Shown: positions 1 through 56,173 of the stretch, in pieces
Layout: the number at the start of each line of letters is the position of its first letter
Numbering within the stretch: position 1 is the stretch's first letter
Assembly: GCA_020723765.1 (NCBI GenBank)
Contig: DYIF01000013.1
Span: forward strand, 1 to 56,173
Source: Elusimicrobium minutum
GTDB lineage: Bacteria; Elusimicrobiota; Elusimicrobia; Elusimicrobiales; UBA9959
DNA: 56,173 nucleotides
Direction: 5' to 3'
Notes under the pieces: model-generated
Database searches by the model: none
What the model was told of the DNA's origin: nothing
Seen by the model: the letters and a program-made list of their open reading frames with translations, nothing else
Made by a program: the position numbers and the translations under genes

Positions 1-431
1 CTTTTCTTCTTAGGTTTATCTAAGCTTAAGATAATCTTTTTTAAACTGCCTAAAGTTATGTTTGTAACTTTATCTGCTACATAATCTGGGTATTTAGCGC
101 TAAAATTAATGTCATTATCAATTAAGTGGTCTAAGAATAATTTAATGACGGGATGAAGCCTTTCGGCGCAGATAAAGCCTGAAATATAGAATAATGATTT
201 AATAAGCTCTTTTTCTAAGCTGCCATATTTCTTTGGCCTTCCGGGTTTTTTAGTATATTCTTTCTTGCCATTAACAGCTTTATGCCTCTCAAATCGTTTA
301 ATGGCAGTATTACGTTTAACTTGAGTAAGTTTAACATATTCATCTATTAACTTACTTTTGACATCTTTAGACGCATTAAGATAAGAAGGCAATAACTTAT
401 TTAATAGTTCCATATCAAAACCCTTGAGCAT
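1..431 (-). CDS. Transposase, integrase-core type, N-terminal part (runs off the left edge)
   Basis: An open frame on the minus strand starts at an ATG at 431-429, with a clear AGGAGG ribosome binding site just upstream, and stays open to base 1 (about 143 codons); the C-terminus lies outside the window. The N-terminal part looks like a helix-turn-helix region, followed by a basic KKPGRPKKYG stretch and a SGFICAERLHPVIKLFLDHL segment. That arrangement (GRPxKY, then a conserved Leu/Cys/Arg helix) is typical of the DNA-binding half of IS481-like and related rve-domain transposases; the DDE catalytic core is not visible here. It belongs to the IS whose end lies at about 469-533. Family assignment is by recollection of the pattern, so the exact IS family is open. 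Confidence 0.75.
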   Translation of the reverse strand, partial: MLKGFDMELLNKLLPSYLNASKDVKSKLIDEYVKLTQVKRNTAIKRFERHKAVNGKKEYTKKPGRPKKYGSLEKELIKSLFYISGFICAERLHPVIKLFLDHLIDNDINFSAKYPDYVADKVTNITLGSLKKIILSLDKPKKK

Positions 432-468
432 AAAATACCTCCTAAGATTGATATACAAACTTAAGAGG

Positions 469-533
469 TTTCAATGACATATTTTTTATCTAACGACTTT
501 ATCTTCGATGACATTTTTTATTATCTAATGCGA
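469..533 (-). repeat. Insertion sequence end with two tandem TGACAT sub-repeats
   Basis: Bases 482-533 are an exact reverse complement of 56122-56173, so the same IS end occurs at both edges of the window in opposite orientation. Within it, two 25-base imperfect copies (469-493 and 504-528), both carrying TGACAT and ending TATCTAA, lie about 35 bases apart, which looks like paired transposase binding sites. The sequence lies directly upstream of the transposase gene, so this is the 5' end of the element. The outer boundary cannot be placed better than at or just inside 533, where similarity to the other copy stops. Confidence 0.85.
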
Positions 534-603
534 TTCGAAAACAAGTAAAAATTTATTTTGTATAATGTTTGTATACTATAAATTTTTTTATTAAAAGAGT
601 TAT

Positions 604-2154
604 ATGAAAACGATTTTTTTGTCTTTTTTGTTCGGCATTAATTTGTATTCCGATTGCGATAAAGCGAAATTATTGTTTGATGCCGGTAAAAGCGAAGAAG
701 CCGTAGAGCTTTTGAAATCTGACTATGAAAAGTGTTTTGATATTAAAATCGACGCGTTAATTTCTCTCGGAAGATTTCGTGACGCCAAAAAAGAAATATC
801 TCTTTTTCTCCAGAAAAATCCCAAAGATTACGAAAAGACGCTTATTATAGCAAGAATCTCGAGCTGGATTGGAGAATTTAATGAAGCGGTTGAATGGTAT
901 CGGAAAGCCGTTAATTTAAAAAACGACGATTATATTCCCAATCTCGAAATGGCGAGAGTTTTATATTGGGATAAAAAATACAAAGAGGCCGTCCAATCTT
1001 ATGACGAAGCTTATAGGAAAACGGGATTTAAGTGGATAGAGGAAGAGAAATTGGGCAAATTAAAAATGAAAGACGCAAAACCTTGGAGTGGTATTTCCCA
1101 ATTAAAAAAATCTTACGAACTAAATCCTTTTAATTCCGAGGCTCTTTTCGATGTATGCCAGTTTTATTCAAATTCTCTTGTTTATCATAAGGCTCGGCCC
1201 TGTTATGATAGGTTGATTGAAATATCTCCTTATAACGATGCGGCTAAAAGAGCTAAGTCGAAAAACGAAAGGGTTATGAGAGGATTTTCTTTTAACTCAT
1301 ACTTATCGATATGGAACGCCTACGGAGCAGGCAGGATGACGGATGTGGAATATAGAAACGCCGCGATTTCGGCCGAAAAATTTATTTTCGACGGTTTTAA
1401 ATTGGGACTCCATATAGGCAGAGGTTTTTATTATTTTACAAACAACGAAGATGCCAAAGATTTGTCGGTTCAGGCCTTGTCGGAATATAGGCCCGACGAA
1501 AAAACGGTATACGGCGCGGTATTTAAATTTATTCGTATGTATGAAAATTATGATGATAGAAATTCTTTCGATTTTTATTTCGGCAAGGGATTAGAAGAAA
1601 ATCTATTTGCGTCTTTGTCTTACGGTAAAGAAAATATGATAAATAATAAGGATCTTGTAAAAGAGGATTTGAATGTAAAGTATTTAAGAACAAACATCGA
1701 TTGGAATTTGAATGGGAATCTTTCGTTGAATTTCGGTTATAAAAACGGAGATTTAAGCGACGGCAATTCTTCGAATATTTACGGATTTGGGCTTTCTCAC
1801 TTTTTTTCGAGAGAACCTTCTTCTTTTTGGACCGATTTAAAATGGGAAAAACAAAAATATTCTCATACTTCTACAAAGTATTTCGCGCCGTTGTCTTACG
1901 ATGTTTATTCGGTGATGTTTGGATACAAAAGGAATTTTTGGTTCGACGGCCTTTATTACGGCGCCAAAAATAACTTTTACGAAATTAAATGGCGAATATC
2001 GCACGATAATTCTCCCTATATTTCCTCAAACCCGTCCTTCGGCTTATTTTTCGATTTAAATAATAATTTTAATATTAATCTTTTTTATTCTTTTACCGAT
2101 TTTCATTATTATAGGGATAATTATTACGGGGTAGGGTTAATGAAGGTTTTTTGA
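604..2154 (+). CDS. TPR protein with C-terminal outer-membrane beta-barrel (YaiO-like)
   Basis: A short signal peptide (about residues 1-16) leads into helical TPR-like repeats to about residue 215 (for example KAKLLFDAGKSEEAVELLK and WIGEFNEAVEWYRKAV). From about residue 225 to the end the sequence turns into alternating aromatic/polar strands typical of a barrel, and the last residue is Phe, as in outer-membrane proteins recognised by the Bam machinery. TPR plus barrel is the plan of YaiO-family proteins and, functionally, of BcsC, AlgKE and PgaA exporters. The next gene begins at the stop codon and encodes a processive glycosyltransferase, so the likely role (inference) is outer-membrane export of the polymer it makes. 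About 70 bases separate this gene from the IS end, so a promoter must sit close by or within the IS. Confidence 0.75.
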   Translation: MKTIFLSFLFGINLYSDCDKAKLLFDAGKSEEAVELLKSDYEKCFDIKIDALISLGRFRDAKKEISLFLQKNPKDYEKTLIIARISSWIGEFNEAVEWYRKAVNLKNDDYIPNLEMARVLYWDKKYKEAVQSYDEAYRKTGFKWIEEEKLGKLKMKDAKPWSGISQLKKSYELNPFNSEALFDVCQFYSNSLVYHKARPCYDRLIEISPYNDAAKRAKSKNERVMRGFSFNSYLSIWNAYGAGRMTDVEYRNAAISAEKFIFDGFKLGLHIGRGFYYFTNNEDAKDLSVQALSEYRPDEKTVYGAVFKFIRMYENYDDRNSFDFYFGKGLEENLFASLSYGKENMINNKDLVKEDLNVKYLRTNIDWNLNGNLSLNFGYKNGDLSDGNSSNIYGFGLSHFFSREPSSFWTDLKWEKQKYSHTSTKYFAPLSYDVYSVMFGYKRNFWFDGLYYGAKNNFYEIKWRISHDNSPYISSNPSFGLFFDLNNNFNINLFYSFTDFHYYRDNYYGVGLMKVF

Positions 2155-3704
2155 TGGAAAGATTTTTAAAAAATATTAAGATTTTTTCTTTTGTTTCCAT
2201 TATTATAATTTGTTTTTATTTTCTAATCAGAATATTGATATTTTCTTATTCAGATTACGATTTTTTGGAAAAATTATTCGGTGTTTTGCTTCTTATAGGC
2301 GAAACTTATATGCTTATTCACGCTTTCGGTTATATGATTCATATTTTTATGTTGGGTTCGGGGAAAAAAGAGCCGATTAAAAAAGAGATAATTCCCGGGG
2401 AAGAGCCCTCCGTAGCCATAGTAGTGGCGGCAAGACACGAGCCTAAAGAAGTTGTGGAGGGAACGATAGTAACTTTTAAAAATCTGGATTACCCCAATAA
2501 GTCTATTTATTTTTTAGACGATTCTTCCGAACAAAATTATAAAGACGAAGCGGATGAGATAGCAAAAAGACACGGGATAAAAGTTTTTAGAAGATCCGAG
2601 CGCCACGGAGCAAAAGCCGGAATAATAAACGATTTCCTTAAAACCATGACCGAGAAATACATAGCCATTTTCGATGCGGATCAAAACCCTATGCCTCATT
2701 TTTTAAACGAAATAATTCCGATACTCGAGGCCGATCCCAAATTGGCTTTCGTCCAAACCCCTCAGTTTTATACCAATATAGGAGAAAGTCCGGTAGCTAG
2801 AGGCTCCGCTATGCAACAAGCGATATTCTACGAGATAATATGCGAAGGAAAAAACGCATCAGGGTCTATGTTTTGTTGCGGGACCAATGTCGTTTTTAGA
2901 AGAGATGCTTTGTTGGACGTGGGAGGATTTCAAGAAGAATTTATAACCGAAGATTTCGCCACTTCGGTCGAACTTCATATGAAGGGATGGCGTTCCTGGT
3001 ATTATAACCATGTAATAGCCTTCGGGATGGGACATCAAACTCTTCCCGCTTATTTTAAACAGCAGTCTCGCTGGGCAGGGGGAACCATAAGCGTTTTTAG
3101 AAAAGTGATAGTTTCTTTTTTAAAAAATCCTTTTTCTTTGTCTCCGGTTCAATGGTGGGAGTATTTCCTTGCCGGCAGTTATTATTTTTTAGGTTGGGCG
3201 TTTTTCTTCCTTATGATATGCCCTATAGTATTTCTTTTGTTCAATATACCGTCTTTTTTCCTCGCGCCGGAAATATATTTGACCGTTTATTTGCCTTATT
3301 TTTCTCTTACTTTTTTAATATTTTTCGCTTCTATGAAAGAAAGACATTATAATTTTAAACAGGTATACTACGGATTGATACTGGGGACATTATCCTTCCC
3401 TATACTTATGAAGGCCGCCCTTTACGGCCTTTTAGGCAAAAGAATGAGTTTTGTAATTACTACGAAAGGCAAATCCGAGACTATTCCTTTTTTATATTTA
3501 TGGCCTTATTTGATTATGATCAGTCTTAATATAGCGGCCATAGTTTACGGGATTATTCGTTTAGAGTATTCTCCGTACGCGATATCGGTTAACATTTTTT
3601 GGGCTTTTTATCATCTTTTCATATTATCCAAAATATTTTATTTTAACCAGATGCCTGAGATAGGCAGGGAAGAAAAAGCAAGATGGGTAACATTAAAAAA
3701 TTAG
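2154..3704 (+). CDS. Membrane glycosyltransferase family 2, cellulose-synthase-like
   Basis: Two N-terminal membrane segments, a GT2 domain at about residues 85-310 and four or five C-terminal membrane segments. The processive-synthase motifs are all present: FLDDSS near 121, FDADQNP near 174, TED near 264 and QQSRW near 303. The pattern matches BcsA, hyaluronan and mannan synthases, which polymerise a nucleotide sugar and thread the chain through the inner membrane. There is no PilZ domain, so no direct c-di-GMP control is visible. A TTG at 2151 could also serve, but the ATG at 2154 has GAAGG seven bases upstream and overlaps the previous stop by one base (TGATG). The sugar cannot be told from sequence; the GH26-like neighbour hints at a mannose-type or beta-linked glycan. 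Confidence 0.85.
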   Translation: MERFLKNIKIFSFVSIIIICFYFLIRILIFSYSDYDFLEKLFGVLLLIGETYMLIHAFGYMIHIFMLGSGKKEPIKKEIIPGEEPSVAIVVAARHEPKEVVEGTIVTFKNLDYPNKSIYFLDDSSEQNYKDEADEIAKRHGIKVFRRSERHGAKAGIINDFLKTMTEKYIAIFDADQNPMPHFLNEIIPILEADPKLAFVQTPQFYTNIGESPVARGSAMQQAIFYEIICEGKNASGSMFCCGTNVVFRRDALLDVGGFQEEFITEDFATSVELHMKGWRSWYYNHVIAFGMGHQTLPAYFKQQSRWAGGTISVFRKVIVSFLKNPFSLSPVQWWEYFLAGSYYFLGWAFFFLMICPIVFLLFNIPSFFLAPEIYLTVYLPYFSLTFLIFFASMKERHYNFKQVYYGLILGTLSFPILMKAALYGLLGKRMSFVITTKGKSETIPFLYLWPYLIMISLNIAAIVYGIIRLEYSPYAISVNIFWAFYHLFILSKIFYFNQMPEIGREEKARWVTLKN

Positions 3705-4702
3705 TTTTCATTTTTTGGGTTTTAGTTTTTGTTTTAGTTTTCTTTTTTTTAAAAGAAATGGATTTTAGGTTTCCTTGGCAAAAAAAGTATTATTACGAAA
3801 TAAAGAACCCGGGTTGTCTTATGGGGATTATATCCCAGGATTATAAATCGTTATCTTTGCCAACCGGATTTAAAAGTTTTTATTTAGCATGGGGAGACAA
3901 TTTTCCTTATAAAGAGATAAAAAACAAAAAAAATTTCATACTATATATTACTTGGGAACCTTATTTAAAAAAAGAACCTAAAAAATCGATATTGGATAAA
4001 ATAGTTTCGGGAGATTACGACGATTATATAAAAAAAATGGCGGTTTCGATAAAAAATTATAAAGGACCGGTTATTTTAAGATGGGGGCATGAGCCTAACG
4101 GAGATTGGTATTCATGGTCCGGTTTTTATAACGGAAAAAATCCGAATTCGTATAAAAACGCATGGATAAAAGTAGCCGATATCGTAAGAAAAAACGGAGG
4201 GGATAATGTTAAGTTGGTATTTAGCGTAAACGGAGAGGATAAGCCCGATAAACCCTGGAACAGATTTGAAAACTATTATCCCGGAGACGATTATGTGGAT
4301 GCTGTGGGATTGGACATATATAACTGGGGGAAAACTCAAAGCTGGTCCAATTGGAGGTCTCCGGTTTCGGCCATTAAGAAACCTTATGCAAGAGCCGTTA
4401 AAATGGCGCCTTTTAAACCTATTTTCATAACCGAAGTGGGTTCCTGCGAAAAAGGGGGAGACAAATTCGAATGGTTTGAAAGTTTTTTGTCAAAACTTGA
4501 AAATAGATACACGGCGGTAAAAGGTTTTATGTGGTTTGATTACGATAAAGAATGCGATTGGCGAATAAGCGTCTCAGATAAATTAAGAGAACAATATCTT
4601 AATGCCGCGAAAAAAAGAAAATATTTTTCGACGAGTCATGAGATATTGGATTGGTTTTTTAAAGGGAGGGATAATGGCTGTAACGAAAGCCGAACTTATT
4701 AA
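3683..4702 (+). CDS. Membrane-anchored glycoside hydrolase, GH26 (beta-mannanase)-like
   Basis: An N-terminal hydrophobic segment (about residues 5-25) exports or anchors the protein. The rest looks like a TIM-barrel hydrolase: RWGHEPNGDWYSWSG near residue 136 carries the His-Glu-x-Asn-Gly acid/base motif of GH26 mannanases and lichenases, and FITEVGS near residue 250 supplies the expected nucleophile Glu. It overlaps the end of the synthase gene by 22 bases, so translation is coupled. Periplasmic hydrolases co-encoded with polymer synthases (BcsZ, AlgL, PgaB) trim or clear the nascent chain; that role is inferred here. The substrate is not certain. Confidence 0.75.
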   Translation: MGNIKKLVFIFWVLVFVLVFFFLKEMDFRFPWQKKYYYEIKNPGCLMGIISQDYKSLSLPTGFKSFYLAWGDNFPYKEIKNKKNFILYITWEPYLKKEPKKSILDKIVSGDYDDYIKKMAVSIKNYKGPVILRWGHEPNGDWYSWSGFYNGKNPNSYKNAWIKVADIVRKNGGDNVKLVFSVNGEDKPDKPWNRFENYYPGDDYVDAVGLDIYNWGKTQSWSNWRSPVSAIKKPYARAVKMAPFKPIFITEVGSCEKGGDKFEWFESFLSKLENRYTAVKGFMWFDYDKECDWRISVSDKLREQYLNAAKKRKYFSTSHEILDWFFKGRDNGCNESRTY

Positions 4703-4916
4703 AAAAATAGATGAGGCTATTTACAGCGAAGATACCGCCGTTTCAATATATACAAAGCACATAAAAACCGCCGTTTTTTGGAGCGGCCTTAATCCGGAGA
4801 TAAGAGAGCACATAAGAATAGAGCTCGGCATACTCGAGAAAGAATCTATGAGACATAAAAATCTTTTGGAAGATTTGAAGAAAAAAATAGAAAAGGACGA
4901 GAGAAATGTTTTCTAA
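4674..4916 (+). CDS. Small ferritin-like helical protein, first of a pair
   Basis: This 80-residue protein is predicted to be two long helices. I chose the ATG at 4674 because GGGAGG lies five bases upstream; an earlier in-frame ATG at 4602 would overlap the hydrolase gene by 101 bases. Helix 1 has an E-D-x-A pattern (YSEDTAVSIYTKHI) and helix 2 a LEKESMRHKNLL pattern, resembling half of a rubrerythrin/ferritin-like bundle. The usual ExxH metal motif is not exact here (Glu is four before His). It overlaps both neighbours, so it belongs to the same transcript as the exopolysaccharide genes. Function is unknown; iron or peroxide handling is a guess from the fold. Confidence 0.6.
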   Translation: MAVTKAELIKKIDEAIYSEDTAVSIYTKHIKTAVFWSGLNPEIREHIRIELGILEKESMRHKNLLEDLKKKIEKDERNVF

Positions 4917-5127
4917 AGAAGATTACATAAAGTATTTCATACAAATTAAAAATATAGAGAAAAAAATGAGAGATCGTTTCCTGGAATATTCGTACAAAGT
5001 GGAAGATGAAGAGCTTAGGAATTTTTTCGTAAATCTTTATTTCCAGGAAAAAGCCCATTGCAAAATCGTAGATCTTATTTTGAAAGATTTCGGCTACAAA
5101 GAGATAAAAGACTCGGAAAAGAAATAA
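4906..5127 (+). CDS. Small ferritin-like helical protein, second of a pair
   Basis: A 73-residue, two-helix protein overlapping the previous gene by 11 bases. Helix 2 carries FQEKAHCKIVDLIL, an exact ExxH motif as in rubrerythrin-like domains, with a Glu-rich helix 1 (NIEKKMRDRFLEYSYKVEDEE). With the preceding protein it could form one four-helix bundle from two polypeptides, which is inference. There is no rubredoxin-type Cys domain and no signal peptide, so it should be cytoplasmic. It is the last gene of the block; no clear terminator follows before the symporter gene. Confidence 0.6.
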   Translation: MFSKEDYIKYFIQIKNIEKKMRDRFLEYSYKVEDEELRNFFVNLYFQEKAHCKIVDLILKDFGYKEIKDSEKK

Positions 5128-5216
5128 AAACGATTTTGCTTTTATGCTTGGTCTAAGCGGGCATTTAGGTTTCGAATTTTTCGTATAAATTTATGAAATT
5201 TGTTATACTGTTAATT

Positions 5217-6656
5217 ATGAAAATTCCTTTTCACTTTAAAGTTCTTTTGGGATTTTTAGCCGGAATAGTTTTCGGCATTTATTTAAAAAACGATAAAAAT
5301 CTTGAGGTTGGTTTCAAAGAAGAGATAAAAAATTTTAAAAAAATCGAATCCGTATCCTTTTGTTCCAAAGACTGCGTTTCGTTTGGGATTAACGATATAA
5401 AAAAAGATTTTTCAAAGATAGAAAAAGCAGTAAGGCAAAAAGATTTTGAAAGAATGATGATTAAATTTTCAGGAAAAGAAGAAATTTTTTTGGCCGGAGA
5501 TATTAAGTCGGTTAAAATTAAAAGAAACATATACGATTTGTTTGAGGTAATAGGTAAAATATTTATAAGACTTTTGCAGATGATATCCGTGCCTCTCGTT
5601 ATCTCTTCCCTTATAAGCGGGGTGGGAAGCATAGGCGATATGAGAAAATTTAAAAAAATGGCGGTTTTCGCTTTTGTCTTTTATCTCGCATCCACGGTAA
5701 TAGCTATAGTATTCGGTCTTATGCTTGTCAATTATTTAAAGCCCGGAGTTTCTAAAGGTTTTTTAGCGACCGTCGGCGGAATCTCGGCGAATGCCAGTAT
5801 TATTTCCAATTTCGATTTTAAAAATTTTATCATAGAGATCGTTCCTCAGAATCCTTTCAAGGCGATAGTCGAAAACAATATGCTTCAGATAATATTTTTT
5901 TCCATATTTGTCGGCGTAATACTTAATTTGATGGATAGGGAAAAAACAAAAAATTTTATTTCTTTGACCGATACGATATCCGAGATAATGATAAAGATAG
6001 TTATGAATGTTATGAAAATAGCCCCGCTGGCGGTATTCTGTTTGATATCCTCGGTCATAGCGGACGCCGGCGGAGAGATGATAAACAAAATGTTTTTTTA
6101 TATGGCTTTGGTGATAGGCGGCCTTTTGATTTATTTGTTCATATTTTATCCGATTTATTTAAAAGTTTTTTCAAAAACTAAGGTTTTCGATTTTTTTAAA
6201 GGCATAAAAGACGTTATGGCGGTGGCTTTCGGAACCAGTTCCAGCGCCGCCGCTTTGCCCGTTAACTTTGAGTGTTGCGAAGAAAACTTAAAAGTCTCAA
6301 AAACCGTTACGAGTTTTGTCCTCCCGTTGGGGGCTACCGTAAATATGAACGGAACCGCGATGTATCAAGCTATAGCGGCGGTTTTTATAGCTCAGATATA
6401 CGGAATAGAGCTTTCTATTTACCAACAGATTATTATAGTTATAATGGCGGTATCCGCTGCGGTAGGCTCTTCTCCGATACCCGGGGTTGGTATAATAATG
6501 CTTGTTATGATTTTAAATTCGGTTAATATTCCCGCTGAAGGTATCGGGATAATAATAGGAGTGGATAGGATTTTGGATATGTTTAGAACCGTGGTAAATG
6601 TAACGGGGGATAGCGTGGCCTGCGTTATAATAAACGATAGATTTGAAAAGGCTTGA
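5217..6656 (+). CDS. Dicarboxylate/amino acid:cation symporter (DAACS family)
   Basis: A 479-residue multi-span transporter with the family hallmarks: the serine-rich hairpin FGTSSSAAALPV and the NMNGTAMYQ motif in the substrate/cation site, where many relatives have NMDGT. GltP, DctA and GltPh are relatives that import glutamate, aspartate or C4-dicarboxylates with Na+ or H+; the substrate cannot be fixed here. An uncommon feature is about 80 polar residues between the first and second membrane spans (about 22-100). The ATG at 5217 is preferred over 5193: a TATACT -10-like hexamer at 5204-5209 ends seven bases before it and there is no Shine-Dalgarno, suggesting a leaderless mRNA. Confidence 0.85.
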   Translation: MKIPFHFKVLLGFLAGIVFGIYLKNDKNLEVGFKEEIKNFKKIESVSFCSKDCVSFGINDIKKDFSKIEKAVRQKDFERMMIKFSGKEEIFLAGDIKSVKIKRNIYDLFEVIGKIFIRLLQMISVPLVISSLISGVGSIGDMRKFKKMAVFAFVFYLASTVIAIVFGLMLVNYLKPGVSKGFLATVGGISANASIISNFDFKNFIIEIVPQNPFKAIVENNMLQIIFFSIFVGVILNLMDREKTKNFISLTDTISEIMIKIVMNVMKIAPLAVFCLISSVIADAGGEMINKMFFYMALVIGGLLIYLFIFYPIYLKVFSKTKVFDFFKGIKDVMAVAFGTSSSAAALPVNFECCEENLKVSKTVTSFVLPLGATVNMNGTAMYQAIAAVFIAQIYGIELSIYQQIIIVIMAVSAAVGSSPIPGVGIIMLVMILNSVNIPAEGIGIIIGVDRILDMFRTVVNVTGDSVACVIINDRFEKA

Positions 6657-6660
6657 ATTA

Positions 6661-7473
6661 TTATATTTTGATTCCTTCTATCGTTATTATAGTATGTTTA
6701 AAATTTATTTTTCTTTTAGATTTTGATAAGGCTTTTTTAGTTATCTCTATAAGCCCGAAACAACATGGGACTTCCATCGTTACTATTTCAAGCGATTTCA
6801 TTTTTGATTCTTCCAATAATATTTTTATTTTATCCTCATATATGTCAAGGCCCGAATCTAATTTCGGACAGGCTATTATTATTTTTTTGCCTTTTATAAA
6901 ATCTCTATGAAAATTTCCGTATGAAAATGCAGTACAATCCGCGGCGATGATTATGTCGGCGTTTTTGAAATAAGAAGCCGATGGGTTTATTAAATGGAAC
7001 TGAATAGGCCATTGAGAAAGTTCGGATTTTATTTTACCTTTTATTTTTTCGTTTTTTTCGTTCTTTTTTATTTCCTTTGGTTTTGAATGAGGGCAGCCGA
7101 AAGGAATTTCTTCAATTTCTTGTTTTTTTATTTCAATCTTTTGTTTTTTAAGGTATTTTAAGGCCTGGTTGTAATATTCTGTTTGACCGTGTTCTTTTAG
7201 ATGTTTTAGATGCGCTATTATTGTATCTTTTCCGTATCCGATTATATTTTTTAAAGATTCTATTTCGTCGTAAGGTTTTGCATCCCTTTCTTCTATTATT
7301 ATCGCTCCTTGAGGGCATTCTTTTATGCATGCTCCAAGCCCATCGCAGAAGACTTCGTTTATCAGTCTCGCTTTGCCGTTTATCATTTTTATCGCCCCTT
7401 CAGCGCAAGAATTAGCGCATATCCCGCAACCCGTACATTTTTCTTCTATTATCTTTATTATTTTCCTTTTCAT
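6661..7473 (-). CDS. Ferredoxin-domain protein linked to hcp (two iron-sulfur motifs)
   Basis: The N-terminus has a full 4Fe-4S motif (CTGCGICANSCAEG) and a second motif, CDGLGACIKECPQG, in which the second Cys is replaced, so the second cluster may be 3Fe-4S or have another ligand. The remaining ~200 residues contain further Cys (a Cys-Pro-His after EIPFG, AADCTAF, IIACPKLDS, VPCCFGL) and look like a distinct globular domain. Such proteins are often found beside hybrid cluster protein genes and probably carry electrons for redox enzymes; the partner here would be Hcp (inference). It is the last gene of the minus-strand operon, with its start overlapping the Rrf2 stop by one base (TAATG). Confidence 0.75.
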   Translation of the reverse strand: MKRKIIKIIEEKCTGCGICANSCAEGAIKMINGKARLINEVFCDGLGACIKECPQGAIIIEERDAKPYDEIESLKNIIGYGKDTIIAHLKHLKEHGQTEYYNQALKYLKKQKIEIKKQEIEEIPFGCPHSKPKEIKKNEKNEKIKGKIKSELSQWPIQFHLINPSASYFKNADIIIAADCTAFSYGNFHRDFIKGKKIIIACPKLDSGLDIYEDKIKILLEESKMKSLEIVTMEVPCCFGLIEITKKALSKSKRKINFKHTIITIEGIKI

Positions 7474-7871
7474 TATGGCCTCCAGAGGTCTGATATTTTT
7501 ACAGAGGAAAGTTGTTCGTATATCTTATCCTCTATTTCGGATATTTTAAATTTTAATTTGCATTTATGGGAATTTGAGCATATCGGGGTTTTAAATGGAC
7601 ATGAGCCTTTTTTTATTTTTTCAGTAAAAAGATATGTTATGTCCGCAAGCGTTATTTCTCCAAACGGCTTATTAAATTCAAACCCGCCGCCTATGCCTTT
7701 TGTCGATTTTAATATTCCGTTTTTTGAAAGTATTTGAAGTATCTTTCTTAAAAAGGGGTTAGGCGCGTTCATATTCCGGCATATTTCCGTAATAGAAGAC
7801 TTGCCGCCTTTTTCATATATAAATATTAAAGCTCTTATGGCGTAATCCACTTCTTTTTTTATTATTTTCAT
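7473..7871 (-). CDS. Rrf2-family regulator, likely NO or iron-sulfur sensing
   Basis: A 132-residue protein starting with the typical Rrf2 winged helix (MKIIKKEVDYAIRALIFIYE, then helix-turn-helix residues ITEICRNMNAPNPFLRKIL and GGGFEFNKP). A Cys cluster C-x6-C-x5-C (SCPFKTPICSNSHKC) sits where IscR, NsrR and RsrR bind a cluster. Its gene lies in an operon divergent from hcp, and hcp and its neighbours are classic NsrR targets, so it probably represses this region until NO or cluster damage releases it (inference). The likely operator is the palindrome at 9333-9357. It abuts the DUF1858 gene with no gap. Confidence 0.85.
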   Translation of the reverse strand: MKIIKKEVDYAIRALIFIYEKGGKSSITEICRNMNAPNPFLRKILQILSKNGILKSTKGIGGGFEFNKPFGEITLADITYLFTEKIKKGSCPFKTPICSNSHKCKLKFKISEIEDKIYEQLSSVKISDLWRP

Positions 7872-8096
7872 CTAAAACTCCAATTCAAAACCCGCTTTTT
7901 TAAATTCTTCTTTAATCTTTTCTTTATCTATATTTAAATATTCGCTTCCTTTTCTTAATGTCATTATTTTGGCGTGAGTATTTAGCATGGCTTCGTTTTT
8001 TACTCCGGAAAAACCCAGGTTATATAAAACTTCTTTTAAAGTCGGGTTTTCCTTTATTATTTCATATAATGTCGAATCTGGGTTTATTTTTTTCAT
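7872..8096 (-). CDS. DUF1858 domain protein
   Basis: A 74-residue protein matching the DUF1858 pattern: an N-terminal TLYEIIKENPTLKEVLYNLGF segment that in family members precedes a Cys and sits near hybrid cluster, DUF438 or ScdA-like repair proteins. Here no Cys is present in the whole protein. It lies ten bases after the DUF438 gene and directly before the Rrf2 gene, in one operon. In other proteins DUF1858 is fused to DUF438 or hemerythrin domains, so the separate gene is probably a partner of the next protein. Function unknown. Confidence 0.8.
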   Translation of the reverse strand: MKKINPDSTLYEIIKENPTLKEVLYNLGFSGVKNEAMLNTHAKIMTLRKGSEYLNIDKEKIKEEFKKAGFELEF

Positions 8097-8105
8097 AATT
8101 TCCTC

Positions 8106-9263
8106 CTATTCCGCCAATCTTTTTTGCCCTTCTATTTTTTTTATATCCGTTATATCCTGCGTTACTTCAAGTATTCCCAGAAAGTTGTCAAACTCGTCTT
8201 TTACAGGAAAATATCTTATATAAATCAATCGTTCTTTTATCGTTATCCAGAAATCATGGTACTTTTTAATTCCGTTTTTCAAATCGGTTATTACTTTTTC
8301 TACCGCCTTTAAGCTCTGAGGAGGATGGCAGTTTCTAACCTCTCTCCCTATTATGGATGGGGTTCTTAAAAAAATTCTTTCTTTAGAATCGGAAAAGTAT
8401 TTAACAATATCGTTTTTGTCTATAAAAGTTATGTCTATCGGTAAAGTGTTTAGTATTTGAGTAAGTTCTTCCAATTTTAATTTGCCTGTTGGAAAGTTTA
8501 TATAACCGTCTTCAAAATATGTTTTTTTAGTTTTTTTGTCTATATCTTCCGCTTCAAACGATTCTTTAGGTGGAGTTATGTAGCAAAATCCAGCGTGAGA
8601 CATTTGTTTAAATACTTCTACCCAATCGGATATGGGAAGTTTTTCCAGAGATGTAGGGAAAAGTATATTTTCTTCTTTAAAAATCATTCCTTCTATTTCT
8701 TCAATTAAAGGTTTTACATATTTTTCAATATATTCCTCTTTTTCGGAAAATTTTTCTATCGCATTTTGATAAAGCTCTCTTATCTCGTTGTCTTTACCCC
8801 ACATAACTTTGGAAGGTCCGAAGAAGTTTTGTCGTTCCAAGTAAGGGAATAATATTTGCTCTTTTTTGTCATAATGAAGTTTTATTTCGTTTAAATCGGC
8901 TAATAATTTTTTTATCGTTTTAAAATCTTTTTTTTCTATGGCTTCTTTTATTTTTTGGGTTCTTTTTGCTATTTCTTCATTTTCGGTTTTAAAAAGGTTT
9001 ATCGGATGAGAGGGATTTTTTATATCCGAGATTTTATTTTCAAACATTCCTTCAAATAACAAAGCGTGAACATTACAAAATCTCTTTATCTCTTCCGGTG
9101 TTATCCCCTCATTTATTAATTCCTGCTCTATTTCAAATAATTCTTTAGACTCGATGTTTCCTATTCTATCTACAACCTCTTTCTTCGCTTCTTGAAAACT
9201 CATTCCTGAATTTAATTTTTTAAGTATTTCCTTTATTAGTTCCTTTTTATTTACTCCGCCCAT
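8106..9263 (-). CDS. DUF438 / hemerythrin-like / PAS sensor protein
   Basis: A 385-residue cytoplasmic protein with three parts: a DUF438 N-terminus (about 1-75, ELIKEILKKLNSGMSFQEAK), a hemerythrin-like helical region (about 80-220, with H-x3-E in LHYDKKEQILFPYLE), and a C-terminal PAS domain (about 265-375, ending GILEVTQDITDIKK). The di-iron hemerythrin domain may bind O2 or NO, and the PAS domain may bind a ligand; no output domain is present. It is the first gene of the leftward operon, has a GGAGGAG ribosome binding site, and shares the hcp promoter region, so a role in nitrosative-stress sensing or iron-sulfur repair is inferred. Confidence 0.85.
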   Translation of the reverse strand: MGGVNKKELIKEILKKLNSGMSFQEAKKEVVDRIGNIESKELFEIEQELINEGITPEEIKRFCNVHALLFEGMFENKISDIKNPSHPINLFKTENEEIAKRTQKIKEAIEKKDFKTIKKLLADLNEIKLHYDKKEQILFPYLERQNFFGPSKVMWGKDNEIRELYQNAIEKFSEKEEYIEKYVKPLIEEIEGMIFKEENILFPTSLEKLPISDWVEVFKQMSHAGFCYITPPKESFEAEDIDKKTKKTYFEDGYINFPTGKLKLEELTQILNTLPIDITFIDKNDIVKYFSDSKERIFLRTPSIIGREVRNCHPPQSLKAVEKVITDLKNGIKKYHDFWITIKERLIYIRYFPVKDEFDNFLGILEVTQDITDIKKIEGQKRLAE

Positions 9264-9315
9264 TTCTCCTCCTCACTTGCTTTTATTTATTTTATTAAAT
9301 TTTTTCATAGAGATC

Positions 9316-9364
9316 TTGACAGCTCTATAAAAAAATGATACTATTTTAGTATCATTTAAGTCAA
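9316..9364. promoter_or_regulatory. Overlapping divergent promoters with one palindromic operator (hcp / DUF438 operon)
   Basis: Rightward promoter: TTGACA at 9316-9321, 17-base spacer, extended -10 TG-A-TACTAT ending at 9344. Leftward promoter on the minus strand: TTGACT (plus 9359-9364), 18-base spacer, TATCAT (plus 9335-9340). A perfect inverted repeat, AAATGATACTA / TAGTATCATTT with a TTT centre (9333-9357), covers both -10 elements. A protein bound there would block both directions. Its size and AT-rich centre resemble NsrR/Rrf2 sites, and an Rrf2 gene lies in the leftward operon, so autoregulation plus hcp control is likely. Promoter elements are read by eye. Confidence 0.75.
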
Positions 9365-9392
9365 GCTCTCTATATAATAAAAAGGAGGAAAA

Positions 9393-11048
9393 ATGAAAAA
9401 AGGAAATAAAGAAAAAATGTTTTGCTATCAGTGCGAGCAGGCAAAAGGTGGAGTGGGATGTGATAGTGTCGGAATATGCGGGAAAGACCCTGAGACCGCT
9501 TTAATGCAGGACCTTCTGGTTTATCAAACTCAAGGGGTTTCTTATATTGCCAATAAATTAAGAGGAAAGGGTATAAGAGATTTAGAAGCGGATAAGTATG
9601 TTATAGAATCTCTTTTTACTACGGTTACCAATGTAAACTTCGATGCGAAGTCCGTTAAAAACATAATATTTAAAGGTCAGGAAATAAAGGAAAGACTTTT
9701 GAGCGAATATAAAAAGTATTATAAGGAATCGGATTTGCCTGAGCAGGTTTTATTCAAACCATCCGAGAAGCTATCTGAGCTTATAAATTACGCTTACAAA
9801 ACCGGTATAGTAGAGTCGAAAAAAATATACGGAGAAGATATCGCCGGGCTTAGAGAATTATTAATTTATGGTCTTAAAGGTATGGCGGCTTATGCGGATC
9901 ATGCCATGATTTTAGGAAAAACTGAAGACTCGGTTTTCGATTTTTTTCACGAGGCGCTTTCTTTTTTGACAAAAAAATCATATACCGTAGAAGAGCTTTT
10001 TAATTACAATATGAAATGCGGAGAAGTTAATTTAAAAGTAATGGGGCTCTTAGACGATGCTAATACTTCAGCATATGGCCATCCGGTTCCTACCAGGGTT
10101 AGAACAACGCCTATTAAAGGGAAAGCGATTTTAGTTTCAGGGCACGACCTTAAAGACCTTGAAGAACTACTTAAGCAGACGGAAGGGAAGGGGATAAATA
10201 TTTACACTCACGGCGAGATGCTTCCCGCTCATGGGTATCCTGAACTTAAGAAATATAAGCACCTGGTGGGAAATTACGGCGGGGCATGGCAGGATCAGCA
10301 GAAGGAATTTAAAGAATTTCCGGGAGCTATTTTAATGACCACTAACTGTATTCAGGAACCTAAAGGATATTCGGATAGAATATTTACATCCGGTTTGGTT
10401 CAGTGGCCGGGAGTCAAACACATTTCAAACAGAGATTTTTCTCCTGTTATAGATGCCGCTTTAAAAGAAAAAGGGTTTGAAAAAGATGAAAAAGAAAAAT
10501 ATATAACCGTAGGTTTTGGAAGAAATGCGGTTATGAGCGTAGCCGGAACGGTAATAGATTATATAAAGAAAGGAAAGATAAGACATTTCTTTTTAGTAGG
10601 AGGTTGCGACGGAGCAAAACCCGGAAGGAATTATTATACCGAGTTTGTGGAGAAAACCCCTATGGACAGCATAGTTCTAACTTTGGCCTGCGGCAAATTC
10701 AGGTTTAACAAAATTGATTTGGGAGAAATCGAAGGTATACCGAGGCTTTTGGATATAGGTCAGTGTAACGACGCATATTCCGCAATACAAATAGCTCTGG
10801 CGTTATCTAAGGCTCTTAATGTGCCTGTTAATAGTCTTCCGCTTTCTTTAGTGCTTTCATGGTATGAACAAAAAGCCGTTTGTATACTTTTAACATTGCT
10901 TTATTTGGGATTAAAAGATATAAGGCTTGGGCCGTCTTTGCCTGCGTTTGTAACGCCGGCGGTTTTAAAAGTTCTTGTCGAAAAGTTTAACATAATGCCA
11001 ATAACTACTCCGGATCAGGACTTAAAAAATATACTTGTAACGGAATAG
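9393..11048 (+). CDS. hcp: Hybrid cluster protein / hydroxylamine reductase
   Basis: A 551-residue protein with the N-terminal iron-sulfur Cys motif (CYQCEQ, GCDSVGICGK) and the hybrid-cluster ligand regions HGEMLPAHGYPELKK, TTNCIQEP, GGCDGAKPGRNYYTEF, LACGKFRFN and GQCNDAYSAI. Hcp reduces hydroxylamine to ammonia in vitro and acts as an NO reductase in enterics; it is cytoplasmic. Length and motifs are complete, and AAGGAGG precedes the start. The gene faces the Rrf2/DUF438 operon across a shared operator and is followed by the cytochrome c nitrite reductase genes, which make NO and hydroxylamine as by-products. A strong hairpin follows the stop. Confidence 0.97.
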   Translation: MKKGNKEKMFCYQCEQAKGGVGCDSVGICGKDPETALMQDLLVYQTQGVSYIANKLRGKGIRDLEADKYVIESLFTTVTNVNFDAKSVKNIIFKGQEIKERLLSEYKKYYKESDLPEQVLFKPSEKLSELINYAYKTGIVESKKIYGEDIAGLRELLIYGLKGMAAYADHAMILGKTEDSVFDFFHEALSFLTKKSYTVEELFNYNMKCGEVNLKVMGLLDDANTSAYGHPVPTRVRTTPIKGKAILVSGHDLKDLEELLKQTEGKGINIYTHGEMLPAHGYPELKKYKHLVGNYGGAWQDQQKEFKEFPGAILMTTNCIQEPKGYSDRIFTSGLVQWPGVKHISNRDFSPVIDAALKEKGFEKDEKEKYITVGFGRNAVMSVAGTVIDYIKKGKIRHFFLVGGCDGAKPGRNYYTEFVEKTPMDSIVLTLACGKFRFNKIDLGEIEGIPRLLDIGQCNDAYSAIQIALALSKALNVPVNSLPLSLVLSWYEQKAVCILLTLLYLGLKDIRLGPSLPAFVTPAVLKVLVEKFNIMPITTPDQDLKNILVTE

Positions 11049-11056
11049 CGAGCTTT

Positions 11057-11080
11057 TAAGGGGGGCTTTAGCCCCCCTTA
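11057..11080 (+). terminator. Hairpin after hcp
   Basis: A perfect 11-bp stem, TAAGGGGGGCT / AGCCCCCCTTA with a two-base (effectively four-base) loop, begins nine bases after the hcp stop codon. The following stretch is AT-rich but has no clean T run, so it may be a partial terminator or an mRNA-stabilising hairpin that separates hcp from the ccs-nrf genes. Confidence 0.7.
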
Positions 11081-11129
11081 ATTATAAAAATGAAAGAAAA
11101 ATTACTTTATATTTAGGTAAAATTATAAT

Positions 11130-12035
11130 ATGTCGGGTAAAATAATAAACTTTTTGTCTTCCATAAAGATGTTTTTTGTGGTTTCAGGGATAATTTCGAT
11201 ATTATTGGTATACGATACTATTTTTAATAAAAAGGAAAGCGTAATATATTCTTTTCCGTTTCTATTTTTATGCGGAGTTTTATTTATAAATATTTTTTTC
11301 TGTACTTTAAGTAGAATTTTATCGGGATTTAAAGGAAGAAAAAGTTTTTATTTTATTCATATCGGTATTCTTATTGCGATTTTGGGATTTTTTTTAAGTT
11401 CGATTTTCAGGTTTGAGGCTGAGGTGGGGCTTAAAAAAAATGAGAAAACTAAAAGGGTTGAGTTTAACGGTTATTTGTATGAGCTTCCTTTTGTAATAAA
11501 ACTAAACTCGTTTAAAATAGAATATTACAAATATCCCGAATTATTTATAAGATTTGCCAATAAAAAATATCCTTGTGAAAAAGGAATTTATATTAAAAAC
11601 GGAGAGGATATTTATAAAATAGAAAATTGTTTTAACGATTTTTCAATCGATGAGAATGGAAAATATATAAATAAAACTGTTTATTTCAATAACCCGGCCG
11701 CGCTTTTATATTTAAACGAAAAAGAAAAAATATGGTTGTTTTTAAATAAACAAAATCATTTTGGCCAGGCATCCCCTTTGAGTTTGGAAGTTTTAAACGA
11801 CGATATAAAAAATTTTAAAAGCGAAATAGAGATATATTATAAAGGTCGAACATATAATTTTGACGTTTATGTCAATGAGCCAGTAAGTTTTGAGGGTTAT
11901 AAGATATATCAAACAAGCTATGACCCGTCATATGGGGAGTTTAGCGTTTTAACTATTAAAAGGGATAAATGGGTATGGGTTATATTTTTAGGTTTTATAT
12001 CTATTTCCGCGGGAGTTTTTTTATGGATATTATAA
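11130..12035 (+). CDS. ResB/CcsB-type cytochrome c biogenesis protein
   Basis: A 301-residue membrane protein with three N-terminal spans (about 14-30, 38-60, 73-92), a large periplasmic loop and one C-terminal span (about 283-300), the ResB layout. The N-terminal FLSSIKMFF matches the usual ResB opening. Together with CcsA it forms the System II haem lyase, which moves haem out and attaches it to CxxCH motifs. It is short for ResB, as in minimal versions. The context (ccsA, nrfH, nrfA) says it serves the nitrite reductase. A TATAAT directly abuts the ATG, too close to act as its -10; no strong ribosome binding site is seen, so the exact start is a little uncertain. Confidence 0.8.
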   Translation: MSGKIINFLSSIKMFFVVSGIISILLVYDTIFNKKESVIYSFPFLFLCGVLFINIFFCTLSRILSGFKGRKSFYFIHIGILIAILGFFLSSIFRFEAEVGLKKNEKTKRVEFNGYLYELPFVIKLNSFKIEYYKYPELFIRFANKKYPCEKGIYIKNGEDIYKIENCFNDFSIDENGKYINKTVYFNNPAALLYLNEKEKIWLFLNKQNHFGQASPLSLEVLNDDIKNFKSEIEIYYKGRTYNFDVYVNEPVSFEGYKIYQTSYDPSYGEFSVLTIKRDKWVWVIFLGFISISAGVFLWIL

Positions 12036-12781
12036 TAAATGTTTCGCTTTCTTTTATAGTATTGAGCTTTGTTTTATATCTTGCTGGATATGTTATCGGA
12101 AAGCAAATTTTTGATAAATTCGCATTCGTTTCTTATTTTGTTTCTTTTCTTTGGCTTTGTTCTTTTTTTATATATTACTTTATGAAAGCAAATAGACTTC
12201 CATTGTCAAATCAATTCGAATCGCTAATTATCTTATGTTTGGGAGTATTTTTGATAAGCGTATGGTTTTATTTTAAATATGAAAAAGAAAAAATAATATT
12301 TTTTTCGGCTTCTCTTGTCATTTCCGTTATGTTGTCTCTGTTGAATTTGATAGAACCTTCCATGAAACCGTTAATGCCAGCCTTAAGATCTAACTGGCTT
12401 TTCTTTCATGTTTTAACTTCAATGCTCGCTTACTCTTTTTTTGCTCTGGCGGCTTTCTTTTCCATTTTTTGGTTTTTTTATAAAAACTCCAAAAAAGATA
12501 TCAGTTTGAGAATAATAAAATCCGGCTTTGCCATGTTGACTATAGGTATAATAACAGGCTCGGTTTGGGCGGAAACGGCCTGGGGAAGGTACTGGAGCTG
12601 GGATCCCAAAGAAACATGGTCTTTGATTACGTGGTTTTATTATGCCGGGTTTTTGCATATATCAAAGAAAGGTATGGACGATAAAAAAATAGCCGTTCTT
12701 TCTTTTATCGGAATTATTATAGTAATGTTTACGTACTTTGGAGTAAATTATTTAATGTCTGGTTTGCATAGTTATGCTTAA
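12023..12781 (+). CDS. ccsA: CcsA/ResC-type cytochrome c assembly protein
   Basis: About 252 residues with seven or eight membrane spans. The haem-handling Trp-rich loop is intact: WAETAWGRYWSWDPKETWSL near residues 180-200, followed by conserved His positions in the C-terminal spans (FLHIS; GLHSYA). I chose the ATG at 12023, which has GGGAG upstream and overlaps the ResB gene by 13 bases; an ATG at 11969 is also open but gives a non-typical N-terminus. CcsA delivers haem to the CcsB/CcsA lyase. It overlaps nrfH by eight bases, so cytochrome maturation and its substrate are translated together. Confidence 0.9.
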   Translation: MDIIINVSLSFIVLSFVLYLAGYVIGKQIFDKFAFVSYFVSFLWLCSFFIYYFMKANRLPLSNQFESLIILCLGVFLISVWFYFKYEKEKIIFFSASLVISVMLSLLNLIEPSMKPLMPALRSNWLFFHVLTSMLAYSFFALAAFFSIFWFFYKNSKKDISLRIIKSGFAMLTIGIITGSVWAETAWGRYWSWDPKETWSLITWFYYAGFLHISKKGMDDKKIAVLSFIGIIIVMFTYFGVNYLMSGLHSYA

Positions 12782-13271
12782 TAATAATTTTAAAAAGATA
12801 GTCGAATATGTTAAAAACAATGTGTTTGTTTTTATCTGGCTTTCGGTTATATCGATTGTCGCAATAGGTTTGTCCCTTCCCAAAGTAATTGAATACTCCG
12901 AATCTCCACGATTTTGCGTTAAATGTCATTCCATGAAAGACCAATATGATAGCTGGGAACATTCTCTGCATAAAAATTTTAAATGCATAGATTGCCATTT
13001 GCCTAACGATAATTTTATAAATCATTATGTCTGGAAAGGGATAGATGGGACAAAAGATCTTGTAAGCGAAACTTTGGGCTTGAAAGAATGGTGGGAGATA
13101 CATTTGTCCGAGCATGGCAAAAATGTTTTGCAGTCAAATTGCATAAGATGTCATGAAGGAATTGTTTCTCACATAGATAAAAAGAGAAACTGTATAGACT
13201 GTCATAGAACCGTTACCCATAAAAATACCGCTTTAACTTGTTCTTTTAATACTGATGTTAAAAAAGAATAG
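12774..13271 (+). CDS. nrfH: Cytochrome c nitrite reductase small subunit NrfH
   Basis: A 165-residue protein with one N-terminal membrane anchor (about 16-36) and four CxxCH haem sites (CVKCH, CIDCH, CIRCH, CIDCH), as expected for the NrfH/NapC family. It takes electrons from menaquinol in the inner membrane and passes them to NrfA in the periplasm. It overlaps the end of ccsA by eight bases and is followed 10 bases later by nrfA, whose AGGAGG site lies just past its stop codon. The short C-terminal tail after the fourth haem contains one further Cys. Confidence 0.95.
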   Translation: MLNNNFKKIVEYVKNNVFVFIWLSVISIVAIGLSLPKVIEYSESPRFCVKCHSMKDQYDSWEHSLHKNFKCIDCHLPNDNFINHYVWKGIDGTKDLVSETLGLKEWWEIHLSEHGKNVLQSNCIRCHEGIVSHIDKKRNCIDCHRTVTHKNTALTCSFNTDVKKE

Positions 13272-13281
13272 GAGGTTTTAT

Positions 13282-14712
13282 ATGAAAAAGGTAATGTTAA
13301 TTTCTATATTTGCCATATTCACCGCATGTTCTAAAACGGCGGATCCGATTAAAATATCGAAATTAGATAAAAACGAATATGAACCCGAAAAATGGAAGGT
13401 TAACTATCCTTACGAGTATGAGGGTTGGGAAAAAACAAAAGATCCTACTCCGGCCGGTAAGAGTTATTATAAAAAAGGTTGGGATACCGATGGAAAGATT
13501 TATGATAAACTATCTGAATTTCCTTTTATGTCGGTTATTTATAAAGGCTGGGGGTTTGGAATAGAATATAACGAGCCGAGAGGGCATTATCATATGCTTA
13601 AAGACGTTTTGGATGTCGATTCGTCAAGAAGAAAAGCCGGAGGTGTTTGTTTAACCTGTAAAACGCCTTATGCCCAGGAGTTGTCCCAAAAACATGGTAT
13701 AGATTATTTTTCAAAGCCGTTTGACGAAGTTCATTCGTGGATACCTAAAAACCACAGAGAATTGGGAGTGGCTTGTATATCCTGTCACAATCCTGAGGAT
13801 GCAAGTTTAAGAATACTAAACCAATTTACTTTAAGCAAAGCTCTTAAAAAAATAAACTTCGACATTTCTAAAGCCACTCATCAGGATATGAGAAGTTTAG
13901 TATGCGGTCAGTGTCATGTGAGTTATATTATAAAAAAAGATAAAGATATGAAATCTGTGGATGTTTTTTTCCCATGGGACAGTTCAAAATACGGCAATAT
14001 TACAATAGAGAATATAATAAAAACGATAAAAAAGGATCCTTCGCATCTGGAATGGACTCAAGCGGTTACGGGATTTAAGATGGGGTTTATAAGGCATCCC
14101 GAGTTTGAACTTTTTACAAATCAAAGCACCCATTTTAAAGCCGGGCTTTCCTGTGCGGACTGTCATATGCCTTATGTGAGAGCTGGACAGTATAAGATTT
14201 CGGACCACAGAGTTATGAGCCCTTTGAAAAACGGGTTAAGAGCCTGTATTCAATGCCATAATCAGGGAGAGGACTGGCTTAGAAACAGAGTCAAATTTAC
14301 ACAGGATAGAGTCGCTTCTTTGCTTATAAAAAGCGGCAATGCAACCGCAAAGCTGGCTAAAATATTTGAGAGGATAAATAAAGAAAAAGGCGTAAAAAAA
14401 ATAGATGAGAAAGCCTATTTAAAAGCCAAAGAATATTATGAAGAAGCTTTTTACAGAGTTGTTTTTATAGGGGCGGAAAATTCCATGGGTTTTCATAATC
14501 CTCAGGAAGCTCTCAGAGTTTTATCCGACGCTTACGCTTTCGCTCTAAATGGAGAGGCGGTTTTAAGAGAACTTTCGGCTAAAGCGGGGATAAATATTCC
14601 CGAAAAAATAGATTTAGAGCTCAATAAATATCTTTCAAATAGAGGAGAGAAAAAATTAAATTTCGATAAATCAGTTGAGATAAAAGACCCTTTTTGCAAG
14701 ACTGATTTCTGA
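13282..14712 (+). CDS. nrfA: Ammonia-forming cytochrome c nitrite reductase NrfA
   Basis: A 476-residue pentahaem enzyme with the diagnostic active-site CxxCK (VCLTCK) and four CxxCH sites (CISCH, CGQCH, CADCH, CIQCH). The catalytic region QCHVSYI supplies the active-site Tyr, and THFKAGLSCADCHMPY the His. It reduces nitrite to ammonium with six electrons in the periplasm. The ATG at 13282 has a perfect AGGAGG; an earlier ATG at 13255 lies inside nrfH. The N-terminus (MKKVMLISIFAIFTACSK) looks like a lipoprotein signal with Cys at about 17, which is not the usual soluble form and could tether NrfA to a membrane. Confidence 0.96.
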   Translation: MKKVMLISIFAIFTACSKTADPIKISKLDKNEYEPEKWKVNYPYEYEGWEKTKDPTPAGKSYYKKGWDTDGKIYDKLSEFPFMSVIYKGWGFGIEYNEPRGHYHMLKDVLDVDSSRRKAGGVCLTCKTPYAQELSQKHGIDYFSKPFDEVHSWIPKNHRELGVACISCHNPEDASLRILNQFTLSKALKKINFDISKATHQDMRSLVCGQCHVSYIIKKDKDMKSVDVFFPWDSSKYGNITIENIIKTIKKDPSHLEWTQAVTGFKMGFIRHPEFELFTNQSTHFKAGLSCADCHMPYVRAGQYKISDHRVMSPLKNGLRACIQCHNQGEDWLRNRVKFTQDRVASLLIKSGNATAKLAKIFERINKEKGVKKIDEKAYLKAKEYYEEAFYRVVFIGAENSMGFHNPQEALRVLSDAYAFALNGEAVLRELSAKAGINIPEKIDLELNKYLSNRGEKKLNFDKSVEIKDPFCKTDF

Positions 14713-14715
14713 TAG

Positions 14716-15747
14716 ATGAGTTTAAAAGAAAGAATAAAAATAGAATTTTCAAAATATAATAATAAAACGCAATATTTAAGATTACTATCTTTGTTTATAT
14801 TCGTTTTTTTATCGGTATGGATTGGGATTGAGTTTTATTATTTTATAAACTCAATAAACTCTTATGAATTTTATCAAAGACCGGCTGGTGCGGACGCTTA
14901 TCTTCCGATAAGCTCGCTTATGAATGTCCGATATTTTTTAAGTTATGGCGATGTTCATATGGCTCATCCGGCCGGTTTTTTTATAATAATCGCCGCGATA
15001 TTTGTTTCTCTTATATTTTCAAAATCCTTTTGTTCATGGGTTTGTCCTTTCGGTTTTCTGTCGGAAATATTGATTTTTATTAGAAAAATATTTATAGACA
15101 AAGATTTTAAAATACATTCTTATCTCGATTTGTTTTTGAGAAGCTTGAAATACCTTCTTTTAGGATTTTTTGTATATGTAATATTTTTTTCTATGGCTCC
15201 TAACGATGTAAAAAATTTTTTAGATTCCGATTACAACAAAATTTCCGACATAAAAATGTTTTATTTTTTTGCGGATATTTCAAAAACAGCTTTAATAGTA
15301 ATAACTATACTTTTAATTTTAAGTTTTTTGTTTAATTTTTTCTGGTGTCGCTATCTCTGTCCTTACGGGGCTCTTATGGCCATAATAGGTTTTATCAGCC
15401 CTTTTAAAATTAAAAGAAACTATAAAACCTGTACTCAATGCAAAAAATGCGGCTTATCCTGTCCTCATTATATAAAAGTCGATAAAAAAACTACGGTTAT
15501 CTCCGATGATTGTTCATCCTGTATGCTTTGCGTTAACTCCTGCCCCGAAAAAAATACATTAGAATTAAAGTCTATTAAAGGCAGTAAGCTAAATACTTTT
15601 ATAATATTTTTCGCCGTTATTTTAATCTTTGCTTTATTTAAATATACGGCAGTAATCATAGGAAAATGGGATAATAATCTTACGCAAAAAGATTATAAAG
15701 AATTAATTTTAAAAAAAGACGTTTTATCTCACCCTTCTTCTTTCTAA
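14716..15747 (+). CDS. NapH/NosR-like membrane ferredoxin
   Basis: A 343-residue protein with about five membrane spans, two Cys-x3-Cys-Pro motifs at the membrane face (CSWVCPFG and CRYLCPYG) and, after the last of these, two 4Fe-4S motifs (CTQCKKCGLSCP and CSSCMLCVNSCP). NapH, NosR and CcoG relatives move electrons between the quinone pool and periplasmic or metal-handling partners. Its position three bases after nrfA suggests an alternative quinol route or a maturation role for the nitrite reductase; it is not part of the standard four-gene nrf set. A C-terminal span follows the ferredoxin domain. Confidence 0.8.
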   Translation: MSLKERIKIEFSKYNNKTQYLRLLSLFIFVFLSVWIGIEFYYFINSINSYEFYQRPAGADAYLPISSLMNVRYFLSYGDVHMAHPAGFFIIIAAIFVSLIFSKSFCSWVCPFGFLSEILIFIRKIFIDKDFKIHSYLDLFLRSLKYLLLGFFVYVIFFSMAPNDVKNFLDSDYNKISDIKMFYFFADISKTALIVITILLILSFLFNFFWCRYLCPYGALMAIIGFISPFKIKRNYKTCTQCKKCGLSCPHYIKVDKKTTVISDDCSSCMLCVNSCPEKNTLELKSIKGSKLNTFIIFFAVILIFALFKYTAVIIGKWDNNLTQKDYKELILKKDVLSHPSSF

Positions 15748-15765
15748 ATATTATAAAATTGAATT

Positions 15766-16542
15766 ATGAAAATATGCGTATTCGGCTGTTCGGGATTTTT
15801 AGGTAAAGAGTTTGTAAATTTTGTCGGAGATAAATATTTTTTGATTTTGCCGTCGAGAAAAAATAAAGAGGAAAAAAGGGAAGATAATAAAATATATTCG
15901 CCTTTCGATATTGAAAAAAACATATCGGAACATAAGCCCGATATGATAGTCAATTTTATAGGAATTTTAAAAGAAACAAGATATGAAAATTATAACGAGG
16001 CTCATGTAAACAACGTAATTAGGATGACGGATGCGGCTATTAAAAACAAAGTAACAAAAATAATACACATCTCGGCTTACGGGGTTTATAAAGGATGTAA
16101 TAGCGGTTATTTTAAAACAAAAGAAAAAGCCGAAGAGATAATAAAAAATTCGGGTTTGGAATACCTGATAATAAGACCTTCCGTAGTTTTAGGCTACGGA
16201 CAAAAGCTGATAGGTGATTTAGCTAAAATATCCCGATTTTCTCCGGTTATTTTAGCCCCGACCGGCAAAGTAGCTCCCATAGATGTAAAGGAAGTTATAA
16301 ATGTCGTAATGAGAGGAATAGATGGGGAGAGTGGAGTAGTAGAAGTTTTTGGGAATGTCCTAAGTTATTTGGATTTATTTAAAATGCTTTTAGATCGTAT
16401 CGGAGTTAAAAGAATAGTCGTTGAAGTTCCTAATTTTTTGTTTCTGCCGCTTGTTATAACCGGATTTTTTATGAAAGATCCTTTGATGACTTACGATTTG
16501 TATAAAATGATGAGTTGCGATAATATTTATGATAAGAAATGA
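15766..16542 (+). CDS. NAD(P)-dependent short-chain reductase, NDUFA9-like
   Basis: A 258-residue atypical SDR with the Rossmann motif GCSGFLG at residues 8-14, NFIGILKETRYENY after the fourth strand, and ISAYGVYKG plus YFKTKEKAE in place of the catalytic YxxxK region. These features match NDUFA9/complex-I-type or isoflavone-reductase-like SDRs, which often bind NAD(P)H without clear catalysis. It overlaps the photolyase gene by 14 bases, so the two are coupled. A TATAAA hexamer at 15752-15757 ends eight bases before the ATG and no ribosome binding site is seen, suggesting a leaderless start. Substrate unknown. Confidence 0.75.
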   Translation: MKICVFGCSGFLGKEFVNFVGDKYFLILPSRKNKEEKREDNKIYSPFDIEKNISEHKPDMIVNFIGILKETRYENYNEAHVNNVIRMTDAAIKNKVTKIIHISAYGVYKGCNSGYFKTKEKAEEIIKNSGLEYLIIRPSVVLGYGQKLIGDLAKISRFSPVILAPTGKVAPIDVKEVINVVMRGIDGESGVVEVFGNVLSYLDLFKMLLDRIGVKRIVVEVPNFLFLPLVITGFFMKDPLMTYDLYKMMSCDNIYDKK

Positions 16543-17884
16543 AAGGATAAAGATATTAAATAATCTTAGCGAAAATTTAAACGGGAAGTATGTTTTTTAT
16601 ATGATGCAGGCTTCTCAGAGAATAAGCTATAACCACGCTTTATTTTACGCGGTGAACGAGGCGAACAGATTAAATAAACCTCTTTTGGTCGGATTTTCCA
16701 TTATGCCTTATTTCCCAAACGCAAACACCAGACACTATTATTTTATGTTTGAGGGGTTGGAAGAGCTTATAAAAGATTTTAAAAATATGGGAGTTGAATT
16801 GGTAATAAAGTTTGGAAATTATGAGGATATTTTCGAGATGCTTTCGAAAGATTCGGTTCTTTCGGTGATTGATAAGGGATATTTAAGATTTCAAAGAAAA
16901 ATCATGGAAGAGGCCGTTAAAAGAGCGAAAGTTAAAGTCGTCGAAGTTGAAAGCGACGTTGTTGTCCCGGTGGAATACGCTTCGAATAAAAAAGAGCCTT
17001 ATGCGAGAACGATAAGGAATAAACTGATGGATAAGATGGATTATTTTCTCGCCGAAAATTTAGAAATACCCGAGATTAGAAACAAGGCTTATTCTTCGAT
17101 AAAAAAGGATTCGGATTTCGGTTCTAAGGAAGAGGCTTTGAAAAGATTAAAGGTGGAAAAGTTGAGCTCCGTATCGAAGTTTTTTAAAGGGGGATATCCC
17201 GAAGCTTTTAAAAGATTGAATGTTTTTTTAAAGGAAAAAATATATAATTACGATAAAAGAAACGATCCTTCGGAGAATCTTACATCGGATTTGAGCCCTT
17301 ACCTCCATTTCGGCCAGATTTCTCCGATAGAAGTAATAAAAGAAACCGTAAAAAACAAAATTCAGCCGGATATTTTAGATTCTTTTATAGATGAGCTCGT
17401 GGTTTGGAGGGAGTTAGCCAGAAATTTTACTACATACGAAAAAGAGTACGATAAACAATCGTGTATTCCGGATTGGGCGAAAAAAGAGTTAGATTTTCAT
17501 TTAAAAGATAAAAGAGGATACGTTTACTCGTTAAAACAGCTTGAAAATTGTTCCACTCATGACGAGTACTGGAATGCCGCCCAGAAAGAGCTTGTTTCAA
17601 CCGGCAAGATACATAATTATATGAGAATGTACTGGGGAAAAAAGATTATAGAGTGGAGCAAAGATTGGAGAGAGGCTTTAGATATTTTGATTTATTTAAA
17701 CGATAAATACGCTATAGATGGTAGAGACCCTAACGGTTATCTGAACATCGCGTGGTGTTTTGGAAAATTCGACAGGCCTTTTTTTGAAATGCCGATTTTC
17801 GGCAAAGTAAGATATATGAGCTCAAGAGGGCTTGAGAGAAAGTTTAATATAAGCGAATATATTGATAGAATCAAAAAACTTTAA
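16529..17884 (+). CDS. Class II CPD photolyase
   Basis: A 451-residue flavoprotein. The N-terminal alpha/beta domain starts YVFYMMQASQRISYNHAL, and the C-terminal FAD domain ends with the class II signature AWCFGKFDRPFFEMPIFGKVRYMS followed by GLERKFN. It uses blue light to split cyclobutane pyrimidine dimers in DNA. Light repair in an apparently anaerobic organism suggests it meets light, for example in surface water or mats. Length is normal for the class and key Trp/Asn positions in the last block are intact. It is the second gene of a pair with the SDR and ends 10 bases from a convergent gene. Confidence 0.93.
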   Translation: MIRNERIKILNNLSENLNGKYVFYMMQASQRISYNHALFYAVNEANRLNKPLLVGFSIMPYFPNANTRHYYFMFEGLEELIKDFKNMGVELVIKFGNYEDIFEMLSKDSVLSVIDKGYLRFQRKIMEEAVKRAKVKVVEVESDVVVPVEYASNKKEPYARTIRNKLMDKMDYFLAENLEIPEIRNKAYSSIKKDSDFGSKEEALKRLKVEKLSSVSKFFKGGYPEAFKRLNVFLKEKIYNYDKRNDPSENLTSDLSPYLHFGQISPIEVIKETVKNKIQPDILDSFIDELVVWRELARNFTTYEKEYDKQSCIPDWAKKELDFHLKDKRGYVYSLKQLENCSTHDEYWNAAQKELVSTGKIHNYMRMYWGKKIIEWSKDWREALDILIYLNDKYAIDGRDPNGYLNIAWCFGKFDRPFFEMPIFGKVRYMSSRGLERKFNISEYIDRIKKL

Positions 17885-17893
17885 TATTTAAGT

Positions 17894-18172
17894 TTAATCC
17901 CAGCCCATATTTTCTATTTCTTTGTTAGATTCGGTTCTTTTTTTGTATTCCGAAGTTTCGGTATTAAAAGGTTTTTGTGCGTGTTTTGTGGTTTTTTTGT
18001 TTTTTCTTTCGGATTTTAAATTAAAGTATTCTTTGGTAAGTCTTTCTTCTATAACCCAATTCTTGCCTATTTTAATAGCCGGCAAGATTCCTTTTTTAAT
18101 TTTTTTAAAAACGGCTATTCTCGTTATTCCAAGCTTTTCGGCAAATTCGGGTACCGATAAATATTTTTCCAT
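17894..18172 (-). CDS. Small HTH protein, excisionase/MerR-like
   Basis: A 92-residue protein with an N-terminal winged helix-turn-helix of the excisionase type (YLSVPEFAEKLGITRIAVFKKI, then GILPAIKIGKNWVI), followed by a basic, Lys-rich tail. An AAGAGG site sits before the start. Such domains bind DNA in phage excisionases and many chromosomal regulators; here no phage or integrase gene is nearby, so it is probably a stand-alone regulator. Targets cannot be named. It ends 10 bases from the photolyase stop on the other strand. Confidence 0.75.
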   Translation of the reverse strand: MEKYLSVPEFAEKLGITRIAVFKKIKKGILPAIKIGKNWVIEERLTKEYFNLKSERKNKKTTKHAQKPFNTETSEYKKRTESNKEIENMGWD

Positions 18173-18221
18173 TTTAACCTCTTAATCAATAATATAATTT
18201 TAACAAATTTGCGGTTATTGT

Positions 18222-19856
18222 TCATTTAAAACACCGATGAGAGATGTCCATTTCAGGGTCGTATGCGGATGAATTTATGCCGAATATCCCGAGTAACGTA
18301 TGAGGAAGATTGTCGTGAGATAGTTTTAAATTTATTTTATCTGTTAAACATTTCATGTTTATATCTTTTTTAAAATTTTCCGAAAACCATATTATGAAAG
18401 GCACGTGGGTTTGTTCTTGGGGAGCTATGTAGTAAGGGACGCCGTGAAGATATAGGTTTTTTTCTCCCAACGATTCCCCGTGGTCCGAAATATATATTAG
18501 TGCGGTTTTGTGAGTTTTAATTTCTTTTAGAATATCTATCGTTTTAGATAAAAAATAATCGGTATAAAGTATCGCGTTATCGTAAGTATTTACTATTTGC
18601 TCTTTTGAGCAGGTTTCAAGCTTCGCCGTATCGCAGGTGGGGATGAATTTTTTGAATTTATCCGGGTATCTCTGGTAATATGCAGGGCCGTGGTTTCCGA
18701 GAGTATGAAGAACTATGAGTATGTCGTTTTTTTCGGATGTTATTTTTTCATTTAAATCTTTACTTAATATTTCGTCGTAACATCTCGTTTCGTTACAAAA
18801 CAAAAGGTCTTTTCTATTTGTAAAACTTTCATACTCCATCCCGTCGGCAACTCCTTTGCTTCCCGATTGGTTTTCTCTCCATATTACCTTAACTCCGGCT
18901 CTTTTTATTAGAGATAATATCGATTCCGTGTTAAGAATCAGGTTTTCGTTATAGTTTCTTCTGCCGTATATCGAGAACATGCATGGGAGAGATGTTTCGG
19001 TGTCGGTCCCGCATGATTTGACATTTGTAAAGTTTATTGCGTTTCTTTTTTTAAGTTCCGGAGTTGTTTGTCTTTCGTATCCGCTAAGCCCCCAATTTTT
19101 TGCTCTTACGGTCTCTCCTATTACCAGTATCAAAGCTATCGGTTTATCTGTTTTTCTTACAAGTTTGGGTTCTGGGTCTATTATTTTTTTATCGGTATTT
19201 TTTTTTGCGTTTTTAAATATTACTTTATATGCGGAGGATAAGTAATTGGAAGGGGTTATGAGAAATCTTAACTCTTTATGTTCTCTCATTAGCGGTATTA
19301 TGGAAGAGGATATCGAAAGAAAAGAAAGTACCGCCGTTATTAAGGCTGTTATTACGTATTTTAATCTTGTTTTAAAGGATTTTTTGATATCGTATTCCTT
19401 TGTTTTTATTTTCCATAGTATGTAAGAAGGAATTATTCCGGTTAAAAATATTCTTAAAAAAAGAGATAGGTCTATAAGCTCTTTTGCTTCTTTTATGTCC
19501 GTGGCAAAAACGTTTCTTACCATCGATTTGTCGAGATATATGTTGTATTTGTCCATATAATAAGAGGCTATCGAGGATAAAATTAGAATTATCGTTAGAA
19601 TGGTTTTGGTTACGATACGAGGGGTTATAAGAAGAAAACCTAACCAGTTTATGGATGTTATAGATACGGCGGTTAAAAATATAAAAAATATGGAATTGAG
19701 GTTTATGTTATTTTCAAATTTTAATCCGATTATATTTTTAAAAAAAGAATTATTTGCGGTTAATGTTAAAAATACGCAAAAAAACAAAACGAGAGTTTCG
19801 TTGTTTATTCGAACTGATTTTAATTTGTTTTTCGCCGAATTTAAAAAAACATTCAT
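18222..19856 (-). CDS. Phosphoethanolamine transferase, EptA-like
   Basis: Five N-terminal membrane spans (to about residue 180) and a periplasmic sulfatase-fold domain. The metal and nucleophile motifs are present: LVIGETVRAKNWGLSGY, SCGTDTETSLPCMFS with the nucleophile Thr, YISDHGESLGE and YLHGVPY. Paired Cys in the loops (for example ETRCYDE, CDTAKLETCSK) fit EptA disulfides. EptA moves phosphoethanolamine from phosphatidylethanolamine to lipid A, lowering negative charge and giving polymyxin resistance. A TATAAT (plus 19863-19868) ends six bases before the ATG and no Shine-Dalgarno is present. The gene stands alone on the minus strand between photolyase and typA. Confidence 0.9.
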   Translation of the reverse strand: MNVFLNSAKNKLKSVRINNETLVLFFCVFLTLTANNSFFKNIIGLKFENNINLNSIFFIFLTAVSITSINWLGFLLITPRIVTKTILTIILILSSIASYYMDKYNIYLDKSMVRNVFATDIKEAKELIDLSLFLRIFLTGIIPSYILWKIKTKEYDIKKSFKTRLKYVITALITAVLSFLSISSSIIPLMREHKELRFLITPSNYLSSAYKVIFKNAKKNTDKKIIDPEPKLVRKTDKPIALILVIGETVRAKNWGLSGYERQTTPELKKRNAINFTNVKSCGTDTETSLPCMFSIYGRRNYNENLILNTESILSLIKRAGVKVIWRENQSGSKGVADGMEYESFTNRKDLLFCNETRCYDEILSKDLNEKITSEKNDILIVLHTLGNHGPAYYQRYPDKFKKFIPTCDTAKLETCSKEQIVNTYDNAILYTDYFLSKTIDILKEIKTHKTALIYISDHGESLGEKNLYLHGVPYYIAPQEQTHVPFIIWFSENFKKDINMKCLTDKINLKLSHDNLPHTLLGIFGINSSAYDPEMDISHRCFK

Positions 19857-19965
19857 ATAATTATTATATCGTATTTTATAAAATATACTTATAACGGAAT
19901 TTTAGCGTAGTCGGATTGTCTCCCGCATCGTTTTAAATTCTCGATTTTAAATCAAAGGAATATAT

Positions 19966-21780
19966 ATGAAAGATATAAGAAATATAGCGATAATAGCTCA
20001 TGTGGACCACGGCAAAACCACGCTGGTCGATTCTATGCTTAAACAAACCGGTTATTTCAAATCGAAAGGAGAGGGGGAGGCGGAGTGCGTACTGGATTCC
20101 AACGATTTGGAGAGAGAAAGGGGAATAACGATATTGTCCAAAAATACGGCCGTTAAATATAAAGATATTACGATAAACATAGTGGATACCCCGGGTCATG
20201 CGGATTTTTCAAGCGAAGTAGAAAGGGTTTTGAAGATGGTTGAAGGGGTATTACTTTTGGTCGACGCTACGGACGGCCCGATGCCTCAAACGAGGTTTGT
20301 TTTAAAAAAGGCTTTGGAGTTGAATTTAAAAGCCGTAGTAGTAATAAACAAAATAGACAGACCCAATTCAAATCCAAACGACGCTCTGGACAAGGTTTTT
20401 TCTCTTTTTATAGAATTAAACGCGACCGATAATCAGCTCGATTTTCCGATAATTTACGCATCGGGCAAAAAAGGTCATTCGGGATACGATTTAAACAATA
20501 TATCCGATAACCTTAATCCGCTTTTTGACGCGATAATAAATTATATACCCGCGCCGGAAAACAAAGATAATCTTCCGCTTAAAATGCTTGTGACTATGAT
20601 AGATTACAGCAGTTATACCGGCAGAATAGCCGTAGGAAGAATTTTTCAAGGGAAGATTGAGAAAAATCAAAATATACTTCTTCTTTCCGAATCAGGCAAA
20701 AAAATACCGAAAAAAGTTATTAAAATAACCAAATTTTACGGACTTGAGAAGATAGAGGTAGGCGAGGCTTATTGCGGAGATATAGTAAGCCTTTATGGGC
20801 TTGATGGAGTTGATGTCGGAGATACCGTATCTTCGACGGAAGACGAAAATTATATAAAAGGTTTTAAGATAGACGAGCCGACAGTTTCTATGGAGTTTTA
20901 TACAAACGACGGACCGTTTGCCGGAAGAGACGGAAAGTTTGTTACCATCACACAGATCAAGGATCGCCTTTTTAGAGAAGCGGAAAGCAATGTTGGGCTT
21001 AGAGTGGAAGAGATTAAAGGCGAGAGCGGTTTCAAGGTTTTGGGAAGAGGGGAGCTTCATCTTTCGGTGCTTATAGAGAATATGAGAAGAGAGGGTTATG
21101 AGATCTGCGTTTCAAAAATGAGGATAATTACAAAAGAAGAAAACGGTAAAATTATGGAGCCTGTGGAGTATCTTATTCTGGATCTTCCAGCCGAATTTCA
21201 GGGCGGAGTTATGGGGGCGATGGGAGAGAGAAACGCCATAATGAAAAATATGCAGGCTTTTTCCGACGGAAGGATAAGGATAGAATATATAATATCGGCC
21301 AAGGCTTTAATAGGTTTTAAAAACGAGTTTTTAACCCTTACGAGAGGAAACGGTATAATGCATCAAAGTTTTTACGGTTATATGGAAGAAGGAAATTTCA
21401 AGCCTCCGAAAAGAAACGGGGTTTTTATAGCCAAAGAAACGGGCAAAACCGCATCTTACGCTTTAAACTATCTTCAGGAACACGGGGTTATGTTCGTAGG
21501 CCCCGGAGAGGATGTTTATATGGGTCAGATAGTGGGAGAAAACTTAAGGGATAACGACCTTATAGTAAATCCATGCAAAGAAAAAAGACAGACCAATATG
21601 AGGTCTTCAAATTCCGACGAATCGATATTTTTGACTCCTCCGAGAGTAATGAGTCTGGAGCAATCGATAGAGTATATAGACGATGACGAGTTTGTGGAGA
21701 TAACTCCCAAAAGCATAAGGCTTAGAAAAAGGGTTTTGGACCATTCGTTGAGAAAGAGAGGGGACAAGGAATTCATTTAA
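19966..21780 (+). CDS. typA: Translational GTPase TypA/BipA
   Basis: A 604-residue translation-factor GTPase: G1 AHVDHGKT near residue 15, G2/switch ERERGITI, G3 DTPGHADF, G4 NKIDRPN, then EF-G-like domains and the TypA-specific C-terminus (the RSSNSDESIFLTPPRVMSLEQ region). It binds the ribosome in an EF-G-like way and helps 50S assembly and growth at low temperature. Full length, no oddities. AAGGAA lies upstream of the start. It converges on the histidine-kinase-like gene, with a hairpin in between. Confidence 0.96.
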   Translation: MKDIRNIAIIAHVDHGKTTLVDSMLKQTGYFKSKGEGEAECVLDSNDLERERGITILSKNTAVKYKDITINIVDTPGHADFSSEVERVLKMVEGVLLLVDATDGPMPQTRFVLKKALELNLKAVVVINKIDRPNSNPNDALDKVFSLFIELNATDNQLDFPIIYASGKKGHSGYDLNNISDNLNPLFDAIINYIPAPENKDNLPLKMLVTMIDYSSYTGRIAVGRIFQGKIEKNQNILLLSESGKKIPKKVIKITKFYGLEKIEVGEAYCGDIVSLYGLDGVDVGDTVSSTEDENYIKGFKIDEPTVSMEFYTNDGPFAGRDGKFVTITQIKDRLFREAESNVGLRVEEIKGESGFKVLGRGELHLSVLIENMRREGYEICVSKMRIITKEENGKIMEPVEYLILDLPAEFQGGVMGAMGERNAIMKNMQAFSDGRIRIEYIISAKALIGFKNEFLTLTRGNGIMHQSFYGYMEEGNFKPPKRNGVFIAKETGKTASYALNYLQEHGVMFVGPGEDVYMGQIVGENLRDNDLIVNPCKEKRQTNMRSSNSDESIFLTPPRVMSLEQSIEYIDDDEFVEITPKSIRLRKRVLDHSLRKRGDKEFI

Positions 21781-21800
21781 TTTGCCGGTATAAAAAAAGA

Positions 21801-21876
21801 AAACCCGGCGTTACTCTATGGTTAGGGATTTGGGGATTTAGGGGGTTTAGGGGGGTGCAGATGTAACACCGGGTTT
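21801..21876 (-). terminator. Terminator hairpin with a C-rich/G-rich loop (G-quadruplex-capable on the plus strand)
   Basis: Two 14-base arms, AAACCCGGCGTTAC (21801-21814) and GTAACACCGGGTTT (21863-21876), enclose a 48-base loop. The one non-identical position is a U-G wobble in minus-strand RNA but a C-A mismatch in plus-strand RNA, and the minus-strand arm runs into TTTCTTTTTTT, so it best fits a terminator for the kinase-like gene at 21971. In the loop the plus strand has four G runs (GGG, GGGG, GGGGG, GGGGGG) split by 4-5 bases, a textbook quadruplex pattern. Confidence 0.7.
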
Positions 21877-21970
21877 AAATTTATAAATCTTTATAGAGAA
21901 CATTTCCTACAAATATATTCTATGCAATAAAGTTCAAAAAAAATTCAAAAATTAATCAAATAAATATTAA

Positions 21971-23440
21971 TTATTTTTTTATCACCGAAGGCGCTTTTTT
22001 TCTGAATTGCTTTGTTACCGAAATGATTTTTTTGACGGATTTTTTTATTTCTTTTATTTCTTTAAGCATTCCTTTGCTTTTTAGTATTTCCTCTTCTATT
22101 AGCGAGGTGTATCCGGTTATTATGGAGAGAATGTTGTTTAAGTCGTGAGAAAACTGGGAAGAGGCTTTTTCTATGTTTTCCTTAGCTTTAACCAGAGTGA
22201 TTTCTCTTTCCAATTTTTTTATTCGAGTTATGTCTCTGGATATTCCGAGTAGATATTTTATCTTTCCTTCGTGGTCTTTAAGAGGTATTTTAATCGAGTT
22301 TAAAATGAATTTTTTGCCGTTTATGATTCTTTCGGTTGTGGTGGTTAAGGTTTTTCCTCCGAAGACTCTGGAGTCTTGTTCGTGTATTTCCTCCGCCGGT
22401 TTTAGCCCGAACAGCTCTTTGTCGTTTCTTTTAAGCATTTCTTCCGGGGTTAAATCGAATATCCTGGCGCAGGCCTTATTTACTTTTACGTAATTCCCCG
22501 ATAAATCTTTGATGTATATGGCGTCTTTTGCCGAGTTGAAAATTTTTTCGAATAGTTCGTTCGATTCTTTTAATTCTTTTTCCATCGCTCTTTCTTTGGT
22601 TACGTCTCTTATGGTTCCGACTATTTTCGGTTCGCTATCGCTTAATATCACTTCGGATTTCTGGTCTACGTCGAACGTGGTTCCGTCTTTCTTTTTAAGT
22701 TTATATTTTAAAACGTCGAGTGTTTTGCCGGTTTTAAATGCTTTGTTAAAAGCCGATAAAACGTATTCCGCGTATTCTATGGCTACAAAATCGAAAGCGT
22801 TGTGACCTATAAGGTCTTCTTTTTTGTATCCGTAATCTTTAACTCTCGAATTAATGTATTCTATCGTTCCGTCTTTTTTAATTACGTATATTATATCTCT
22901 TGCGTTTTCTATAAGAGTGTTTATCATTTTGTTGTATTCTTCGGTTTCTTTTACTTTAATAAGATGATATATTATCGCGGCGTAAACATCGGCAAACTCG
23001 GATATTATTTCTATTTCTTTTTCCGTATAATCCGTTTTTTTGTTGGCTACCGCGAGAATGCCGTTTACTTTGCCTTTAATTAAGGACGGAATTCCCAAAA
23101 ATCTTTTGATTTTTATGTGTCCTCGCGGAGTTCCCTTCGCTCTATCGTCTATGGATAGATCGTTAGATACAACCGGCTTTCCGGTTTTTATGGCTATGCC
23201 GAATAGATTGTCTTTTATGTCGAAACATAATTTTTTTTCTTTAATCTTACATATTTCCCATACCTCGTCGGTAAGGGTGGGTACTATTAATTTGTTTGTT
23301 TTTTCGTCTATATATCCTACAAATCCCGCTTCGCTTGAGGTCTTTTTTTTGATTATATCTAAGATTTCTTTGGATATCTGGTTAAAATCCGGGTTTTTTG
23401 AAAGCAGGTATTGTTTGAAAATTCTTTCAGATTCTTTCAC
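21971..23440 (-). CDS. GAF-PAS-PAS histidine-kinase-like protein lacking the ATPase domain
   Basis: Residues about 15-160 form a GAF domain, 170-290 one PAS domain (RDIIYVIKKDGTIEYINS) and 300-415 a second (DAIYIKDLSGNYVKVNKACA). A DHp helix with the phospho-acceptor box FSHDLNNILSIITGY follows, and the protein ends about 60 residues later. No N, G1 or G2 boxes of an HATPase domain are present, and the frame ends at a true stop before a terminator hairpin. It cannot autophosphorylate by itself if this is right. The start is GTG, overlapping the response regulator stop (TAGTG), so the two are one operon. Confidence 0.8.
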   Translation of the reverse strand: MKESERIFKQYLLSKNPDFNQISKEILDIIKKKTSSEAGFVGYIDEKTNKLIVPTLTDEVWEICKIKEKKLCFDIKDNLFGIAIKTGKPVVSNDLSIDDRAKGTPRGHIKIKRFLGIPSLIKGKVNGILAVANKKTDYTEKEIEIISEFADVYAAIIYHLIKVKETEEYNKMINTLIENARDIIYVIKKDGTIEYINSRVKDYGYKKEDLIGHNAFDFVAIEYAEYVLSAFNKAFKTGKTLDVLKYKLKKKDGTTFDVDQKSEVILSDSEPKIVGTIRDVTKERAMEKELKESNELFEKIFNSAKDAIYIKDLSGNYVKVNKACARIFDLTPEEMLKRNDKELFGLKPAEEIHEQDSRVFGGKTLTTTTERIINGKKFILNSIKIPLKDHEGKIKYLLGISRDITRIKKLEREITLVKAKENIEKASSQFSHDLNNILSIITGYTSLIEEEILKSKGMLKEIKEIKKSVKKIISVTKQFRKKAPSVIKK

Positions 23441-24117
23441 TAATCCTCCAGTTTATAGCCGTAGCCCGAAACGTTTTTTATTTTTTTTGATATGCATTTC
23501 AATTTTTTTCTTAAACTCGATATGTGCGTTTCTACCGTATGGGGATCGGAGTAGTTTTTATCCCAGACCAAATTTAGCAGCTGCTCCTGAGAAAAAACTT
23601 TGTTTTTATTTTTTGAAAGCACCAGAAGAAGCTCGTACTCTTTTTTGGTAAGTTTTACTTCTTTTTTTGAGCATATTACTTTTTTAGATTCTTCATGTAT
23701 TTCTAAGTTGGATATCTTTATCGGCCTGGTCTCGGCGCACAATTTTTTATTTTTTAATATGGTCTTGATTTTCGCAAACATAACATGGAATGAAAAAGGT
23801 TTAATAAGATAATCGTCGGTACCTTTTTCATAACCCTCCAATAGATCTATCTCGGTTATTTTTTTACCGGACATTAATACGAAAGGGATATCGTGGTATT
23901 TGCCGGACTGTTTTAGTTCCTTTAAGAACTCGTATCCGTTTATCCCGGGAATCTCCACATCGCTTAAAATTATATCTACCTTTTTGGTAGAAATTATTTT
24001 TAAAGCTTCTTTTACGTTTTCCGCGGAATAAACGATAAAATTTTTATTTTTAAAAAATCTCGAAAGCAGTTCCAAAAAGGACTTATCGTCGTCCACTATT
24101 AAAATATTGCAATTCAT
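23440..24117 (-). CDS. OmpR/PhoB-family response regulator
   Basis: A 225-residue regulator with a receiver domain (acidic pair in IVDDDKSF, phospho-acceptor Asp in ILSDVEIPG, Lys in LIKPF) and a winged-helix output domain (about 130-225: LTKKEYELLLVLSKNKNKVFSQEQLL and VETHISSLRKKL). All key residues for phosphorylation and DNA binding are present. It is encoded just before the kinase-like protein, which lacks an ATPase domain, so the real phosphate donor may be elsewhere. AGGGA precedes the ATG. Target promoters cannot be named. Confidence 0.92.
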   Translation of the reverse strand: MNCNILIVDDDKSFLELLSRFFKNKNFIVYSAENVKEALKIISTKKVDIILSDVEIPGINGYEFLKELKQSGKYHDIPFVLMSGKKITEIDLLEGYEKGTDDYLIKPFSFHVMFAKIKTILKNKKLCAETRPIKISNLEIHEESKKVICSKKEVKLTKKEYELLLVLSKNKNKVFSQEQLLNLVWDKNYSDPHTVETHISSLRKKLKCISKKIKNVSGYGYKLED

Positions 24118-24159
24118 ATTTCCCTAACCTAAACTATATTATAACAAAAAAAATTTTTA

Positions 24160-26280
24160 TTAGTGCTTAAAATGTCTTACTCCGGTCAATACCATTTTGA
24201 TTCCAAGTTCTCTGGCTTTTTCTATTACCTCTTTATCTCTTATCGAACCTCCGGGTTGTATTACGGCTTTGACTCCTATTTCTTTCGCTTTTATTATAGA
24301 GTCGGGAAAAGGAAAAAAGGCGTCGGAGCCCATTACTATAAAATCGGGCTTCGGGTTATTTTTAAGATATTCTTTGTATTTGTATTCCGCCATAGTTACC
24401 GCGTCCACTCTGGACATCTGTCCGGCTCCTATTCCTACCGTCGAGTTTTGGGTGGTTAAAACTATGGCGTTGGATTTGACGTGTTTTACGCAGGTAAACG
24501 CAAATACGAGCGCTTTTTTCTGTTCTTTGCTAACCTCTCCGCATACCTCTTCCCATTTGTCCGATAATACTATGTTATCCGGGTCCGATATTAAAAACTC
24601 TTCGCCCATGGACTTGTACAGCTTAAAATTCCTTATGTCTTTGTTCCATTTGACTATTCTTAAATTTTTTTTCTTTTTAAAAACCTCCGCCGCTTCCTCG
24701 TCAAAATCAGGCGCGGATATTATTTCCACAAATTTATCGCTTAAATATTCGGCTATTTTTTTATTTACCTTTTTGTTTAAAGCTATAACGCCTCCAAACG
24801 CAGATAATGGATCCGAAGCGTAAGCCTTTTCAAACGCTACGGTAAGGTCGTTATCCATGGCTATACCGCATGGAGTTACATGTTTAAATATTACGCATGC
24901 CGGATCTTGAAAGTCGCATACCGCCTGCCAGCTTCCGTATAAATCCAGAATATTGTTGTAAGACAATTCTTTGCCCCATATTTGTTCGAAAGGCGGTTTA
25001 TCAGAAAGAGTATATAATGAAGACTTTTGATGCGGGTTTTCTCCGTATCTTAAATCGTAAACTTTTTTAAGGTTTATGGAATATTCTTTGTAATCGGACA
25101 ATTTTTCGTATATGGCTTTATCGTAGTCGCTCGTATGTTTAAAAGCTTTTATCATAAGTTCTTTTTTGAAATCCTCTGAAGGCGAATCTATTTCTTTTAG
25201 TAGCCTTTCGTAGTCTTTTTTGTCGGTTAGTATTAAAACGTTTTCCCAATTTTTTGCCGCTCCTCTTATTAAAGAAACTCCTCCGATGTCTATGTTTTCT
25301 ATAAGCTCAGGTTCGAAGCATTCATATTTTTTAGCCGCTTCTTTGAAAGGATAAAGATTCGATATTATCAAATCTATGTTCGGGATAAAGTTTTCGTTCA
25401 TTTGTCTTAAGTGTTCGGAGTTGTTCCTTATTCCCAGAATTCCACCGAATATCGTGTTGTTAAGAGTCTTAACCCTTCCGTCTAATATCTCGGGAAAACC
25501 TGTTACAAAATCGATGTTTACGGCTTTTATATTGTTTTCGATAAGCGTCTTATATGTTCCGCCGGTGGATATTATAAGAAATCCTTTTTCGTTTAATTTT
25601 TTTGCAGTTTCCACTATTCCTTCTTTGTCCGATACCGATATAAGGGCGTGTTTTGACGAAGATTTTTTATCGGTTATCACCACATTGTCTTTTTCGAGTT
25701 TTATTATATTTTCAGATATCAAGTTTATTACGTACGGATAGTAAAAGTATTCCAGCGAGTGTATTTTCGAGGATAAACTTTCGACCGTTTCCTCGTTTGA
25801 TATATTTACGGTCTTTTGGAGTATTATAGGCCCGTTATCGTATTTGGAATCTACAAAGTGTATCGTTATCCCGCTTATCTTACATCCCCTTTCTATTACG
25901 CTTTTGTGAACGTTTTCTCCGTAAAACCCTTTTCCGCCGAAAGACGGCAGAAGAGCGGGATGAATGTTTATTATTTTGCCGTAATATTTTTCTATTAATT
26001 TATCCGGAAGCTTTAATAAGTATCCTGCCAAAACTATAAGTTCTATTTTGTTTTCTTCCATTTCTTTTATTAAAGCGTCCGAATAATGTTCTTTGCTTCT
26101 AAACTCCGAAGGTTTTAATGTTTTATGTTTTATTCCGTAATTTTCGGCTATTTCTATCGCCTTACACTCTTTATTGGTTACTAAAATTTTTATTTCCGGT
26201 TTTAAATACCCTATTTTTTTGAGCTCCGATAAATTTTTAAAATTGCTTCCGTTACCGGATGCGAACACTGCAATATTCAT
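24160..26280 (-). CDS. purH: PurN-PurH fusion: GAR transformylase plus AICAR transformylase/IMP cyclohydrolase
   Basis: One 706-residue frame joins two purine enzymes. Residues about 1-200 are PurN (FASGNGSNF, then NIHPALLPSFGGKG and HFVDSKYDNGPI with catalytic Asn, His and Asp). Residues about 208-706 are PurH (ALISVSDKEGIVETA at the cyclohydrolase start; LRYGENPHQ, VIFKHVTPCG and SDAFFPF in the transformylase). Together they carry out steps 3, 9 and 10 of IMP synthesis, the two formyl-tetrahydrofolate steps and ring closure. These are normally separate genes, so the fusion is uncommon. purM lies two genes upstream on the same strand, with a serine hydrolase gene between. Confidence 0.92.
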   Translation of the reverse strand: MNIAVFASGNGSNFKNLSELKKIGYLKPEIKILVTNKECKAIEIAENYGIKHKTLKPSEFRSKEHYSDALIKEMEENKIELIVLAGYLLKLPDKLIEKYYGKIINIHPALLPSFGGKGFYGENVHKSVIERGCKISGITIHFVDSKYDNGPIILQKTVNISNEETVESLSSKIHSLEYFYYPYVINLISENIIKLEKDNVVITDKKSSSKHALISVSDKEGIVETAKKLNEKGFLIISTGGTYKTLIENNIKAVNIDFVTGFPEILDGRVKTLNNTIFGGILGIRNNSEHLRQMNENFIPNIDLIISNLYPFKEAAKKYECFEPELIENIDIGGVSLIRGAAKNWENVLILTDKKDYERLLKEIDSPSEDFKKELMIKAFKHTSDYDKAIYEKLSDYKEYSINLKKVYDLRYGENPHQKSSLYTLSDKPPFEQIWGKELSYNNILDLYGSWQAVCDFQDPACVIFKHVTPCGIAMDNDLTVAFEKAYASDPLSAFGGVIALNKKVNKKIAEYLSDKFVEIISAPDFDEEAAEVFKKKKNLRIVKWNKDIRNFKLYKSMGEEFLISDPDNIVLSDKWEEVCGEVSKEQKKALVFAFTCVKHVKSNAIVLTTQNSTVGIGAGQMSRVDAVTMAEYKYKEYLKNNPKPDFIVMGSDAFFPFPDSIIKAKEIGVKAVIQPGGSIRDKEVIEKARELGIKMVLTGVRHFKH

Positions 26281-26317
26281 ATCTCCTCCCTTAAAATAGT
26301 TTTTAGGCTTTAGAGCG

Positions 26318-27595
26318 CTATTTTGTAGAAAGAACGTTTAAAATTTCCTGCATTACGGAAAAATAAGTTTTTTCGTCTATGTTTTGCTTTTCATCGGAAG
26401 CAAAAGAAGATACGCAGTAATATGTTTGGTTTTTAGTTTTCAAAAGCCAGTTCATGCTTAAAACTCCGCTTTCGCTTCCGCCTTTATATCCGGCAAAAGC
26501 GTATTCTCCGGTTTTAGTGTCGAGCCCCGGGTTTATGGAAAGTATGGCGTTTGAGTAAACGTTATTTTTGGTTTTGAAATAATCCATCAATGAACATATA
26601 TCCGACGGAGAAGCAAACCATTCTATGTTATACGGTTTATACGGCGAAGATATGTTTAATAATTTCTTTATGTCCGGTCTGGTCTCTTTTATTTTTTCCA
26701 GAATTTTTCTTTTTTCTTTCGTGTCCGCTTTAATATAGTTTTCAGCGATTTGTGTCGATGATTTTATTTTAAACATCTCCGCGGTTTTCAAAAAAGGGAT
26801 GTTTAATTCGGGTTTTGAATTATGTTCTTTCATGAAATTTTCGATATTTTCTCTTCCTAAATTTTCGATTAAAATATCGGTCGCAGTATTGTCGCTTTGA
26901 GATATCATCGCTTCGGCCAGCGAGAACAGCGTTATCGGCGCGCCTTTGGGATATAAGTGCATTTTGCCTGTAGGAAGGGAATAGTCGGATTCTTTGATTT
27001 TAACGACTTTATCCCATTTAACGTCGTTTTCGACCATATACGCAAGTATGTATAGCTTAAAAGCCGACCCCATAGGGAATATTTCTTTTTCGTTTAACGC
27101 ATAGACGTTATCTTCTATAGAGCCCAGTTTCTTTATCAAAAGTCCTTTTTTTTCGCAGTTTAACGCTTCAAATTTCTTCGTTATGTCTTCCAGGAAAGCG
27201 GTTTTTTTAAACGAAGGCCTGAAAAAAACACCCACTATTTTTCCGCTATCGTTTATGGTTATGGTAACCGGTATTATATAATCTTTATCGGTATGGAAGA
27301 AAAAATCTCCCCATACGTTAGAATGATAAGTAACGGATGTTACGTTTACCACTTCTCCGTTTTCCGAATGAATTTTTTTTAATACCTCGATCGTCTTTTC
27401 TTCCGTTAACGATTTAAAAAAAGAATTGTCAAATACGTAGTTGAGTTTGATTGGATTTGGGCTTATTCTGGAGGACAATCTCCATGCCGCTATTACAAGT
27501 TTTTTATAAGGATTTTGGTTTTCTTCTTTTTTATCCTGAGAGTTTAGAATAAAAGATTGCGAAAAAATAAGCCATATCAAAAATAAAATTTTCAT
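26318..27595 (-). CDS. Secreted class A beta-lactamase-like serine hydrolase
   Basis: A signal peptide (about 1-19) precedes an N-terminal domain with DUF3887-like strands (to about 150) and a penicillin-interactive domain with the three active-site motifs: SxxK in MGSAFKLYIL, SDN in ISQSDNTATD, and KGG in AGYKGGSESG in place of KTG. True beta-lactamases, PBP-like peptidases and esterases all share this fold. A periplasmic or lipid-linked enzyme acting on peptidoglycan or beta-lactams is likely. It lies between purM and purNH with a 12-base gap to purM, so it is co-transcribed with purine genes, an odd partnership. Confidence 0.75.
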   Translation of the reverse strand: MKILFLIWLIFSQSFILNSQDKKEENQNPYKKLVIAAWRLSSRISPNPIKLNYVFDNSFFKSLTEEKTIEVLKKIHSENGEVVNVTSVTYHSNVWGDFFFHTDKDYIIPVTITINDSGKIVGVFFRPSFKKTAFLEDITKKFEALNCEKKGLLIKKLGSIEDNVYALNEKEIFPMGSAFKLYILAYMVENDVKWDKVVKIKESDYSLPTGKMHLYPKGAPITLFSLAEAMISQSDNTATDILIENLGRENIENFMKEHNSKPELNIPFLKTAEMFKIKSSTQIAENYIKADTKEKRKILEKIKETRPDIKKLLNISSPYKPYNIEWFASPSDICSLMDYFKTKNNVYSNAILSINPGLDTKTGEYAFAGYKGGSESGVLSMNWLLKTKNQTYYCVSSFASDEKQNIDEKTYFSVMQEILNVLSTK

Positions 27596-27607
27596 ATTCC
27601 TCTCCCG

Positions 27608-28576
27608 TCAATTTATTACGACTTTTCCGCTTCCCTTCTCGACTTTTCCTATTACCATGGATTTCGGCTCGTTTTTTAATACGGTTTGAACGTCTTTATC
27701 TTTTACTATTATAATCATTCCTATCCCCATATTAAAAGTGGAAAACATTTCTTTTTCGCTAATATTTCCAATCTTTTGTATATCGCTCATTATTTTTGGG
27801 ATTTTCCACATATTTTTGTTTATAACGCAGTCTACATTTTTAGGTATTACCCTTTCCAGGTTCCCTTCGATACCGCTGCCCGTAATATGTGCTATGGAGA
27901 GTATTTCGGAGTTGCGTTTTTTTAAAGCTATTTTTATTTTTTCTACGGTTTTTACGTATATTATCGTGGGAGTTAGAAGTTCTCTCGCGTATTTTTTTAA
28001 AAGCTTTTTTTCTTCCAATACTTTTCTTATTAAAGAATATCCGTTTGAATGGAAACCGCTCGATTTAATTCCAATTATCGTATCTCCCGGTTTTACCTTC
28101 CGCCCGTCTATTATTTCGGAATTTTTTACTATGCCTACGGCAAAACCGGCTAAGTCGTATTCTCCTTTCGAATAAAATCCGGGCATCTCGGCGGTTTCTC
28201 CTCCCAGAAGAATCATATCGGATTGTTTGCAACCTTCGATTATCCCTTCTATTATCTTTTTCGATTTTTCAAGCTCAAGGCCGGCTGTGGCGTAGTAATC
28301 TAAAAAGAAAAGCGGTTTTGCCCCGCAACATATAAGATCGTTTACGCACATCGCTACGAGGTCTATGCCTATGGTATCGTGTTTGTTTAAAAGAAAAGCC
28401 AATTTAAGTTTTGTCCCTATGCCGTCGGTGGATGCCACAAGCGAATAGTCGGCTCCGTATTTTTTTATGTCGAATAAACCGGCGAATCCGCCTATCGCTT
28501 TGGATTTTTTTTCCAAAAATTCCGTAAATTTGTCAGATGTTTTTATGTCAACTCCGGCTTTTTTGTATGTTATCAT
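27608..28576 (-). CDS. purM: Phosphoribosylformylglycinamidine cyclo-ligase (AIR synthetase)
   Basis: A 322-residue PurM with the family signatures: YKKAGVDI at the start, STDGIGTKLKLAF, DLVAMCVNDLICCGAKPLFFLDYYA, LLGGETAEMPGFY, and GIKSSGFHSNGYSL. It closes the imidazole ring (FGAM to AIR) in purine synthesis. AGGAG precedes the ATG. It is the first gene of a leftward purM - serine hydrolase - purNH operon and is divergent from the dipeptide epimerase gene, with 80 bases between the starts. Confidence 0.95.
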   Translation of the reverse strand: MITYKKAGVDIKTSDKFTEFLEKKSKAIGGFAGLFDIKKYGADYSLVASTDGIGTKLKLAFLLNKHDTIGIDLVAMCVNDLICCGAKPLFFLDYYATAGLELEKSKKIIEGIIEGCKQSDMILLGGETAEMPGFYSKGEYDLAGFAVGIVKNSEIIDGRKVKPGDTIIGIKSSGFHSNGYSLIRKVLEEKKLLKKYARELLTPTIIYVKTVEKIKIALKKRNSEILSIAHITGSGIEGNLERVIPKNVDCVINKNMWKIPKIMSDIQKIGNISEKEMFSTFNMGIGMIIIVKDKDVQTVLKNEPKSMVIGKVEKGSGKVVIN

Positions 28577-28656
28577 AAAAGCTCCTAAATGAGGAATGTT
28601 ATATAATTAAATGATATAAAATTATTAAAAACTTGTATAATTTTAAATAGGATTTT

Positions 28657-29688
28657 ATGATAAAAATAAAAGATATAAAATTTTCGGTCAAAAAATACGA
28701 ATATAAAAAGCCGTTTCATATAACAAATTCGGTAAGAACCGAAGCGTTTAACGTGGAAGTAGAACTAATAACCTCAAACGGCATCATCTCAAAAGCCGAA
28801 GCTTCTCCGTCTTTTAGAGTTTGCGGGGAAAACTCGGATACCGTTATGAGTGTCGCGGATAAAGCGAGAGGTGTTTTGGCAGGCAAAGACATAAAACGCT
28901 ACGGCAATGTTTTTAACGATTTAAAATCCAGCGTCGATTCTCCTAGTTTGAAAGCCGCTTTGGAGTTTTCCATTTTGGAGGCTTTGTGTAAGGAGTCGGG
29001 GATAAAGGTCTGGAATTTTTTGGGAGGGGTAAAAAAGGAGATAGAAACGGATAAAACCGTAGTTATTTCGAATATTAAGGATATGGTTTTAGAAGCTGCT
29101 AATATAAAAAAAGAAGGTTTTAAGATTTTAAAAATAAAAGTGGGAGAAAACGTTGATAAAGATATCGAAATAATGGCGGAGATTTATAAAAAAACAAAAG
29201 GAATGAAATACATAGTGGACGCAAATACGGGATACACCCCGAAACAAGCCGTTTATTTCGCCAAAAAACTTTATTCCAGAGGGATAGATATTTCGGTTTA
29301 TGAACAACCGGTGGATAGAAATGATATAAAAGGGCTTAGATATGTAAGATTTAAGTCTCCGTATCCAGTAGCGGCCGACGAGTCGGTTAAAACTATCGAC
29401 GATGCCGTCAATTTAATAAAAAAAGAAGCGTGCGATTTTATAAATATAAAAATTATGAAAATGGGATTTTCTAACGCCCTTTCAATAATACAACTCGCCC
29501 GTGCTAACGATATAAAGCTTATGATAGGATGTATGAGTGAATCGAGTTTGGGGATAAAACAAAGCGTACATCTGGCATGCGGTTTGGGATGTTTTGACTT
29601 CTGCGACTTGGATTCTCATCTTTTACTGAACGAAAAAAGAAACAGAGGGGAATTTATCCAAAATAAAAATATTATAAAGATTTGTTAG
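28657..29688 (+). CDS. L-Ala-D/L-Glu epimerase-type enolase superfamily enzyme
   Basis: A 343-residue enolase superfamily protein with the capping domain at the N-terminus and the barrel after about 120. Active-site residues of the dipeptide epimerase branch are in place: KIKVG (the KxK base), VDANTG (metal Asp), YEQPV (metal Glu), VAADES (metal Asp), NIKIMKMG (second base Lys) and GCMSESSLG. Such enzymes convert L-Ala-D-Glu from murein turnover to L-Ala-L-Glu so it can be reused. The neighbour is an L,D-transpeptidase, which supports a murein-recycling role. A TATAAT at 28636-28641 and AGGA upstream make a plausible promoter and start. Confidence 0.85.
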   Translation: MIKIKDIKFSVKKYEYKKPFHITNSVRTEAFNVEVELITSNGIISKAEASPSFRVCGENSDTVMSVADKARGVLAGKDIKRYGNVFNDLKSSVDSPSLKAALEFSILEALCKESGIKVWNFLGGVKKEIETDKTVVISNIKDMVLEAANIKKEGFKILKIKVGENVDKDIEIMAEIYKKTKGMKYIVDANTGYTPKQAVYFAKKLYSRGIDISVYEQPVDRNDIKGLRYVRFKSPYPVAADESVKTIDDAVNLIKKEACDFINIKIMKMGFSNALSIIQLARANDIKLMIGCMSESSLGIKQSVHLACGLGCFDFCDLDSHLLLNEKRNRGEFIQNKNIIKIC

Positions 29689-29701
29689 GTCTTTGGTCCT
29701 A

Positions 29702-29730
29702 TTGACTTTGGGGCTTTATTCACTTATATA
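29702..29730 (+). promoter_or_regulatory. Sigma70-like promoter for the L,D-transpeptidase gene
   Basis: TTGACT at 29702-29707, exactly 17 bases, then TATATA at 29725-29730. The gene start is 39 bases further down, with AGGAGGAG just before the ATG. Read by eye; transcription start not known. Confidence 0.6.
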
Positions 29731-29768
29731 TTAATTAGGTTTATGCTAAAAAATAAACAGGAGGAGTT

Positions 29769-30965
29769 ATGAAGAGGGGTATTTTAGTTTTAATGGGTTT
29801 TTTAATAACTTTAACTCTTTCCGTTTATTCTCAAAAAGCCTCCAGGGTTGAAGAGTATCTTAACGAATCTAAAGAAAGTAAAGAGATATCGGTATCTAAG
29901 GATGAGATAAAGAGCAAAAAAACTCCTGGAGTCGGTTTTTCGATAGAAGGGAAAAAAGGCGTAAATCAAGAGTTTTTGTCGGACGAATTTGTAAAAAGCG
30001 TCATCTCCGATAAAAGCCTCGGCGCAAAGCTGGGAGAGGATGGAGACTTAGAGTTTGAGCCGGCCGGAGAGGCGGTCGATTTTGGAGAGTCTTTAAAAGA
30101 CGATAGCGAATACACAGACGAAGAAATAGCTTACTGGGCCAACGTTAGCGATCAGTATTATAAATTTAAAGATTTCGACGAGTATGAAAATTTTTATTAT
30201 TATTACGATAAAGATGCCATGGAAAAAAATAAAAAAGACGATAAAAAACAAACTTCGCTAAACGATAAGATATCCGGTATTAGATATTATTTTGCGAAGG
30301 TATTGAATTCTTTCTTTCCGTCGCAGATAACCTATGCTATAAGTTCGGATTATCAGGACGCTTTGAATTATTATTACGGGAGCTCTTCTTCTCAAAGAGA
30401 AAACTCCTACAATAACTCCTCCGGAACAAGCAAAATAAAATACGACGTGGCCAAAGCCGCAGGAGCAAATTCGGGGGTTTTGCAGGAAGCTTTAAATTAT
30501 TTTAACTCAAATTCGGGAAAGTTCGGCAATAAAAGATTTATGGCAGTTTTGGAATATTCAAAACATTCCGCAAGATCTAGGTTTTATATAATAAATTTGA
30601 GAACCGGCGAGGTGAATGCCGCCTATCATGTGGCCCACGGTTCGGGATCGGATAGAGACAACGACGGTTACGCCACTTATTTCAGTAACGTTCCAAACTC
30701 AAAAGCCTCTTCTTTGGGAGTTTATAAAACGGGAGAGATTTACAGAGGCAAATACGGCCGGTCTTTAAGGCTTCACGGTTTAAGCTCCACAAATTCCAAC
30801 GTTTATAAAAGAGCGATAGTGATTCACCCTTCGCCTTATGTCAAAGAAGGCAACGTTAAGCCCGGAAGAAGCTGGGGATGTATGGCGTTTGATTACAAAG
30901 TCAGCGGGGACGTTATAAACATGCTCAGAGACGGTGCCTTAATTTACGCCAAATATACGAGATAG
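29769..30965 (+). CDS. Secreted murein L,D-transpeptidase catalytic-domain protein
   Basis: A signal peptide (about 1-21) is followed by a long acidic, low-complexity spacer and a catalytic domain in the last ~180 residues: MAVLEYSKHSARSRFYIINL, AYHVAHGSG, LRLHGLS and the active-site block GRSWGCMAF with the nucleophile Cys. This is the YkuD-related murein L,D-transpeptidase family, whose members make 3-3 cross-links or anchor proteins to peptidoglycan. The spacer (about 45-200) carries many Asp and Tyr residues, and its role is unknown. Its own promoter sits upstream. No terminator is obvious before the metal island. Confidence 0.85.
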   Translation: MKRGILVLMGFLITLTLSVYSQKASRVEEYLNESKESKEISVSKDEIKSKKTPGVGFSIEGKKGVNQEFLSDEFVKSVISDKSLGAKLGEDGDLEFEPAGEAVDFGESLKDDSEYTDEEIAYWANVSDQYYKFKDFDEYENFYYYYDKDAMEKNKKDDKKQTSLNDKISGIRYYFAKVLNSFFPSQITYAISSDYQDALNYYYGSSSSQRENSYNNSSGTSKIKYDVAKAAGANSGVLQEALNYFNSNSGKFGNKRFMAVLEYSKHSARSRFYIINLRTGEVNAAYHVAHGSGSDRDNDGYATYFSNVPNSKASSLGVYKTGEIYRGKYGRSLRLHGLSSTNSNVYKRAIVIHPSPYVKEGNVKPGRSWGCMAFDYKVSGDVINMLRDGALIYAKYTR

Positions 30966-31006
30966 CCAATTTTAAAAAATAAATCACAATCTTTTTTTTA
31001 GTTTAA

Positions 31007-31050
31007 TATACTAATTGGGAGTATACTTGTATAAATGTTTCTGCTATAAT
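31007..31050 (+). promoter_or_regulatory. Extended -10 promoter with an upstream dyad, metal-efflux operon
   Basis: An extended -10, TG-C-TATAAT (hexamer 31045-31050), has no good -35 at the expected distance (TATACT at 31022-31027). Just upstream, TATACT and AGTATA (31007-31012 and 31020-31025) form a 6-bp dyad with a 7-base spacer overlapping the weak -35 region. A weak -35 with a dyad is the pattern of activator- or metal-sensor-controlled promoters; no regulator gene is seen beside it. Confidence 0.5.
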
Positions 31051-31056
31051 ATTTGT

Positions 31057-32241
31057 ATGAATAAAATTATATACACTATAGGAGTATATTTTTTCTTCTG
31101 CTCTTTTTCATCTGCTTCTGCAAAGGAATATATCATAGAAGAATATTTAAAAACTGTCGAGGAGAAAAATCCGGAAATCAATTACTATAGGAAAATGTAT
31201 GAGTCGTATAAATCTAAAATTTCGCGTTCTTATCTTTTGCAAAATCCTTCTTTGGAAATAGAAAAAATGTATATCGGAAAGGATCAGGAAGAAAGTTGGT
31301 ATATAAGCCAAATCTTTGAAAATCCATTAAGGTTGAGCAAATATAAAAAAAATTCGATTTTAGAATACGATATAAGCAGATACCGATATGAATCGATTAA
31401 AAATAAGATTTTAGCAGAAGTTGAAATGGTTTATTACGATTATATTTTTATATTAAACAAGAAAAAAATTTTTTCCGAAATACTAGATGTTTTAAATACG
31501 CTTTTAATGATTTTAAAAAACGCTCCAGATAGCAATTCTCTGGATATTTTAAAGACTGAATTAGAATATTCTATGATATTAAAGGATTTAAAAGAAATAG
31601 AGGTTCAAGAAAAAATTTATTTAACAAAACTTGCTTCTTATTCCGGGGATTATGATGTCACATTTTCCAGTGAAGTAACACAAGATATTGAAGTTGATTA
31701 CGACAAAGATAGATTCTTTTTGGATGTGGGCTCTAATCCAGATATCCAAATGTCTCAAAAAGAAGTTCAGTTGGCTGATGTTGATTTGAGTATATCTAAA
31801 ATCTCTTATATCCCTAATTTTATGATAGGTTATAGAAAAAGGATAAGACCTTCTTCTTATGATATTATCTTGGGATTGGATATTCCATTGTTTTTAAACA
31901 AAAACAGAAGTTATATTGAAGAAAATAAACTTCAAAAGGAAGCAGCTATGGAAGGTTATAAAAAGAATCTATTAGAAAAAGAATATCTTTTAAGAGAAAT
32001 TATTTTTAACCTCGATAATTATTATAATCTTTTTCATTATTATAAAGAAATCTTACTAACAAAATCTGAGGCGGAATTCAATCTTTCTCTTTCCTATTAT
32101 CAAAAAGGAGAGAAGAGTATTGAGGATTTAATGAAAAGTTTTAAAAGATATTTAGAAATCAAAATAGGTTATTATAATTACTTAACTAACTTTTATAAAG
32201 AAAGAGCTAAACTGAAAGAAATTATTGGGAGGAAGTTATGA
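31057..32241 (+). CDS. TolC-like outer-membrane efflux protein (CusC-type)
   Basis: A 394-residue outer-membrane factor with a signal peptide (MNKIIYTIGVYFFFCSFSSA) and long helical repeats typical of TolC channels (for example LQNPSLEIEKMYIGKDQEES, and the ISKISYIPNFMIGYRKR region). I use the ATG at 31057, which follows the -10 hexamer by six bases and begins a proper signal peptide; an ATG at 31015 gives an odd N-terminus. It overlaps the next gene by four bases (ATGA). With that adaptor and the RND pump it would form a three-part metal exporter reaching the outside. Confidence 0.85.
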   Translation: MNKIIYTIGVYFFFCSFSSASAKEYIIEEYLKTVEEKNPEINYYRKMYESYKSKISRSYLLQNPSLEIEKMYIGKDQEESWYISQIFENPLRLSKYKKNSILEYDISRYRYESIKNKILAEVEMVYYDYIFILNKKKIFSEILDVLNTLLMILKNAPDSNSLDILKTELEYSMILKDLKEIEVQEKIYLTKLASYSGDYDVTFSSEVTQDIEVDYDKDRFFLDVGSNPDIQMSQKEVQLADVDLSISKISYIPNFMIGYRKRIRPSSYDIILGLDIPLFLNKNRSYIEENKLQKEAAMEGYKKNLLEKEYLLREIIFNLDNYYNLFHYYKEILLTKSEAEFNLSLSYYQKGEKSIEDLMKSFKRYLEIKIGYYNYLTNFYKERAKLKEIIGRKL

Positions 32242-33206
32242 AATTTGTATTTTTAGTTTCATTTTTTTTGAATAATTTTGTTTTATATTCTAATCCAAAT
32301 AATAATAAAGTTTATTATTGTCCTATGCATCCCTCTTATACATCTGATAAACCCGGTACATGCCCAATATGTAAGATGGATTTAGTTTTAATGGAAAGCG
32401 ATAAAAAACATGTTGAAACAGAAGAGGATGTAAAAACTATAAGTATAAAAGAAAATATTTCTGATATGTTAGGAATAAAAACATCAAAAGTTATTAATAA
32501 AGAATTTATTTTTGACATAGTTATGCCAGGAATCGTGTTATATGATAAAGAGCTTTATGGAATGATTGAAGAATACAAATATAATTTGGAGCTTTATAAT
32601 ACAATATCAGACTCCGAAAAACAAAGAATAAAAGATATACTTAATTCTATAATTATAAAAACGACAAATTATGGCCTTGACGAAAAAAGTATTATTGAGT
32701 TCATAGATAACGGATATAAGGGACTTGTTTTTCCAGATAAAATTATGTTTGTAGCAGTATATCTTGATGAGGCTTATGCAAATAGTATTAAGAGAGGGGA
32801 TATTGTGGAGTTTTATCAATCTAATAATTTTAAATTTTCCGGAGAGGTTATATCCATATCTAATTTGGTTGACCAAAACAGAAAAATAAGAGTTATAGCT
32901 AAATTTAGAAATAAAGATATGACTTTAAAACATGGAATGTATGTAGAATCAAGATTGAAAAAAAATTTAGGGCAAAAAATCCTAATTCCCAAAGATTCGT
33001 ATATAGAATATGGCGATGAAGATGTGGTATATGTTAAATCTAAAGATTCATATAAAATGAGAATGATTAAAACTGGTTTATCTAATAGTGAGTATACAGA
33101 GGTAATAGAAGGTTTGGTAGAAGGGGAAGAAATAGTTTCTTCCCCTAATTTTTTGATAGATTCCGAAACGAGATTAAAAGGAGCTATTAACTCCCATTCC
33201 CATTGA
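32238..33206 (+). CDS. RND adaptor (CusB-like) with N-terminal heavy-metal-binding motif
   Basis: A 322-residue periplasmic adaptor. After the signal peptide comes YYCPMHPSYTSDKPGTCPICKMDL, the Cys/Met/His heavy-metal-binding domain often fused to CusB and Co/Zn/Cd adaptors. The barrel parts follow (VAVYLDEAYANSIKRGDIVEF, then KIRVIAKFRNKDMTLKHGMYVES). There is little of the long helical hairpin, so it is a short adaptor. The C-terminal HSHSH-like end is His-rich, which fits metal handling. The binding motif suggests Cu, Ag or a similar ion, but the specificity is inferred. Confidence 0.9.
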   Translation: MKFVFLVSFFLNNFVLYSNPNNNKVYYCPMHPSYTSDKPGTCPICKMDLVLMESDKKHVETEEDVKTISIKENISDMLGIKTSKVINKEFIFDIVMPGIVLYDKELYGMIEEYKYNLELYNTISDSEKQRIKDILNSIIIKTTNYGLDEKSIIEFIDNGYKGLVFPDKIMFVAVYLDEAYANSIKRGDIVEFYQSNNFKFSGEVISISNLVDQNRKIRVIAKFRNKDMTLKHGMYVESRLKKNLGQKILIPKDSYIEYGDEDVVYVKSKDSYKMRMIKTGLSNSEYTEVIEGLVEGEEIVSSPNFLIDSETRLKGAINSHSH

Positions 33207-33214
33207 GAGGATTT

Positions 33215-36200
33215 ATGTTGAATAAAATTATAGATTTTTCTGGGAAATATAGATTCTTAATAATATCTTTTTTTGTGTTTTTAACAATATTGAGCGTAAA
33301 TATTTTAAAAAACATACCTGTGGATGCTATCCCAGATCTTTCCGATACTCAAGTTATTGTTTATATAAATTGGAATAAGAGTCCAAAGATAATAGATGAT
33401 CAAATAACATATCCTTTGATAACAAATCTTTTAGGAATTCCCAAAGTTAAAACTATAAGAGGGTTTTCAGATTACGGTTATTCTTTTGTATATCTCATAT
33501 TTGAAGATAAGACCGATATCTACTGGGCAAGAAGTAGGGTTTTAGAATATATGGATAAGATAAAACAACAACTTCCACCAGATGCCAAAATATCTTTAGG
33601 TCCTGATGCTACTGGAGTGGGATGGGTTTTCCAATACGTTTTGATTGATAAAAGTGGGAAAAGATCGACAGAAGAATTAAGATCTTTTCATGATTTTAAT
33701 ATAAAATATCAAATTCAATCAGTGGAAGGGGTTAGCGAAGTGGCGACAATAGGTGGACAATCTAAGGAGTATCAGATACAAATAGATCCCAATAAGCTTT
33801 TAATTTACAAAATCTCCATTCAAGATATAATAAATGCTGTTAGAAATTCAAATAACGAGTCGGATGCTAGAATATTGGAGTATTCTGGATTTGAATATAT
33901 GGTTAAAGTAAATGGATATTTAAAAGGAATAGCTGATATAAAAAATATAGTTTTAAAATCTTACGATAGTATTCCGGTTAAATTAGGAGATGTTGCCACG
34001 ATAACAACCGGTCCACAAATTAGAAGAGGTGTGGGAGATTTTAACGGGTATGGGGATTATGTTAGCGGTATAATAGTTGCAAGACATAATGAAAATGTTC
34101 TTAAAGTTATAGAAAAAGTTAAAGAAAAAATAAAAGATATTAAGGAAAGTCTTCCTGATGGAATGGAAATAATTACTGTTTACGACCGCTCAGATCTAAT
34201 ACACAGAGCAATAAATACATTAAAGAAGCAATTGAAAGAGGAAATACTGATAGTTAGTTTGGTTATATTAATTTTCCTATGGCACATTCCAAGCGCTTTG
34301 GTCGCAATAATTACAATTCCAGTAAGTATATTCATTTGTTTCATTTTAATGTATATTTTGAAAATAAATTCCAATATAATGTCTATATCTGGCATAGCTA
34401 TTTCCATAGGAGTTTTGGTTGACGGGGTAATTATAGAAGTGGAAAATGCTTATAAAAAATTGGAATTATGGAATGAAAACGGTCGTAAAGAAGATTTTTA
34501 TGAGGTAAGGATATCTGCAATAAAAGAAGTTATTCCTTCTGTGTTTTTTTCACTTCTTGTAATTGCTGTTTCTTTTATTCCGATATTTGCCTTAACAGAC
34601 CAAGAAGGAAAACTTTTTTCTCCTTTGGCTTGGACTAAGACTTTGGTGATGCTATCTGCGGCTTTTTTGGCTTTAACTTTAGACCCAGCATTAAGATTAG
34701 CTTTTTCAAGAACAGATTATTTTAATTTAAAACCAAAAATCTTTTCTTTGGTTTTAAATTATTTTTTGGTTGGCAAATATTATAAAGAAGAAAATCATCC
34801 AATCAGTAAAATCCTTTTTAAACTCTATGGTCCGGTTTGTCGTTTTGTTATTGAAAATTCCAAAAAAGTAATATTGGCAGCTTTTTTATTCGTAATAGTA
34901 ACTGTTCCTATTTTTGTTAAGTTAGGAAGCGAGTTTATGCCACCTTTGGCGGAAGGAACTATACTTTATATGCCTACAACTCTTCCTGGTATTTCTATAG
35001 AAGAGGCAAAAAGGATATTAAAAATTCAAAATAAAATTATTAAATCTTTTCCTGAGGTTTTAACTGTTTATGGCAAGGCTGGTAGAGCCAATACTGCCAC
35101 AGATCCTGCTCCACTTTCTATGATAGAAACTACTATTGTTTTAAAACCATATGAAGAGTGGAGGGAGAAGAAAAGGTGGTATTCTGATATCGCCCCAAAC
35201 TTTTTAAAAAAGATTTTAAGACATATATGGTATGATAGAATCACATATGATGAATTGGTAGCTGAGATGGATAAGTATTTAAAAATACCAGGATTTGCAA
35301 ATGCATGGACAATGCCAATAAAAGGCAGAATAGATATGCTTACAACCGGAATTAGAACTCCAATAGGCATAAAAGTTATAGGCGGCGATATAAATAAAAC
35401 TCAGGAAATAGCTGTTAAGATAGAAAATATACTCAAAGGGTTTGAAAATACAAGATCTGTTTATGCGGAAAGAATAGGAGAAGGTTATTTTATAGAAATA
35501 GATCCGATAAGAGAAAACTTAAGTAGGTATGGACTTAATATTGCAGATTTTCAGGATATACTTTCGAACACTATCGGTGCTATGCCGGTTACTTATATAG
35601 TGGAAGGTAGGGAGAGATATCCAGTTACGCTTAGATATCGTAGAGATTTTAGAGAGACGATATCTGATATAAAAAATACCATCATAACAGTAAGAGAAGA
35701 TTTACATATCCCTTTACATCAACTTGCTAATGTAAAGTTTGCAAAGGGTCCTTCTATGATAAGAGATGAAAATGGTTTTTATGCAAGTTATATTTACATA
35801 GATTGTGAAGATAAAGATATTGGTGGGTATGTGGAAAAGCTGAAAAGATACATAAACGATAATATAGTTATCCCGCAAGGATATTATCTTATTTACAGTG
35901 GTCAATATGAAAATATGATAAGAGTTAAAGAAAGAATGAATATAATAGTTCCTATAGTTATATTCACTATTTTTTTACTAATATATGCAAATACTAGGAG
36001 TTTTTTTAAAACATTTCTAATTTTATCAGCACTACCTTTTTCTTTAATAGGAGCTTTTTGGTTTATTTATATACTTGATTATAATTTATCTATTGCGGTT
36101 TGGGTTGGGGTAATTGCTTTGGCCGGACTTGATGCTGAGACTGGAATATTTATGCTGTTATACTTAGATATGTCGTATAGAGAAATTAAGGCTAAAAAAA

Positions 36201-36454
36201 ATATTTTGACATCAGAAGATTTAAAAGAAGCTATATATTATGGAGCCGTAAAGAGAGTAAGACCAAAGTTGATGACTGTTACAGCAGCTTTTATGGGGCT
36301 TATACCAATAATGTGGTCTATGGGAACTGGCAGCGATGTTATGAAGAGAATAGCAGCGCCTATGATAGGAGGCCTTTTTACAAGTTTTATTTTAGAGCTT
36401 ATTGTTTATCCTGCTGCGTATTATATTTATCTTAAAAGAAAGGAGTCTTTATAG
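33215..36454 (+). CDS. Heavy-metal RND efflux pump (CusA/CzcA-like)
   Basis: A 1079-residue inner-membrane pump with the two-fold RND plan: twelve spans and two periplasmic loops. It starts at the ATG at 33215 with GAGAGG four bases upstream, eight bases after the adaptor stop; a TTG at 33203 is also open but unlikely. DAIPDLSDTQVIVYINW is the classic heavy-metal RND opening, and ISIGVLVDGVIIEVENAYK carries the transmembrane Asp/Glu of the proton relay. Pumps of this branch expel Cu, Ag, Zn, Co, Cd or Ni; I cannot fix the ion. Base composition is lower in GC than the flanking chromosome genes. Confidence 0.95.
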   Translation: MLNKIIDFSGKYRFLIISFFVFLTILSVNILKNIPVDAIPDLSDTQVIVYINWNKSPKIIDDQITYPLITNLLGIPKVKTIRGFSDYGYSFVYLIFEDKTDIYWARSRVLEYMDKIKQQLPPDAKISLGPDATGVGWVFQYVLIDKSGKRSTEELRSFHDFNIKYQIQSVEGVSEVATIGGQSKEYQIQIDPNKLLIYKISIQDIINAVRNSNNESDARILEYSGFEYMVKVNGYLKGIADIKNIVLKSYDSIPVKLGDVATITTGPQIRRGVGDFNGYGDYVSGIIVARHNENVLKVIEKVKEKIKDIKESLPDGMEIITVYDRSDLIHRAINTLKKQLKEEILIVSLVILIFLWHIPSALVAIITIPVSIFICFILMYILKINSNIMSISGIAISIGVLVDGVIIEVENAYKKLELWNENGRKEDFYEVRISAIKEVIPSVFFSLLVIAVSFIPIFALTDQEGKLFSPLAWTKTLVMLSAAFLALTLDPALRLAFSRTDYFNLKPKIFSLVLNYFLVGKYYKEENHPISKILFKLYGPVCRFVIENSKKVILAAFLFVIVTVPIFVKLGSEFMPPLAEGTILYMPTTLPGISIEEAKRILKIQNKIIKSFPEVLTVYGKAGRANTATDPAPLSMIETTIVLKPYEEWREKKRWYSDIAPNFLKKILRHIWYDRITYDELVAEMDKYLKIPGFANAWTMPIKGRIDMLTTGIRTPIGIKVIGGDINKTQEIAVKIENILKGFENTRSVYAERIGEGYFIEIDPIRENLSRYGLNIADFQDILSNTIGAMPVTYIVEGRERYPVTLRYRRDFRETISDIKNTIITVREDLHIPLHQLANVKFAKGPSMIRDENGFYASYIYIDCEDKDIGGYVEKLKRYINDNIVIPQGYYLIYSGQYENMIRVKERMNIIVPIVIFTIFLLIYANTRSFFKTFLILSALPFSLIGAFWFIYILDYNLSIAVWVGVIALAGLDAETGIFMLLYLDMSYREIKAKKNILTSEDLKEAIYYGAVKRVRPKLMTVTAAFMGLIPIMWSMGTGSDVMKRIAAPMIGGLFTSFILELIVYPAAYYIYLKRKESL

Positions 36455-36467
36455 TAAGGAGGATGTT

Positions 36468-36719
36468 ATGAAAAGTCAAAAAACTCTTTGCGAGCTGGCT
36501 AATGAGAAAAATATTGATGAACTCAGGAGATTGGCTACCAGTGCAAAATATATATGCCCTGGTTGTTTTAGGGTATCTTCTGATCCTGAAAAAATATGTT
36601 GTGATGCCATTTTAATAGAGGAAAAGGGATTTATTAAGAAAATAATATCCAAAATAGATTCAAAGCTCGAAGAGAAGTCTAAAAAAGATTGCGGTTGCGG
36701 TAAAAAAAATTGTTGCTAA
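36468..36719 (+). CDS. Cys-rich mini-protein of the metal-efflux operon
   Basis: An 83-residue protein, starting at an ATG with AAGGAGG seven bases upstream, 13 bases after the pump gene. It has CPGC (CPGCFRV), a CC pair (EKICCDA) and a C-terminal tail with CGCG and CC (DCGCGKKNCC), so about eight Cys. That pattern could bind Cu, Zn or similar ions as a metallothionein- or chaperone-like protein. No signal peptide is seen, so a cytoplasmic role is likely. I do not recognise the family. Position between the RND pump and the permease makes a metal carrier or sensor for the system the best guess. Confidence 0.75.
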   Translation: MKSQKTLCELANEKNIDELRRLATSAKYICPGCFRVSSDPEKICCDAILIEEKGFIKKIISKIDSKLEEKSKKDCGCGKKNCC

Positions 36720-36768
36720 ATGATTTGTAATATTTTAATTAATTTTAATTTAATAAAATATTTTTAAT

Positions 36769-37683
36769 ATGGAAAAAGGAACCCCAATATACGAGATTAT
36801 TAGTTTTTTCTTATACGATTCTATCAAAATATTTTTGATGCTTTTTTTCTTTATATCAATACTTGGCTTCTTAAGAAGTTTTATTTCAAAGGAAAAAATA
36901 GAATCTTATCTTAAAAATAGCGGTATTAAAACATATTTTTGGGCTTCTTTTTTGGGGGCTGTTACTCCTTTTTGTTCCTGTTCTTCTTTGCCAATCTTCA
37001 TAGGGCTTATAAAGAGTGAAATTCCTCTTGGAGTCTCTTTCTCTTTTCTTATAACATCGCCTTTAGTAAATGAGTATCTGGTCGTTTTAATGTTTGGTTT
37101 CTTTGGATATAAGATAACATTTTTATATGTTTTGAATGGAATTTTGTTAGGTGTTGTGTGCGGTATTGTTATAGACAAAATAGATTTCAGAAAATATGTA
37201 GTAACGGATATCAATTCAAAGATAAATCAAGAGTGTGCCGAGAATGAATTTAAAAATTTATATTCAAGAATTAAATATGGGATATCGGAAAGCGTTGAGA
37301 TAATAAAAAAATTATGGTTATGGATAATCGTGTCTGTATTTATAGGTGCTATTATTCATGGTTATGTTCCGCGAGAAAAAATAGAAAGAATAATTGCATA
37401 TGCCGGGATTTTCGATGTCCCCATAGCGACCATTCTTGGAGTTCCTTTATACGGTAGTTGCGCCTCAATACTTCCAATAGCTTATGTTTTATTTACAAAG
37501 GGATTACCATTGGGAACAGCTTTGTCTTTTATGATGGCTACAAGTGCATTAAGTTTGCCGGAGGCTATTTTCTTGAGAAGGGTTATAAAAACTGAGCTTA
37601 TAATTATCTTTTTTGTTATAGTTTCAGTTGGTATTATTTTTATTGGTTATATTTTTAATTTTTTACAGAGGATTAATATTTAA
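36769..37683 (+). CDS. DUF318/ArsP-type permease (Cu/Zn or arsenical efflux)
   Basis: A 304-residue membrane protein with about eight or nine spans. The signature FCSCSSLPIFIGL is typical of the DUF318/ArsP and SO_0444-type permeases, where the Cys are thought to bind the exported species. The second half repeats the pattern (YGSCASILPIAYV). Relatives export organic arsenicals or Cu/Zn. Linked to an RND metal pump and a Cys-rich mini-protein, it is likely the inner-membrane partner or a second exporter of the same island. It has no ribosome binding site; a TAAAAT at 36754-36759 sits nine bases upstream of the ATG. Confidence 0.85.
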   Translation: MEKGTPIYEIISFFLYDSIKIFLMLFFFISILGFLRSFISKEKIESYLKNSGIKTYFWASFLGAVTPFCSCSSLPIFIGLIKSEIPLGVSFSFLITSPLVNEYLVVLMFGFFGYKITFLYVLNGILLGVVCGIVIDKIDFRKYVVTDINSKINQECAENEFKNLYSRIKYGISESVEIIKKLWLWIIVSVFIGAIIHGYVPREKIERIIAYAGIFDVPIATILGVPLYGSCASILPIAYVLFTKGLPLGTALSFMMATSALSLPEAIFLRRVIKTELIIIFFVIVSVGIIFIGYIFNFLQRINI

Positions 37684-37694
37684 ATTTTCTCTAA

Positions 37695-38585
37695 ATATTT
37701 TTATCAAATAGATTTAAGTTTTTAGCTAATTATATTATTCAAATAGGAACTATAATCATTATTGCACTTGTAGAATTTGATAATTTTTCAGATTATATAA
37801 GTGAAAAATGGAGGAATATTTTATCATATATTTTGATTATTGGATTAAGTATTATAGCTATTGGTGTGTTAACTGGAATATTTTCTGAGTTTTTGGAAGA
37901 GAATAAAACATTAAGAAGTTTTTATATTTCTAACTTTATAAAAGAAATAGGTATGATATTAGGGGTAATTTTATCCTTAGTAGGAATAATATATATTTCA
38001 ACTGCTTGTTATTATTATTTCTATAGAGGAGAGATTGTCTCCTTTTACAAAATTATTTTATCTTTGTTTTTATTATTTTCTGGATTGTTTTTAGTTGAAC
38101 TAAATTTTTATTCAATTATTGACCTGGATTTAATAAGATTTGCATTTTCAAATAACGAGAAGTTGAAAATTGATATTGAAATATTAAAATCAAAAGGCTT
38201 TATCCCTAAAAAAGAGGTAAATTTACAAACGAGGATAAATGATACTATTTTTAACATTAAGAAAAATAAAGATGGAGATATAGAGATTATTGCTATACTT
38301 TCATCTAAATTGAATCTTGATACTCAATTTGTCTTAATTAAATTTTACTCTACTGGTATCAGTCTTTTTAAGCCATCCGATGAAATTAAAGAAATCTTTT
38401 CAATTCTTATTAAAGAGTATGGCGAGAATTTTTTGTTTGTAGAGGAAAAAGGTTTTAAAAGTATAAAAACTATTTCTTCAGATCAAATTTGTGCAACTTT
38501 TGCTTGTAAAGATTATGATAAAATGCTTTATAACTTTTTAATGCAATTTTCAAGATTTATTGAGTTGATTAAAATAAAGATTTAA
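37695..38585 (+). pseudogene. Membrane protein of unknown family, probably missing its start
   Basis: The frame is open from 37695 to 38585 (297 codons) but has no ATG or GTG in the upstream part; the first usable start, TTG at 37833, falls inside a hydrophobic segment. The upstream 46 codons read as real membrane protein (the ALVEFDNFSDYISEKW stretch after a hydrophobic run), so the likely explanation is a gene that lost its 5' end. About four spans are followed by a soluble C-terminal half (residues ~160-296). I do not recognise the family. It is low in GC like the metal-efflux genes and lies at the right edge of that island. Confidence 0.5.
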
Positions 38586-38674
38586 ATCTTAATTATCTTA
38601 AAAAAAATTCTTTTAATTCTTTTGATTCCCAATATCTAATTAAAACTTATTTATAAATTGTGTATAATTTAAAT

Positions 38675-38760
38675 GAAGGGGTGCTGGTTTGGTACCGGCT
38701 GAGATAAGGATTAATCCTTAAACCCTTTGAACCTGAACCGGATAATACCGGCGGAGGGAT
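38675..38760 (+). ncRNA. TPP riboswitch (THI element) upstream of thiC
   Basis: All conserved TPP aptamer blocks are visible in order: GGGGTGC, GGCTGAGA, ACCCTTTGAACCTGA and CCGGATAATACCGGCGGAGGGA. Thiamine pyrophosphate binding should turn down thiC and thiD. A TATAAT lies at 38663-38668, just before it. Boundaries are approximate by a few bases. Confidence 0.97.
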
Positions 38761-38904
38761 ATGATGAAAATGAAATTAAGATTTAAAACAAATCTTTTAA
38801 ACATAAAATCTATAACCAAACATATTAAATCATCCCTCCGGAAAAACGGAGGCAAAGATGATTTATATATCTCAAAAAGATTTAAAACAAATATCCGTAA
38901 TTGA
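38761..38904 (+). CDS. Possible leader ORF between riboswitch and thiC
   Basis: A 47-codon frame starts ATGATG directly after GGAGGG, which is also the end of the aptamer, and ends at a TGA inside thiC in another frame. It has a basic composition (about 13 Lys/Arg). It could be a translated leader coupled to the riboswitch, or chance. A 15-base stretch, AGATTTAAAACAAAT, occurs at 38779-38793 in this frame and again at 38878-38892 in thiC, 99 bases apart. Confidence 0.3.
   Translation: MMKMKLRFKTNLLNIKSITKHIKSSLRKNGGKDDLYISKRFKTNIRN
38832..38852 (+). promoter_or_regulatory. Expression platform hairpin that hides the thiC Shine-Dalgarno
   Basis: CCTCCG (38835-38840), a GAAAAA loop and CGGAGG (38847-38852) form a hairpin that buries the thiC ribosome binding site five bases from its ATG. 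The 5' arm ATCCCTCCG (38832-38840) is also fully complementary over nine bases to CGGAGGGAT (38752-38760) at the end of the aptamer. This gives two exclusive pairings, the classic TPP translational switch; which one TPP favours is inferred. Confidence 0.75.
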
Positions 38905-40108
38905 AGAGAGAAGCGTAGATTTTATAAAAAAAGAATTAAATTCTCAAAGAGCTTCAGTTCTTAAAAACATAAAAAGGAAAATAAATCCCGTTATAGTCGG
39001 AAGAAATTTTAAATGCAAATATAACTTGAATCTGGGAATAAGCCCTCAAAAATCGGATTTAAAAAACGAAATAAAAAAACTGGAAATCGCCGTTAGAAAC
39101 GGCGCGGATACCGTTATGGACCTGTCGGTCGGAACTGGCAGAGACGATACAAGGAAAAAACTTTTGGAGTTGTCCGCGGTTCCTTTCGGGACTGTTCCGA
39201 TTTATACGATGATAGATAGTGAAAAAGATATAAAAAAATTATCTAAAAATTTGATTCTGGACACCATAGAAAAACAATGCGAAGAAGGCGTAGATTTTAT
39301 GACGATTCACGCCGGGCTTTTAAGAAAGAGTATCGTATATATTAAAAACAGGCTTTCCGGAGTTGTTTCAAGAGGGGGATCTTTGATACTCAGATATATG
39401 AGCTTAACCGGCAAAGAAAATCCTTTTTACGAGTATTACGACGAAATAATAAAAATATTGAAAAAATATAATGTAACGATAAGCATAGGAGACGGTCTCA
39501 GGCCCGGTTCCATATACGATTCGACCGATAAAGCTCAGATTTCTGAATTAAAAGTAATAGGAGAGCTTAACAGATATTCCAGAGAAAAAGGAGTTTATAC
39601 GATGATAGAAGGTCCCGGACATGTTCCGATAAGTCAAATAGAAAAAAATGTTAAGCTTGCCATGGATTACTGCGACGACGCTCCGCTATATTTTTTAGGT
39701 CCGCTTGTGACTGATATAGCGTTGGGGTACGACCATATTAACGGCGCCATAGGCGGCGCTATGGCCGGGTATTTCGGAGTTTCTCTTTTATGCGCGGTCG
39801 GTCCGAGCGAGCATATAGGGCTTCCGACTATAGAAGATATAAACGAAGAATGTGTGGTTTTTAATCTCGTAAAGCACGCGGTAAATATCTCTAAAGGCTT
39901 TAAAAAAAATATCGAAAGGGATAACAAAATGTCTAAAGCGAGAAAAGATTTTAGATGGGAGGATCAGTTTAAACTTTCCATAAATCCCGAATACGCCAGA
40001 AAAAGATTTTGCGAGTTAAATAATTCGAAGGGGAATTATTGTTCTATGTGCGGTGAAGGGTTTTGCGCCATGAAAAATAGCAAGAAAGCGTTATCGGAGG
40101 TAAAATGA
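38858..40108 (+). CDS. thiC: Phosphomethylpyrimidine synthase ThiC
   Basis: A 416-residue radical-SAM-type enzyme that turns AIR into HMP-P for thiamine. The iron-sulfur motif CSMCGEGFC is near the C-terminus, and conserved blocks include MDLSVGTGRDDTR, MTIHAGLLRKS, SIGDGLRPGSIYDSTD, MIEGPGHVPI, PLVTDIALGYDHINGAIGG and GPSEHIGLP. The start is the ATG at 38858 with CGGAGG upstream. It sits behind a TPP riboswitch and overlaps thiD by four bases (ATGA). Its substrate AIR is the product of PurM, encoded 10 kb away in this window. Confidence 0.97.
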   Translation: MIYISQKDLKQISVIEERSVDFIKKELNSQRASVLKNIKRKINPVIVGRNFKCKYNLNLGISPQKSDLKNEIKKLEIAVRNGADTVMDLSVGTGRDDTRKKLLELSAVPFGTVPIYTMIDSEKDIKKLSKNLILDTIEKQCEEGVDFMTIHAGLLRKSIVYIKNRLSGVVSRGGSLILRYMSLTGKENPFYEYYDEIIKILKKYNVTISIGDGLRPGSIYDSTDKAQISELKVIGELNRYSREKGVYTMIEGPGHVPISQIEKNVKLAMDYCDDAPLYFLGPLVTDIALGYDHINGAIGGAMAGYFGVSLLCAVGPSEHIGLPTIEDINEECVVFNLVKHAVNISKGFKKNIERDNKMSKARKDFRWEDQFKLSINPEYARKRFCELNNSKGNYCSMCGEGFCAMKNSKKALSEVK

Positions 40109-40887
40109 AAATGCCGATAGCTTTGTCTATAGCGGGGGTGGATCCCTCCGGCGGGGCGGGAATTTTAGCCGATATTAAAACTTTTTCGGCTTTTAGGGTT
40201 TACGGTATGGGGGTGATAACGGCGCTTACTTCTCAAAATACTTACGAGGTTAACGGCATAAAAACAGCCGGCAGGAAATTTTTTCAAAAACAGATAAACA
40301 CCGTTTTGAAAGACATAAAACCCGATTCGGTTAAAACCGGCATGATACCTGATATCGTCACCGCAGATGTCATATACGAAAGCCTAATGGAACATAAGCT
40401 AAATAATCTGGTCATAGATCCGGTTATGATATCAAAACAGGGCGCTTTTCTTTCCGCTAAATCGACAATAAACTTTATTATAAAAAAACTTTTTCCTCTT
40501 TCTTTGATAGTAACGCCTAATATTCCCGAGGCTTCTTATATAGCGGATATGAAAATAAGGAATTTAGAAGATATTGTCTCGGTCTGTAAAAAGATATTCG
40601 CGTTGGGACCTAAAAACGTTCTTTTAAAAGGGGGGCATATGGAAGGGGATGTTTGTATTGACGTTTTGTTTGACGGCAAAAAAATATTTTATTTCAAAAA
40701 CAGAAGAATAAATACAAAAAACACCCACGGCACCGGATGTACGCTTTCCGCCGCAATATGCGCAAATCTTTCAAAAGGGAAAAAGGTTCTCGATTCGGTG
40801 GAAATCGCTATAAATTACGTAAACAAGGCTATAAAAAAATCGCTGGATATAGGTAAAGGAAACGGGCCGTTAAATCATATGCCATAA
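40105..40887 (+). CDS. thiD: Hydroxymethylpyrimidine (phosphate) kinase ThiD
   Basis: A 260-residue ribokinase-fold enzyme with GVDPSGGAGILADIKTF at the start, DPVMISKQGAFL, and the anion hole THGTGCTLSAAI near the C-terminus. It phosphorylates HMP and HMP-P to HMP-PP. It is translationally coupled to thiC. There is no thiE, thiG or tenA in the window, so thiazole synthesis and coupling are encoded elsewhere or thiazole is salvaged. A convergent sRNA/terminator region follows four bases later. Confidence 0.95.
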   Translation: MKMPIALSIAGVDPSGGAGILADIKTFSAFRVYGMGVITALTSQNTYEVNGIKTAGRKFFQKQINTVLKDIKPDSVKTGMIPDIVTADVIYESLMEHKLNNLVIDPVMISKQGAFLSAKSTINFIIKKLFPLSLIVTPNIPEASYIADMKIRNLEDIVSVCKKIFALGPKNVLLKGGHMEGDVCIDVLFDGKKIFYFKNRRINTKNTHGTGCTLSAAICANLSKGKKVLDSVEIAINYVNKAIKKSLDIGKGNGPLNHMP

Positions 40888-40890
40888 ATG

Positions 40891-41028
40891 AAAAAGGGAG
40901 TACGAAAAGCCACCACCTTCCCTCACACTTTTCGCACTCCCTTTAAATGCACCCGTTCCTACCCTCTCCATCCGCCTTCTAAATAAGACAACTCCGCAAA
41001 GCCTTATGCCTACCCAAAGACTTTGCTT
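40891..41028 (-). ncRNA. Candidate small RNA gene convergent with thiD, downstream of nrdJ
   Basis: A minus-strand promoter at 41034-41062 would start a transcript near 41027, and a strong intrinsic terminator ends it at about 40891, giving an RNA of about 137 bases. The 5' part can fold GCAAAGUC / GGCUUUGC (8 bp, one G-U pair). The middle is unpaired and purine-rich, with many GGA and AGGG motifs. No open frame with a ribosome binding site is seen. It does not look like 6S, SRP, RNase P or tmRNA. It might instead be only the end of the nrdJ mRNA. Confidence 0.45.
40893..40944 (-). terminator. Intrinsic terminator between thiD and nrdJ
   Basis: Arms AAAGGGAGTACGAAAAG (40893-40909) and CTTTTCGCACTCCCTTT (40928-40944) pair over 17 bases. 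The single differing position is a G-U wobble in the minus-strand RNA but an A-C mismatch in the plus-strand RNA, and the minus-strand stem runs straight into TTTTT, so it terminates minus-strand transcripts (nrdJ and the candidate sRNA). It may help stop thiD transcription too. The loop is G-rich in the minus-strand RNA. Confidence 0.85.
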
Positions 41029-41033
41029 TTTAT

Positions 41034-41062
41034 ATGTTAGCAGAAAACTATTGACTTGTCAA
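41034..41062 (-). promoter_or_regulatory. Promoter for the candidate sRNA
   Basis: On the minus strand TTGACA (plus 41057-41062), a 17-base spacer, then an extended -10 TG-C-TAACAT (hexamer plus 41034-41039). It is also part of a small palindrome, TGTCAAG-A-CTTGACA (41057-41071). It lies after the nrdJ stop codon and points away from nrdJ. Confidence 0.5.
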
Positions 41063-41102
41063 GACTTGACAGGCCATTAAGTAACAAAAGTTTCTTTCAG
41101 GT

Positions 41103-43583
41103 TTACGAGCACTCGGAATATCCGCAGTCATGACATGTCGGCCCGGAGCATCCCGACTCAAAGCTTATATTTGATGAATAACATTTAGGGCAGTACTGGG
41201 TTTTTGATGCTTCCCATAACTGAAGCTTTTGGCCGTTGATATCTTCGTCGGATATCATTTTTCTTTTCTTAAGATGGTTTCTAAGGGCTATGGCTATGGC
41301 GTGTGGTATGGAGTTTACTCTGTTTTCTCCAAAGCCGAAAGGCTTATCCCCTTTAATCGAGTTTAAGTGTTTTAATATTCTTATCGGGTCGCCGTTATTT
41401 TCGAGATATTTCGAAAGGAGAATTCCCACAAGCGCCGTAAGCCCGCTAATTTCGGTACCGAGCGGCGGAAGGTTTGTAAAAACCTGAAAAGGCCCGTTTT
41501 CTTCGGTGAAATTTATGTGTATGTGGAGTGGGCCGTATCCGGTTTGTATCTGGTAATACTCCGAAGATACGCCGAATGTGGTCGGTTTTTTCTTTTTCGG
41601 TTTGTCTGTTTTAGCGTTAATATTCAGAACCTGAAAATCTTTACATCCATCTCTATATACCGTTATCCCTTTGCAGCCCAATTTATAAGAAAGAAAGTAT
41701 GAATTTTTTACGTCTTCCACTTTTGCGGAGTTTGGCATATTTATCGTTTTTGATACCGCATTGTCCACATATTCCTGAAAAGCGGCCTGGGCTTTTATGT
41801 GGTATTCGTAAGTTACATCGTGAGCGGTTGGAAAGATATCCTGTATTTTTTTGGGTATGGCGTCTATTCCTCTTACCGCTTTATGATTTTCGTCTATCTT
41901 TTTCCATAATTCTTCTTTTGTTAAACCGAAATAATTATACTCTTCGGCTATGGATTTGAAAAGCGGATTTATTTCGTAAAATGAATCTTTCAAATCGGGG
42001 GTTTTACCGTTTTTAATAGCCTCTAAAGCCTTTGCTGTGTATCTTACGTAAGCTATGGCAAAAAAAGGTTCTATTCCGCTTCCCTGAAGACCGGCGGCTA
42101 TGGATATCGTTCCCGTGGGGGCTATGGTGGTTCTGGATGCGTTTCTTAAATATCCAGATTTTCCCCTGAAGTATCTGGAATCTTTATCGTATATAGATCC
42201 CTTCCAGTTATAAAAACATCCTCTTTCCTGGGCCAATTTTTCGGATGCCTCGAAAGCTTTTTCCTGTACGAATTTCATAACTTCTTTGGCTTTTTTTATC
42301 CCTTCTTCCGAGTCGTATCTCACTCCCAATTTTACGCAGGTTTCGGCCCATCCCATTACTCCAAGACCTATTTTTCTATTGGATTTCGCCATCTGCTCTA
42401 TTTCCGGCAACGGATAGTTATTTATTTCTATTACGTTGTCTAAAAATCTAACGGCGTTATAAACCGTTTTTTCAAGCCTATCCCAGTTTATTTTACCTTT
42501 CATAATCTCGCCTTCTACGAACTTGGAAAGGTTTATTGAGCCTAAATTGCAGGCTTCCCAGCCCAAAAGCGGCTGTTCGCCGCAAGGATTTGTGGCTTCT
42601 ATCTCGCCTATATGGGGGGTTGGGTTTGAGTTGGTGTTGTTTATCCTTTCGATAAATATTATGCCTGGGTCTCCGGTAGCCCATGCGGATTCCACCAGTT
42701 TGTTGAAAAGTTTTTTTGCGTTTAATTTGGATACCACTTCTTTTGTCCTCGGGTTTAATAACTCTATATCTTCGTTGGCTTCGACCGCCTTCATAAATTT
42801 ATCGTCTATCGCTACAGACAGATTAAAATTTTCCATTACTCCCGGTTTGGATTTTAATGTTATGAATTCTTCTATTTCAGGGTGCCAGTAAGGAAGGATT
42901 CCCATATTTGCGCCGCGTCTTGTCCCGCCCTGTTTTACCACATCGGTCATTTTGTCGAATAACTGCATAAAGGATAACGCCCCGGATGCCACGCCGTTCG
43001 TTTTTTTGACAACATCCCCTTTCGGCCTTAATCTTGCGAAAGAAAACCCCGTTCCTCCTCCGGATTTTTGTATTATGCTTTGAGCGGAAAGGGCTTTGGA
43101 TATTCCTTCCATAGAGTCTTCCACAGGTATTACATAGCATGCCGAGAGTTGCTGGAGGTCTCTGCCGGCGTTCATAAGAGTGGGGGAGTTTGGCAAAAAC
43201 TCGAATTTTGCCATCATATTATAGAAATCCATGGTTTTAGAATCGACCTTTTCTTTTAAATTAGGATTTTTTTCGTATGCGTTTAATATGTTTTTTACGA
43301 ACTTCTGAAAATTTTCTTCTCTTTTGGCCGATTCGTATAGATTTTTATGAAGAAGGAGAAGTCTTGAACTTACGCCGTTATAATCGTATTTTATTATTTC
43401 GTAGTTAATATCTTTTAAATAATCTTCAATGTTATTTTCGAAAAGTATTTCGCTTAAAGCTATATTGAAAGAAACCCTGTAAAAAAGGTCTTCTACGGTT
43501 TTATCGCCTCTAAGGTATTTGTCTTTTATCACTTTTTCCTGGTTTGGTGTGAGATATACTTTTTCTAAGGTCATAGCGCTCAT
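41103..43583 (-). CDS. nrdJ: Adenosylcobalamin-dependent ribonucleotide reductase (class II)
   Basis: An 826-residue enzyme. Class II features: LSACYVIPVEDSMEGI, TNPCGEQPLLGWEACNLGSINLS, the SGIEPFFAIAY loop region, and a C-terminal Cys-rich tail, CPKCYSSNISFESGCSGPTC, used as the redox shuttle. It makes deoxynucleotides with B12 and needs no oxygen, fitting an anaerobe. The start at 43583 has AAGGAG upstream. No cobalamin riboswitch is visible in the roughly 50-base leader. With dut and pyrE/pyrF in the same window, pyrimidine and DNA precursor genes are well represented. Confidence 0.96.
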   Translation of the reverse strand: MSAMTLEKVYLTPNQEKVIKDKYLRGDKTVEDLFYRVSFNIALSEILFENNIEDYLKDINYEIIKYDYNGVSSRLLLLHKNLYESAKREENFQKFVKNILNAYEKNPNLKEKVDSKTMDFYNMMAKFEFLPNSPTLMNAGRDLQQLSACYVIPVEDSMEGISKALSAQSIIQKSGGGTGFSFARLRPKGDVVKKTNGVASGALSFMQLFDKMTDVVKQGGTRRGANMGILPYWHPEIEEFITLKSKPGVMENFNLSVAIDDKFMKAVEANEDIELLNPRTKEVVSKLNAKKLFNKLVESAWATGDPGIIFIERINNTNSNPTPHIGEIEATNPCGEQPLLGWEACNLGSINLSKFVEGEIMKGKINWDRLEKTVYNAVRFLDNVIEINNYPLPEIEQMAKSNRKIGLGVMGWAETCVKLGVRYDSEEGIKKAKEVMKFVQEKAFEASEKLAQERGCFYNWKGSIYDKDSRYFRGKSGYLRNASRTTIAPTGTISIAAGLQGSGIEPFFAIAYVRYTAKALEAIKNGKTPDLKDSFYEINPLFKSIAEEYNYFGLTKEELWKKIDENHKAVRGIDAIPKKIQDIFPTAHDVTYEYHIKAQAAFQEYVDNAVSKTINMPNSAKVEDVKNSYFLSYKLGCKGITVYRDGCKDFQVLNINAKTDKPKKKKPTTFGVSSEYYQIQTGYGPLHIHINFTEENGPFQVFTNLPPLGTEISGLTALVGILLSKYLENNGDPIRILKHLNSIKGDKPFGFGENRVNSIPHAIAIALRNHLKKRKMISDEDINGQKLQLWEASKTQYCPKCYSSNISFESGCSGPTCHDCGYSECS

Positions 43584-43636
43584 TTTAACTCCTTCGTTAA
43601 TTTTAAAGATATGCCCAAAACTTTGGGGATAATTAA

Positions 43637-43665
43637 ATGATAAAAAAACTTTGCTCTTTTGTCAA
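43637..43665 (-). promoter_or_regulatory. Consensus promoter for nrdJ
   Basis: On the minus strand TTGACA (plus 43660-43665), exactly 17 bases, then TATCAT (plus 43637-43642). The nrdJ start is about 54 bases further on, so the leader is short. On the other side of the same gap, a TTGTTAAA / TTTAACAA inverted repeat at 43688-43708 may mark the end or operator for the rightward gene. Confidence 0.7.
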
Positions 43666-43759
43666 ATTTTCCATAGACGGGGGGATTTTGTTAAAAAAAA
43701 TTTAACAAATATGAAACAGCATTCGGTTAGAATATAGTAAGATATTTTAAGGAGATTTT

Positions 43760-46030
43760 ATGAAAGACGTTAATTTTAACGAAAACGATTTAAATATAGA
43801 CGCCTTAGGAGATATAGAAACAGCAAGAAGCGCTTTAAGATGGGCTCTGGATAAAATAAGAAGAATGTCGGACGAACTTTTGAGGGTAAAACAGGATTTG
43901 CACGATAAAAATTCTCAAATAAACTTCCTTGAAAAACAGGTGGAATCCAAAAATCTGGAAATAGCGAGAATAATAAAGGCAAACGAAGAGGAAATAGAAG
44001 CCAGAAGAAAATCTTTAGAGATGGAGTTTAAATCCAAGCTTGAAAGGATAAGCGACAGGGAAAGAGAGCTTGAAGAAAAAGTGACAAAATACGAAGAGAT
44101 TTACAGAACAAAAGAGCAAAAGCTTTTGGAGGATTATCAGAAAAGGGCGGACGAGTTGAAAAGCAGGTGGGCTCAGGTTGAGGCGGAGCTGTGGCAGGCC
44201 AAACAGGAGCAGCTTTTAAAACAACAGGAGTTTGATAAAATATACGCGGTCAAGATTCAGCAGGAAAGGGATAAGATGAGAGAAGAGTTCGATATGTTAA
44301 AAGGGGACTTGGAAAAAACGTATCAGGAAAGAATAAAAGAATTTGAGAAAAGACAGGCCGAGATAGAAGAAGAACTAAAGAAAAGAGAGGCGGTTATAAA
44401 ATGGGCTAAGGATAGTTTTCAAAAGGAGCTTGAAGAAAAAGAGAAGAAACTAAGAGATAAAGAGTACGAACTCGACGTTAAGATTAAAGAAAAAGATTCG
44501 GAGATAGAAAAAACAAGAACGGAATTATCTTCCAAAGAAGGCGAGCTGAAGGTTTTATACGAGGCCATTAAAAACAGGGACGTCGAGATTAAAAAATACC
44601 AGGAGCTTATCTCCAATTTAGAAGATGTTATAAAAACTCTTAACATTGAAAAAAACGCATTAAAACAAGAAAAAGAAGAGCAGATAAAAGCTCTTTTGAA
44701 TGAAATAGAATCATATAAAAATAGGATACCGGAAATAGAAAAAGAGTTTGCTTCAAAACTGAAAATAGCTTTAGAGCATGAGAGAGGAAAATACGGGGAA
44801 AAGCTGAAAGAAATTAACGAATCTCATAAAAAAGAGGTTTCTCTTAAAAACGAGGAGATTAAGTTTTTAACTTCAAATATTCAAACTTTAAACGAAAACG
44901 TTAAGAAATTAGAAGAGGAAAGAAACGGTTTAAGAGACGAAATAAAAAATTTGGAATCCGTTTTAAAATCTAAAACCAACGAGCTTGAGTTTAAGTTAAA
45001 TCAACAAAAAGACGAGTATGAGATAAAATTAAAATTAGAAGCGGAAAATTACGAGCAGAAACTGAATAAGGAAAGAGAAAATATTAAGAACGGTTATGAA
45101 GATATAATAGAAGGCAAGGTTAAAGAGATAGCGTCTTTAAAAGAGGAAAACAAAAGGCTCGGTTCTGTTTTAGCGGAAAAAGAAAAAGAAATATCTTCTC
45201 TTAAAGACTCGATTTTTAAGATAAAGGCCGAATTCGATAACGAGAAGATGAAAATTTACGACGATATCAGAAAACAGATATCGGCGGAGTCCGAGGAGAA
45301 AATTAAGTTTATTAAAGACGAGTACGATGAGAATATTAAAAGAATGGAAGAGGCTTATAAAGAGAGCCTGGCCGTTAAGGATAAAGAAATAGAAATTAAA
45401 AGAAACGAAATAAATTCTCTTTTGGCAAAGATTAAAAATTTGGAGCAGGAAAACGAAAAGGAAATTTCCGGTCTTGTAAACAAATTTAGGGACGAGATAA
45501 AAACCATCGAAAACAATTATTCTCAAATGATAAAGGTTTATGAGAAGAAAATATCCGAGTTGAACGAATTTGCGGCCGGTCTTAGATTGGATTATGAGAG
45601 AAAAATGGCCGATGAGAAAAGAGTTATGGAAGAGAAATATAAATCGGAGTTGAATAGAGAAGAAAACAGGTTAAAGGAAATTGCAGAGGGTTATAAGAAA
45701 TCACTGGAAGAGGCGAAAAGAACATCCGAAGAAGAAATTTTAAAAATTAAAAGGGAAATGGAAAAGGTAAAGACGGAGTTGTTGTCCAAAAACGAGGAAA
45801 TAGAGGGTTTAAAGAGTCAGGTTTTAGCATTAAAAGCCGATATAAGATTTTATGAAAACGAAAAAAAATCTTTAGATGAAAATCTTAAGAAATCAAACGA
45901 AGAATCGGAAAACCTTAAAGTTATTTTAAAAGAAAAAGAATCGATTATATCCGCTTTAAAATCGGATATAGTTTCAATGAAAAAACTGATAGACGAGTTA
46001 AACGAAAGTATTAAAAATACAAATAAATAG
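43760..46030 (+). CDS. Long coiled-coil protein, function unknown
   Basis: A 756-residue protein that is almost wholly charged heptad-type helix (Glu, Lys and Arg rich), from about residue 30 to the end. Only the first ~30 residues (DIETARSALRWALDKIRRM) look like a separate motif. There is no signal peptide, Walker motif or membrane segment, so it is not an SMC or a secreted protein; a cytoplasmic scaffold, filament or tether is the best description. AAGGAG precedes the ATG. It stands alone between nrdJ and the pseudo-receiver gene and has no obvious partner. Homology by coiled-coil content alone would be misleading. Confidence 0.7.
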   Translation: MKDVNFNENDLNIDALGDIETARSALRWALDKIRRMSDELLRVKQDLHDKNSQINFLEKQVESKNLEIARIIKANEEEIEARRKSLEMEFKSKLERISDRERELEEKVTKYEEIYRTKEQKLLEDYQKRADELKSRWAQVEAELWQAKQEQLLKQQEFDKIYAVKIQQERDKMREEFDMLKGDLEKTYQERIKEFEKRQAEIEEELKKREAVIKWAKDSFQKELEEKEKKLRDKEYELDVKIKEKDSEIEKTRTELSSKEGELKVLYEAIKNRDVEIKKYQELISNLEDVIKTLNIEKNALKQEKEEQIKALLNEIESYKNRIPEIEKEFASKLKIALEHERGKYGEKLKEINESHKKEVSLKNEEIKFLTSNIQTLNENVKKLEEERNGLRDEIKNLESVLKSKTNELEFKLNQQKDEYEIKLKLEAENYEQKLNKERENIKNGYEDIIEGKVKEIASLKEENKRLGSVLAEKEKEISSLKDSIFKIKAEFDNEKMKIYDDIRKQISAESEEKIKFIKDEYDENIKRMEEAYKESLAVKDKEIEIKRNEINSLLAKIKNLEQENEKEISGLVNKFRDEIKTIENNYSQMIKVYEKKISELNEFAAGLRLDYERKMADEKRVMEEKYKSELNREENRLKEIAEGYKKSLEEAKRTSEEEILKIKREMEKVKTELLSKNEEIEGLKSQVLALKADIRFYENEKKSLDENLKKSNEESENLKVILKEKESIISALKSDIVSMKKLIDELNESIKNTNK

Positions 46031-46066
46031 ATATTTAAATTTTTTCATATTTAATTTAATCTTATC

Positions 46067-47161
46067 TCAGGGGTATGTTTTTATCTCGCCGTATATGGAG
46101 TTGGAGTTTTCTTGATAAATATATCTTATTTTTTTGCCTTTATAGTCGAAAGAGAGAATTTTTTTGTCCGGAGATATCAGTTTTTTCGTTATAACGGATG
46201 GGTTTTCGGTTGTCGAAGCGTATATTTTTGATTTAGAGTAATAATAAATCTCATATCCGTCGCATCCTATGTATTCTATGTCGTCATAAGGCAAATTGTA
46301 TCTGGATATTTGGGAAAGATTGTCGTCGTTCATGGATTTGATTATGTTGTTTTCGGTTAACATCCATACATACATTCCGTCGAAACATATGTCTTTGGGG
46401 GCTTGAGCAGGTTTGGTAGACGATATTATATTGTAAGAGCCCGATTTGGTTCTTTTTTTAACCTCCCAGTTGTCCGTGATAAAAAAGAAAAAACCTTCTC
46501 CGCCGTCTTTTACAATAGTGGCTATTTCGGATGTGGGGAAGTTCTTTATGGTTTCTAATTTATCTTTATCGTATATATAGAAAGACTGCAAAAGCCAGTC
46601 GTATATGTAAGTTTTACCCGAATGAGAGAAAAAACCGGATATGTTGACGGTTGGAACGATTATCCTTTCGTCTTTTGGTTTATCCGATTCTTTTTTATTA
46701 AAAAGCGTAGCGGAAAATGGGATAATCATAATGAGAGTTGTTATCAAAATTATGGGGGTTAGATTTTTAATTTTTTTAGCCGGTTTTTCTTCAATAACGA
46801 CTTTTCGGCTTTCAAATAAAGAAAGTTTTTTGGCAAGTTCCACCTCGGTCCATGGAAATTCTATAACCTCGTCCGCTATTTTTCTAAACTCTTCTCTTTT
46901 TACGAAATCTTTGTTTTTTTGAGCTATGATTACCGGAAGCAAAGGGGCTATTTTTTTTATTTCTTTCGCGTATATCTCCGCCGGCGGATCCGAACTTTCG
47001 GTTATTATCAGGGCAAGCGGAACGAATTTTTCAAGCATGTCCGAGGCTTCGTTTATGTTTCGGCAAAAAAAGGGTTTGTATCCCGCCAATTGGAATATCG
47101 TTTCCATTCTTTTGGTATCTTCCAAATTTTGAGTTATTATTATCACGTCCTTGTTTTTCAT
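46067..47161 (-). CDS. Membrane protein with pseudo-receiver domain and beta-rich C-terminus
   Basis: The start at 47161 is preferred: it follows the previous stop by two bases, whereas the ATG at 47257 would overlap that gene by 94 bases. Residues about 1-120 look like a receiver domain (DVIIITQNLEDTKRMETIFQLAGY), but the phospho-acceptor region reads IITESSDPP (Glu for Asp) and the Lys of the usual KP is replaced (EFPWTE), so it is likely not phosphorylated. One membrane span follows (about 135-155), then a periplasmic domain rich in aromatic strands (DGGEGFFFFI, DGMYVWMLTENNII), perhaps beta-propeller-like. The neighbour is an outer-membrane LysM protein in the same operon. Confidence 0.65.
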   Translation of the reverse strand: MKNKDVIIITQNLEDTKRMETIFQLAGYKPFFCRNINEASDMLEKFVPLALIITESSDPPAEIYAKEIKKIAPLLPVIIAQKNKDFVKREEFRKIADEVIEFPWTEVELAKKLSLFESRKVVIEEKPAKKIKNLTPIILITTLIMIIPFSATLFNKKESDKPKDERIIVPTVNISGFFSHSGKTYIYDWLLQSFYIYDKDKLETIKNFPTSEIATIVKDGGEGFFFFITDNWEVKKRTKSGSYNIISSTKPAQAPKDICFDGMYVWMLTENNIIKSMNDDNLSQISRYNLPYDDIEYIGCDGYEIYYYSKSKIYASTTENPSVITKKLISPDKKILSFDYKGKKIRYIYQENSNSIYGEIKTYP

Positions 47162-47163
47162 AT

Positions 47164-48456
47164 TTATTTTTTGGGCGGCGGGATTGTAAGTATTTCTCCT
47201 TCTTTCGGAAGTCCTTTGAATATTTTCGACTGGTTTTCGTCGTATATTATTTTCCACATATCGGGAGTGCCGTAATACTTGGAGGATATGGACCTTAACG
47301 TTTCTCCGTTTTCGACTTTATGGAGTTTAGGCCATTTTTCTTCTTTTTTAACCTGTGTTTTTTCTTCGATCGGTTTTTGCAGTTTTTTCTTGGCAAATTC
47401 TATGTCTATTAATTCCATCTCGGCTTGTTTTACTTTTTCCCTGAGTTCCAGCATCCTGGTGTTTAATATGGTGACCTCGGATTCCAGTATCCCTTTTTGT
47501 GTGGAGTATCTGGACATTTCGGTTTCCAAATTTTTTATTTGTTCCGTAAGCGCTTGAGATTTGGCGTTGAGTTCTTTTACTTTATTCGTAGCGTCGTCAA
47601 ACATCCTTTCTTTATATCCGGGTCCCGTGAATTTATAAGTCAAAGAAAAACCGTAACTTCCGGCGTTATAATGAAATCCCTTCCATGGGTATGAAATCCC
47701 TATGTCTATTATAACCGGATCGAAATTAAGCCCGGCTCCCATGGCCAAGTAATCCCTTCCGTTTAAGTTTATCCCTTTGCCGACACGTATCCTTAGAAGG
47801 TCGTCGTAAAATTTTCGCTCTATCCCCGGGAAAAATTCGGAATATCCCCCGGTTACTCTAAAATCTAAAGCGAAAGTAGTGTCCAGATATCTATAAGAGT
47901 TTCCTACGGTTATTGTGGCCATGGATTTTCCCATACCGGTGGTTATTTTCGATAAAACCAGCGAGGTTTTGTAATTTTCAACCGAGCTTAAAATGACCCC
48001 CGCGTCAAAACCGAGTCCTATATGAGAATTCCCTTCGTATTTCATTCCGCCTATTCTAAAATTTGCTCCGTATAATATCGGAAGCTGGAAATATTTTAAA
48101 GTCGTCTGGTCGGAGTATGAAAATATGAGGGTATCCATCGAACCGTATGATGATTGCCTTACCCTGTCGTATCCGAAGCCCAGAACGGTGTTTTTTGTAT
48201 CCGGAAGCGGCCTTTTATATCCTAAAGTAAAATCAAAAAGATTTTTTTCGGATAATTTGGCGTTTATCGAAGAGCCAACCTCCCAGTCTTTTACCTGAGT
48301 AAGTCCCGCGGGGTTGTAAAACATGGAAAAAACATCGTCGGCGATTGAAGAAAAAGCGCTTCCCATAGATGTCGCCCTTATGCCGGGATAAGTGTATGAA
48401 AAATCTTTCGAATTTAGATTTAAAGACAAAATTAAAAGCGATATAATATTTATCAT
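47164..48456 (-). CDS. Outer-membrane beta-barrel protein with coiled coil and LysM domain
   Basis: A signal peptide (about 1-16) is followed by a barrel-like region (ATSMGSAFSSIADDVFSMFYNPAGL matches the UPF0164/PorV-like opening) to about residue 280, a coiled coil (about 290-355), and a C-terminal LysM domain (HKVENGETLRSISSKYYG, DENQ). The layout suggests an outer-membrane protein that reaches the peptidoglycan. UPF0164/PorV-type proteins bring partners to the outer membrane. A TATAAT (plus 48463-48468) ends six bases before the ATG with no ribosome binding site, suggesting a leaderless mRNA. Confidence 0.75.
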   Translation of the reverse strand: MINIISLLILSLNLNSKDFSYTYPGIRATSMGSAFSSIADDVFSMFYNPAGLTQVKDWEVGSSINAKLSEKNLFDFTLGYKRPLPDTKNTVLGFGYDRVRQSSYGSMDTLIFSYSDQTTLKYFQLPILYGANFRIGGMKYEGNSHIGLGFDAGVILSSVENYKTSLVLSKITTGMGKSMATITVGNSYRYLDTTFALDFRVTGGYSEFFPGIERKFYDDLLRIRVGKGINLNGRDYLAMGAGLNFDPVIIDIGISYPWKGFHYNAGSYGFSLTYKFTGPGYKERMFDDATNKVKELNAKSQALTEQIKNLETEMSRYSTQKGILESEVTILNTRMLELREKVKQAEMELIDIEFAKKKLQKPIEEKTQVKKEEKWPKLHKVENGETLRSISSKYYGTPDMWKIIYDENQSKIFKGLPKEGEILTIPPPKK

Positions 48457-48514
48457 AATTTTATTATAATATTTTTATGTTAATTTTCTGTTTCAAACCT
48501 ATTAAGAGGTTTTT

Positions 48515-50260
48515 ATGATAAATTTTTTCTTTTTATTCTTTTCGATAATTCTAAATTCTCAAGAAAAATCCACTCAGTCTTTTTCAGTTTCCGTACCGTC
48601 TATAACCGTGGTCTATCCCTGGGAAGGGAAAAACGTCGGAGAAGTTTCAAAAACTTTCATTTTTGGAAACGTTAAACCTTATGTTTCCACCATAACAGTA
48701 AACGGTCTGAGCGTTAAGGTTTATAAAAACGGTTCTTTTATATCTTATCTTGCGCCGACAAACGGAGTTTTTAATATAATCGCCGCAAACGAGATAGGCG
48801 TTTCAAGTTATACGAGAACCGTTGTTATGGGCAAAGACCAAACTTCTCAAAAGCCGATTTTTGAGCTTGTATCGCCTTCGACTTCTACCGAGATGGTAAG
48901 CGGCAACGATATCCAATTGTCCGTTAAAGGCTTTAAATCGGCTACGGTTTATTACGAAATAGAAGATATCTGTTCGGGTTATATGGATGAGTTCCCAAGC
49001 GGAAGCGGAGTCTATAATTCGGTTTGTTATGTCGGGAGGGATGTTAAGAATAATAAATATCATCTGACATTGAAATATAAAACGGGAGACCATAAAGGAG
49101 ATAAAATAAAGTACGAGGATTTTTTGACAGTCGTTTCTAACGATTATTTGGTCGAGACTTCAACCGATAGTGTGGTATTAAAAAACGATATAGGCGGGTA
49201 TGTGGCTTTTTTGCCCAAAGACGTTATTTTGCTTTCGGACAGAAAGGAAGGAGGTAAATATAGAGTTAAATTGGGCAAATCCAGGTTTTGGGTGGATTCG
49301 GATAAAGTTAATTTTAAAGGATTTTCAAAAAAACCTTTAATCGCGGAAACCGGAGCGGTAAGATTTTCCAGAATTTCTTCCAACAAAACGGCAGCTAAAA
49401 TCGCTATTTATAACAAGGTCCCTTTTTCCGTCTGGCAGGAGGATAGTAAACTTTATTTAAATCTATATAACGCCAATTTGAGAACCAACTGGATCGTTTA
49501 CGATTCCTCGGATAATTTCGTAGATAGTTTGTCTTTCAGGCAGGCGGGAACGGACGAAGCTCTTTTTGTTTTTAGTTTCAAAAAAAATTCGGAGTTCTGG
49601 GGTTACGATATATATTATTCGACCGACAATTCGCTCAACGTTGAATTAAAATTCAGACCCAACATAATTACGCTTATGCCCGATTTTCTTAAAGGATTAA
49701 ACATAATACTGGATCCCGGTCATTCGCCCAAAAAAACTCCTCCTTTTGACGGAGGGGTGGGGCCGAGCGGAAGCTTTGAGTATGAGATAAATCTAAAAAT
49801 AGCCCAAAAACTGAGAGAAAAACTGGCCGCTTTGGGAGCCAATGTGTTTATGACGAGATATTCCAACGACGAAAAAGAGCAGGTCTCGTTGCAGGAAAGA
49901 CCGAGAATAGCCAAAAGGCTTAACGGAGACCTTTATATAAGCATACATAATAACGCGATACCGGACGGCGAGGACCCCTATTTAAAGCCGAGGGGTTTTC
50001 AGATATATTATTACCATTTGCATTCCAAAAGATTGGCTCAAAGCATACATAAAAGTTTTTTAAAAAATATAAATCTTCCCGACGAGGGTTTGAGATATGG
50101 GGATTATCATGTGGCCAGAATAACTCAGATGCCCTCCGTTTTGATTGAAAACGCTTATATGATACTGCCGGAACAGGAAGAGCTTCTTTTAGACGATTTG
50201 TTTTGCGATAAGTTAGCCGAAACCGTAAAAGAGGGGATAATAGATTATTTTAAGCAATGA
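48515..50260 (+). CDS. Secreted N-acetylmuramoyl-L-alanine amidase (Amidase_3)
   Basis: A 581-residue periplasmic amidase. A signal peptide leads into beta-rich, AMIN- or SH3-like regions (about 30-370), then the catalytic Amidase_3 domain (about 390-580) with all zinc ligands: DPGHSP, SFEYEIN (Glu), SIHNNA (His) and LIENAYM (Glu). It cleaves the lactyl bond between MurNAc and L-Ala, as in AmiC. AAGAGG sits five bases before the ATG, within a small hairpin (AAACCT / AGGTTT, 48495-48512). It is the first gene of a seven-to-nine gene plus-strand run. Confidence 0.9.
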   Translation: MINFFFLFFSIILNSQEKSTQSFSVSVPSITVVYPWEGKNVGEVSKTFIFGNVKPYVSTITVNGLSVKVYKNGSFISYLAPTNGVFNIIAANEIGVSSYTRTVVMGKDQTSQKPIFELVSPSTSTEMVSGNDIQLSVKGFKSATVYYEIEDICSGYMDEFPSGSGVYNSVCYVGRDVKNNKYHLTLKYKTGDHKGDKIKYEDFLTVVSNDYLVETSTDSVVLKNDIGGYVAFLPKDVILLSDRKEGGKYRVKLGKSRFWVDSDKVNFKGFSKKPLIAETGAVRFSRISSNKTAAKIAIYNKVPFSVWQEDSKLYLNLYNANLRTNWIVYDSSDNFVDSLSFRQAGTDEALFVFSFKKNSEFWGYDIYYSTDNSLNVELKFRPNIITLMPDFLKGLNIILDPGHSPKKTPPFDGGVGPSGSFEYEINLKIAQKLREKLAALGANVFMTRYSNDEKEQVSLQERPRIAKRLNGDLYISIHNNAIPDGEDPYLKPRGFQIYYYHLHSKRLAQSIHKSFLKNINLPDEGLRYGDYHVARITQMPSVLIENAYMILPEQEELLLDDLFCDKLAETVKEGIIDYFKQ

Positions 50261-50267
50261 GGTTGTT

Positions 50268-51104
50268 ATGAATTTTAAAGAAATAAATAATTTTTTGGAA
50301 AAACTAAAAAGCATAAACGACGAAAAAGAAATAATAACAAGATTTTTGGATTACGGGATATCGGTTTTAAACTGCGATAGCGGAACCTTTTTTACCGTAA
50401 ACGAAGCTAAAAAGACCATTACCTTCGATATAGTCAGGGGGAAAAATTCCGAGGAGCTTAGCGGGATAAGTTTCGGTTATACCGGAATAGTCGGATGGTG
50501 CGCTCAGACAAAAAAAGATATACTCGTGAAAGATACTTCTAACAATCCGGTTTTTACCAAAAAAGTCGATTATGCGACGAAATATTTAACTAAATCGGTT
50601 ATAGCGTTAAATATCGGATATTCAAACGATATTTTCGGAATAATAGAGTTTATAAATCCGAAAGACAAGGAAAGCTTCGACGATAATGATTTCGAACTTA
50701 TAAAACTAATTTCCAATTCCGTATCCTATAAAATATACATAATCAGAATGGAAAATTCCATATTTCAGATAAACAACAGATTAAATTCCACCATAAATAA
50801 TCTTTCCGGCGGATTTATAGGAATAGACAATAACGGAGTCGTAATATTTTTAAATCCCCGGGCAAGAGAGATACTTAAGTTGGAAGCCGATATGATAGGG
50901 AAAAATTACCTCGAACTTCCCGATTACATATACCAGATAAAAAATTTATTAAGCGACGCTAAAAACGGGAAACTCGTAAAAAGAGGCGAAATTATTTGTA
51001 AAATAAAATCTGAAGACAGAAAAATAGGATATAGCACCATAAGCTTAAGGTCGATGGATTCGAGCATAATCGGAAGCGCTTTGATATTCCAGGATATAAC
51101 ATGA
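50268..51104 (+). CDS. GAF-PAS sensor protein without an output domain
   Basis: A 278-residue cytoplasmic protein with a GAF domain (about 15-160, with a GAF-like KDILVKDTSNNP) and a PAS domain (about 170-278, GFIGIDNNGVVIFLNPRAREIL). It stops where a kinase or cyclase would normally start. It overlaps the receiver gene by four bases (ATGA), so the pair probably acts together, for example by binding to or modulating the receiver. No kinase is adjacent. Ligand unknown. Confidence 0.8.
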   Translation: MNFKEINNFLEKLKSINDEKEIITRFLDYGISVLNCDSGTFFTVNEAKKTITFDIVRGKNSEELSGISFGYTGIVGWCAQTKKDILVKDTSNNPVFTKKVDYATKYLTKSVIALNIGYSNDIFGIIEFINPKDKESFDDNDFELIKLISNSVSYKIYIIRMENSIFQINNRLNSTINNLSGGFIGIDNNGVVIFLNPRAREILKLEADMIGKNYLELPDYIYQIKNLLSDAKNGKLVKRGEIICKIKSEDRKIGYSTISLRSMDSSIIGSALIFQDIT

Positions 51105-51457
51105 AGATACTTATAGCCGAAGACGACGATATAAATCGAGAGTTAATAACCGAGGTTTTAAAAAGCGACGGACACGAGGTAACCGCCGTTTGCGATGGCA
51201 CAGATCTTATAAAAATTGCTTTAGACTCTAAACCGGACCTAATAATAACCGATATTCAGATGCCGGGGATGAGCGGAGACACTATGATTTCGATGATAGA
51301 AGAGTACGAAGAATTGGCCTCCGTTCCCATAATAGTTATGACGGGCATGGGGGAAGTCGAGTTTAAAAAATTAGGCGTATCCAAAGATATAAACGTTTTG
51401 TTTAAACCGGTCAACATGTCTAAACTAAAAGAATTCGTGTTAAAATTCAAAAAATGA
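51101..51457 (+). CDS. Single-domain response regulator (CheY-like)
   Basis: A 118-residue receiver with all key residues: the acidic group AEDDD, phospho-acceptor Asp in IITDIQMPG, Thr in VMTGMG and Lys in LFKPVN. It has no output domain and may bind a partner such as the GAF-PAS protein encoded before it (coupled, ATGA overlap) or another kinase elsewhere. It overlaps the following gene by four bases. Confidence 0.92.
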   Translation: MKILIAEDDDINRELITEVLKSDGHEVTAVCDGTDLIKIALDSKPDLIITDIQMPGMSGDTMISMIEEYEELASVPIIVMTGMGEVEFKKLGVSKDINVLFKPVNMSKLKEFVLKFKK

Positions 51458-51753
51458 ATTTAGATACCGAGATACTTAACAATATATTCAAATTTTTCAA
51501 TAAATTTGCAAGCGATTTATGTCCTTTTTCGAGTTTTTTTTTAATTTTCGGCATGTTTTCCGCAGTTTTTTTCATGATTACCGTAATAGTATGGGTTTAC
51601 GCTTTTTATTATTGCCTTAAAAACGAAAAGGATTTAACAAAAAGGAATATATGGCTTGCGATAATAATAGTCGGCAAGTTTCTGGGAGCCGCGACTTATC
51701 TTTCTCTTGAAAAGTTTTTAAAAAAAGATAAAAAACAAAACATATCGGAATAA
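51454..51753 (+). CDS. Small membrane protein, PLDc_N-like
   Basis: A 99-residue protein with two membrane spans (about 25-50 and 65-85). The pattern between them, CLKNEKDLTKRNIWLAIIIV then LGAATYLSLEK, resembles the phospholipase D nuclease N-terminal (PLDc_N) segment. These small proteins are widespread and poorly understood. It overlaps the receiver gene by four bases, so it is part of the signalling group in this operon. Function unknown. Confidence 0.65.
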   Translation: MNLDTEILNNIFKFFNKFASDLCPFSSFFLIFGMFSAVFFMITVIVWVYAFYYCLKNEKDLTKRNIWLAIIIVGKFLGAATYLSLEKFLKKDKKQNISE

Positions 51754-51806
51754 TCATCTAATTTTGGATTAACCAAGTTTGATATAATATATAAAAGAGG
51801 TGAATT

Positions 51807-52268
51807 ATGAAGGTTAAAGTAAAAAAGCTGGTTGAAAACGCTCATCTTCCGGAAAGAGCTTACGATAACGACGCGGGAGCGGATTTGTTTTCGATAGAAG
51901 AAGTTACAGTACAGCCTCACAGCCCCGCCCATATAAAGACCGGTATAGCCATAGCTTTACCAAAGAAAACATGCGGCGTTTTGTGGGGTAAAAGCTCGAT
52001 AGAATCCAAAGGACTGATAATAACAGCGGGTCTTATAGACGAAGGTTATAGAGGAGAGGTTATAGTCTGTGTTTTTAATCTTACCGACAAGATACAGGTT
52101 GTCGAGAAAAACCAAAAGATAGCTCAGCTTGTGGTGATGCCTGTTTATTATCCAAAATTTAAAGAAGTTAAAGAGCTTTCAAAGTCTCAAAGGGGAATAT
52201 TCGGTTTCGGAAGCACCGGACTTAAAAAGGAAACCGCAAAGATTAATCCTCCGAACACCGAATTATGA
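51807..52268 (+). CDS. dut: dUTP diphosphatase
   Basis: A 153-residue trimeric dUTPase with the five motifs: NDAGADLF (I), WGKSSIESKGL (II, a variant of GRSS), ITAGLIDEGYRGEV (III, catalytic Asp), AQLVVMPV (IV) and RGIFGFGSTG (V). It breaks dUTP to dUMP and pyrophosphate, keeping uracil out of DNA and feeding dTMP synthesis. A TATAAT-like -10 and AAGAGGTG ribosome binding site come before the ATG, and it overlaps kdsC by four bases. Confidence 0.95.
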   Translation: MKVKVKKLVENAHLPERAYDNDAGADLFSIEEVTVQPHSPAHIKTGIAIALPKKTCGVLWGKSSIESKGLIITAGLIDEGYRGEVIVCVFNLTDKIQVVEKNQKIAQLVVMPVYYPKFKEVKELSKSQRGIFGFGSTGLKKETAKINPPNTEL

Positions 52269-52864
52269 GAAAAATAAAAAACATAAAAATATTTTTAATG
52301 GATGTCGACGGGGTTCTTACCGACGGGAAGATGTATTATTTTACCGACACAAACGGTATAGACCACGAGTTTAAAGCTTTTAATTCTCAGGACGGAATAG
52401 GACTGATAGTTTTAAACAAATTCGCTATACTTACCGGCGTTATAACCGGTAGAGAATCGGAAAGCGTTTATCAGAGAGCGAAAATACTCAGGATGAATTA
52501 CGTATATCAGGGTTTTCTTACCAAACTCTGGGCTTTGGACGAGATACTAAAAAAAACTTCGCTGGATTATTCCAATGTCTGTTATATGGGGGACGATCTC
52601 CCGGATATCCCTGTTTTGAAAAAAGTCGGTTTTGCGGTATGTCCCGCCAATTCGGTTAGAGAAGTTAAATCCGTTTGCGATTATGTCACATCCAAAAACG
52701 GCGGGGACGGGGCGGTTAGAGAGGTTTGCGATTTAATAATAAAACATAAGAATCTGGCCGATTCTATGAAGAAGGGTTTTGAACAAGGGATCTGGCCGGA
52801 TACGGATTCTTTTCATTCCATAGAAAACGTTCTTTATTCCAAATGGAAACTAAAAAATAAATGA
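52265..52864 (+). CDS. kdsC: KDO 8-phosphate phosphatase KdsC (HAD family)
   Basis: A 199-residue HAD phosphatase with DVDGVLTDG (nucleophile Asp), the GRESESVYQRAKIL region (Arg, Ser and Lys) and YMGDDLPDIPVL (metal Asp pair), plus CPANSV and SKNGGDGAVREVCDLI, typical of KdsC. It makes KDO for lipid A-linked core sugars, so the cell should have lipopolysaccharide or a similar glycolipid. Co-translation with dut is odd in function but gene order is compact, with four-base overlaps on both sides. Confidence 0.92.
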   Translation: MRKIKNIKIFLMDVDGVLTDGKMYYFTDTNGIDHEFKAFNSQDGIGLIVLNKFAILTGVITGRESESVYQRAKILRMNYVYQGFLTKLWALDEILKKTSLDYSNVCYMGDDLPDIPVLKKVGFAVCPANSVREVKSVCDYVTSKNGGDGAVREVCDLIIKHKNLADSMKKGFEQGIWPDTDSFHSIENVLYSKWKLKNK

Positions 52865-53541
52865 AGGAATATCTCATAGCTTTTTTTAGCGGAACCGCGA
52901 GTTTTTTCTCGCCCTGCGTTCTTCCTTTAATTCCCGGATATCTTTCTCTGATATCGGGTTTTTCGGCCAAGGAAATACTGAGCGAGGAAAAAGATAAAAT
53001 AAATAAACTTAAGTTTTTTTATTTTTCCGTCTTCTTCGTTTTGGGTTTTTCTATTGTTTTTACCGTTCTTGGAGCTTTTTCATCAATGGCCGGCGGTTTC
53101 ATAATTAAAAATAGAGAGATATTTCAAAAGGTAATGGGGATAGTAATGGTTATAATAGGCCTTCATATTTCGGGGGTTTTAACCGTAAAATTGTTTAATT
53201 TCGAAAAAAGGAAAATATATAAATCTTTCGACTACGGATATCTTACGAGTTTTTTGACCGGGATGAGTTTCGCTTTCGGATGGTCCCCTTGCATAGGACC
53301 GTTTTTAGCGAATATACTTTTAATAGCTTCGACCAAATCGGTATACGAGGGTTCTTCGCTTCTTATGATTTATTCTTTAGGCCTCGGCTTTCCGTTTATT
53401 ATAGCTTCCGTAGGAGCCGGAGCTTTTTTCAGGTTTGTATCTTCGAGAAAAAAAGTGTTTTTATATATAGAAAAAATATCGGGTTTTTTAATAATATTGA
53501 TAGGAATTTTAATATTCTTCAATAAATTTTCGATGGAATGA
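52861..53541 (+). CDS. ccdA: CcdA-type thiol-disulfide membrane protein
   Basis: A 226-residue six-span membrane protein with the paired Cys motifs in spans 1 and 4: FFSPCVLPLIPGY and FGWSPCIGPFLANI. CcdA moves reducing power across the inner membrane to keep apo-cytochrome c thiols reduced. Together with the ResB/CcsA pair near 11.1-12.8 kb it completes a System II cytochrome c pathway that would serve NrfH and NrfA. It overlaps kdsC by four bases. DsbD-type roles are possible too. Confidence 0.9.
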   Translation: MKEYLIAFFSGTASFFSPCVLPLIPGYLSLISGFSAKEILSEEKDKINKLKFFYFSVFFVLGFSIVFTVLGAFSSMAGGFIIKNREIFQKVMGIVMVIIGLHISGVLTVKLFNFEKRKIYKSFDYGYLTSFLTGMSFAFGWSPCIGPFLANILLIASTKSVYEGSSLLMIYSLGLGFPFIIASVGAGAFFRFVSSRKKVFLYIEKISGFLIILIGILIFFNKFSME

Positions 53542-53542
53542 T

Positions 53543-54217
53543 ATGACCGAATTAATAGTGGCGCTCGACTGCGATATAAAAAAAGCCAAAGATATAATTA
53601 ACAAAACCGAAAACAAAGTCAATTTTTTTAAAATAGGGCCGGTGATGTTTGTAAAATACGGCAGGGAAATACTCGATTATCTTTCATCAAAAAATAAAAA
53701 AATTTTTTTGGATCTGAAGCTTCACGATATACCGAATACGGTTAAAAAAACGGTGGAAAATATAACCGATTTAAACGTTTATTCCGTTTCGGTTCATATA
53801 TCCGGAGGGCCGGATATGATTAAAGCCGCGGTGGAAGGCGGAAAAGATAAAATAAAAATCTGGGGGGTTAGCATACTTACAAGCATAGACCATATTCAAT
53901 ACTCCAATATCGGATTTAGGTATTCTTTGGAGCATCAGGTGGTTCATTTTTCAAAATTGGCCAAGGACAGCGGAGCGCACGGCATAGTGGCCTCGCCAAA
54001 AGAACTTTATTATTTGAAGAAAAAAATTAACGGATTGAAATTTATAACTCCTTCTATAAGGCTGGATAATACCGCAAAAGACGACCAGAAAAGATTTGTA
54101 ACTCCAAAAGAGGCCTTTTTATTGGGAGCGGATTACATAGTAGTCGGAAGACCCGTTACCGATAGCTTAGACCCCGGCTCGGTCGCGGATAGAATAATAT
54201 CAGATATTAAGAGGTAA
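53543..54217 (+). CDS. pyrF: Orotidine 5'-phosphate decarboxylase
   Basis: A 224-residue TIM-barrel enzyme with IVALDCD at the start, the catalytic block KIFLDLKLHDIPNTV (the DxKxxDI Asp and Lys), SVHISGG, and GADYIVVGRPV with the phosphate-gripping Arg. It removes CO2 from OMP to make UMP. It starts two bases after ccdA and is followed at once by pyrE. Confidence 0.95.
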   Translation: MTELIVALDCDIKKAKDIINKTENKVNFFKIGPVMFVKYGREILDYLSSKNKKIFLDLKLHDIPNTVKKTVENITDLNVYSVSVHISGGPDMIKAAVEGGKDKIKIWGVSILTSIDHIQYSNIGFRYSLEHQVVHFSKLAKDSGAHGIVASPKELYYLKKKINGLKFITPSIRLDNTAKDDQKRFVTPKEAFLLGADYIVVGRPVTDSLDPGSVADRIISDIKR

Positions 54218-54219
54218 AA

Positions 54220-54783
54220 ATGGAAGAGAAAGAGATAAAAGATATACTTTTAAAGACCGGCTCTTTACTGACTGGACATTTTAAACTTTCAAGCGGGCTT
54301 CATTCCGATACCTATGTGCAATGCGCGCTTTGTCTTAAGTATCCGGCATACGCTTCGATTTTTGCAAAAGAGCTTTATATTAAAACTTTAAATTTAAAAC
54401 CGGACATAATAATATCTCCGGCTCTTGGCGGAATAATAATAGGATGGGAGGTCGCCAGAAGCTTTAATCTTCCTTTTGTTTTTACCGAAAGAGAGGAGGG
54501 AGTCGTCAAATTAAGAAGGGGTTTTAATATAGATAAATATCAAAAAGTTTTGATAGTCGAAGATGTCTTTACAACGGGTAAATCCACACTTGAGGTTGCC
54601 GATGTAGTTAAAAGAAACGAAGGGATAGTCGTGGGGGCATGTTCCATAATAAAAAGAGGCGAGTTCAAATTCGATTTTCCTTCAATAAGCCTTTTGAATT
54701 TGGATTTGAAAACTTACCGGCCCGAAGCCTGTCCTATGTGCGAAAAAAATATTCCCGTCATAAAACCTGGTTCGAGAAAATAA
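54220..54783 (+). CDS. pyrE: Orotate phosphoribosyltransferase
   Basis: A 187-residue PRTase with the PRPP motif VLIVEDVFTTGKSTLE (a variant of the usual VEDVVTTG) and ISPALGGIIIGWEVAR, plus FTEREEGVVKLRRGF. It links orotate to PRPP, the step before PyrF, so the two last UMP-making enzymes are in tandem. The C-terminus has a CPMC-type pair (EACPMCEKNI), which appears in some PyrE. It is the last gene of the operon; no clear terminator. Confidence 0.94.
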   Translation: MEEKEIKDILLKTGSLLTGHFKLSSGLHSDTYVQCALCLKYPAYASIFAKELYIKTLNLKPDIIISPALGGIIIGWEVARSFNLPFVFTEREEGVVKLRRGFNIDKYQKVLIVEDVFTTGKSTLEVADVVKRNEGIVVGACSIIKRGEFKFDFPSISLLNLDLKTYRPEACPMCEKNIPVIKPGSRK

Positions 54784-54787
54784 CACT

Positions 54788-55012
54788 CTACTTGCCGCTT
54801 TCTTCTCCCATTTTAAAGTGCTCGTTTTGAGCTTTTTCAAGTTCTTTTGTCGCCTCTTTCGCTTTATTAACGGCGTTTATTTGATTCTGGAAATATTTTT
54901 CTACGACGGTCGCGGTTGAATGGGATATTTCTTTTGTTTCTTTTTCCGTATCGTTATTCTTTGCACATCCGCAAGCTAAAGATAAAATAATCAATAATAT
55001 CGTTTCTTTCAT
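54788..55012 (-). CDS. Small predicted lipoprotein
   Basis: A 74-residue protein with an N-terminal hydrophobic stretch (MKETILLIILSLACGC) and two Cys that could act as the lipid-modified residue, though the lipobox is weak. The rest is charged and helical (coiled-coil-like KAKEATKELEKAQNEH). AAGAGG lies before the start. It faces pyrE tail to tail (4 bases apart). No family recognised. Confidence 0.55.
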   Translation of the reverse strand: MKETILLIILSLACGCAKNNDTEKETKEISHSTATVVEKYFQNQINAVNKAKEATKELEKAQNEHFKMGEESGK

Positions 55013-55209
55013 TTTAACCTCTTTAGTTAAATAATAATAAACATTATATAAAAACTATCTAATTAGTCATAAAACTCAACCTTTACTTTTTTAGGAAGAA
55101 AATTTGTTTTTACTCAAAAATCTTATTTATTAAAGTTTTATTTGTTTTTTCTTAACTCTATTAAATTAACCAAAATCTAAATGGATTAAGTTCTATTAAC
55201 TATGAGATA

Positions 55210-55258
55210 TTGACTTTTGGTGTAAAATATATTAAATTATCATAAATGTTAATTTAAT
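55210..55258 (+). promoter_or_regulatory. Promoter and palindrome for the AbiE-type operon
   Basis: TTGACT (55210-55215), 17 bases, TAAATT (55233-55238). A perfect inverted repeat, ATTAAATT (55231-55238) and AATTTAAT (55251-55258), overlaps the -10 and ends one base before the ATG. Antitoxins of the AbiE type autoregulate by binding inverted repeats in their promoter, so this is a plausible operator. AT-rich, so chance is possible. Confidence 0.5.
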
Positions 55259-55855
55259 ATGTTTAGTAAAAATTTAATTAAACTTTCTTCATTACATAAT
55301 AAACCGTGTTTTTTTACTGAGGATGTGGCAAAAGTTTTAGATATAAGTATTGAATCTGCAAGAGTTTTTGTAACAAGACAGTCAAAAAAGGAAATATTTA
55401 TAAAATTAAAAAAGAATTGCTATTCTTTTGGACAAAGATGGAATCTAAATAATGAAGAGGATTTTTTTGCTATATCTTCTATTTTAAGAGTTCCTTCATA
55501 TATTTCTTTACTAACTGCTCTTTCCTATTATGGAGTAAGTACTCAATTTCCGCAAGATGTGTTTGAGTCTATAACAATCTTTTCTACTAAAGACTATGAA
55601 ATAAAAGGTAAAAATTTTAAATTTTATAAAGTTAAAGAAGAGTTTTTTAATGGTTTTATTAGAAAAGATAATTATTTTATAGCGGAAAAAGAGAAGGCTT
55701 TTATAGATGCTATTTATCTTTATTCATTTGGTAAATATTCATTAGATTTAAGTGCTATTGATATCAAAAAACTTGATAAAAGTCTAATATTTAAAATTGT
55801 AAAGAAATATCCGCAAAAAACAATAGAGGTTCTTAAAAGAATATGCAAGATTTGA
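55259..55855 (+). CDS. AbiEi-type antitoxin/transcriptional regulator
   Basis: A 198-residue protein with an N-terminal winged helix (PCFFTEDVAKVLDISIESARVFVTR) and a C-terminal domain as in type IV AbiEi antitoxins (VPSYISLLTALSYYGV, then FYKVKEEFFNGF and AEKEKAFIDAIYLYSFG). These proteins bind promoter DNA and counter a nucleotidyltransferase toxin. It is followed with a 13-base overlap by the toxin gene. Low GC content sets it apart from upstream genes, so it may have been acquired. Confidence 0.8.
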   Translation: MFSKNLIKLSSLHNKPCFFTEDVAKVLDISIESARVFVTRQSKKEIFIKLKKNCYSFGQRWNLNNEEDFFAISSILRVPSYISLLTALSYYGVSTQFPQDVFESITIFSTKDYEIKGKNFKFYKVKEEFFNGFIRKDNYFIAEKEKAFIDAIYLYSFGKYSLDLSAIDIKKLDKSLIFKIVKKYPQKTIEVLKRICKI

Positions 55856-56130
55856 TAAAACACGAGCAATTCGAAATGGAAGTTCTTGAAAAGTTATATA
55901 ACAATAAAATATTGCCTAAACTAATCTTTGTTGGCGGAACGATGTTGAGATTATGTTATGGATTGGATAGATACTCTGTCGATTTAAATTTCTGGTTGAA
56001 AGATAGAAAAGATGAAAATGAGGTTTTTAATAGAATAAAAAAAGTAATAAATGATAATTATATAGCAAAAGATGTATTTAGTAAACATTTTACGATATTA
56101 TTTGAGTTTAAAAGCAAGAATTCGCATTAG
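55843..56130 (+). pseudogene. AbiEii-type nucleotidyltransferase toxin, truncated by the IS
   Basis: The first ~93 residues match the NTase fold of AbiEii (FVGGTMLRLCYGLDRYSVDLNF, the hGG...DhDh signature), after which the frame runs into the IS end and stops at once (Ser-His-stop, from 56122). AbiEii toxins are about 250-300 residues, so about two thirds is missing. The second acidic residue of the metal motif is Asn here (DLNF for DLDF). It overlaps the antitoxin gene by 13 bases. The toxin is therefore inactive by loss of most of the protein. Confidence 0.85.
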
Positions 56131-56173
56131 ATAATAAAAAATGTCATCGAAGATAAAGTCGTTAGATAAAAAA
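56122..56173 (+). repeat. Second copy of the IS end
   Basis: These 52 bases are an exact reverse complement of 482-533, so the same IS starts here and its transposase would lie to the right of the window. Insertion took place inside the AbiEii-type toxin gene. Because both edges of the window are the same IS end, pointing outward, the window probably ends where an assembly could not span the repeat. Confidence 0.9.

Follow-up and report, generated by a model that had tools for sequence, protein, structure and literature searches.

A predicted purine-rich small RNA behind nrdJ in Elusimicrobium minutum: an undescribed RNA family and a possible sponge for a C-rich small RNA

The small RNA gene between nrdJ and thiD

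The locus lies in a window of 56,173 nt from Elusimicrobium minutum, which is the whole stretch of DNA that was analysed. Its minus strand carries a nrdJ-type ribonucleotide reductase gene (41103-43583; Pfam PF02867) and, behind it on the same strand, a predicted small RNA (sRNA) of about 140 nt (40888-41027), the start of which was placed from the -10 element and the end from the U-tail. The sRNA is convergent with thiD on the plus strand (40105-40887; Pfam PF08543 and open reading frame), whose stop codon abuts the predicted sRNA end. A TPP riboswitch (RF00059, 77.3 bits) is located ahead of thiC-thiD at 38667-38778 on the plus strand.

The promoter described in the original prediction is present on the minus strand and is kept across the family presented below. 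It consists of the -35 hexamer TTGACA (41057-41062) and, after a spacer of 17 nt, the extended -10 TGC-TAACAT (41034-41042; sequence and promoter scan), fits 10 of the 12 consensus positions and has TG before the -10. The hexamer forms part of the palindrome TTGACAAGTCAA (41051-41062, minus strand), common to the family promoters, and a second inverted repeat, TGTCAAGACTTGACA in plus-strand reading, overlaps it at 41057-41071. Promoter-like sites in the region are no commoner than in shuffled sequences (5 found versus 5.2 expected), so that the promoter taken by itself proves nothing, and it is its conservation that carries weight. Over the sRNA, the list of open reading frames of the window has none of 50 amino acids or more on the minus strand, which bears out the predicted lack of a coding sequence down to that size.

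The RNA from 41027 to 40885 is predicted to fold at -47.4 kcal/mol (z = -4.0), as good a value being reached by none of 200 shuffles. The opposite strand folds well too (z = -5.0), because the terminator stem is a perfect inverted repeat. That terminator, the 3' hairpin at 40895-40942 (minus strand), pairs 40942-40928 with 40909-40895 in a 15-bp stem with an 18-nt loop, and is followed by UUUUUC, the U-tail occupying 40894-40890; since the loop exceeds the limit of 8 set in the terminator scan, the structure is missing from the list of that scan. The strong intrinsic terminator that had been proposed is hence there, and its stem is conserved by compensating changes. A folding 5' end, also proposed, is seen in the predicted fold of the window RNA as the hairpin GCAAAGUC..GGCUUUGC (40996-41026, minus strand), and is absent from that of the copy in the sister genome, so that it is to be regarded as a local feature. 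The purine-rich stretch stood up to counting: the 144-nt window RNA holds six GGA and three AGGG, a richness matched by 5 of 3114 window stretches of the same length (both strands, the sRNA itself included).

Four observations come from comparison: the promoter that belongs to the RNA is conserved, its 3' hairpin shows compensating changes, it contains no open reading frame of at least 50 amino acids, and it is located at two unrelated genomic places. Judged by these sequence comparisons, it is confirmed that 40888-41027 is a real free-standing sRNA gene, on the minus strand behind nrdJ, and the independent sRNA of the original prediction is backed by the promoter, the hairpin and the two locations.

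The RNA family in related genomes

A first search with the region matched 8 of 61 genomes (the host genome included), in the promoter segment only; among these promoter matches the locus of genome G006 also carried a similar sRNA. The terminator used as a pattern was found exactly in 5 of the 59 genomes of the host's taxonomic family, and its backward control in none. By means of a covariance model of the 3' hairpin (R1) and reading of the hits, 18 members were recognized, in 18 of these 59 genomes and 10 of 13 genera. The R1 hits L033-L037 and L039 were left out as generic terminators with neither promoter nor motif, and L040-L045 and weaker hits lie outside the count of 18. A further hairpin model (R2), built without the window's genus, detects the window hairpin with 46.3 bits (E = 7e-12 in 116 kb) and the copy of the sister genome with 44.2 bits (E = 3e-11). 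When 247 genomes drawn evenly from the phylum were searched, 18 matched R2 at E <= 1e-5, 15 of which belong to the host's family; three weak matches outside it (G140, G257 and G156) show none of the three patterns sought, and neither promoter nor motif.

Counted from the predicted start up to where the hairpin model ends, members are 121-202 nt long. The promoter TTGACA[A/T]GTCAA occurs at 18 of 18 members, the window having TTGACAAGTCAA together with TGC-TAACAT, and in 17 of them the palindrome contains the -35. In the sister copy (L024) the palindrome lies just upstream of TTGACA, which stays 17 nt from TAAAAT, and this displacement suggests that the family palindrome may be an operator rather than a mere -35. 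In the 3' hairpin of 16 relatives, the 15 pairs give 240 standard pairs in 240 cells, with double changes at seven pairs, and this covariation is equalled by none of 500 shuffles; RNAalifold applied to all 18 members predicts this single helix. The conservation of promoter and stem in related genomes, which had been put forward as a check, was thereby found. The motif GAGGGAGGC is carried by the 16 members outside the window's genus and by neither of the two inside it (window and sister), and the window RNA is therefore a divergent member.

With Rfam 15 no family matched the sRNA, in agreement with the original reader not having recognized one: the window gives only the TPP riboswitch, elsewhere, and at E values up to 10 the sRNA region gives only miRNA models far below their cut-offs. 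Fifteen member loci likewise had no match on the sRNA. By these comparisons, the window sRNA belongs to an as yet undescribed family of RNAs in one Elusimicrobiota family.

The sRNA is a single-copy gene. In the 16 members outside the window's genus, contig ends permitting, the strand of the sRNA also carries a LysM/FecR-like gene before it or a TPR gene after it; at the locus of G011, Pfam gives the order Ham1, histidine kinase, LysM (FecR just under the cut-off), sRNA, TPR and Mur ligase. In the window's genus the sRNA lies behind thiC-thiD, convergent with them, and the upstream gene is nrdJ in the window or an HtrA-type protease in the sister genome (G001). Seven genomes have the LysM-TPR gap without the sRNA (L158-L162, L164 and L165). 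The two places and the gaps without it indicate that the sRNA forms a unit that can be separated from its neighbours and that, in the window, it is no gene leader.

A search for the palindromic promoter with at most two mismatches gave 38 sites in seven of eight genomes (backward control, 0), and further units lie behind such promoters. One is a membrane-protein operon (L002/L145, contig C12 of the host genome, promoter at 7134, plus strand; also L003, L010, L053 and others), eight proteins of which, taken from three loci, had no Pfam match that passed the cut-off. In the leader of this operon a hairpin CUUUG..CCUGAAC..GUGUCAGG..AAAG can be drawn that seemingly keeps pairing while changing, which makes it a candidate cis element. 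Another compact, RNA-like unit reads ..GAACTCCCCG..GGGGAAGCGAAAACCCGCC-A-rich loop-GCGGGTTTTCGC (L005, L052, L059, L070, L074, L084, L087, L106, L108, L114, L119 and L125); of fifteen loci scanned with Rfam, eight belonged to this or related classes, and these eight had no match. Long G/U-rich leaders with no obvious open reading frame follow the promoter at L054, L066 and L081, and c-di-GMP-I riboswitches (RF01051, 58 bits) at L006 (1373-1450, minus strand) and L056 (5537-5614, minus strand), so that the palindrome regulon may touch c-di-GMP controlled genes. Promoters with GTTGACAAGTCAAC precede short genes at L055, L073, L083, L118 and other Clostridia loci; these genes may, by their look, encode MarR-type regulators, and offer a lead to the type of regulator that would bind the palindrome.

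A C-rich sRNA with complementary sequence

The complement of the motif UGAGGGAGGC, that is GCCTCCCTCA, was searched in 12 member genomes, the backward pattern serving as control and no control words being used. It is not enriched in bulk (82 hits versus 57 for the backward pattern), a result in which at least ten of the 82 hits are the C-rich sRNA described here. The 82 hits give 77 distinct contexts, 32 of them near some start codon, and by eye no gene recurs. Ten of the 12 genomes have a hit within the same element, a second sRNA. Its promoter, TTGACA..TGCTAAAAT, is followed by UGUCAGGGCUGCCUCCCUCACCCUACCCCCCAAAAAGGCAGCCCUGCCUUUUUUU, by a hairpin of 10 bp whose loop is C-rich, and by a U-tail. 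Over these ten genomes 49 of 63 alignment columns are invariant, and the only variable pair in the hairpin changes on both sides; 58 of 500 shuffles reach its covariation, the element being too invariant for this test. The covariance model of the C-rich sRNA (R3) recognized an eleventh copy, with one C fewer, in G013. Among 24 family genomes examined it finds the sRNA in 17, all seven examined of genus g4 being among these, and the overall count is 27 of 34 distinct family genomes, the host's included. The host copy, of about 58 nt, is on the minus strand of another contig (G000:C10:40461-40519; R3, E = 1.9e-14) and that of the sister genome is matched with E = 1.8e-11. In 16 genomes outside the family R3 gives generic matches at most (best E = 1e-3).

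Rfam has no family for the C-rich sRNA. The nearest bacterial sRNA model, ErsA/Pseudomon-1 (RF01719), shares a terminator-type hairpin with a C-rich loop, and its score of 11.2 bits against a cut-off of 50 (E = 9.9) is at chance level. Upstream of the -35 there is an inverted repeat, TGTRAC-N4-GTYACA, which we take to be of the Crp/Fnr type. Its mean score is 9.52 of 12 over 25 loci, versus 7.04 +/- 0.15 for base shuffles, with 10-12 at 14 loci and only 6-8 at 11, a score that is a description and no independent test because the pattern was derived from the same loci. The repeat of the host genome scores 11 and is centred 16 nt before the -35.

Several other elements were seen around this sRNA. 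G018 has a second copy (L285, contig C50), and degraded repeats lie beside the copy of G005 (L238/L243, contig C95). Just upstream of the gene in G009 (contig C10), after a response-regulator-like frame, L279 carries at about 1010-1110 on the plus strand GGGTGAGGGAGGC, a 13-nt complement of the C-rich sRNA, followed by a terminator-like hairpin, and could be a second sponge. L311 (G019:C9:33931-34019, minus strand) is a weak R3 match (E = 0.003) that starts with TGTCAGGG and shows a loop rich in C, CTCCTCCCTAACCCAAACCCCC, as well as a U-tail; it is perhaps a diverged C-rich sRNA, G019 being counted here as lacking one.

Outside the window's genus, 14 genomes have yielded both RNAs, and in every one of these the motif of the purine-rich RNA is the exact complement, over 9-10 nt, of GCC plus the C-rich loop, a match equalled by 0-24 of 1000 dinucleotide shuffles. 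The window copy is without UGAGGGAGGC, and its best single match is not significant, being reached by 233 of 1000 shuffles (551 of 1000 for the sister genome). It has instead three separate exact sites of 7-8 nt. GGGUAGG occurs in the loop of the 5' hairpin, facing part of the C-rich loop (41015-41009; unpaired probability 0.86), and again at 40958-40964 (0.59), and GUGAGGGA, the exact complement of UCCCUCAC, is found in the terminator loop (40919-40926; 0.91), all on the minus strand; two of the three fall in predicted loops. This number of sites is reached by 41 of 2000 shuffles and the same coverage by 33 of 2000, and 2 of 3114 window stretches do as well (the scan includes the sRNA itself). 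With 6-nt words, the number of sites is reached by 198 and the coverage by 36 of 2000 shuffles. Five sites, of 6-7 nt, were counted for the sister genome (85 of 2000 shuffles; 322 of 2000 with 7-nt words). The Shine-Dalgarno mimicry that had been suggested is partly supported, in the narrower form of the motif GAGGGAGGC, which is present in 16 of 16 relatives outside the genus and resembles a Shine-Dalgarno sequence; in the window copy it comes down to shorter sites.

Three further measures speak against pairing. Duplex energies are no better than those of shuffles (equalled by 18 to 310 of 500 over 16 genomes), fold predictions for the 16 canonical members give the motif no particular openness (0.31 versus 0.41), and the two RNAs show no changes that compensate each other. 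In favour of pairing, the presence of the two RNAs is associated outside genus g4: 16 genomes have both, two the purine-rich one only, four the C-rich one only and five neither (p = 0.023, with neither kinship nor incomplete assemblies corrected for). Against it, the C-rich sRNA was not found in the member genomes G006 and G010, and genus g4, with the C-rich sRNA in all seven genomes examined, has no accepted member of the purine-rich family.

Function of the RNA pair and comparison with known systems

The reading preferred here, for which we consider the chances evenly balanced, is that of a free-standing sRNA acting in trans: the purine-rich RNA would work as a sponge for the C-rich sRNA. 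In this mechanism, in which we infer transcription, pairing, titration, targets and the regulators of both RNAs from their sequences, the purine-rich, Shine-Dalgarno-like segments would pair with the CCUCC-bearing loop of the C-rich sRNA. The occupied loop would keep the C-rich sRNA off its mRNA targets and thus free them, and the stability of the C-rich sRNA may change as well. The sponge would be set by the regulator of the TTGACAAGTCAA palindrome and the C-rich sRNA by a regulator presumably of the Crp/Fnr type. Such pairing would need neither Hfq nor CsrA, both of which were not found in the host genome. Hfq was absent from all 37 genomes searched, the host's included, with 5 of 14 control genomes positive, and the candidate class of Hfq-dependent trans-acting sRNAs was rejected on this ground.

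An independent sRNA of the same family could instead bind mainly mRNAs, or a protein other than CsrA, its match with the C-rich sRNA being a by-product of both RNAs being tuned to Shine-Dalgarno-like sequence. The status of sRNA and of family holds equally well under this alternative, the duplex energies with the C-rich sRNA that do not surpass shuffles suit it, and it would have room for a 3' hairpin whose sequence is conserved beyond the needs of a terminator and whose loop keeps AGGCGCAA in many members, which a sponge leaves unexplained. However, inspection by eye of the 77 contexts from 12 genomes gave no recurring mRNA site for the motif, the sole recurring element being the C-rich sRNA, and we regard this alternative as less probable than the sponge. 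It is improbable that the RNA is a 3'-UTR product, that is, read-through from nrdJ or another upstream gene that is processed or merely terminated and has no primary start of its own. An upstream gene does lie on the same strand in the window and in the neighbourhoods read, and the scan (loop limit 8) listed no terminator-like site between nrdJ and the sRNA promoter; yet the 12-nt palindrome promoter is kept at 18 of 18 members despite upstream genes as different as nrdJ, HtrA-type and LysM/FecR-like genes. The position upstream of a same-strand TPR gene in other genera would also agree with a cis leader bearing an attenuator for the following gene, a reading rendered very improbable by the convergent orientation of thiD beyond the terminator in the window and G001, and by the seven genomes with a TPR gene behind LysM and no sRNA. 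Finally, the CsrA-binding RNA of the original prediction, a CsrA/RsmA-titrating RNA of the CsrB type, would fit the six GGA within 144 nt, but it can practically be dismissed, since a search of 41 genomes for csrA (PF02599) gave a single positive one, other than the host genome, which is 98.06% complete.

Under the sponge reading, a two-RNA circuit might extend across the whole Elusimicrobiota family, which is without detectable Hfq and almost without CsrA. It would comprise a C-rich, anti-Shine-Dalgarno-like hairpin sRNA, putatively under Crp/Fnr-type control, and a dedicated Shine-Dalgarno-mimicking sponge under a palindrome-binding regulator that would also drive other non-coding RNAs. This circuit, in which the RosA/RoxS and RsaI/RsaE logic would have been invented independently beyond the Firmicutes, is proposed tentatively, at somewhat less than even confidence. 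Both RNA families look new, while the sRNA sponge is a kind already known; no sRNA of Elusimicrobiota was apparent in Rfam or in the literature as judged from titles and the beginnings of abstracts. Two linked RNA families, one of them almost unchanged across genera, would provide a first candidate sRNA network for a mostly uncultured phylum and would allow sRNA regulation to be tested where Hfq and CsrA are missing.

CsrB/RsmZ-type RNAs, which titrate CsrA, are purine-rich, with repeated GGA and a strong terminator. The sRNA described here resembles them in these three traits and differs in that CsrA was not detected in its host and that it has no match in Rfam. The likeness to RosA of Bacillus subtilis is one of design. 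RosA is a stand-alone RNA with G-rich regions that titrates the C-rich sRNAs RoxS and FsrA, its pairing and effect having been demonstrated by experiment; the work was set in a species with no known RNA hub protein such as Hfq, and RosA and its partner answer to different transcription regulators (PMC8216469). The present RNA is likewise a stand-alone sRNA with G-rich segments facing a C-rich region of another sRNA, and the regulators of sponge and partner, here putative ones, would also differ. It belongs to another phylum and is likened to RosA by design and not by sequence, with predicted pairing and effect, and the sRNA it would pair with consists of one hairpin, about 58 nt long, that hardly varies between genera. 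RsaI (RsaOG) of Staphylococcus aureus, likened by description only, also stands alone and binds C-rich sRNAs through two G-rich regions; a C-rich region for mRNAs is described for it in addition (PMC8216469). If the sponge reading is true, the combination of a C-rich sRNA with a G-rich sponge would have arisen more than once.
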